From: a virus
IMG/VR virus record: IMGVR_UViG_3300043392_000026
Coordinates: 1-28,495 of that record
DNA: 28,495 nt
Strand: one strand, 5' to 3'
The notes beneath the pieces were generated by a model. It saw nothing but the letters and a program-made list of their open reading frames with translations. It ran no database searches and was not told where the DNA came from. Within the stretch, counting starts at the first letter, position 1. The number at the start of each line of letters is the position of its first letter. Below, piece by piece: positions 1 through 28,495 of the stretch. Both the position numbers and the translations under genes were made by a program.

Positions 1-635
1 ATGTCAAAAGTAACGTCAATAAGTCCGTTAAGCTCAAGAGCAGAGAAAGGAGCGATTAAGCTAGATGGAATCATCCATTGGTCACCATCAGTTGTGATGA
101 GTGAGTAGTCCATTGAGAACATAACTTTTGCACCTGCGTCAGAAGTTGCGTCAATATACTTAGCATAGAAGCTATATTGGTTTACAGGTCTAGGAACAAG
201 TTTATCGCCTTCTAATTGACCTTTAAGGTTACCACAAACGTCAACTAAGAAAATACCGAAGTTCACGCAGTTGTCAGAAACTTTACCGAAGTATTGTTCG
301 TTCACACCCCAAGCCTCGAAAGTAACTGTTTTGATACCGTTACGAGTTTTGAAACGCTCACCATTGTCAGCAGTTTCAAAGTTCGGGTCAGCCTCTTCGT
401 GTGTTACGTTACGAAGGTTGTTAAATGGATACATTCTTTTAGACGGGTCAGGGTTGTTAATCGCGTCAAGAATGTCCTGAGCAAGAGTGTTGCTCGTTAA
501 GTCGATACCGTTACGAGTACCATCATTTGCAAGAATAGGCATCATGTAAACTCCTGACGTAACTCCAAAAGGTTTAACCCCCGGATAGCCAGTGTTTCCA
601 ATTCGCCCCTTGCAGTTACATCCAGCAATAGCCAT
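1..635 (-). CDS. Probable major tail protein, 3' end beyond the window
   Basis: Open frame from the ATG at 635 to the left edge (about 211 codons) with no stop, so its C-terminus lies outside. The protein begins MAIAGCNCKGRIGNTG, is rich in Gly, Asn and Asp with alternating hydrophobic residues, and has no membrane segment, as in beta-rich tail-tube proteins. It is last in the run terS, terL, protease, capsid, connectors, which is where the major tail (tube) protein is expected. The function rests mainly on position and composition; I recognise no specific family motif. A 45-base gap separates it from the connector gene upstream. A different virion protein is possible. Confidence 0.6.
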   Translation of the reverse strand, partial: MAIAGCNCKGRIGNTGYPGVKPFGVTSGVYMMPILANDGTRNGIDLTSNTLAQDILDAINNPDPSKRMYPFNNLRNVTHEEADPNFETADNGERFKTRNGIKTVTFEAWGVNEQYFGKVSDNCVNFGIFLVDVCGNLKGQLEGDKLVPRPVNQYSFYAKYIDATSDAGAKVMFSMDYSLITTDGDQWMIPSSLIAPFSALELNGLIDVTFD

Positions 636-680
636 AATCTTGTTTTTTAATTGATTAAATAAAAATTGTTCGTACCAAAA

Positions 681-1403
681 TTAGCAATTTTCACAATATC
701 GCTTTATCATTTTGAAATTCACGTCAAGTTCAATTGCCGAAAGCGTGCTATCAAACAAAGCCTTGTCGATGCCGTTTTCATTTTCTGTGCCAAATTTAGG
801 AAAGTCGCGAGTAGCGTAATTAAGGCTATCGCCGTCAAAAATGTTGCTTAGCCTGTTCATTGTAGCCATAAACTCATTAAGTAGCGCATATAGCGGCTTT
901 ATGGCCTCGTCTTGGCGGTCTACGTTTAACTTCTTCCAATCAGACCAATGCACAAACCAAAGTTTTGCAATTACGGTCTTTGAGCCTCCTGCGTTGTAGT
1001 TGTCTGTTTTCTCCTCAGTTGGGGAAACTAACCAAATAAACGGCAGTTTATCGCGCTCCTTGTTTTGCTTGGTCGTTGGGTCCACGTATTTATTCCACTC
1101 CCATTTCGTATTTGAAAGCGTACCATTCAAAAGCAATGGTTTAGGTAGGGAATAGATTTCTAAGCCTGTGAGCTCCACATCTGTCTCAACTATAAACTCA
1201 ACCTCAGAAACAATTTGAACTACCTTGGTAGGCACTCCGTTAATGAGTAAACGATCAAGGTATAAGCGTAGCCATTTGGCATCGCAAAACGTAACCGACT
1301 GCGTGAAATTGACATCGTCAAACGCACCAACCTCAACAACATTCAAAGAGTTGTCTAAGTTGTTAATTACAAATTCCTGTATTTGCTCGCTAATTAGCTT
1401 CAT
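681..1403 (-). CDS. Probable head-tail connector / tail completion protein (240 aa)
   Basis: Starts at ATG 1403, overlapping the stop of the previous gene in an ATGA; a TTG three codons upstream is less likely. It is a soluble mixed alpha/beta protein with Trp-rich stretches (KWEWNKYVD, WFVHWSDWKK) and a Cys-containing end (RYCENC). It lies between the DUF6712-like connector and the tail protein, the slot for neck or tail-completion proteins that close the head-tail joint. The overlap implies translational coupling with the connector. The function is inferred from gene order only. Confidence 0.6.
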   Translation of the reverse strand: MKLISEQIQEFVINNLDNSLNVVEVGAFDDVNFTQSVTFCDAKWLRLYLDRLLINGVPTKVVQIVSEVEFIVETDVELTGLEIYSLPKPLLLNGTLSNTKWEWNKYVDPTTKQNKERDKLPFIWLVSPTEEKTDNYNAGGSKTVIAKLWFVHWSDWKKLNVDRQDEAIKPLYALLNEFMATMNRLSNIFDGDSLNYATRDFPKFGTENENGIDKALFDSTLSAIELDVNFKMIKRYCENC

Positions 1404-1903
1404 ATTAACCAAGAGGTTTTGAACTCAGTTCCTTTGTATGTAGGATAAACAAGCTCTTTATTGAGCTCAATGTATTCTTGTAGCAATAGGCTGTTTTTTA
1501 CAGCATCGTTGTACAACTTGAATACGTTTGTGTAATTGTCATTTGCAAGCTCTCCCGCCTCAACTTTAGGCCTCATTTGGCCAATGCTAGTATTTAGTGT
1601 GATTTGCTCACGTTGGTACTTAGCATAAATCATAGCGGTCAAGATGTCGTAAAGACCTGAGCAATATTTGCCCTCACCGCATTTGCCCTCAAAAGCAAAC
1701 TCAGTTAGTAGCTTCTCAAGTTCTGGAACCGCTGGGTCATCGTAAAGCAAATTAGTCAACTCATAACCAAGCATTTTGTAAACAGTTGGCTTCTCATAGA
1801 GCTTGATATACTCCTCAATTACAGCCTCACCATTGTTAAAAGCAACGGTAATAGCATAACGATTGATAAAGTTTTCAGGGGTTATAAGTTGACTGACTGC
1901 CAT
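1400..1903 (-). CDS. Head-tail adaptor-like protein, DUF6712-like (167 aa)
   Basis: A mostly helical 167-residue protein beginning MAVSQLITPENFINRYAI, typical in length and character of the small helical connector that binds the portal ring from below. It resembles the DUF6712 proteins found beside capsid genes in Bacteroidota phages: N-terminal helices, a conserved aromatic-rich middle (LYDILTAMIYAKY) and a late LYNDAV helix. It follows the capsid gene and its small partner, the usual place for such an adaptor. It is coupled to the next gene through ATGA. The family assignment is from memory of the pattern, not a search. Confidence 0.65.
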   Translation of the reverse strand: MAVSQLITPENFINRYAITVAFNNGEAVIEEYIKLYEKPTVYKMLGYELTNLLYDDPAVPELEKLLTEFAFEGKCGEGKYCSGLYDILTAMIYAKYQREQITLNTSIGQMRPKVEAGELANDNYTNVFKLYNDAVKNSLLLQEYIELNKELVYPTYKGTEFKTSWLI

Positions 1904-1908
1904 GGTAA

Positions 1909-2160
1909 TTACTCGATTACGATTTCTTCACCTTCGTTTGTTACATCGGCCTCAGGAGCTTCGTTAGCCTCAAGAGCTGGAGCCTGTGGCTCTTCAACTT
2001 CAACTTCAACTTCTTTTTTGCCTTTTGCTTTAGCTTTTTCTTTCGCGTCTACTGCCACAGCTTTGCCGTCTTTGATGAGTGCCTCAGCAAATTTGTCAGA
2101 TAGATCTACAACGTGACCTTTGCGATTAGGGTGAAATTTCTCGGTTAATTTAACTTTCAT
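1909..2160 (-). CDS. Small head-associated protein of unknown function (83 aa)
   Basis: The N-terminal 40 residues form a compact basic domain (MKVKLTEKFHPNRKGHVVDL, then an amphipathic helix EALIKDGKAV). The rest is a low-complexity charged tail, Lys-rich then Glu-rich (EVEVEVEEPQAP), ending EEIVIE. Small proteins with this N-terminus commonly follow capsid genes in phages and may be minor head or decoration proteins; that role is inferred. It starts 24 bases after a strong hairpin that follows the capsid gene. Confidence 0.6.
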   Translation of the reverse strand: MKVKLTEKFHPNRKGHVVDLSDKFAEALIKDGKAVAVDAKEKAKAKGKKEVEVEVEEPQAPALEANEAPEADVTNEGEEIVIE

Positions 2161-2184
2161 TGTGTAAAGTGTTAAAGGTTTCTA

Positions 2185-2235
2185 TGCTACAAACCCCGAC
2201 AAACCGCTAGGGTTAATGTCGGGGCAAGTGTAGCA
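2185..2235 (-). other. Long hairpin downstream of the capsid gene
   Basis: On the minus strand TGCTACA and TGTAGCA form the outer stem, CCCCGACA and TGTCGGGG the middle stem, and AACC and GGTT an inner stem with a five-base loop. All are perfect Watson-Crick pairs with short internal loops. There is no T-run after it, so it is not a standard intrinsic terminator. It begins 12 bases after the capsid stop codon. It may protect the 3' end of capsid mRNA or be a processing or partial-termination site; the role is inferred. Confidence 0.8.
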
Positions 2236-2246
2236 GGTTATTACTC

Positions 2247-3446
2247 TTAGTCAGTAATCAATGCGATAGCGTCAGCCATTACACCTTTAACCAATACTTG
2301 AGTATCGTTTGCAGAAACGAACTGTACCAATGCTTGCTCAGCAAGGATAGTACGCATGTTGTTTGTAAAGTCGTTACCGTCTTCTCCAATGTTGATTGAA
2401 AGACCTTCGCGGAAACGAACGTTTACAACTGACAAGTCACCACCAACAAAGTCAAATCCTGAACCAACGAGTGCAAGCTCTGGAATCAATTGCATTCCGG
2501 CAACTTGAGTACCGTCAGCAGATTTGAAAGGTGGGATTAAGTAAATACCGTCAGCAGACTTTTGCATATCCATTTGCGCAAGGATGTCAGGGTTAACGAA
2601 TACAGCTGAAGCAGTACCGAAAGCCTTTTGTACTTGTAAAGCCAATGCACGGAACACGTCAAAGTTTGAAGGTGCAGCAGTCGTAACGCCACCACCTGTA
2701 AACGTAGTTGCGTAGTCAAGAAGACCGTTGAGCATTGTGCCATCGCCAGAGAATAACTCAGTTACAGTTGCAACCTCGATACGGCGTAACAAGTTTGCTT
2801 GTAAGTAAGAAACCAACTGCGGAAGGTCGCGAAGCATCTCGGTAGAAACTTTGCAGTAAACTGCGATTTTCTGAACCTTAGCCTCTTTCTCTTTGTACTG
2901 AACAGATACTTTGGTTTTACCAACACCCTCACCTATGAAGATAGGCGTGCCTTGCTCGTTGTACTCTTCAACCCACATTGCTACGCGGTTGTTGATTGTA
3001 CCAACTGAAACAAGACCTAAGTAACGAGATACGCGTGAACGTACTGCGCTAATTACACCTGTGAAAGATGTTAACAACCAATGTGAATCTGAGTCACCTC
3101 CAAGGATAGTGTTTGCCTCAGTTACGTTAACTGCTGCCTTTACTTGGATGTCCACGTTAGCACCTTTGGTGTTGATTGCGTTGTTAATGTCCTCAGCTTT
3201 AGCCTCGAATGCGCTCATCAAAGCCTCACGGAAAGATTTAACTTCTTTTTGTGGCTCGTTGTTAGCTTGTTTCAAAGCCTCTATTTGAGTCTCAACATTT
3301 GTGATCGCCTCTTTAATCGCTGTGACGTCGTTAGCGCTTTTCAATTCTTCGATGGATGCTTTGATAGCCTCAACATCTGTTTGGTTTGCAAAACCCTTAG
3401 TTGCTAGTTTTTCCTCAAGGGCTTTAACTACTTCTTCTACTGTCAT
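2247..3446 (-). CDS. Major capsid protein, HK97 fold (399 aa)
   Basis: Residues 1-70 form a heptad-like charged coiled coil (VVKALEEKLA, IKASIEELKS), as in the delta or scaffolding domain that the prohead protease removes in HK97-type capsids. The body (from about residue 110) has features of the HK97 capsid fold: a threonine- and glycine-rich middle (LFSGDGTMLNGLLDY), FVNPDILAQMD, and a late segment VRFREGLSINIGEDGNDF. The gene lies directly downstream of the protease gene. The length is typical. The start at 3446 is supported by an ATG preceded by an A-rich leader and an 11-base gap from the protease stop. Confidence 0.88.
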   Translation of the reverse strand: MTVEEVVKALEEKLATKGFANQTDVEAIKASIEELKSANDVTAIKEAITNVETQIEALKQANNEPQKEVKSFREALMSAFEAKAEDINNAINTKGANVDIQVKAAVNVTEANTILGGDSDSHWLLTSFTGVISAVRSRVSRYLGLVSVGTINNRVAMWVEEYNEQGTPIFIGEGVGKTKVSVQYKEKEAKVQKIAVYCKVSTEMLRDLPQLVSYLQANLLRRIEVATVTELFSGDGTMLNGLLDYATTFTGGGVTTAAPSNFDVFRALALQVQKAFGTASAVFVNPDILAQMDMQKSADGIYLIPPFKSADGTQVAGMQLIPELALVGSGFDFVGGDLSVVNVRFREGLSINIGEDGNDFTNNMRTILAEQALVQFVSANDTQVLVKGVMADAIALITD

Positions 3447-3457
3447 TTTATTAGAAT

Positions 3458-4378
3458 TTAGAAGTTAGAAATTACTTTGCTCCAATCCAAGGCAGGAGCT
3501 TCTTTGCCTTCTTGAGTGTCTTTAGACGGCTCGGTGTTAGAAGTGCTTTTGGCGGCTTCCTTGCGACGTGTTCCACAGCCTTTGCAAAGTCCGTTACCAT
3601 TGTCGACTGTCATGGTATCGGTTTCTGTTTCGCACGTGTCGCAGTATTCTTTGTTTGCGTTCTCTACAATAGAGATTACAGGTGTAATTGCATTGCTACC
3701 TTTTACAACGGCAGAGCCCTCAACAACTTTCGCCTCGGTAACTGCCCAAAAATAACCATAGTTGTCGGCTACTTCTTTGTTGACTACCTGAGGATAGTAT
3801 TTATCCCAATTCGCCTTCTCGCTTGCGTAGCTTGGTTCGTTGGTATCTACGCAAAGGAAAAGTTTAACGTAGCGCATCCCAACCGAGTGATTCAGAACGT
3901 AGCCGTTTTTATACTGCTCGAACATGAACGGATTACGCTTGTTGTCAATCGTTACGTCAAAGACAAGAGCCTCAGTTGAACCTTCATAGCTTGCACCTAA
4001 CTTGCTCCAAGGCATTTTCTTTGTCGATGCCGTGAAGTCGTTATTTACGTTGTCAGCAATTACGTACTCGAACTCCATTTCATGCTCCTGCAATAAGTAG
4101 AGCGTTTTCATCTCCTGCAAAGACTTTTTCCAAAGACCAGGGATATGGCAGTCCATGTGTGAGTCAATTACATTTGTGGTATTAATACAAAGGCCGAGCT
4201 TCATGGTGCCTAGCTCCATAGCTTGCCCCATGCCATCCTGTTTGATTACCTCGGTTTTGTGGTTGACTTCGCCATAAGAACCGAATACCACATCTCCATG
4301 CTTTAAAGTCGATGTCTTTTTCGCGTATAAAAGCTCTTTGTTAGCTAGTACATCTTTAATTGATTCCTCTCTAGTCAT
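3458..4378 (-). CDS. Probable prohead protease with C-terminal zinc-ribbon-like segment (306 aa)
   Basis: The position directly before the capsid gene, and the motif IDSHMDCHIPGLWKKSL (residues about 71-87), resemble U35-type prohead proteases, which have a conserved Asp and a PGxF/W-SL segment. A central His-Ser pair (NHSVGM) could hold catalytic residues. The segment EAKVVEGSAVVKGSNAITPV matches the usual end of the protease domain. After it come two CxxC pairs (CDTC and CKGC) about 20 residues apart, suggesting a zinc ribbon, and then a low-complexity Ser/Glu/Lys tail that could serve as scaffold. It starts in an ATGA overlap with a 28-codon frame. Catalytic residue assignment is tentative. 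Confidence 0.7.
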   Translation of the reverse strand: MTREESIKDVLANKELLYAKKTSTLKHGDVVFGSYGEVNHKTEVIKQDGMGQAMELGTMKLGLCINTTNVIDSHMDCHIPGLWKKSLQEMKTLYLLQEHEMEFEYVIADNVNNDFTASTKKMPWSKLGASYEGSTEALVFDVTIDNKRNPFMFEQYKNGYVLNHSVGMRYVKLFLCVDTNEPSYASEKANWDKYYPQVVNKEVADNYGYFWAVTEAKVVEGSAVVKGSNAITPVISIVENANKEYCDTCETETDTMTVDNGNGLCKGCGTRRKEAAKSTSNTEPSKDTQEGKEAPALDWSKVISNF

Positions 4379-4461
4379 TTCTTTACAGTTTCATTTGAGA
4401 CCTTAACAACCTCCTTAACTTGCTTGATTGCTTCGATTTCTTTCGGCGTTAAATTACTCAT
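4375..4461 (-). CDS. Possible 28-aa leader-type gene coupled to the protease
   Basis: The frame starts at ATG 4461 and reads MSNLTPKEIEAIKQVKEVVK to a stop that overlaps the protease ATG in an ATGA. The peptide is highly charged and would form one amphipathic helix. It begins about 16 bases after a TAAATTTG box on the same strand, so it would be the first frame of a transcript starting there. It could be a real small gene, a translational leader, or a remnant left when the neighbouring portal gene came to lie in the opposite orientation. I recognise no family. Confidence 0.5.
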   Translation of the reverse strand: MSNLTPKEIEAIKQVKEVVKVSNETVKK

Positions 4462-4477
4462 ATCAAAGTTATTTGAG

Positions 4478-4485
4478 CAAATTTA
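4478..4485 (-). promoter_or_regulatory. Candidate -7 box (TAAATTTG) for protease/capsid transcription
   Basis: TAAATTTG on the minus strand matches the Bacteroidota -7 consensus TAnnTTTG and lies 16 bases upstream of the first minus-strand start codon. No convincing -33 TTG is present at the usual 19-base spacing, so it is only a candidate. Confidence 0.4.
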
Positions 4486-4488
4486 TAA

Positions 4489-4496
4489 TAATTTTG
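4489..4496 (+). promoter_or_regulatory. Candidate -7 box (TAATTTTG) for the portal gene
   Basis: TAATTTTG on the plus strand fits TAnnTTTG and ends 22 bases before the portal ATG. It is only three bases from the opposing minus-strand box. No good -33 element is seen. A promoter is needed here if the portal is expressed alone, since no plus-strand gene precedes it within the window. Confidence 0.4.
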
Positions 4497-4518
4497 GCCT
4501 ACACATTAAATTTAAACG

Positions 4519-5700
4519 ATGGACTTTTTCAGCAAAGTATTCGCGCTTTTCGGCATCAACAACCCTAATTACTATACCACACAACAAATCGGAACGGTTG
4601 TGCCTGAATGGGTGAACACATCTGATAAGTGGAATTTATACTATTCTATCCCAGAACTAAACGCAGTAATTAACCGATTTGCTGACATGGTGGCAAGTGC
4701 CAATCCAATGATTGTTGACAAAGATGGCAACCCCGTAAAAAATAACGGCAACCCGATTTTCAAACTAATCGACCGACCTAACGCAATGCAGTCTTGGGGC
4801 AAAATGATGAAGTTCGTTGCTATCAATCAGTGCATTACGAATAACGTCATTGTGTATGCTCCAAACGGCTCGTTTGGTAAATTGCAGTTGATGCCTTTAG
4901 CTTTCAATAACGTGAAGATTGTGCCAACCGGTCAGAACCTCATCACAGTTGATTTGAAGTCGTTTATTAAAGAATTTCAAATCCCAATCAGTCGCATCGA
5001 TACCTACACCACATTTTTACCTGAAGAGATTATTTACATCACTGAGGTGGATGGTATTGATATGTTCAACTCACGATCTAAGATTGATGCTTTGAAGATG
5101 CCATTGAGTAACCTACAAAAGCAATACGAAAAGAGAAACGTGCTACTTCGCAATATGTTCTCACTTGGTATTTTGTCGAGCGACAACAAAGACGGCATTT
5201 CATCACTCCCTTTAGAAGATGAGGACATCAAGAAAATCCGCAAGGATATGAAGGCAAGAAATGAAGGTGAGGTTATTATAACCGATAAGCCTATCAAATT
5301 CGAGCCTATGACATTCCCGGTTAAAGATTTGATGCTATTTGAGGAAATGACCGCAGATAAGCTAGCCATTATTGATGCCTACGGATTGAATCAACATATG
5401 TTCGGCCAAGGTGAAGGAGGGAAAGGCTCAACTTTCTCAAATGTTGAAATGGGAGAGCGTCAGGCGTACAACTCAACTATTATTCCTACAACGGAAATCC
5501 TATACGATGAGTTCACTAAGCAAATGAAGCTCCATGAGGAGGGAATGTACTTAGTGCCAGACTTCTCACACATCTCTGTACTTAAAGAAGACCAAACGCG
5601 AAGTGCTGAGGCTATGTTTAAACGTGCAAGCGCAGTTGAGAAGATAAGCAACATTACGCCACTTAGCGATGAGGAAAAGCGTAATTTACTCGGCATCTAG
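4519..5700 (+). CDS. Portal protein, HK97-type, encoded on the opposite strand (393 aa)
   Basis: This protein forms the ring at the capsid vertex through which DNA is packaged. It begins MDFFSKVFALFG, as many phage portals do. It contains a long middle with stem-like helices (LSNLQKQYEKRNVLLRNMF), DLMLFEEMTADKLAIIDAYG, an FGQGEGGKGSTFSNVE stretch and a final IVPTTEILYDEF-like region resembling the conserved end of HK97-family portals. The length is normal and the frame is intact. It is the only plus-strand gene in the window. Its last 15 bases overlap the end of terL tail to tail, with no terminator between. It faces the protease operon divergently. Its location between terL and protease is canonical; only the orientation is odd. 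Confidence 0.82.
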   Translation: MDFFSKVFALFGINNPNYYTTQQIGTVVPEWVNTSDKWNLYYSIPELNAVINRFADMVASANPMIVDKDGNPVKNNGNPIFKLIDRPNAMQSWGKMMKFVAINQCITNNVIVYAPNGSFGKLQLMPLAFNNVKIVPTGQNLITVDLKSFIKEFQIPISRIDTYTTFLPEEIIYITEVDGIDMFNSRSKIDALKMPLSNLQKQYEKRNVLLRNMFSLGILSSDNKDGISSLPLEDEDIKKIRKDMKARNEGEVIITDKPIKFEPMTFPVKDLMLFEEMTADKLAIIDAYGLNQHMFGQGEGGKGSTFSNVEMGERQAYNSTIIPTTEILYDEFTKQMKLHEEGMYLVPDFSHISVLKEDQTRSAEAMFKRASAVEKISNITPLSDEEKRNLLGI

Positions 5701-7041
5701 TTTCGGCAACATCGCTTGAACAAACAACGCTAAGCCTGTAACCGCATCAGGCGCATCGTCATTCTTATTTTTACCCTCTTTTTGATAGCCTTTAAGGTTG
5801 TGGATAAACTGCCCATACTCGCCGATTTGGTCGGCTAGGAATCTGAATTTGCGCAGCACGTAGCTACTATTCATTATAATTCGGGTCTCTTTGTTTTGGT
5901 TGTTCACAACAGGCAACAGCCTTGTTTTTGTGGCCTTGCGTAGCGATTTGATAAATATCGCCCCCATTCCATTGGTTTCAACCCTACAATAGCTCACGTT
6001 GTTGTCATCTAATACCTTGGCACAAAGTGGAATTGTCACGTCAGTATTTGCCTTTGAGAAAACCACATCTGTGATGTACACATCTTTTCCGACTATGTGG
6101 CCAATGACAAGGCAAAGGAAGTCGCTTCCCTCGTCAGCCACGTCAATGTAAGCAAATGCGCCTGCGGTGTGTTTCTTGACCGCCTGAACGTCTTTAAATG
6201 TACGTAAGTGCTCAAACAAGCGGCCTTTGATGTCAACAGGTTGCTGCATGTACTCAGCCATCCAAATCTCTTCCCTGGTCTTTTGCTTTTTACGCAAATA
6301 CTCATCGGTTGTCATTACAGCCTCGCAAAACGAAAGCAATTCACCATCCTGTTCAATGAGTGCCGGCACAATGATTTGTCGGTCGTAATAGCCTTGTTCA
6401 GTATTTTTACCGATAACGTCGTCACGTGTCCAACGCGTACCAATGTCAATTTCAGCGCATCCGCTTTCTTTACGTGAGTCATGTGTTGCCTCTTTCCATG
6501 AGTGCGTTTTTTCGCGTATCGTTTCACTCATCGCATCTTCCATGGATTTAAAAAGGTCATCGGTAATGGCTAGCTTACTTGCACCGAATCCAATGATTGT
6601 ACCGCCAACGCCTCGGCCAAAATATCCGACTTGTTTTGAGTAATTAGTCGACCAAGCATCAACGCTACCTCGGTCATCTGATAGCCTTACTTCTGGAAAT
6701 ACCTGCATGAATTTTTCTGATCGTACAATATCCCTTGCATCGTATGAAAGTTTTTGAGCAAGCGTAGCAGTACAGGTGTTTCGCATTACGCTTTCAGTTG
6801 GGTGTCTACCAAGTGTCCAAGCGCAAAACAATGAGGTTATGTAGGATTTACCTGCGCGGGGTGGCAATGATACTGCCAGCGTTCTGATTACTCGGTCGTC
6901 AATATCCTGAAACGCCTGTGCGATTTCTTTGAGATACGGCCGTGATTTGAAAAAGTCATAGTCATAGAAGAAACAGAACGCAACGAAATTACTCCGTGCG
7001 GCCGATTGCAATAATGGCTTTATTTCATCATAGCTTGTCAA
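5686..7041 (-). CDS. terL: Terminase large subunit (451 aa)
   Basis: The DNA-packaging motor ATPase and nuclease. Walker A is LPPRAGKS (residues 59-66) and Walker B is LAITDD (157-162). The RNase H-like nuclease domain begins AYIDVADEGSD (Asp300), continues through RVETNGMG (about 353-360), and ends DDAPDAVTG (428-436). The length is typical. The only usable start is TTG at 7041: an in-frame TAA lies just four codons upstream and the next in-frame ATG is at residue 86, inside the ATPase. The start overlaps the terS stop by 14 bases, so translation is probably coupled. The 3' end overlaps the opposing portal gene by 15 bases. Confidence 0.92.
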   Translation of the reverse strand: MTSYDEIKPLLQSAARSNFVAFCFFYDYDFFKSRPYLKEIAQAFQDIDDRVIRTLAVSLPPRAGKSYITSLFCAWTLGRHPTESVMRNTCTATLAQKLSYDARDIVRSEKFMQVFPEVRLSDDRGSVDAWSTNYSKQVGYFGRGVGGTIIGFGASKLAITDDLFKSMEDAMSETIREKTHSWKEATHDSRKESGCAEIDIGTRWTRDDVIGKNTEQGYYDRQIIVPALIEQDGELLSFCEAVMTTDEYLRKKQKTREEIWMAEYMQQPVDIKGRLFEHLRTFKDVQAVKKHTAGAFAYIDVADEGSDFLCLVIGHIVGKDVYITDVVFSKANTDVTIPLCAKVLDDNNVSYCRVETNGMGAIFIKSLRKATKTRLLPVVNNQNKETRIIMNSSYVLRKFRFLADQIGEYGQFIHNLKGYQKEGKNKNDDAPDAVTGLALFVQAMLPKLDAE

Positions 7042-7564
7042 TGAGCTTCGTTATTTGGTCATCGTTTAGCTCAATTCCTTTCGGGGCGTTTAGGCTTTGA
7101 TTGTTGGTTGTAATGTCGACCTTATCGCCGTACTTCTTAGGCATTATCTTGGATAAGTACCATTTACGCGTGTCGATTTGGAGCTTGTTGCGGTGAATGA
7201 CATTATGGTCTGTTCGCTCCTTTCCATCGGCATCAATGTAAACATCTTTGTCTTGTTTATCAGCAATATCGAGCATTTCCTCGAATATCATTTCGCTACG
7301 TATTTCAGCTGCACGCGCGTATTTTTTCGCGTTATTTTCGTCCTCGTTTAGCCATTTATAGAACATATCAGTGCTTAAACCAAGCCTTTTAATGCCTTTA
7401 ATTGCGCTAATTCCCTCAATTTCAATCATTTGACAAAGCAACTCAAATTTCTCAGGTGTATTCTTTACAGTTGGCACACCTGTTTTCTTTCTTGGTTGTC
7501 CAGCCTTTGTTAATGGACTAGGTTTTTTCCTTGGTGCTCTTGGTTTTTTCTCTTTCTTTTCCAT
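7028..7564 (-). CDS. terS: Terminase small subunit (178 aa)
   Basis: Binds phage DNA and hands it to TerL. The N-terminal 30 residues are strongly basic (MEKKEKKPRAPRKK). A helix-turn-helix-like stretch follows (EGISAIKGIKRLGLSTDMFY, then KWLNEDENNAKKY), then a long helical segment for oligomerisation and a C-terminal tail (DDQITKLIDKL) that probably contacts TerL. I chose the ATG at 7564; an in-frame TTG at 7591 lies inside a terminator-like hairpin and is unlikely. Overlap with terL supports the assignment. Confidence 0.82.
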   Translation of the reverse strand: MEKKEKKPRAPRKKPSPLTKAGQPRKKTGVPTVKNTPEKFELLCQMIEIEGISAIKGIKRLGLSTDMFYKWLNEDENNAKKYARAAEIRSEMIFEEMLDIADKQDKDVYIDADGKERTDHNVIHRNKLQIDTRKWYLSKIMPKKYGDKVDITTNNQSLNAPKGIELNDDQITKLIDKL

Positions 7565-7576
7565 GTTACAATGTAT

Positions 7577-7602
7577 AAAAAAGGCCGACAATGAGCCGAC
7601 CT
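7577..7602 (-). terminator. Terminator-like hairpin just before terS
   Basis: The minus-strand RNA would fold AGGTCGGC with GTCGGCCT around a five-base loop (eight pairs, two of them G-U), followed directly by a run of T. The T-run ends 12 bases before the terS ATG. A -7 box lies 20 bases upstream of the hairpin, so the structure may be an attenuator or antitermination target rather than a simple end of transcription. Confidence 0.65.
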
Positions 7603-7622
7603 AATTGCATCAATCAACGTAC

Positions 7623-7630
7623 CAAATTTA
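7623..7630 (-). promoter_or_regulatory. Candidate late promoter -7 box upstream of terS
   Basis: TAAATTTG matches TAnnTTTG and overlaps the stop codon of the preceding gene. TTTT, instead of TTTG, sits at the canonical 19-base spacing upstream. It would start a leader of about 50 bases containing the hairpin, then terS. Confidence 0.45.
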
Positions 7631-7861
7631 GCGTTTTCTGTACAATTGAAAAAATCTAACAAGCATCCTTGCCTTTCTTTGTTCGGGGTGTTGTCCGATT
7701 ATTTCAAGGAGTTTTGGATATAGTGGCAGCGCTGAAATGGCACGGTTAAAACGTCTATCTGTCATTGCTCCGTGAACAATTAAACGCCCGATTTGCTCGT
7801 ATTGTTTAGCTTGTAGGTCTTTTTGTTTTTTGCCGAATAAGCGTCTAAGAAAAGAAAACAT
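7628..7861 (-). CDS. Small basic protein of unknown function (77 aa)
   Basis: Starts at ATG 7861 and overlaps the end of the membrane-protein gene upstream by 17 bases. The protein begins MFSFLRRLFGKKQKD, then is helical and Arg/Lys-rich to the end (ARMLVRFFQLYRKR). There is no full membrane segment, but the N-terminus is amphipathic and could attach to a membrane. It is the last gene before the packaging operon. No family recognised. Confidence 0.65.
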   Translation of the reverse strand: MFSFLRRLFGKKQKDLQAKQYEQIGRLIVHGAMTDRRFNRAISALPLYPKLLEIIGQHPEQRKARMLVRFFQLYRKR

Positions 7862-8078
7862 ATTGAATGAATTTGAAGATTGAAAATAAGATGAGCGCCC
7901 AAACAATGCGGTAAGTAGTCAGAAGAACAACCCACCAATTTGGGTGATTAAGTGCTACATTCTGGTGCCATTGATTGCCAATCGGATAGAATGAAGTGAA
8001 CAACCTATCTGCAATGAATAGGTAAAGATAAATAGGTGCTAAAATGATGAATTTTGCTATTGTGATGGCTTTTTTCAT
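7845..8078 (-). CDS. Small membrane protein of unknown function (77 aa)
   Basis: Two hydrophobic segments: about residues 8-28 (AKFIILAPIYLYLFIADRLF) and about 50-75 (VLLTTYRIVWALILFSIFKF), separated by a Trp/Asn-rich loop (GNQWHQNVALNHPNWW). It starts 3 bases after the ParB-like gene ends. Small phage membrane proteins of this type may act on the host envelope or exclude other phages, but nothing here shows a specific role. Confidence 0.7.
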   Translation of the reverse strand: MKKAITIAKFIILAPIYLYLFIADRLFTSFYPIGNQWHQNVALNHPNWWVVLLTTYRIVWALILFSIFKFIQYVFFS

Positions 8079-8081
8079 GTG

Positions 8082-8831
8082 TTACTGAATATAAACGCGG
8101 TCGCGCATTTTGTGATTGATAATTGACTCCATTTCTGAAATGATAGTCTTTGTTGTTTTGATTGCCTCGATTCTACGGCCTGATTCTCTGAGTTTGGCTA
8201 TCATTTTGCCATGATCGTATTTGCCATTATTTTGAAGTGCAAGCATAACGAGGTACATCCTTGAGCTATATGGGTTGTCCATGTGGCCAATGAAGTCGGT
8301 TAGCATTTCGGTGAGCTCAACAATATGATCGTAATGGTTCAATTTGAATTGCCCATCTCTGAAAGCATCAATCCCCTCTTTGCCGTTTGGCGTGCCGTCA
8401 TGAAACAATTTGACTGCGGTTGAAAGACTTAGTCCTGGGTGTTGGTCTAAGAACTCGCGAAGCTCAATGTAGTCATGTTTTTTGAGGTCAATGTAGCTAT
8501 TCAAGAAATCCGTGTTTTTCCACTTGGTGTGATTGCTATTGATTGCCGGAACAATTGTTAAATCCGCCTCTTTGTGGATGACATAGTAAACATTGGTTCT
8601 GAGCTCCTTTGAAACTACATAGCGGTGTTGTCCGTCAATGATTTGCATCGCCTCGTTTACAATGATTGGCGCGTATTTCAGTACGTCAACTCCCTGCTGA
8701 ATGATGTCTTTGATTTTGTTTACTTTGCGCTCGTCTAGATCGCGGTTGCCTTTGAGGAATTTAAAGCGGCCGTAATCGGTTGTGAAGTAAATTTTTGTGT
8801 TCGATTCGACATGGTTAAAAGTAACATCCAT
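8082..8831 (-). CDS. ParB-like (ParB/Srx fold) protein (249 aa)
   Basis: The N-terminal third resembles ParB-type domains: DERKVNKIKDIIQQG, APIIVNEAMQ and the hallmark IIDGQHRYVVSKEL (residues about 62-75). The rest is helical with many charged residues, consistent with DNA binding. ParB-like proteins in phages can be CTPase-type DNA binders, nucleases or regulators; this one cannot be narrowed down. It is preceded by its own hairpin plus T-run, so its expression may be separately controlled. Confidence 0.72.
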   Translation of the reverse strand: MDVTFNHVESNTKIYFTTDYGRFKFLKGNRDLDERKVNKIKDIIQQGVDVLKYAPIIVNEAMQIIDGQHRYVVSKELRTNVYYVIHKEADLTIVPAINSNHTKWKNTDFLNSYIDLKKHDYIELREFLDQHPGLSLSTAVKLFHDGTPNGKEGIDAFRDGQFKLNHYDHIVELTEMLTDFIGHMDNPYSSRMYLVMLALQNNGKYDHGKMIAKLRESGRRIEAIKTTKTIISEMESIINHKMRDRVYIQ

Positions 8832-8861
8832 AGCGCATTATTTTAGGTTATTCACATTAAA

Positions 8862-8896
8862 GGTAAATAAAAAGCCAATTCAATCGGATTGGCTTT
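8862..8896 (-). terminator. Intrinsic terminator or attenuator between 9314-8904 and the ParB-like gene
   Basis: Perfect stem AAAGCCAAT / ATTGGCTTT with an eight-base loop, then TTTTTATTT on the minus strand. It starts 7 bases after the stop of the upstream gene and ends 31 bases before the ParB-like ATG. No TAnnTTTG box is seen between it and that ATG. Confidence 0.75.
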
Positions 8897-8903
8897 GAGG
8901 TTT

Positions 8904-9314
8904 TTACTTATTTCTATTGCGAAATTCATAAATTATTCGCGTTGCTTTTTCAAGTGAAATATATTCAATAGGAACGCCACAAACAAAAATCCTGAGCTGA
9001 TGCGTTTCAATATCCCATTCAATAATGAAGTTTTGAGCCTCGAAATTGACAAGAAAATATGGATAGCCGTGTTTATTCTCAAAAACGTCATCTCTGGCCT
9101 CTTCACGTTTAAATCCTATTGCAATAACCTCGTCATAGGTTGGGTTTAGTTGCTTCCTGCGCTCTTCAATAGTTTTATCATTGAGCTCGCTTAGTGAATC
9201 CGCAAAAATTGGTTTAATGGTTGAGGTGTAGTTGTTGCGGGTTTTGTAAAGTATTTCACGAAGTTTTTGCATTTGCTTTTCCTGCCATTCTCTTACTTGT
9301 TCTTGTGTTGCCAT
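8904..9314 (-). CDS. Conserved-looking hypothetical protein (136 aa)
   Basis: Begins with a charged helix (MATQEQVREWQEKQMQKLRE), then a mixed region ending in a beta-rich half (YPYFLVNFEAQNFIIEWDIE, LRIFVCGVPIEYISLEKA) and a basic tail. No membrane segment and no motif I recognise. It is preceded by a CCTAAAAACCAAG-type A-rich leader, like several other genes here, and followed by a strong terminator, so it is the last gene of its transcript unless read-through occurs. Confidence 0.7.
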   Translation of the reverse strand: MATQEQVREWQEKQMQKLREILYKTRNNYTSTIKPIFADSLSELNDKTIEERRKQLNPTYDEVIAIGFKREEARDDVFENKHGYPYFLVNFEAQNFIIEWDIETHQLRIFVCGVPIEYISLEKATRIIYEFRNRNK

Positions 9315-9331
9315 TTTACTTGGTTTTTAGG

Positions 9332-9532
9332 TTACTTATTCTTTTTCATGTAGTCGTCAATCAATCCCATGGTTCGAGAGCTTATAACGCCCTCACCTGT
9401 TAAAAATCGGCCAATGGCCTGCATGTTAGTGTAGCCAAATGAGCTGCAAATTATCCACGGGGTTGTTTGCTTTTGTAAACAATAGCGCTCCACTTTTTTG
9501 GCGAAGCGCTTTTCGAGTTTGGTTTGGGTCAT
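9332..9532 (-). CDS. Small helix-turn-helix-like protein (66 aa)
   Basis: An all-helical basic protein. TTPWIICSSFGYTNMQAIGR, then FLTGEGVISSRTMGLIDDYM, has the rhythm of a repressor-type HTH: helix, tight turn, recognition helix, then a capping helix. It could be a DNA-binding regulator of the early operons, the only such candidate I see besides the terminase and the ParB-like gene. It is coupled to the upstream gene through ATGA. The assignment is by pattern only. Confidence 0.55.
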   Translation of the reverse strand: MTQTKLEKRFAKKVERYCLQKQTTPWIICSSFGYTNMQAIGRFLTGEGVISSRTMGLIDDYMKKNK

Positions 9533-9975
9533 TCCTCAATTGTTTGTTCACTTTGGAAATAGTCCAAAATTTTGGTTTCTACTATGGAGTTGATTTGTGG
9601 GTCAGTTACCGGTAAATCTTCATTGTAGTCGATTACTATCAGTCTGGCGTCGTCAACATCGCAAGCATAAACAAGCAACTTCATTTTGATTTCTCGGCTA
9701 TCCATATCCGTATAAGTTTGCTTTACGACAAAAAACTTATGTTCTTCTGAATATTCTTGTCCTGCTTTAATTCCGAGAACATCGTCGGCCATAAATTTGT
9801 CCATCTTCATGATCGTGAACTCGCCTTTAATCATTGAGCCTAAATGCGTGTAGACGTTAGCCTCGCAGTCGGTAAATGTGTGGCCATCGAATAAATATTG
9901 TTCAACAACGCGCTTAAATGTGCCGTTATCGAATTGCTTGGTGTAGCTTACTTTGGTTAAAAATGTTTGTTTCAT
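9529..9975 (-). CDS. DUF4494-like protein (148 aa)
   Basis: The opening (KVSYTKQFDNGTFKRVVEQY, then LFDGHTFTDCEANVY) matches my memory of DUF4494 proteins of Bacteroidota and their phages, which have a basic beta-rich start followed by a conserved FTxxEA region. The rest alternates strands and charged loops and ends acidic (QSEQTIEE). No enzymatic motif. The start overlaps the stop of a 33-codon gene (ATGA), and the stop overlaps the HTH-like gene. The function of the family is not known to me. Confidence 0.68.
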   Translation of the reverse strand: MKQTFLTKVSYTKQFDNGTFKRVVEQYLFDGHTFTDCEANVYTHLGSMIKGEFTIMKMDKFMADDVLGIKAGQEYSEEHKFFVVKQTYTDMDSREIKMKLLVYACDVDDARLIVIDYNEDLPVTDPQINSIVETKILDYFQSEQTIEE

Positions 9976-10073
9976 TTTACTGGTGTATATGCGTTAATTC
10001 TTAATGATTTGTGCTCTTTATCCGTCATTGGTTTGACGGCTTTAGCAAGGATTAATTTTCTGAGTTTACTCAC
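9972..10073 (-). CDS. Tiny basic protein with GTG start (33 aa)
   Basis: Starts at GTG 10073 inside a GTGA overlap with the end of the upstream gene and stops in an ATGA overlap with the downstream gene. The exact fit at both ends is strong evidence that it is translated. The product starts MSKLRKLILAKAVKPM and has about ten Lys/Arg/His residues and no membrane segment. Unknown function. Confidence 0.65.
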   Translation of the reverse strand: MSKLRKLILAKAVKPMTDKEHKSLRINAYTPVK

Positions 10074-10759
10074 AACTCAATTACTTGGTTTTTATCAGCG
10101 CAAATAGTTGGAATCCCGAAAGCCTTTTCAGTGTCCTGAATGAAGCGTTTTTCATCCGTGTATCCATCGCTAAGGTGAATTAAAATGATTTGTTTGCACT
10201 CGCTTAAATCGAGCGTTTTTAGGGTTAGTAAGGCTGTTTGAAAGCTCATGTGCGAGCGAAAGCGTCTTTTGTTTACAAAGTCATCAGCCTTGCCTTTGAT
10301 AAGCTCCTCGCAATAGTTTGCCTCGATCATTACGCAGGTGAACTTAAATGCCGAAAAGTCAAATTGTAGCTTGTAGTTGTCTGTAATGAATAATAGGTCA
10401 TCAATGATAAAATTAAGCGGTTCGGCTGCGTCATGGTTAGCTTTGAAGCACTTAACGGGACCACTAATCGCGCCATGATAAAGCGCTCTTTGCCTATCTT
10501 CTGGACTTACTTTCAGTGCATCGTAAGTGCCTGCGCTTGCAAACATTGGTATTCCTGCTCCTATGACTTGGCGCCATGCTTTCGAGTGGTCTCCGTGTTC
10601 GTGACTCACAACGCAGGCTTTGATTTTGAGCATGTCAAAATTGACTGCCTTTTGTATCTCGGCGAACTTTACACCGCACTCAACCAAGAGCGCGGTGTTG
10701 TTCTTTTCGATAATGTAGGCGTTGCCCTTGCTTCCGGATGAAATAATGTTGATTTTCAT
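10070..10759 (-). CDS. Metallo-beta-lactamase-fold protein, putative recombination nuclease (229 aa)
   Basis: The fold signature is clear: MKINIISSGSKGNAYII opening, then the metal motif SHEHGDHSK (HxHxDH, residues 53-58), a further His (about residue 108, KANHDA) and Asp (ITDNY), and a late His (IHLSDGY). It is YycJ/WalJ-like in the opening. The start overlaps the recT stop (TAATG). In many phages an MBL-fold protein replaces the usual YqaJ or lambda-Exo partner beside recT, so a role as nuclease in single-strand annealing recombination is a reasonable inference. Confidence 0.82.
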   Translation of the reverse strand: MKINIISSGSKGNAYIIEKNNTALLVECGVKFAEIQKAVNFDMLKIKACVVSHEHGDHSKAWRQVIGAGIPMFASAGTYDALKVSPEDRQRALYHGAISGPVKCFKANHDAAEPLNFIIDDLLFITDNYKLQFDFSAFKFTCVMIEANYCEELIKGKADDFVNKRRFRSHMSFQTALLTLKTLDLSECKQIILIHLSDGYTDEKRFIQDTEKAFGIPTICADKNQVIEL

Positions 10760-11628
10760 TACTCAGGGAATTCCGATGGTTCTGCCTCTGCTTTTGCTTC
10801 GGTTGGTCTTGCTGACTTAATGGCGCTTTTCGGCTCGTTTGCCTCAATCTCAAAAGTTATTTGCTCGCTTGCCGTGTCCTCAACAATTTCGTGCTTAATA
10901 TCAATCGTTGTCGGCTCGTCTGTGTCCTCATCGTAACCACCCACCAGGATAACATCCGTTGAGCTATTGATAGGAGTTTTGCAAGCGCGGTTAATGACCG
11001 TCTTTTTAGCCATCTCCTCGGTAAAGTTTTTGTGAGCGGGTGAGTTGCCACGTGTTGCGCCTTGGTTCCATGCGGCTCTTATTTGCTCCATAGTCATTAC
11101 AGTTGCCGTTGTAGATCCATCTTTGTAGATTACAATTGCATAGGCCGCAATAATCTTGTCGTTTCCGATATTCTCCAGCTTGTTAATGTGCTTGTAGATT
11201 TCTTGGCGTCCTGTTTTCACATCAGTTCCATACTCAAATACATCGTTTTGGTAGACTACAACTGCGTTCACCTCTTTGACCTCAGCTACTCGCTTAGCTA
11301 AAGCAATTGAGCCTTGATAGCTTCGCGACCATGTCAATTCCTTATCGTAAGGAATAAAATACCCTTGCTTTTTAAGCACGCTTAAACCCTCTACAACCAT
11401 TTTCAAAAGGGATTGAGCAATACTCGTTTTTGAGCAATACTGCAAAACCGAATGACCGTCTTTTGTTTTTAGGTCTGATAAGACTAGCATTGCGCCTTTT
11501 AGCGCGTTTTCAGGTGAATAGTCTTTTGGGATTCTTAGCTCGCCTGATTTCTCAAAGGCTTGCACTTTCTGAAGGACTTGCGTAGTGATGTCCTTTTCTG
11601 CCACTGCTGGCTGCGTTGTTGTGTTCAT
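10759..11628 (-). CDS. recT: RecT-family single-strand annealing protein (289 aa)
   Basis: Anneals complementary single strands during phage recombination. RecT features: LQYCSKTSIAQSLLKMVVEG (residues about 63-82), KKQGYFIPYDKELTWSRSY, QGSIALAKRV, and the conserved end of the core MAKKTVINRACKTPI. The C-terminus is a disordered acidic tail (EITFEIEANEP, KAEAEPSEFPE). The gene has its own promoter region with the shared 17-base motif and is coupled to the MBL-fold gene by a one-base overlap. Confidence 0.9.
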   Translation of the reverse strand: MNTTTQPAVAEKDITTQVLQKVQAFEKSGELRIPKDYSPENALKGAMLVLSDLKTKDGHSVLQYCSKTSIAQSLLKMVVEGLSVLKKQGYFIPYDKELTWSRSYQGSIALAKRVAEVKEVNAVVVYQNDVFEYGTDVKTGRQEIYKHINKLENIGNDKIIAAYAIVIYKDGSTTATVMTMEQIRAAWNQGATRGNSPAHKNFTEEMAKKTVINRACKTPINSSTDVILVGGYDEDTDEPTTIDIKHEIVEDTASEQITFEIEANEPKSAIKSARPTEAKAEAEPSEFPE

Positions 11629-11651
11629 TGTATATGAATTTAAAATTTTAA

Positions 11652-11672
11652 CAAATATAAGTATTTATAGTT
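11652..11672 (-). promoter_or_regulatory. recT promoter region with shared 17-base motif
   Basis: The motif AACTATAAATACTTATA (11672-11656) overlaps a TATATTTG -7 box (11659-11652) and the stop codon of the upstream gene. The recT ATG is 24 bases further on. No TTTG is found at the -33 position. The same motif occurs before the SMC-like ATPase and before the gene at 19308. Confidence 0.65.
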
Positions 11673-11838
11673 ACTTGTCGTTAACTATTTTGTAAATCAG
11701 CATGTAAAACATTACTAAAAAGCCAATTATAATGAAGTAAATAGCGCCATCCTTAATCATGCCAACAAGCCAAATGCTAGCGAAAATCGAAGCCATAACT
11801 GCAATGGCTTTTAGGTGTTTAATTATTGCTGTTTTCAT
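11671..11838 (-). CDS. Small membrane protein (55 aa)
   Basis: Starts at ATG 11838, four bases after the HNH gene stop. Two hydrophobic segments, about residues 10-26 (LKAIAVMASIFASIWLVG) and 32-51 (GAIYFIIIGFLVMFYMLIYK), with short charged ends, predict a two-span inner-membrane protein. No family recognised. Its stop codon lies in the regulatory motif of recT. Confidence 0.65.
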   Translation of the reverse strand: MKTAIIKHLKAIAVMASIFASIWLVGMIKDGAIYFIIIGFLVMFYMLIYKIVNDK

Positions 11839-11842
11839 TGTC

Positions 11843-12196
11843 TTATTGTTTAATGGTTTCAAAATAAAATTTAACATCCATGTTAGTTTCAGTAACTAAT
11901 CCGTAACGCTTGGCAAACTTGTATTGCGTACTATATTGATTTAGTGAGTTAACAAATTGTTTTATGTTATTTCTAAATTGTTCAAGTGAATATGAGTTCT
12001 TTTGAATGTTGCAACTTGCACAAGCGGGATTCATATTATCAATGTTATGATTGTGAGGTTTTTCACAAGAACTATCTTTCAAACTTCTAACAATCGGCTC
12101 AATGTGATCTATGTGCCAGCTTTTTTGCAACTCACACCCGCAATAAGCGCACCTGCCTCCATATTTATCAAAGACAACCTGCCTATCCTTCTTCAT
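11843..12196 (-). CDS. HNH endonuclease (117 aa)
   Basis: A small HNH nuclease: CAYCG and CASCN are the zinc-binding CxxC pairs, and WHIDHIEPI with NMNPACASCN supplies the HNH core (His-Asp-His, Asn, then Cys pair). The rest is a C-terminal helical segment. I chose ATG 12196, 14 bases inside the upstream gene; a frame extension to 12235 lacks support. Its place among unrelated small genes fits a free-standing homing-type nuclease; a packaging role is less likely because it is far from the terminase. Confidence 0.82.
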   Translation of the reverse strand: MKKDRQVVFDKYGGRCAYCGCELQKSWHIDHIEPIVRSLKDSSCEKPHNHNIDNMNPACASCNIQKNSYSLEQFRNNIKQFVNSLNQYSTQYKFAKRYGLVTETNMDVKFYFETIKQ

Positions 12197-12422
12197 TGCT
12201 TTTATTTTCGTATTGCTTAAACCACGCTTCCACATCCTCTACATCTTCACCCATTTGAGCGTTACACAGGAATGTGTTAAGCATTTTGATTTTCTGCTCC
12301 TTCTCCATTTCTTTGGCTTGTTCAAGGATGCATCCTATCGCTATTTGATTACCACTTGGGATAAATTTCTCTAATTTTTCCACTGCAAATTCTACTGCTG
12401 TTTGTTCTTTTTTTGTTTCCAT
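12183..12422 (-). CDS. Hypothetical protein, acidic and helical (79 aa)
   Basis: Begins METKKEQTAVEFAVEKLEKF, is almost entirely helical and ends with DVEDVEAWFKQYENK. Small phage proteins with this opening are common in Bacteroidota phages, but no function is known to me. Overlaps the HNH gene start by 14 bases. Confidence 0.68.
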   Translation of the reverse strand: METKKEQTAVEFAVEKLEKFIPSGNQIAIGCILEQAKEMEKEQKIKMLNTFLCNAQMGEDVEDVEAWFKQYENKSNEEG

Positions 12423-12431
12423 TATTCTAGA

Positions 12432-12629
12432 TTAAAATTTTTCTATTTCTTGTTTTACCTGCTCCCAATAGCCTTTAACTGAAACAACACCCCAATTATT
12501 GATTTGACATAAAATCTCATCAACTGCAATCAATGCACATTGCTTAGCATTATGCTCAGGAGATGAGCCGTCTGCGACTTGCTGATAATAATTGAAATAT
12601 AAATCTCTTGCTTTTTCTTGTGGTGTCAT
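12432..12629 (-). CDS. Hypothetical protein (65 aa)
   Basis: MTPQEKARDLYFNYYQQVAD, then NAKQCALIAVDEIL, then a Trp-containing end (GYWEQVKQEIEKF). The CALIAVDEI segment recurs in small proteins of Bacteroidota phages, as I remember them. Helical and soluble. Coupled by ATGA to the upstream gene. Function unknown. Confidence 0.7.
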   Translation of the reverse strand: MTPQEKARDLYFNYYQQVADGSSPEHNAKQCALIAVDEILCQINNWGVVSVKGYWEQVKQEIEKF

Positions 12630-12826
12630 TTCTCTGATTTTTGAATGATTACTATTGACCTTCTTGCGAGTATTCTATTTTGAATATTTTTTATGTTTCG
12701 CCTGTGCTCATGGATGTCATCCGGGTGCAAACTATGCTCGCTTTCGACTTCCAATAAAGCCCTCCAAAGCCTTCCGGTTAGATCAATAACTTTGGCTTCG
12801 TTTTCGGTTAGTTCTCTTCTACTCAT
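12626..12826 (-). CDS. Hypothetical basic protein (66 aa)
   Basis: Two long helices: MSRRELTENEAKVIDLTGRL with WRALLEVESE, then a strongly basic second half (HRRNIKNIQNRILARRS). Both ends overlap neighbours by four bases (ATGA), so it is translationally coupled in the operon 13077-12432. No family recognised. Confidence 0.68.
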   Translation of the reverse strand: MSRRELTENEAKVIDLTGRLWRALLEVESEHSLHPDDIHEHRRNIKNIQNRILARRSIVIIQKSEK

Positions 12827-13077
12827 GCTTTCTCAGTTTTTTCAAGTTCTGCGAGTAGGGCGTCGGCCATTTTCACAGCATCGTGCGCCATATCCTCAAA
12901 TTTCAAATCACTCATTGCCATTCCCTGCATTGCCAAACCTGCAAAGTATTCGCGTTTGGTTAGGCCGTGATGCTGAATTTCTCCGTCATCAAATACTAAA
13001 TTTACAGGATGAGCTAATTGATTTGCTTTGATTTTAAAGTGCGAAATCGCATTTTCAAATTCTTTTCTAGTTGCCAT
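12823..13077 (-). CDS. Hypothetical protein (84 aa)
   Basis: A recognisable small-phage-protein pattern: beta-like opening (PVNLVFDDGEIQHHG), then LTKREYFAGLAMQGM and the helix DAVKMADALLAELEK. Similar proteins are frequent in phages and prophages, often near recombination genes, without a known role. Starts 20 bases after the ATPase gene, with a CCTAAAATCAAG-type leader. Confidence 0.72.
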   Translation of the reverse strand: MATRKEFENAISHFKIKANQLAHPVNLVFDDGEIQHHGLTKREYFAGLAMQGMAMSDLKFEDMAHDAVKMADALLAELEKTEKA

Positions 13078-13096
13078 TTTATCTTGATTTTAGGGG

Positions 13097-15028
13097 TTAC
13101 ACAATTACAGTTAATTCATCAAACGACTTATCCACTTGCAAGCTAATCACCTGACAGTCCGTTTCAATTATCTCAACAATGCTTTCACGTGCATCAATGA
13201 ATACAGGTGCAAACATTCCGAAATGGTAGTTGAGTGCGTTGATTACATCAAGTCCAGCGTTGATTTTCATAGCGGTGTTTAGATCGTTGTAAGGCGTTCC
13301 GTTTACCGTTGCCTCGCACGTTGGTGCCAAACCTCCATTGATTTGCTCATCAAACATTTTCCACTTGACAATGGCAAACTTCGCGTTTACTCGGCTCTCT
13401 ACTAGCTCAATGTGCGCTTTTTCGTATGCGTCAATTTGGAAAGCTACGCGCTCAAGGCTTGCGATTTGTTGCGCTAGTACGCGCTTGTTTTCTGATAGCA
13501 CATTAATGCGGGTGTTAATCTCGGTAATGTGGCTAAGTTTAGCGAGCGATGACTCCGCCTCTTTGATTTGCTCATCGAGTTGCTCGCGTTCCTGCTTCAA
13601 TGCGTTATTACAAACTGCCTCAGGTGTGTAAGGCTTATGGTTGTCGATGGCGTTTTTCAATGCAACCATGCCAGGCGTGTCGCTTGGCTCTTGCTCGACT
13701 ACAAATGAGGCCTCAACTTCTTTCAAGTAGGTGTTTTTTGTCTCGATGTCGTTAGCAATTCGAATCAATGTCAAGTCAAGAGTTTGCGCCTGGCGTTGCT
13801 CGGCCTCTTTGAGCTCTTTAATATCAGTAGCCTCTTTGAGTATTTGCGTTATTGCGTTGGCTCGCGCTACATTGAACTTCTCTAGTTGCTGCTCTTCGTT
13901 GTTATCCATTGGACGGTGGCAACATGGGCAGTTTTCAGCTACAAACGTAAATTGCTCGTCTTTCTTTTTAATCCAGGCCTCTTTAAGTTTATCCTGTGCT
14001 GCTTGGTGTTGCTCGATTGACTTTTCGAGTGCCGTAAGTTTTGACTTTGTTTCAGCCTGCTCAAACTCTAGCTTTTGGATTTCTAGGCGCAAATCTGCTT
14101 TGCGTTTCTCGTATGCCTGTGCTCGGTCATTGTGGTCTTTGAGTAACTCGCGTTTTGCCTTACTTAGTTCATCCTGCCATTTGTACAATTGATTATTGCT
14201 ATCAATGACCTTTTGTTGCTCTGCTTTGTTTTGCTCGGCGATGTCCTCTAGCTTTGCGTCAATCAAATGCCTAGATACTTTATGCAAGCCTAGTTTTGTC
14301 TCTAGCTCGCTAGCATCCAACTCGGTTACGGTCATACTTGTAAGCTCCTCAATCTTGGGCGCAATGCCATCAAGTTGCTCCTTTAATCTTTTGCGCTCTG
14401 ATGCAATGCGCGTTTTTTCGTCTGTAAGCGACTTTCTTGACTCAAGTAAAGCAAGTAGTTCATTTGCGGATTTAAATTCGTCAGGCGCAAAATTTAGCAC
14501 GTCTTCGGGCGTTGTATCACCTGCAATGGAAGTTAAAATCTCGCGGCGTTCCTGCCATTTCATTTTATCATTGAAATAAAGCGGCGAGCTGATGACCTTT
14601 GCAATAGTGTCTGAAATCATGCCTTTGACGTATGTATCGAACTCTGATTTGCTTTTTGGTATTTGGTCGATGAAATACTCGGTTGTATGGCCTGTAAGCT
14701 CTTCATGCTCGTTACCGCGCTTCTTTTGCCACTTCTCTTTGTAACGGCGCTCTAGTTGGATAACATCGCTGTTTAAGATAAACACACCGCGAACGCTTGC
14801 AACTAGGTTGTGAATGACGTTTCCGTTTTCATCTAGGCGCTTAATGCTGAAATCTTGTTGATCATGCGAGTTTTTACCGTAGAGTAACCAGGTGTAAGCA
14901 TCAAAAATGGTTGACTTACCTACGCCGTTGGTTCCGGCAATGGTTGTTTGTTGTGAAAAATCAATCTCTAAATCGTTGATTTTCTTAAAGTCGCGAATGT
15001 GCAACTTGCTTAAAATTAGCTTTTTCAT
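13097..15028 (-). CDS. SMC/SbcC-like ATPase with zinc hook (643 aa)
   Basis: A Rad50/SbcC/RecN-type ABC ATPase. Walker A is AGTNGVGKST (residues 31-40), followed by TWLLYGK. Coiled-coil arms span about 200-360 and 375-550. Between them, ENCPCCHRPMD (C367-x-x-C370) is a zinc-hook-like turn. Walker B is PVFIDARE (608-615). The usual SGGE signature is replaced by NGTPYNDLNTAMKINAGLD, as in related phage ATPases. I chose ATG 15028; a longer frame to 15094 would run through the promoter. It probably works in DNA repair or recombination with RecT or with a nuclease. The likeliest nuclease partner, a metallophosphoesterase, lies 4.5 kb upstream. Confidence 0.82.
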   Translation of the reverse strand: MKKLILSKLHIRDFKKINDLEIDFSQQTTIAGTNGVGKSTIFDAYTWLLYGKNSHDQQDFSIKRLDENGNVIHNLVASVRGVFILNSDVIQLERRYKEKWQKKRGNEHEELTGHTTEYFIDQIPKSKSEFDTYVKGMISDTIAKVISSPLYFNDKMKWQERREILTSIAGDTTPEDVLNFAPDEFKSANELLALLESRKSLTDEKTRIASERKRLKEQLDGIAPKIEELTSMTVTELDASELETKLGLHKVSRHLIDAKLEDIAEQNKAEQQKVIDSNNQLYKWQDELSKAKRELLKDHNDRAQAYEKRKADLRLEIQKLEFEQAETKSKLTALEKSIEQHQAAQDKLKEAWIKKKDEQFTFVAENCPCCHRPMDNNEEQQLEKFNVARANAITQILKEATDIKELKEAEQRQAQTLDLTLIRIANDIETKNTYLKEVEASFVVEQEPSDTPGMVALKNAIDNHKPYTPEAVCNNALKQEREQLDEQIKEAESSLAKLSHITEINTRINVLSENKRVLAQQIASLERVAFQIDAYEKAHIELVESRVNAKFAIVKWKMFDEQINGGLAPTCEATVNGTPYNDLNTAMKINAGLDVINALNYHFGMFAPVFIDARESIVEIIETDCQVISLQVDKSFDELTVIV

Positions 15029-15053
15029 TGTTGTTGTATATTGGTTTTGGGTG

Positions 15054-15080
15054 TAAATATAGGTATAATTATTTATAGTT
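15054..15080 (-). promoter_or_regulatory. Promoter region of the SMC-like ATPase with shared 17-base motif
   Basis: The motif AACTATAAATAATTATA (15080-15064) is followed after two bases by TATATTTA (15061-15054), a near match to the -7 consensus. The upstream gene stops 4 bases before the motif and the ATPase ATG is 26 bases after the box. The leader ends CAACAACAATG. No clear -33 TTTG. Confidence 0.6.
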
Positions 15081-15083
15081 GAT

Positions 15084-15383
15084 TTATTTTTCAATAATAA
15101 TTTTATACTCCATTGCGTTGGCTATATCAAACTCAAGTTTTGCGCCTTTGGATTTATTCCAACCATGCAAAAGGCAAATTGTATCGCATTTCAAAAGCGC
15201 TTCAATACATTCTTTCATGTAGCTTTCCCAACTTTTGTCATGATCATGCGGCAGCTCCATTGGATTTACCACATTGTGCCCTAATCTTTTTAACTCAATC
15301 TCAGCGTTTTTAAACGCTTCTTTTCTTGATTTTAAGTCGTGGCCGCTTATAGGTCCTGCTATGTAGACTTTTTTATTTATCAT
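15084..15383 (-). CDS. DUF4406-like nucleoside 2-deoxyribosyltransferase-fold protein (99 aa)
   Basis: The opening KKVYIAGPISGHD is the hallmark of this fold. Then come NPMELPHDHD (a loop typical of DUF4406) and the end CDTICLLHGWNKSKGAKLEF, where the HGWxxSxGAxxE segment carries the catalytic-type Glu. Proteins of this group are common in phages and are thought to act on nucleotides or their sugar bond, but the activity of DUF4406 members is not established as far as I know. Full-length for the family. Confidence 0.82.
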   Translation of the reverse strand: MINKKVYIAGPISGHDLKSRKEAFKNAEIELKRLGHNVVNPMELPHDHDKSWESYMKECIEALLKCDTICLLHGWNKSKGAKLEFDIANAMEYKIIIEK

Positions 15384-15404
15384 TTTATTGTTGTTTTTTA
15401 GTTG

Positions 15405-15902
15405 TTACCACTGCATCCCATTTTTGCACGCGAGTTTTACAGTCTCCTGTGCTAAGTAATAAATCTTTTTAGGCAATATCTGCTGTACTGCGTCTTCTAC
15501 TTGGTTCTTTGCCACGTCTCGGATATAAACGTCTCTAGCCGCATCCTTGAGGTTTGCCCACTCATGGCGCATTTGCCTCCAAAACTTATCAGCTATCACG
15601 CGAGCTTCAAACATATCTCCCATCCATTCATTGAACTCTAGGCTATCAATATACTTTTGTTTGGCGCGTAGGAAAAATTGTTCTTCGGCTTCGTTTGAGG
15701 CTTGTTGCTTTGTGTTCTCGATGTGTTGCTGTTCAATCACCTGGCGAAGTATTTGCTTTTTCTTGATGTAGTCGCGAATGGGCGTCATGAACTCATCAAG
15801 GGTCATCTTTTGGCCGGGAATCTTTTGCACGGTTGTGTAATCAAAGCATGCTTTTAAATCGTCAATTGATAAAGGGTTTTGGCTGTTTATCAAAGTTTCC
15901 AT
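15405..15902 (-). CDS. Hypothetical helical protein (165 aa)
   Basis: Starts at ATG 15902, 19 bases after the stop of the replication gene. The frame stays open for 88 codons further upstream inside that gene, but this extension overlaps a well-formed domain and is probably chance. The protein is helical and charged (IRDYIKKKQILRQVIEQQH, then EAEEQFFLRAKQKYIDSLEF) with many aromatic residues near the end. The position right after the replication gene suggests a replication partner such as a helicase loader, but no motif (such as a Walker A) supports that. Confidence 0.65.
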   Translation of the reverse strand: METLINSQNPLSIDDLKACFDYTTVQKIPGQKMTLDEFMTPIRDYIKKKQILRQVIEQQHIENTKQQASNEAEEQFFLRAKQKYIDSLEFNEWMGDMFEARVIADKFWRQMRHEWANLKDAARDVYIRDVAKNQVEDAVQQILPKKIYYLAQETVKLACKNGMQW

Positions 15903-15921
15903 GATTGAACTTAGCAGTATA

Positions 15922-16827
15922 TCAGTTATCCTGTCGCTCTCCAATCCGTAGCGTACTTCCAATATTCTCAGGATGAAACTCTGGACTGCTCCAATCGAGT
16001 TTTTCAAGTCTTGCGAAGAACTCTTCAGAATTGATTGGACCTGTTGCGTGCTCAAGATAATATTCCGCGATTTCAACTTGTCTTGAATTGAATGTTCCGA
16101 GGCGCTCCAAATTTCTAAGAGTTTTGAGGATGAATGCGTGACGCTGTTGTTTTGGTTGTGTTCCATTTTGAGTTGTTATTTGATTATTATTTGATTGATG
16201 AGGTTTTGAGTATCCGTTTTTTTCCCAAGTGCGAACGGCGGCTTTCCAATCTTTCATTTTGTTTTTGCCTACCATCCAACCATTGCTTTGATAGTGATCG
16301 TAAAATTGCTCGGGGTTTACTTCGTTGTTGCGTTCTTTGCAGTAAGTTGAAATTTCTAAAATTGATGGAATAAGGAATCTTTTTTGCGTATGTATTACTT
16401 TTTCTTCTTTAGAAGGAAAAGTATTAATATCACTTACACTTACACTATCACTTACACTTACACTTACACTTACAGGTTTTTTTTCGGTAAAAAATAACCC
16501 ACTGGGTTCTTCTGGGTTTTTTTGTAACCCACTCGGTTCTTTTGGGTTTTCTTCTTTAGGCTTCTCCTCATCCTTTGGCCTGCCTCCTTTGTAGCCGTTT
16601 TGGCGCGCTCTTTCAGCTCTTACTTCCCACTTTTCAAGGTCTCTTTTCAAGGTTGTTTTTATGGGTTCAAATAAGATTTCAATCATGCGATCAGGAGGCT
16701 CAGGGTTCAAATCATTGACATACCTAAAGAAATGTTTGATTAATTTTCCTGCCTCCTCATCTGAAAGGAGCTCAAAGGTGCTTATCCAATCAGTGTAAAC
16801 AATTACATTCTTTTTTCCTTGCGCCAT
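15922..16827 (-). CDS. Replisome-organizer-like protein with DUF6291-like N-terminus (301 aa)
   Basis: Residues 1-80 resemble DUF6291: WISTFELLSDEEAGKLIKHF, FRYVNDLNPEPPD, then the basic GYKGGRPK. A disordered repetitive linker follows (two NPKEPSGL-like units, then alternating Ser-Val-Ser-Asp). A second domain (about residues 160-215; FYDHYQSNGWMVGKNKMKDW) is the pattern seen in phage replication proteins, probably DNA-binding. Such two-domain proteins are thought to start phage replication. I chose ATG 16827 (MAQGKKN); a longer frame to 16869 runs through the terminator hairpin. It is first in its transcript and preceded by a structured leader. Confidence 0.72.
   Translation of the reverse strand: MAQGKKNVIVYTDWISTFELLSDEEAGKLIKHFFRYVNDLNPEPPDRMIEILFEPIKTTLKRDLEKWEVRAERARQNGYKGGRPKDEEKPKEENPKEPSGLQKNPEEPSGLFFTEKKPVSVSVSVSDSVSVSDINTFPSKEEKVIHTQKRFLIPSILEISTYCKERNNEVNPEQFYDHYQSNGWMVGKNKMKDWKAAVRTWEKNGYSKPHQSNNNQITTQNGTQPKQQRHAFILKTLRNLERLGTFNSRQVEIAEYYLEHATGPINSEEFFARLEKLDWSSPEFHPENIGSTLRIGERQDN
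16431..16474 (-). repeat. Hexanucleotide tandem repeat in the replication gene linker
   Basis: On the plus strand, about seven tandem units of cttaca with one variant (ctatca), encoding the Ser-Val / Ser-Asp repeat of the linker. Unit length is a multiple of three, so copy changes keep the frame. Just beside it, 16497-16552 holds two copies of a longer unit around aacccact-ggttctt, coding for the repeated EPSGL. Confidence 0.85.
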
Positions 16828-16852
16828 GTCATTTTTGCAATTTTTGGTAAAT

Positions 16853-16947
16853 AAAAAAGGCCCCAACAAATCGGCAGGAGTCTCACGTCTGCGTCATTAT
16901 TAGGGCCAATAATGCCTATGGATTAACTATGTAAGAGACTCTAATCC
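16853..16947 (-). ncRNA. Structured leader RNA with terminator, upstream of the replication gene
   Basis: Minus-strand elements in order: GGATTA/TAATCC hairpin (16947-16920) with GAGTCTC in its loop; CATTATT/AATAATG hairpin (16914-16895) with GGCCC in its loop; GCAG/CTGC hairpin (16892-16874) with GAGACTC in its loop; then GGGGCC and a T-run. GAGTCTC and GAGACTC are perfectly complementary (a loop-loop pair). GGCCCTAATAA (16907-16897) can instead pair with TTGTTGGGGCC (16869-16859, two G-U pairs) to make a terminator ending in TTTTTT. The two folds exclude each other. A -7 box lies just upstream. No known riboswitch class recognised. Confidence 0.6.
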
Positions 16948-16952
16948 GTCAA

Positions 16953-16960
16953 CAAATATA
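16953..16960 (-). promoter_or_regulatory. Candidate promoter of the replication gene
   Basis: TATATTTG matches the -7 consensus and lies directly after the stop of the 36-aa gene. A TTG is present upstream but at 16 rather than 19 bases. The transcript would begin with the structured leader. Confidence 0.5.
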
Positions 16961-17071
16961 CTAATCTTCTTCAATACAAGGCTTTGCTAACTTAAAAATT
17001 CTGCAAACTTCCCGGTAAGAAATCTTGTGTCCTGGGCTCACAATGACCCGCTTAGTAGTTCGCCTATACAT
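16961..17071 (-). CDS. Tiny basic protein (36 aa)
   Basis: Starts at ATG 17071, eight bases inside the upstream gene, and stops just before a promoter. It begins MYRRTTKRVIVSPGHKISYR and continues with a helix (EVCRIFKLAKPCIEED). Very basic N-terminal half, two Cys. It could bind nucleic acid; no family recognised. Fits end to end between neighbours, which supports translation. Confidence 0.55.
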   Translation of the reverse strand: MYRRTTKRVIVSPGHKISYREVCRIFKLAKPCIEED

Positions 17072-17300
17072 TGCTTTTCACGATTTCATGGCAAACGCCG
17101 TTATGCACTTCAATCTTGCTTTCACGTTTGTAATTCTCGCAATAGACCTGCGAAAAAGTGGTTACAAATGAGTTTTGATTTACGTAAAACGTCTTAGTTC
17201 CTTCGCTTTGGCCGTCTTTAAGTTGGTTCTTAATGTGATCAAGGAAGTCATCTAGATTTTGCTCGCTAGTGTACTCAATAATGATTGTGGCGCGCTTCAT
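17064..17300 (-). CDS. Hypothetical protein (78 aa)
   Basis: The ATG at 17300 follows the upstream stop by eight bases and starts a compact beta/alpha protein (MKRATIIIEYTSEQNLDDFL). Alternative ATG at 17330 or TTG at 17357 would add an overlapping basic stretch. The middle is strand-rich (TKTFYVNQNSFVTTF), the end KIEVHNGVCHEIVKSNV. No motif recognised. Confidence 0.62.
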   Translation of the reverse strand: MKRATIIIEYTSEQNLDDFLDHIKNQLKDGQSEGTKTFYVNQNSFVTTFSQVYCENYKRESKIEVHNGVCHEIVKSNV

Positions 17301-17308
17301 GTTTTTCT

Positions 17309-17557
17309 TTACTTTTTCTCCGTATTCCATGTCGGTATATATTTTGATCGTGACCAAATTAACTCAGCTTTCAAAACTTTGATTTCGTAGGTTGTAAGCT
17401 CGTTTTCAAAGCCTAGAAAACTATTTTTTAATTCGTACAAATAGTTTACTTTTCTGTTTCCGTGAGCTTTAAGAATAGCAAAATCTCTACGTCTATCGCG
17501 TAAACATTCACTGTATTTAGGCTCAAATTTCTTGTAATTTACTCTAGGTTGTTCCAT
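17309..17557 (-). CDS. Hypothetical basic protein (82 aa)
   Basis: Starts at ATG 17557 in a TGATG overlap with the upstream stop. Basic (MEQPRVNYKKFEPKYSECLR, RDRRRDFAILKAHGNRK), then a helical end (LTTYEIKVLKAELIWSRSKY). Could bind nucleic acid on charge alone. No family recognised. Confidence 0.6.
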   Translation of the reverse strand: MEQPRVNYKKFEPKYSECLRDRRRDFAILKAHGNRKVNYLYELKNSFLGFENELTTYEIKVLKAELIWSRSKYIPTWNTEKK

Positions 17558-17850
17558 CACTTACGTCTTAAAATTAATATTGTTTGTCGTTTTTCACCTG
17601 AATACCTAACGCCTACCACATGGAAAAACAAGCGGTTATTTTTGGCGTTGTGGCTTTGGGTTATGTAGTGGATTTCATCAAAATGGTCAAGGCTTAGGCC
17701 GTTAATCATATCCATGCGCTCTCCTGATAAATACCCGTGCAAAACGTAGTCTTCAAGTTTGAACCAATCGGGCCCATAAGTGAACTGCGCGTCTACAATG
17801 CGGTAAGGCTCCAGGCGTTCGGAAATGCGGCGTGTTCTAATGGTAGACAT
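17557..17850 (-). CDS. Hypothetical protein (97 aa)
   Basis: Opens with an Arg-rich segment (MSTIRTRRISERLEPYRIV), then a mixed fold with many aromatic residues (YGPDWFKLEDYVLHGYL) and a strand-rich basic end (QTILILRRK). Overlaps the 32-aa membrane peptide gene by 14 bases. Not recognised. Confidence 0.62.
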   Translation of the reverse strand: MSTIRTRRISERLEPYRIVDAQFTYGPDWFKLEDYVLHGYLSGERMDMINGLSLDHFDEIHYITQSHNAKNNRLFFHVVGVRYSGEKRQTILILRRK

Positions 17851-17935
17851 CTGAAAGGATTTTAATTATCATGATTAGGGTCATAAAGGCAATGATGCCT
17901 AGTAACAACCTGCGGTCGTTTTCAATGCGTTTCAT
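17837..17935 (-). CDS. Tiny single-span membrane protein (32 aa)
   Basis: ATG 17935 in an ATGA overlap with the upstream gene. The peptide is MKRIENDRR followed by one hydrophobic helix (LLLGIIAFMTLIMIIKIL) and a short tail. Positive N-terminus suggests N-in topology. Two similar small membrane genes precede it. Exact packing with neighbours supports it. Confidence 0.6.
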   Translation of the reverse strand: MKRIENDRRLLLGIIAFMTLIMIIKILSDVYH

Positions 17936-18153
17936 TGTCGATTGTATTTACGGTTATAAACTCCTTCGGCGTACTTTGCCCAATCTCCCTTGAGCTCGTA
18001 GCTTATTTCTTCATAGGTTTGGTAATCAATCGTGTTTGCGTCGATTACAGGCGGTTTATTGGTTCGGCATAGGTAAATGAGTGCAACGGCGCCAATTAAG
18101 GCAACTGCGAGGCCTCCAATAAAGTCAGGGTCTTGTTTGATTAGTTTTAGCAT
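17932..18153 (-). CDS. Small membrane protein (73 aa)
   Basis: A short basic N-terminus, one membrane helix at about residues 12-29 (IGGLAVALIGAVALIYLC), then a charged, tyrosine-rich tail that is probably outside the membrane (YQTYEEISYELKGDWAKY). Starts inside the end of the 33-aa gene and overlaps the next by four bases. Unknown function. Confidence 0.65.
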   Translation of the reverse strand: MLKLIKQDPDFIGGLAVALIGAVALIYLCRTNKPPVIDANTIDYQTYEEISYELKGDWAKYAEGVYNRKYNRQ

Positions 18154-18248
18154 AGCTGATAAATTAAATTGATGAGTAAAAAGATGAATATTGCAATAGC
18201 CGCGTAAAATGTGGCTTTGTAGGCTTGGATTAGTTTGCGCTCGTTCAT
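18147..18248 (-). CDS. Tiny single-span membrane protein (33 aa)
   Basis: ATG 18248, five bases after the upstream stop; its stop overlaps the next start by seven bases. Charged start (MNERKLIQAYK), then one hydrophobic helix (YAAIAIFIFLLINLIY). Supported by fit between neighbours rather than by homology. Confidence 0.55.
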   Translation of the reverse strand: MNERKLIQAYKATFYAAIAIFIFLLINLIYQLC

Positions 18249-18253
18249 AGCTT

Positions 18254-18604
18254 TTAATGTTGTTTGAATGCTTTTATTGTTGGGTTGAAAAAAATGATTT
18301 TTACCCAACCTTCTCTAAAGTCCTCGCTTAGCATTACGCCGTCAAGTTTGTTTATGTCATCTTGGTCAAGGTTATGCCATTTGGCAACGTAATTACAAGT
18401 TGATTTATGAGCAAATCCGATAGGTTCATTTCGACACATCGAACCAACTTCATAACCTAGTTCTTTCAGTCTTGCCTCTGCTTTTCTGAATGCTTTAAAT
18501 GTTCCACTTGACTCGAAAAATTCTTCTAGAATTACTGTTCTGCCTAAGCAAATTTTAACAGGTTGAGCGAAAGGATTAGCTTTGATTTGTTTTTGTACTG
18601 ACAT
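18254..18604 (-). CDS. Hypothetical protein (116 aa)
   Basis: A globular alpha/beta protein. FKAFRKAEARLKELGYEVGS in the middle is a typical strand-helix segment, followed by a Cys/His-containing stretch (MCRNEPIGFAHKSTCNYVA) and a basic end. Short gap (4 bases) from the next upstream gene. I recognise no family. Confidence 0.66.
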   Translation of the reverse strand: MSVQKQIKANPFAQPVKICLGRTVILEEFFESSGTFKAFRKAEARLKELGYEVGSMCRNEPIGFAHKSTCNYVAKWHNLDQDDINKLDGVMLSEDFREGWVKIIFFNPTIKAFKQH

Positions 18605-18608
18605 GATA

Positions 18609-18884
18609 TTATAGTTTATTGATTACTTGTTTTAGACTTTCTTGGTACTGACTGCGCTGGCGATTCCAATCGCTGATTTCCTCAGTCATGCGCTCGCGAT
18701 AAATTTTAGGCAAGTGATTGAGTTTATATAGCTCATGGTCACAGATTTCAATCTGTCTGATGAGGTAAGAAGCCGAGTCAATTAACGGCTTTAGCTTGGT
18801 GATGTCCAAATCTTGTTGATCGTTTCCAAGTGCTGAAACTTGGCGGATTTCATCCCAAAAAAAGTTGGCGTTTAGTTGTTGCAT
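18609..18884 (-). CDS. Hypothetical helical protein (91 aa)
   Basis: Helical and charged throughout: LKPLIDSASYLIRQIEICDH, then PKIYRERMTEEISDWNRQRS and LKQVINKL. Probably a small helical bundle. Preceded by a CCTAAAACCAA leader. No motif. Confidence 0.64.
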   Translation of the reverse strand: MQQLNANFFWDEIRQVSALGNDQQDLDITKLKPLIDSASYLIRQIEICDHELYKLNHLPKIYRERMTEEISDWNRQRSQYQESLKQVINKL

Positions 18885-18902
18885 TGTGTTGGTTTTAGGG
18901 GG

Positions 18903-19043
18903 TTAGATATTTCTTTCTTTGATGTATCGCTGCATGGCTTCTGTCTTGCTTGCAAATGATTTGATACATTTCTCAATTTGCTTTTGCGTACCTGATTGGC
19001 CGTTATAAATGCAAATCTTTTTAGCTAGATTTTGAATATTCAT
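18903..19043 (-). CDS. Small basic protein (46 aa)
   Basis: ATG 19043 to TAA 18903. MNIQNLAKKICIYNGQSGTQ followed by a helical basic stretch (KQIEKCIKSFASKTEAMQRY). Begins 11 bases after the stop of the frameshifted gene, ends 18 bases before the next start. The phrasing is protein-like and the spacing is operon-like. Unknown function. Confidence 0.58.
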   Translation of the reverse strand: MNIQNLAKKICIYNGQSGTQKQIEKCIKSFASKTEAMQRYIKERNI

Positions 19044-19054
19044 TGTGTTGTTGA

Positions 19055-19308
19055 TTAGTCCATTAATTTAAGACTGCGAAGAATAGTCCATCCTGCTCGG
19101 TAACTTTTTTGTGTTATGCCTGTGTTTTGGGAATAGCTGTGATTGAATGATATGTGAGTTTCCCAAGGTTGCATTTCAAACCAGTAGTACACGTATTTTT
19201 TTTAAGTCTAATGCCTATAAGCTCTTTGGCTGTGTACTCATCTTTTTCAATAATAACCTCAGCGCCCTTGGCTGTTGCGGCATCAATTAATTGTTGTTTT
19301 GTTACCAT
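19055..19308 (-). CDS. First gene of the small-gene operon, apparently needing a -1 frameshift (84 aa product)
   Basis: From ATG 19308 the frame reads MVTKQQLIDAATAKGAEVII and on to GIRLKK. There an A8 run (minus strand, complementing 19196-19203) forms the slippery heptamer A AAA AAT. In the starting frame the protein then becomes unremarkable and stops at 19114 (64 aa). In the -1 frame it continues as a much more protein-like sequence (KYVYYWFEMQPWETHISFNH, then TGITQKSYRAGWTIL) and stops at 19055, next to the following gene. Either a programmed -1 frameshift, or one missing A in the run (a sequencing or real deletion). No family recognised. Confidence 0.6.
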
Positions 19309-19361
19309 TTGTGTTGTTGTTAAGTGGTTGTTATTAGCGTTGTTGTGTCTGTTTGACCTTA

Positions 19362-19392
19362 CAAATGTACTATAAATATTTATAGTTGCAAA
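19362..19392 (-). promoter_or_regulatory. Strong Bacteroidota-type promoter with palindromic operator
   Basis: TTTG (19392-19389), exactly 19 bases, then TACATTTG (19369-19362). The spacer is almost filled by the perfect 16-base palindrome CTATAAATATTTATAG, part of the 17-base motif shared with the recT and ATPase promoters. The leader to the ATG at 19308 is rich in CAA and AAC. A protein bound at the palindrome would block or reshape RNA polymerase binding. Confidence 0.8.
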
Positions 19393-19454
19393 TATTTTAT
19401 GAAAAAAAGTGAAAATATTTTTTGCGGTGCCGATTATTTGACTTGTACCAAAGC

Positions 19455-19483
19455 AAAAAAGGCACTCAAAAATGAATGCCTTT
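19455..19483 (-). terminator. Intrinsic terminator of the lysis/metallophosphoesterase transcript
   Basis: AGGCATTCA and TGAGTGCCT pair (nine pairs, one G-T) around a TTTT loop, followed by TTTTTT on the minus strand. It is downstream of the metallophosphoesterase gene and upstream of the next promoter, as expected for the end of one operon. Confidence 0.82.
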
Positions 19484-19507
19484 CCTGCTAAAACCAAGTG
19501 AGTGATG

Positions 19508-19547
19508 TCCCTGCGCGCCGATGCTGTTACCTACCATTGCGCAGGAA
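19508..19547 (-). other. Hairpin in the untranslated end of the metallophosphoesterase transcript
   Basis: TTCCTGCGC and GCGCAGGGA pair (nine pairs, one G-T) around a 22-base loop. It is 25 bases after the stop codon and 25 bases before the terminator. The GC-rich stem stands out in an AT-rich region. It may be a 3' end protector or part of a small RNA. Confidence 0.6.
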
Positions 19548-19571
19548 ACCATACACAACAACGGGGTGAAG

Positions 19572-20453
19572 TTACAAATTTCCGGGGAACTTCATTGAAT
19601 CAATGTGTTTTGTAAACGTAGATTTTTTGCCTTTTTGGCTTCTGACGTTCTCTAAAGTGATAATTCGGCCGCCTATTGGTTTAGGTGGCGCACCTCTTTC
19701 AATGTGCCAACCGCCTGAGCCATCGCCGTATTCCTCTTTATACGTTCCGCAAATCATTAAGTGAATAGGCCTAAGGATTTGTTGATAGCTTCCTGCAATG
19801 GATGCTAAGGTGTCTCTTACCACCTCAGTTGCTTTATTCTCGTGAATGTGGCCTGTGAGTAAAATATCAAAGTTTTCGTAAAACTGCAAGGCTCTCGATA
19901 GGTTTATCTCACCGCGAGTAACCACACCGCCACCGCCTGAGCCGTGAAAGTATTTTATCTTGACAAATACAGCCGTGTGAGTTCCTAGCTTAATAATTAC
20001 CCAACCGCCATAACCACCGATTTGAAGCTCGGCACCTGTTTTGTAATTGAATAGATCCACAAATCGGCTTAATAAGTCTGTTTCTTGGTATTTGATTACT
20101 GAGGTCTCATGATTACCATATCCAACCAATAGCATGATTTTAGCGTAAGGTGCAAAGAAATCAACTGCAGTTTCAACAATTGAATCCAAATACCTCGCAT
20201 TGTTATGTTCTGGCCTAATATCGTCTTTGCTTCCTCTACGGTCTCCACGGCCTTGCATAAGGCAAAAGAAGTCACCAGGGAAAATAATGTAAATCTCGTT
20301 TTTAAGGCAGTAATCTAGGTGTTTCTTAAGTAGGTCCCAATCGCACTTTGGGTTGTCCCAATGCAAATCGGACATTGCGGCAATCTTCACTTTTTTAGTG
20401 TTGAACTCAAATAAATGAACATTTTTAGAATAGCGTTTGAATGAGGTCAACAT
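19572..20453 (-). CDS. Calcineurin-like metallophosphoesterase (293 aa)
   Basis: All five metal motifs are in order: SDLH (residues 28-31), PGDF (59-62), YGNHE (112-116), a His in KYFHGSG (about 170), and TGHIHE (200-205). Length 293. It is related broadly to Mre11/SbcD nucleases and to phosphatases; it lacks an obvious Mre11 capping domain. It follows the endolysin by 11 bases and ends the lysis transcript. It may be the nuclease partner of the SMC-like ATPase (SbcD to its SbcC), but the distance of 4.5 kb makes this uncertain. Confidence 0.85.
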   Translation of the reverse strand: MLTSFKRYSKNVHLFEFNTKKVKIAAMSDLHWDNPKCDWDLLKKHLDYCLKNEIYIIFPGDFFCLMQGRGDRRGSKDDIRPEHNNARYLDSIVETAVDFFAPYAKIMLLVGYGNHETSVIKYQETDLLSRFVDLFNYKTGAELQIGGYGGWVIIKLGTHTAVFVKIKYFHGSGGGGVVTRGEINLSRALQFYENFDILLTGHIHENKATEVVRDTLASIAGSYQQILRPIHLMICGTYKEEYGDGSGGWHIERGAPPKPIGGRIITLENVRSQKGKKSTFTKHIDSMKFPGNL

Positions 20454-20464
20454 AGGTGAAGTGT

Positions 20465-21031
20465 TTAAGGTCTAAATGTTTTACGATAATCAGCTAAGCG
20501 ATTGAGCCAACCGCGTAGGAATTTTGCGTTTTTACCTACGCCAATAACGTAAAAAAAGCGCTCGCGCTCTGCTGTCAAAGCGTCAAAAAGTTTTCTAGGT
20601 TCTATTGAGTTGGCTGCATTAATTGTTTGGTTGCCAATAATACCGTCAACAACGCACTTTACACCGCAATGATTTATAGCAACTTGTAGAGATTTGGCCG
20701 CCTGACTTGCGCCGCTTCCCCATGCCATGCCGGTAACAAATATTGCAATGTTTTTAGATGTGTACAAATCGCCTTTAACACGATCCCAATAGCCAACTTT
20801 GAAGACTTTAAACCAATCTTCATGTGACATATTGAAAAAGCGTGCATCCGCATTTTTGCCGTAGAAATTGTGCCAAGCTGCGTATGTGATTCCCATATTG
20901 GTGTGCCATCCTGTTTTGCCATTGTATGGCGTTGGGCATGGGTGTTTGCTAGCTGAATCAGCTTTGTCTCTTGATAGGCCGCCCTCCCATTTTTTGGTGA
21001 AGGCTACGTATTTTACAAGTATTTCATCCAT
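20465..21031 (-). CDS. Endolysin, GH108-type muramidase with PG-binding C-terminus (188 aa)
   Basis: Cleaves peptidoglycan at lysis. The N-terminal segment FTKKWEGGLSRD contains the likely catalytic Glu16 (EGG), followed by NMGITYAAW. The C-terminal part (VDGIIGNQTINAAN, FFYVIGVGKNAKFLRGWLNR) matches the PG_binding_3 domain that usually follows GH108. Compared with typical GH108, the region between EGG and GIT is longer and contains KHPCPTPYNGKTG. No signal peptide, so it needs the holin. I chose ATG 21031, eight bases inside the upstream gene, over an upstream TTG. Confidence 0.86.
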   Translation of the reverse strand: MDEILVKYVAFTKKWEGGLSRDKADSASKHPCPTPYNGKTGWHTNMGITYAAWHNFYGKNADARFFNMSHEDWFKVFKVGYWDRVKGDLYTSKNIAIFVTGMAWGSGASQAAKSLQVAINHCGVKCVVDGIIGNQTINAANSIEPRKLFDALTAERERFFYVIGVGKNAKFLRGWLNRLADYRKTFRP

Positions 21032-21563
21032 TGATTGCAATATATCGTTTGATTGCTCGAATAACAATAATAAGCAAAAGAATCAGAGCGGTGCTGAAAA
21101 TAGACAACGCTACCCACTTCATTGCATCCGCAAAGCCGTTTTTATTCTCGCTTTGCGTTTGTTTGGTCTTTTGCTTGGTTACTATCTTTTTTTCATGTGA
21201 CTTGATTTTTTGCCTTTTAAGCTCGTTTTTTAGCTTTGCTTCATACATTGCACGTATTTGTGCCAAACTATCGGCAAATCGCTTGTTATCGAACCGATAA
21301 ACCCACCTAGGAACGTATTTGATTTCAGTTCGCACTACTAAAGAGTCCTTGTATTTGATTACGGGGTATGGCTTGCCGTCTTTCCACATTGTATCAATGG
21401 TGGCAATCTTGAAGGTATCCACATGGATAGTATGAATGTAGCCTTTATTTACTGCCTTTTGGTGTAGTCGCTCTGCTGAGCATCCATACATCAGGAAACT
21501 CCACAGCATGACAAATGCGGCGTAAATCAGAAAGTAAACTATTGTTGTGCGTACAGGTCTCAT
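21024..21563 (-). CDS. Candidate unimolecular spanin (179 aa)
   Basis: Hydrophobic N-terminus (residues 8-26) ending in LMYGCSAE, where Cys28 could be a lipid-modified residue although the lipobox is atypical. A periplasmic middle follows, with a Lys-rich coiled-coil-like stretch (about 95-140). The C-terminal membrane helix is 149-169 (KWVALSIFSTALILLLIIVI). An outer-membrane lipoprotein end plus an inner-membrane anchor is the layout of unimolecular spanins, which fuse the two membranes. It lies between holin and endolysin, coupled to both. An ordinary two-span membrane protein is the alternative. Confidence 0.6.
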   Translation of the reverse strand: MRPVRTTIVYFLIYAAFVMLWSFLMYGCSAERLHQKAVNKGYIHTIHVDTFKIATIDTMWKDGKPYPVIKYKDSLVVRTEIKYVPRWVYRFDNKRFADSLAQIRAMYEAKLKNELKRQKIKSHEKKIVTKQKTKQTQSENKNGFADAMKWVALSIFSTALILLLIIVIRAIKRYIAING

Positions 21564-21985
21564 TTCAGCTCCTCTAATTGTTCCTTGCTTCGTTTCACAA
21601 ATGCGATAAACTTATCCCATACATTTACGCCTGTGACGCTGTGATAGCTTTCGTTTATACTCTTTACCTCAGTAACTACGCAAAAGAACGTGAACGCCTT
21701 TGTTAGCACTAAATCAATAGCAATGAAATGGCCAAGAATATCGGCAACAACGTATTTTTCAAGTAGAAAAATAAAGGTGATGGCACCCGAATAAAGCAAG
21801 CTCTTTGAAATGGTGTGTGATAGCCTTCTAGATCGTATTGACTTCCAACCTTGCTTTTTAACGCTTCGCCAAATCCCAAAACATGTGTCAAGAATGATTG
21901 AGGCAATTGCAAGTAGGATAAGTGGCGTAATTGGAGCGAGTACGCTAACAAGGGAGAAAAGTAGGAGAGTCAATTTAGTTTTCAT
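21560..21985 (-). CDS. Holin, Phage_holin_4-like (141 aa)
   Basis: Makes holes in the inner membrane to release or activate the endolysin. Three membrane segments: about 4-33, 62-78 and 85-106. Between the first two is the signature LDTCFGIWRSVKKQGWKSIR and SRRLSHTISKSLLYSG, matching the D-x-x-x-GI ... S-x-x-x-x-x-x-x-K pattern of this family. The C-terminal tail is charged. The start overlaps the upstream gene by 11 bases and the end overlaps the spanin candidate (ATGA). Confidence 0.8.
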   Translation of the reverse strand: MKTKLTLLLFSLVSVLAPITPLILLAIASIILDTCFGIWRSVKKQGWKSIRSRRLSHTISKSLLYSGAITFIFLLEKYVVADILGHFIAIDLVLTKAFTFFCVVTEVKSINESYHSVTGVNVWDKFIAFVKRSKEQLEELK

Positions 21986-22337
21986 TTGTCGGTAAATTTA
22001 GAAAAATTGGTTCAAACTCCTCATTAACTGCGTGTCCCGCGAATGCGTGCTTTGGGTTCTTTGGTTCGACAAGGTTAGCTCCGAAGTCATAGGTGTTATC
22101 CGACATTACATCGTAGTGATATCCGTCAGCGTAGATATGTTCTTCGATTACTTCCATTCCTTCCATTACGGGAGGGGTTAACATAATTTTTCCGATAGTT
22201 ACCACAGCTTGCACGCCATTACCATAAGCCAAAGTTATTTTTTCGTCAATACCTTTAGTTTCGACTAATATACCTTTTGACTTCAAATCTTCAATTCCTT
22301 CCTGTTCGTTATTGTAACAGAGCTTAAAAATGTTCAT
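21975..22337 (-). CDS. Hypothetical protein of the tail/lysis junction (120 aa)
   Basis: A small acidic protein with strand-like repeats: KITLAYGNGVQAVVTIGKIM, EHIYADGYHYDVMSDNTYDF, then PKNPKHAFAGH and a hydrophobic end. The layout (short protein with His/Lys/Gly-rich C-terminus right after tail fibre genes) is seen in other phages of Bacteroidota as I remember them; the role is unknown. Starts by ATGA overlap with the homing endonuclease gene. Confidence 0.66.
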   Translation of the reverse strand: MNIFKLCYNNEQEGIEDLKSKGILVETKGIDEKITLAYGNGVQAVVTIGKIMLTPPVMEGMEVIEEHIYADGYHYDVMSDNTYDFGANLVEPKNPKHAFAGHAVNEEFEPIFLNLPTNEN

Positions 22338-23041
22338 ATTCTTATAAAATTTAGTCCTTTTGTTTTGCCTCTTGTTATCGGTCTGTCGTGAACACTATTT
22401 CCATTTACCGTACGATAGCTAGCATTAAATATTTCAACAGCCTCCCACATATAACAAATGGTGTTTGTTGTAAGTTCTTTTACTTTCATTGACGCTTGTC
22501 TCCAAGCTTCCTTTTGCCTTTGGCGAGTAACTTCACTTATTTGTATTTCCTTTTCTTTTCTTGTTCTTGATATTTTTTCTCTAGTGATGTCAGAGTGTTT
22601 GCGACCAATTAAAGACTGTATAAGTCTTGCCTTTTGCTCATCTGACATTTTACGACCCTTTTGTGCCTCTGACATTTTTTGTAATGCTTCTGGCGTATGT
22701 TTTTTACCTTTTCTAGGTGAAGGTCTGCCTTTCATAAGTTCAGAGTGCTTTTTTCTATTTTCTTCTGATGGTTTATAACCAAAAGCACCTTCACCTCCCA
22801 AAGTAATATTACATAAGTTCTCTATACCTATTGATGAAATCAAAAACTTTTCCATTTCCTTAGCTCCTTCTAGTGATATATCTTTTGCAATAATATCAAC
22901 TAATAAGCCGTACTTATTGTATGTGCGAGTCCAATATGAATTCCTTTTAGTCCTAACATATGGCCTTTTAGGGTCTGTGCCTATTCCAACGTAATAAATA
23001 TCACGTGTGCTTGGTTTCATATGTATGTAAACTACTGCCAT
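22334..23041 (-). CDS. GIY-YIG homing endonuclease with NUMOD3 repeats (235 aa)
   Basis: The nuclease domain is at the N-terminus: VYIHMKPSTRDIYYVGIGT carries the GIY-YIG core as YIH...YVGIG, followed by basic KRPYVRTKRNSYW and later the conserved Glu/Asn region (ENLCNITLGGEGAFG). Then come several NUMOD3-type units (KKHSELMKGRPSPRKGK, EALQKMSEAQKGRKMS, KARLIQSLIGRKHS) that bind DNA. The C-terminal domain may add sequence recognition. The gene is inserted between a tail-fibre-like gene and the small gene before the holin. No intron boundary was seen, so it is probably free-standing and mobile. The DNA is AT-richer than its neighbours by eye. Confidence 0.87.
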   Translation of the reverse strand: MAVVYIHMKPSTRDIYYVGIGTDPKRPYVRTKRNSYWTRTYNKYGLLVDIIAKDISLEGAKEMEKFLISSIGIENLCNITLGGEGAFGYKPSEENRKKHSELMKGRPSPRKGKKHTPEALQKMSEAQKGRKMSDEQKARLIQSLIGRKHSDITREKISRTRKEKEIQISEVTRQRQKEAWRQASMKVKELTTNTICYMWEAVEIFNASYRTVNGNSVHDRPITRGKTKGLNFIRI

Positions 23042-23042
23042 C

Positions 23043-24896
23043 TTATAAACTTGTGAGCTCGGCGAGTTGAGTATTTGTAAGGCGAGTTTTCCAAAGGGCG
23101 GTTGCGTTGTATAAAGTTTGGCAGTCGTTAGTCCAAGACCCGTCAGCTCGTTTTGATAAACTCAAATGATAAGTATTAGGAATGCTTGCACTTGTATCAG
23201 TTCCAATAAGCTGTCCATTTATGTACATTACAACATCGTTTGCCTTGTATGCGAAAGCAATTTTGTATCGTGTTTCCGTAGCGATAGACGAATCATAAAT
23301 CAATGTTTGATAAGTACCACCACTTGTAATAAGTCCTAAAAGTGTTCTCGGGTTTCCACTTGGTACATCTAAAAGAATACCAATCTCATTGTTTGTAGTT
23401 CCGTCATTCAATAGCATTAAGGTATCTATATTCAATGCTTGTGTTTCAATTTGTGACAAATCTAAATCTACAAATAAAGTTCCCTCTGTTTGACCAATTA
23501 AAGAAGTGATGCCACTTTTACCAATAACATCTGCGTTTCGTGTTACACTTGCAGAGGTTGTAGGTATGTAACTTGTCGGATAACTTGCAAACTCAACTTG
23601 ACTAAAAGCTACATCAACCTGAACACCACCGAAAAGATAAATACCGAAGTCCATATAAGTTCCGTTAGTTCCATTCGTTATGATGTTCTCATATCTTACC
23701 CATTCATTCGTAAGGTTTACGCTTACTGAATAGGTTGTGCCCATATTAAAGACACCAAGCTGAATAGTTCCTGAACCCCTTAAATAAGTTGTGAAACAAG
23801 TATTGCTACCAACTTGAGTTGAGCTTTGTACATATCTACCTACATAACCTGAACCTGTTGTAACTAATCTATCGAAAGCGTTTCCGTCAGGGCCTCCCGT
23901 TTGAATGCGTGTTTTTGTAGTGAGTAGTGTTTGGTCTATCCACCCTGAAAGGTCGTTAGAATACAAGCATACATTTGTCCTCTGCGGTTCTACAAGTAAA
24001 CTTGGACAAGTTCCGTTTGAGTAGTCAAGTCTTGGGATGTTAAGTCTTGTTTCCGTTTTTTGGTAGTCTTTAGCGGTTGAGCCTTCGACAAGTTGTGCGC
24101 CCCAAGCATAGAAAGATTGCGAACTTGAATTTTCAACTCTACCCCTTGAACCAAGCGTTGGACTCATTGAATCTGCTAAACCATACATACAATATAGAGA
24201 AGTGTTTGCAGTATCTACGCTTAATGTAATTCTACGCCACCCGTTACCCTCGTCTGTAATTGTAGCAACTTGATTTGTTACACCACCACTTTGAAAGGTA
24301 GCGGTAGTTAGGTTGTCAAGGTCATAAACACCCGTTGCCCAATTCACACCTGAACTTTGGTAGTTAAGCGAGATATAGACATATTGTGCGGTGTTCTTTT
24401 TTACATAGATTGAAGCGGTTGTATTTGCTCCACCCGTAACCCCCTCAAAAAAGTCGTGATTACTTAACGCTCCATTACCCGTAAAAGTATCTGCCGTTGT
24501 AGTTCCATTTGGTGCGGTTGTGCTATTAGCAGTAATTGCACCGCTTGACTTACTCCAATCAGCGTTGTCGAACTGCTCCGAATAAGTGAATAGGTTATAA
24601 GGCACTAACTCCACTAAGCCAGCAGAGTTTACTCGTGTTGCTGTGGTCGCTCTTGTTACGTCAAAATCTCCAATCGGGTCAGGTGGATAGGAAGCTATTA
24701 GCTTGCCTTCAAGGTAAGCATTTGGCGTAATGATTAGCGAAGCTGTTTCCATTAATGATCCCAAGCCGTGAAGCGCTTGCCATTGGCAATACTCGGCCTC
24801 ATAGCTTGCGCCTAGATACTTGGCACGTAGTTGTGTTGTGTTGACGTATTTACGCGCGTCATCAATGAACACAGGAAGTTTAACAGAGCCTTTCAT
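23043..24896 (-). CDS. Tail fibre or appendage protein with carbohydrate-binding-like and LamG-like modules (617 aa)
   Basis: The N-terminal 90 residues probably attach to the virion (DDARKYVNTTQLRAKYLGAS). Then two similar beta-sandwich modules follow: about 103-280 (NLFTYSEQFDNADWSKSSG, AWGAQLVEGS) and about 310-460 (NVCLYSNDLSGWIDQTLL, VEFASYPTSYIPT). A C-terminal LamG/concanavalin-like module follows (GTLFVDLDLSQIE, IAFAYKANDVVMYINGQLIG, LYNATALWKTRLTNTQLAEL). All are typical of glycan-binding virion parts, so host recognition is a fair inference. Overlaps the upstream gene by ATGA. Confidence 0.7.
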   Translation of the reverse strand: MKGSVKLPVFIDDARKYVNTTQLRAKYLGASYEAEYCQWQALHGLGSLMETASLIITPNAYLEGKLIASYPPDPIGDFDVTRATTATRVNSAGLVELVPYNLFTYSEQFDNADWSKSSGAITANSTTAPNGTTTADTFTGNGALSNHDFFEGVTGGANTTASIYVKKNTAQYVYISLNYQSSGVNWATGVYDLDNLTTATFQSGGVTNQVATITDEGNGWRRITLSVDTANTSLYCMYGLADSMSPTLGSRGRVENSSSQSFYAWGAQLVEGSTAKDYQKTETRLNIPRLDYSNGTCPSLLVEPQRTNVCLYSNDLSGWIDQTLLTTKTRIQTGGPDGNAFDRLVTTGSGYVGRYVQSSTQVGSNTCFTTYLRGSGTIQLGVFNMGTTYSVSVNLTNEWVRYENIITNGTNGTYMDFGIYLFGGVQVDVAFSQVEFASYPTSYIPTTSASVTRNADVIGKSGITSLIGQTEGTLFVDLDLSQIETQALNIDTLMLLNDGTTNNEIGILLDVPSGNPRTLLGLITSGGTYQTLIYDSSIATETRYKIAFAYKANDVVMYINGQLIGTDTSASIPNTYHLSLSKRADGSWTNDCQTLYNATALWKTRLTNTQLAELTSL

Positions 24897-25792
24897 ATTC
24901 TTATCAGTATTGTTACGTAAAAATCCTCAGTTGGCAGGTTGTTGCAATAAAATTCCACATATCCGTTGAAGCTCTCAGTTAGTGGCAAAACCTCTATGCC
25001 TTGCACAATGCTGTAAGCATCATTTGCCGGAATAATCTCCACAACTTTGATATCTGTAATCGCGGCGTTTGAGTATGTGTATTTATAAATGCCTGCGTCT
25101 GGCACCCAATCGCCTGCGCTAACTAGTACGCTATCAATTTGGATGGTTGGTGATACGTTTTTCCAAAGGTCGGTTGCATCGTCAAAAATCAATGCTTGAC
25201 CATTTGTTGGCGTGTCGATAAGTACGTTGTGCAACTCGTTTAATTCATAGCCATTTTGGATAGCTACCAATATACGCCCATTTTGAGACTGCTTACGTGT
25301 TACAATTCCAAGGAAAACCGCGTGATTTGGTTGTGTTGGCGGTGTAGTTGTGATGCTTCCATTTGTGGTACCAAGCCAAAGGCGGTCACCTACGTTGTAA
25401 GCCGAAGTATTAAACTTGTCGTATTCTCCTGCCGTGATTAATTTACCCGTTGTAGCATTGGCTGTTGTAGCCATGAGTATGCCGATAGTTTTCGAGCTTG
25501 TTGCCTCAGTAGTGGCATTGGCTAGTAAAATCTCAGGTGTATTGGCTGAGGTTGATGAGGTTTTCAGGTAGCAAACTGACATCTTAGGAACTGACGCACC
25601 TGTGTTGTTTAGAACGTCAATAGCTTCATACTTTGATTCTGTTCTAATTTGAACATAGCTGCTACCATTCCAATAGTAAGCATCTGCCGTGCTCTCATCT
25701 ATGTATATTGTTTTGAGCGCTCCTGTAACGGGAAATGCGCCAAAAGTTGCAAAGGTTTTAACCTGTGATTCTATAAAAAAGTCGTAAGCCAT
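24893..25792 (-). CDS. Virion structural protein, tail-fibre-like (299 aa)
   Basis: I chose ATG 25792, which shares a base with the upstream stop (TAATG); a TTG three codons earlier is less likely. Near the start, FPVTGALKTIYIDESTADAY then YWNGSSYVQI is a common motif of tail-fibre proteins (a short domain that displays a Y-W-x-G-S-x-Y loop). The middle is Thr/Ala-rich, probably a beta fibre. The C-terminal part (SAGDWVPDAGIYKYTYSNAA, then TDIKVVEIIP) is another beta domain seen in baseplate-associated proteins. Exact role unknown. Confidence 0.65.
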   Translation of the reverse strand: MAYDFFIESQVKTFATFGAFPVTGALKTIYIDESTADAYYWNGSSYVQIRTESKYEAIDVLNNTGASVPKMSVCYLKTSSTSANTPEILLANATTEATSSKTIGILMATTANATTGKLITAGEYDKFNTSAYNVGDRLWLGTTNGSITTTPPTQPNHAVFLGIVTRKQSQNGRILVAIQNGYELNELHNVLIDTPTNGQALIFDDATDLWKNVSPTIQIDSVLVSAGDWVPDAGIYKYTYSNAAITDIKVVEIIPANDAYSIVQGIEVLPLTESFNGYVEFYCNNLPTEDFYVTILIRI

Positions 25793-28495
25793 TATTGCCA
25801 AATTACGTTAAGGATTGCATTGCTCAAAGTTACCACGTTTTGGCTATCCACGAGAACCCCGTCAATGTATAAATTTACTTGAGTGTCAGGAAGCTCCAAA
25901 TCGCCACCACTTACAACGCTTTCAACATAGGTATAATCAGAATTGTGAACGGTTGCGTTTTCGCAAATGCCTCCACCACCTGTTGTGGCATTAGGTAGCT
26001 GTAAAATAATGTTGTCAGAGCCTTTGATATTGCCGTCGTATTTGCTTTCGTAATAAGCAACTTTATCAACAAAAACCGCTTTGATTTTTGCAAATACGCT
26101 ATCTGTGTACTCGAATGTTGGTGATTCCTCTTCGCTAAGAATTACAGGAAAATCGTAGTACATATTTTGCACATGGTTGTTGGCGTTGTGGTCAGATATG
26201 TAAATTTGATTTGCCGTGAGTAGACACTCCTCATCAATTAAACGCGTCATGCAAGAAAGCAAATAACTACTGCGAAGCTCGTAACTTCTCAAGGCCTCAT
26301 TGCGTACTTTTTCGCGTCTGCGATCAGTATAAATAATGTTTTCGGTTTCGTACTTAGGCTGCATATAGCCGAATTGGCCACGGAAACGCACTGTAGAGGC
26401 AAAACCCGAATCCTTGTAGTTAATGCCTTGCTTTCGTACTAAATCGTTGAGCACAACGAATAAACGAACCGTACCAAGCACATTGAAAGGCGTGTATTCG
26501 ACAAGGTTGTAACTGCCATAGTAGAACCAACCTGAGTTACCCGAAAGCTCCCAATTTACGCGTACCTTATAACAACCTTGAAGCAATACGCTTCCGCTTG
26601 CTACTTGTCTCCAATCAATGACAAAACCGACTGCATCGGGTTGGTGCGGGAAGTTTACCGTAATGCCTGGAGCAGGTGATAAATTGCCGTTTGCATCTTC
26701 GAGCTCGATAGTCATGTCATCGAACTTGTACGCGATGCCTGTGCGGTCGTTTTTGTAATATGCCGCATCTTCTAGGCTTGCGACTACTAATTGAGGCTCA
26801 GAACAGAAAACCGCGCCTTTGTCCTCGCGAATCGCATCGCCTGGCAAGGTGATTTTATTAAAGTCCTGTTTGTGGACTAAATAAAAGTTGCCTTTATCGT
26901 CTTTTTGGTTGATGGTAGCAATGATTGTGCTTGCGGTGTCAATGCCGCTTGTATCTATCTCACAAACTAAATGAACCTCGGTTGTGCTTATTTGCTCGAT
27001 GTCTACCTTTGTCAATCCTGCCTGCGGTTGTAACGGCTTGTCTTGACTTGACCAATCCCAAACAGTTGAAAGTCGTTTGTTGGGGTCTGCCTCTTTTGGT
27101 CTTATACTCAACCATCCCCATATTGAAGGCTCAACCCATTGACCTATTGCGGTTGTAAATATGGCCTTAACGGTCATGATTTGATTTGCAATGATCGCGG
27201 TTTGCTCTGTGCCGGTTGCATCGTACAGCTTAATATCGCACGCTTGGTCTTCGGCCGTGTCGTAATCAATAAGCGAGAAAGGATTTTCCCAATAGTATTC
27301 TACATTGTCAGCCGTGAGTAAGCTACATTTGACTTTGATGGTGTAGCCTGATGCACGCAAGTAGCGCATCCACTCAGCATTGAGGCCATTTTCAGGTAAT
27401 GAGCTGTTGAAAAAGTCTAAGAAAGCGTTGTTTTGAGCTATCCAATAACGCCAATTAGCCATAAGTGACCAAGTTAGCTTCGCTTCGTATGTTGTGAGCG
27501 TTTCAGTACCCGTAAGCTCTAAAATTAGCTTGTTAGCCTGCGGGTTATCCAAGAATTGCTGAATAGGCTCGTTAAATGCGATTTGAATAACTCCGTTAGG
27601 TGTAGTTACGTAGTTAGCAAATGGAATCAATTTCGATACTAGCGCGAATTGACTAGCGTCTGAATCTCTTTCAATAACAACCTCAGCCGTTAGCGAGTTT
27701 AGAGCTTGGTTTTTGTCTAGGTTAAAAGTTGACTTATAAATGAAGTCATCTTCCGTTGTAAATCGGTTGTCTGTGACATTAACGCCAGCATGATCAGTAA
27801 AAAGCTGAGTCAATACACCCGAATAAACACCACCTTGTACAGGGTTTTTGGTTAAAATACCCTCTTTAAGGTTCAGGGTAACGCCGTTATTATTGTTGGC
27901 TGTGCCTCCTGTGTTTTGTACAGTAAGCGTTAAGCGATATTGTAAATCCTGCGTGCTTAGCGCGTCTGCATAAGTGTTAAACGCAGCGTTTGGCGTGAGT
28001 TTGAACGTGATTTGGGCGTAACCTGTAAGCTGAGCAAATGTAAAGGCACTCGATACCATGCGCTCAGTACCCACGCCGTAACCGCTATAAATCGGAGTTG
28101 CACCATTGAAGTAAATACCGGATAAACGTATCAATTCGGCGTTACTTTGTGGCTTGTTTTTGTACGTGTCAGGCTGTGGCACCATGTAAAACTGCGCCTC
28201 AATCAAATTTGAAATGGCTGCAGCGTTGTAAACTTTGACAGTCACATTATTTTCCTGCGAAAAATCAACCTCATCAAGGTTATTGCCCGAAGCATCCTCA
28301 ATAGTTAACTCATAAGTGAAGTCATTAATACCCTGATTGTAGCTTTCGTTTAACCAACCCACGTTACCTAATAAGCTGCCGTTTGCGAGCTTCAATTGTG
28401 CGTTAGGATTGTTTACCTGTGGAATGACATAAAGCTCGAAATACGGCTTTAATGACTGCGAGGCCTCGAAAAAAGACGGCTCGTCAAAGCTACCA
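25792..28495 (-). CDS. Large virion protein, N-terminus beyond the window (at least 900 aa)
   Basis: The frame is open to the right edge (28495), so the TTG at 28395 is not the start. The visible part reads as a beta-rich multi-domain protein with repeated immunoglobulin-like stretches (NNVTVKVYNAAAISNLIEAQ, FLVHKQD-type strands) and no membrane segment or enzyme motif. The C-terminus carries NATVHNSDYTYVESVVSGGD and LELPDTQVNLYIDG, a module I recall from many Bacteroidota phage virion proteins. With tail-fibre genes after it, it is probably a tail or baseplate protein. Confidence 0.6.
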   Translation of the reverse strand, partial: GSFDEPSFFEASQSLKPYFELYVIPQVNNPNAQLKLANGSLLGNVGWLNESYNQGINDFTYELTIEDASGNNLDEVDFSQENNVTVKVYNAAAISNLIEAQFYMVPQPDTYKNKPQSNAELIRLSGIYFNGATPIYSGYGVGTERMVSSAFTFAQLTGYAQITFKLTPNAAFNTYADALSTQDLQYRLTLTVQNTGGTANNNNGVTLNLKEGILTKNPVQGGVYSGVLTQLFTDHAGVNVTDNRFTTEDDFIYKSTFNLDKNQALNSLTAEVVIERDSDASQFALVSKLIPFANYVTTPNGVIQIAFNEPIQQFLDNPQANKLILELTGTETLTTYEAKLTWSLMANWRYWIAQNNAFLDFFNSSLPENGLNAEWMRYLRASGYTIKVKCSLLTADNVEYYWENPFSLIDYDTAEDQACDIKLYDATGTEQTAIIANQIMTVKAIFTTAIGQWVEPSIWGWLSIRPKEADPNKRLSTVWDWSSQDKPLQPQAGLTKVDIEQISTTEVHLVCEIDTSGIDTASTIIATINQKDDKGNFYLVHKQDFNKITLPGDAIREDKGAVFCSEPQLVVASLEDAAYYKNDRTGIAYKFDDMTIELEDANGNLSPAPGITVNFPHQPDAVGFVIDWRQVASGSVLLQGCYKVRVNWELSGNSGWFYYGSYNLVEYTPFNVLGTVRLFVVLNDLVRKQGINYKDSGFASTVRFRGQFGYMQPKYETENIIYTDRRREKVRNEALRSYELRSSYLLSCMTRLIDEECLLTANQIYISDHNANNHVQNMYYDFPVILSEEESPTFEYTDSVFAKIKAVFVDKVAYYESKYDGNIKGSDNIILQLPNATTGGGGICENATVHNSDYTYVESVVSGGDLELPDTQVNLYIDGVLVDSQNVVTLSNAILNVIWQ

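Follow-up and report, generated by a model that had tools for sequence, protein, structure and literature searches.

The window analysed here is a 28.5-kb virus contig (28,495 nucleotides, IMG/VR record IMGVR_UViG_3300043392_000026), the minus strand of which carries nearly all genes. A portal-like gene (4519-5700) lies on the plus strand, while its terminase-like (5686-7041) and capsid-region (2247-4378) neighbours are on the minus strand; as far as these identities can be read by eye, this is an unusual inversion within the head module. Nearer the middle of the contig, a minus-strand gene of the DUF6291 family (PF19808; 15922-16827, Pfam E=4.6e-25) codes for a replication-type protein. The label derives from the annotation of DUF6291 homologues as replication proteins, including the homologue in Flavobacterium phage elemoA, which is annotated “replication protein”. 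Upstream, an unlisted 36-aa ORF (MYRRTTKRVIVSPGHKISYREVCRIFKLAKPCIEED; 16961-17071, minus strand) was read by eye from the sequence and terminates exactly at a promoter. Between the two reading frames lies a leader (16853-16960), in which all previously stated elements are found when the minus strand is read; the original prediction had left the strand open.

The leader begins with the -7 promoter element TATATTTG (16953-16960, minus strand), which matches TAnnTTTG, the Bacteroidota sigma-A consensus. In mapped promoters of Flavobacterium psychrophilum TAnnTTTG occupies positions -12 to -5 (PMC9723704), and therefore the first hairpin is expected to start at about +1/+2; in the window the predicted +1 (approximately 16948) is 1 base ahead of it. 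A promoter downstream of 16853 would have spoken against the original prediction; the promoter found is upstream of the element. The 5’-terminal hairpin, H1 (16920-16947, minus strand), was delineated by folding and comparison and consists of the stem GGATTA (16947-16942)/TAATCC (16925-16920), with compensatory changes at 5/5 pairs (alignment A9), and the 16-nt loop GAGTCTCTTACATAGT. This loop harbours the sequence GAGTCTC (16935-16941, minus strand). A linker (ATAGGCATTATT; 16908-16919, minus strand), the length of which is nearly constant among relatives, leads to a second, terminator-like hairpin, H2 (16859-16907, minus strand). H2 comprises the lower stem GGCCCTAATAA/TTGTTGGGGCC, an internal loop (TGAC/CGAT in the window, possibly a tandem G.A), the upper stem GCAG/CTGC and an 11-nt apical loop, ACGTGAGACTC. 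The apical loop contains GAGACTC (16878-16884, minus strand), and the original prediction had correctly read it as the exact complement of the H1-loop sequence.

H2 is followed by a U-run of six T (16853-16858, minus strand), which completes a predicted intrinsic terminator, and, as had been noticed, the ATG of the DUF6291 gene follows after 25 nt. The combination of a G+C-clamped hairpin and an immediate U-run defines intrinsic terminators, and the aligned relatives likewise have a CCC/GGG stem base and a T-run. A simple scanner missed the terminator of the window, since it allows only loops of 3-8 nt. Folding of the single sequence gives modest values (z = -2.0 to -2.2), and 6-8 of 200 shuffles fold equally well; the fold barely exceeds its shuffles, and the case thus depends on the comparison of relatives. 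A further hairpin, CATTATT/AATAATG, had been proposed as a switch that excludes the terminator. It does overlap the 5’ arm of the terminator and reaches -4.6 kcal/mol in the window; the same stretch in relatives, however, averages -1.8 against -1.2 for shuffles, and this unconserved hairpin was rejected as a switch.

Relatives of the window’s own subtype, termed type B, were gathered from 95 contigs by a pattern of linker and terminator base only, which included the linker part AAAGGNATTATT and no loop criterion. All 56 of the 56 unique type B elements nevertheless keep a loop-loop complement of 7-9 nt, represented by nine different sequences (among them GGCTCGAC, GGCTGGAC, GCTCTCACA, GAGTCTCA and CATCCTAC), whereas shuffled loops attain a 7-nt complement in 2.5% of trials. 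A covariance model of the kind that had been suggested, R2, was built from 18 type B relatives, with both the window and the loop pairing left out, and recovers the window at E=1.1e-10. Among 64 distinct R2 matches, 97.3% of cells are paired, compared to 30-49% with partners slid; the lower stem of H2 is 99.5% and its upper stem 100% paired, and double changes occur in 20/26 pairs. The kissing columns show a lower pairing of 91% in this set, at least partly because R2 aligns the GAGTCTC group out of register. The type B linker measures 15 nt in 16/18 sequences, and the U-run is about 20 nt away from the ATG. Linker and H2 internal loop are strongly conserved, the linker having been part of the collecting pattern. 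In many type B copies the linker could also pair with the terminator arm (AGG/CCT), a short pairing that is absent from type A. An initial scan with fixed GAGTCTC loops had yielded one true relative, L087, and 13 chance matches. Type B elements were not matched in the Flavobacterium phages 11b, lillamy and elemoA, in Cellulophaga phage phi13:2 or in one gut phage.

Other IMG/VR contigs show the same layout 5’ of DUF6291 genes, with loops that are different yet matching, e.g., GTAGAAG/CTTCTAC, GAGAGAG/CTCTCTC or GTGCGAG/CTCGCAC. This second subtype, type A, is grouped with type B by architecture only, and the type A model R1 does not detect the window. In alignment A1, comprising 24 type A sequences, RNAalifold finds compensatory changes in 21/24 pairs. 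With the kissing helix included, 93.8% of cells are paired compared to 35-48% for slid controls, and double changes occur in 31/35 pairs; the rows of A1 were chosen by a scanner requiring a loop match, and hence the type A kissing helix is not independent evidence in these figures. Model R1, which was built without the kiss, recovers further copies, and nearly all of the non-seed copies at E<1e-3 carry a loop match of 6-8 nt. Compensatory changes, to which the original prediction had attached particular weight, are thus strongly present in both subtypes.

The spacing is tight in type A as well: in 27/32 copies TTTG and the stem are 5 nt apart, the linker measures 10 nt in 22/24, and the U-run ends 1-4 nt ahead of the ATG in most copies. 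The TAnnTTTG promoter is located directly 5’ of H1 in most relatives. In the lower half of the type A H2, a 6-bp block consists to 58% of G.U pairs, compared to 0-7% elsewhere. A transcript of the opposite strand would lack these pairs, and H2 is therefore designed for this RNA strand and weakened in mid-stem. Type A contains few invariant unpaired bases, and the linker sequence differs between type A and type B.

The genes following the element are diverse. Of 138 distinct downstream proteins, 76 fall into one cluster, which contains the DUF6291 and other initiator-type proteins. The remainder are small ORFs, endonucleases of the HNH or GIY-YIG kind and similar genes. Just after the element, such endonuclease genes and small ORFs recurrently separate it from the initiator gene (L346, L348, L334, L420 and others), which suggests an insertion hot spot at this place. 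Two relatives of the window illustrate the exchange of parts. Contig L003 is 98% identical to the window up to TATATTTG and thereafter carries another element and another initiator, while L087 keeps the element (93%) next to a different initiator. The similarity to L003 and L087 breaks sharply at 16953 and at approximately 16170-16198, inside or after the initiator gene. By this sequence pattern, element and initiator make up a module that can be exchanged, and the element is not bound to one gene.

Nearly all records contain one element per contig; most contigs are incomplete, and copy numbers are therefore minimum values. Four phages harbour two elements, the loops of which always differ within a phage: G053 (GTGAGAG and GTCGCAT), L386 (5500-5597 and 7872-7970; GCTCTCAC and CATCCTAC), L424 (11243-11341 and 12963-13062; CATCCTAC and GTCTTCAC) and Tenacibaculum phage Gundel_1. 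In L386 and L424 the elements are a couple of kb apart, and different loop types precede one and the same initiator start (MKRDSMIFY).

Gundel_1 is an isolated phage of Tenacibaculum (PMC8776804), and the one isolate found to carry the element. Its genome (MT732474.1) contains two unannotated copies (16796-16893 and 33896-34001; loops GCTCTCAC and GTAGGATTC), one ahead of a replication protein gene and the other, with a weak U-run (TTTCTTGTATT), ahead of an antirepressor gene; an element lies between a DnaA-like gene and the replication gene. The occurrence in Gundel_1 makes the system accessible to laboratory study. A survey of prophages revealed no elements ahead of DUF6291, except for an element-like copy in the Flavobacterium MAG contig L487 (1657-1770, plus strand; loop CATCCAC/GTGGATG). 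The assignment to Bacteroidota hosts is based on the promoter type and on gene relatives, together with one isolate and one MAG contig. A search of 397 Flavobacteriaceae genomes returned 0 elements, a figure that says nothing on absence, as scoring was limited to 10 candidates per genome, with no positive control included. Among named phages, blastn with the window leader as query returned chance matches only. As the original prediction had supposed, the leader belongs to no known class: Rfam returned 0 matches at the gathering score for the window and 0 at E<=1 for ten relatives, and no account of an element of this kind turned up in literature searches.

Judged by sequence comparison, the RNA of about 95 bases that heads the DNA-replication operon in many Bacteroidota viruses is real, conserved and undescribed. 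The helices, the loop-loop pairing, the strand, the promoter position, the spacing and the gene context are established at this level, and from this anatomy we infer termination and its control by the kiss. Among phages the letters of the loops vary, yet they are almost always complementary, which implies that the loop-loop contact is functional; probably, the contact sets the transcription level of the replication genes. We consider it reasonably likely that the element is a cis-acting phage transcription attenuator leader, in which the terminator’s own loop is engaged by the 5’ hairpin.

According to this cis model, transcription would start at approximately 16948, and H1 would fold first, at the extreme 5’ end of the transcript. 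The polymerase would next produce H2, the apical loop of which is complementary to the H1 loop, and a kiss over 7-9 bp could form once the top of H2 is made. H2 and the U-run would end most transcripts as an RNA of about 95 nt, while read-through would yield the replication mRNA, with the ATG just after (1-4 nt in type A, about 20 nt in type B). Given the short linker (10 nt in type A, 15 nt in type B), the kiss would hinder the closing of the H2 base, and loss or delay of the kiss would result in termination.

We lean slightly towards this direction, where the kiss opposes termination. In type A, a rod of the outer stem P1, the kiss and the full H2 would span about 104 A compared to about 66 A of linker, assuming 2.8 A/bp, approximately 6.3 A per unpaired nucleotide and straight A-form coaxial stacking. 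On this estimate H2 could not close fully while P1 and the kiss are both in place, which inclines us to view the kiss as a competitor of the closing terminator base. Kissing complexes bend, however, and the conflict may vanish; the kiss might equally stabilise H2, and the sign of the control would then be reversed. Moreover, the Gundel_1 copy with the weak U-run indicates that termination may not be the sole output.

Pairing within one RNA and pairing between two identical RNAs cannot be separated by covariation. The stable, terminated leader of about 95 nt might hence act in trans and kiss nascent leaders of other genome copies, thus providing feedback on the replication genes or superinfection immunity, in a manner that could be likened to phage P4 CI RNA or ColE1-type loop-loop systems. 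The preserved framework with variable loop sequences, the single copy in nearly all contigs and the position ahead of replication genes, once of an antirepressor gene, are in line with such a role, and the different loop pairs in the four two-element phages would be expected if cross-talk were harmful. Control in cis demands the same complementarity, and therefore covariation does not favour trans, while the near-constant linker lengths favour cis. Furthermore, the loops of the window and L087 are nearly identical despite different initiator genes, one loop type is common to many environmental phages, and the window proteins scanned or read include no recognised integrase. We consider the trans mechanism unlikely, and to the same degree the notion that the loops form an identity code, according to which a terminated leader would target matching leaders in trans, the loops having diversified to stay orthogonal.

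Somewhat less likely still, H1 and the kiss might work like a cap or like a put RNA, by promoting read-through of the polymerase or shielding the mRNA from nucleases, while the terminator mainly insulates from upstream transcription. The start of H1 at about +1 is compatible with this proposal, and HK022 putL RNA is also located just 3’ of its promoter and forms two stem-loops (PMC9378689). Yet, the second hairpin is terminator-like here, unlike in put, and the loop identity is free to change, while an RNA that binds the polymerase should keep its contact sequences; the few invariant unpaired bases of type A point in the same direction.

The original prediction of a riboswitch or protein-controlled attenuator holds as far as the structured leader, the loop pairing and the terminator-like hairpin before a replication-type gene are concerned, and fails in its mutually exclusive hairpin. 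In a switch responsive to a ligand or protein, the binding site could be made up of the linker AAAGGNATTATT and the internal loop TGAA/GGAT, in agreement with the strong conservation of both in type B, where the linker formed part of the collecting pattern. However, the type A linker has a different sequence. A core for ligand binding was not recognised as common to the two subtypes, the conserved linker and internal loop being confined to type B. The alternative hairpin is not conserved, no Rfam riboswitch matches, and the differing downstream genes speak against both a riboswitch dedicated to one pathway and autoregulation by a single initiator; accordingly, we regard a switch of this kind as improbable. 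Finally, we give very little credence to an origin-linked RNA, i.e., a short transcript that would prime or regulate the initiation of phage DNA replication with the gene position being secondary, because, despite one element per contig adjoining initiator genes and the Gundel_1 element between the DnaA-like and the replication gene, the spacing to the ATG is tight, an antirepressor gene is also preceded, and some phages have two elements.

If the cis attenuator is true, it would represent a widespread, unnamed class of regulatory RNAs in Bacteroidota phages, the gene control of which is little known. In this class a 5’-terminal hairpin would be tied to the loop of the terminator itself, through a pairing that is preserved in evolution although its letters change. 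The natural series of loops would be well suited to experiments on the tuning of termination by a tertiary contact, and might supply orthogonal RNA switches for use in Bacteroidota, in which tools based on Shine-Dalgarno sequences and sigma-70 perform poorly. Should the loops be an identity code, each lineage would control its own replication operon and perhaps exclude relatives by an RNA-only, loop-specific mechanism.

Several known systems resemble the element in part. In the rep attenuators of pT181 and pIP501, a promoter, a hairpin and an attenuator precede the replication initiator gene, and loop kissing controls termination; these attenuators require an antisense RNA from the opposite strand. 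In contrast, no conserved antisense promoter was found opposite the leader among promoters of the sigma-A type (no CAAANNTA position is enriched), and the partner loop is provided in cis. The RNAI/RNAII pair of ColE1 features fully paired 7-nt loops with group-specific sequences and is an intermolecular antisense pair, while the two loops of the element reside in one RNA. The P4 CI RNA and the P1 c4 antisense RNA (RF01695) are leader RNAs of phage operons for replication or antirepressor genes that employ short complementary segments in one transcript, with premature termination as the output in P4. The element has no Rfam family match, and, distinct from P4 CI and P1 c4, is built of two kissing hairpin loops, one of which sits on a predicted intrinsic terminator. 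The put RNA of phage HK022 forms two stem-loops within approximately 70-100 nt directly after a phage promoter, adopts a V fold with a triplex, binds RNA polymerase and acts on terminators (PMC9378689). The element shares the two stem-loops just 3’ of the promoter and differs in that its second hairpin is itself the predicted terminator and its loops pair together. Like an ordinary intrinsic terminator or leader attenuator, it has a G+C stem base and a U-run ahead of a gene; unlike these, it possesses a conserved, covarying tertiary contact that reaches the apical loop of the terminator.
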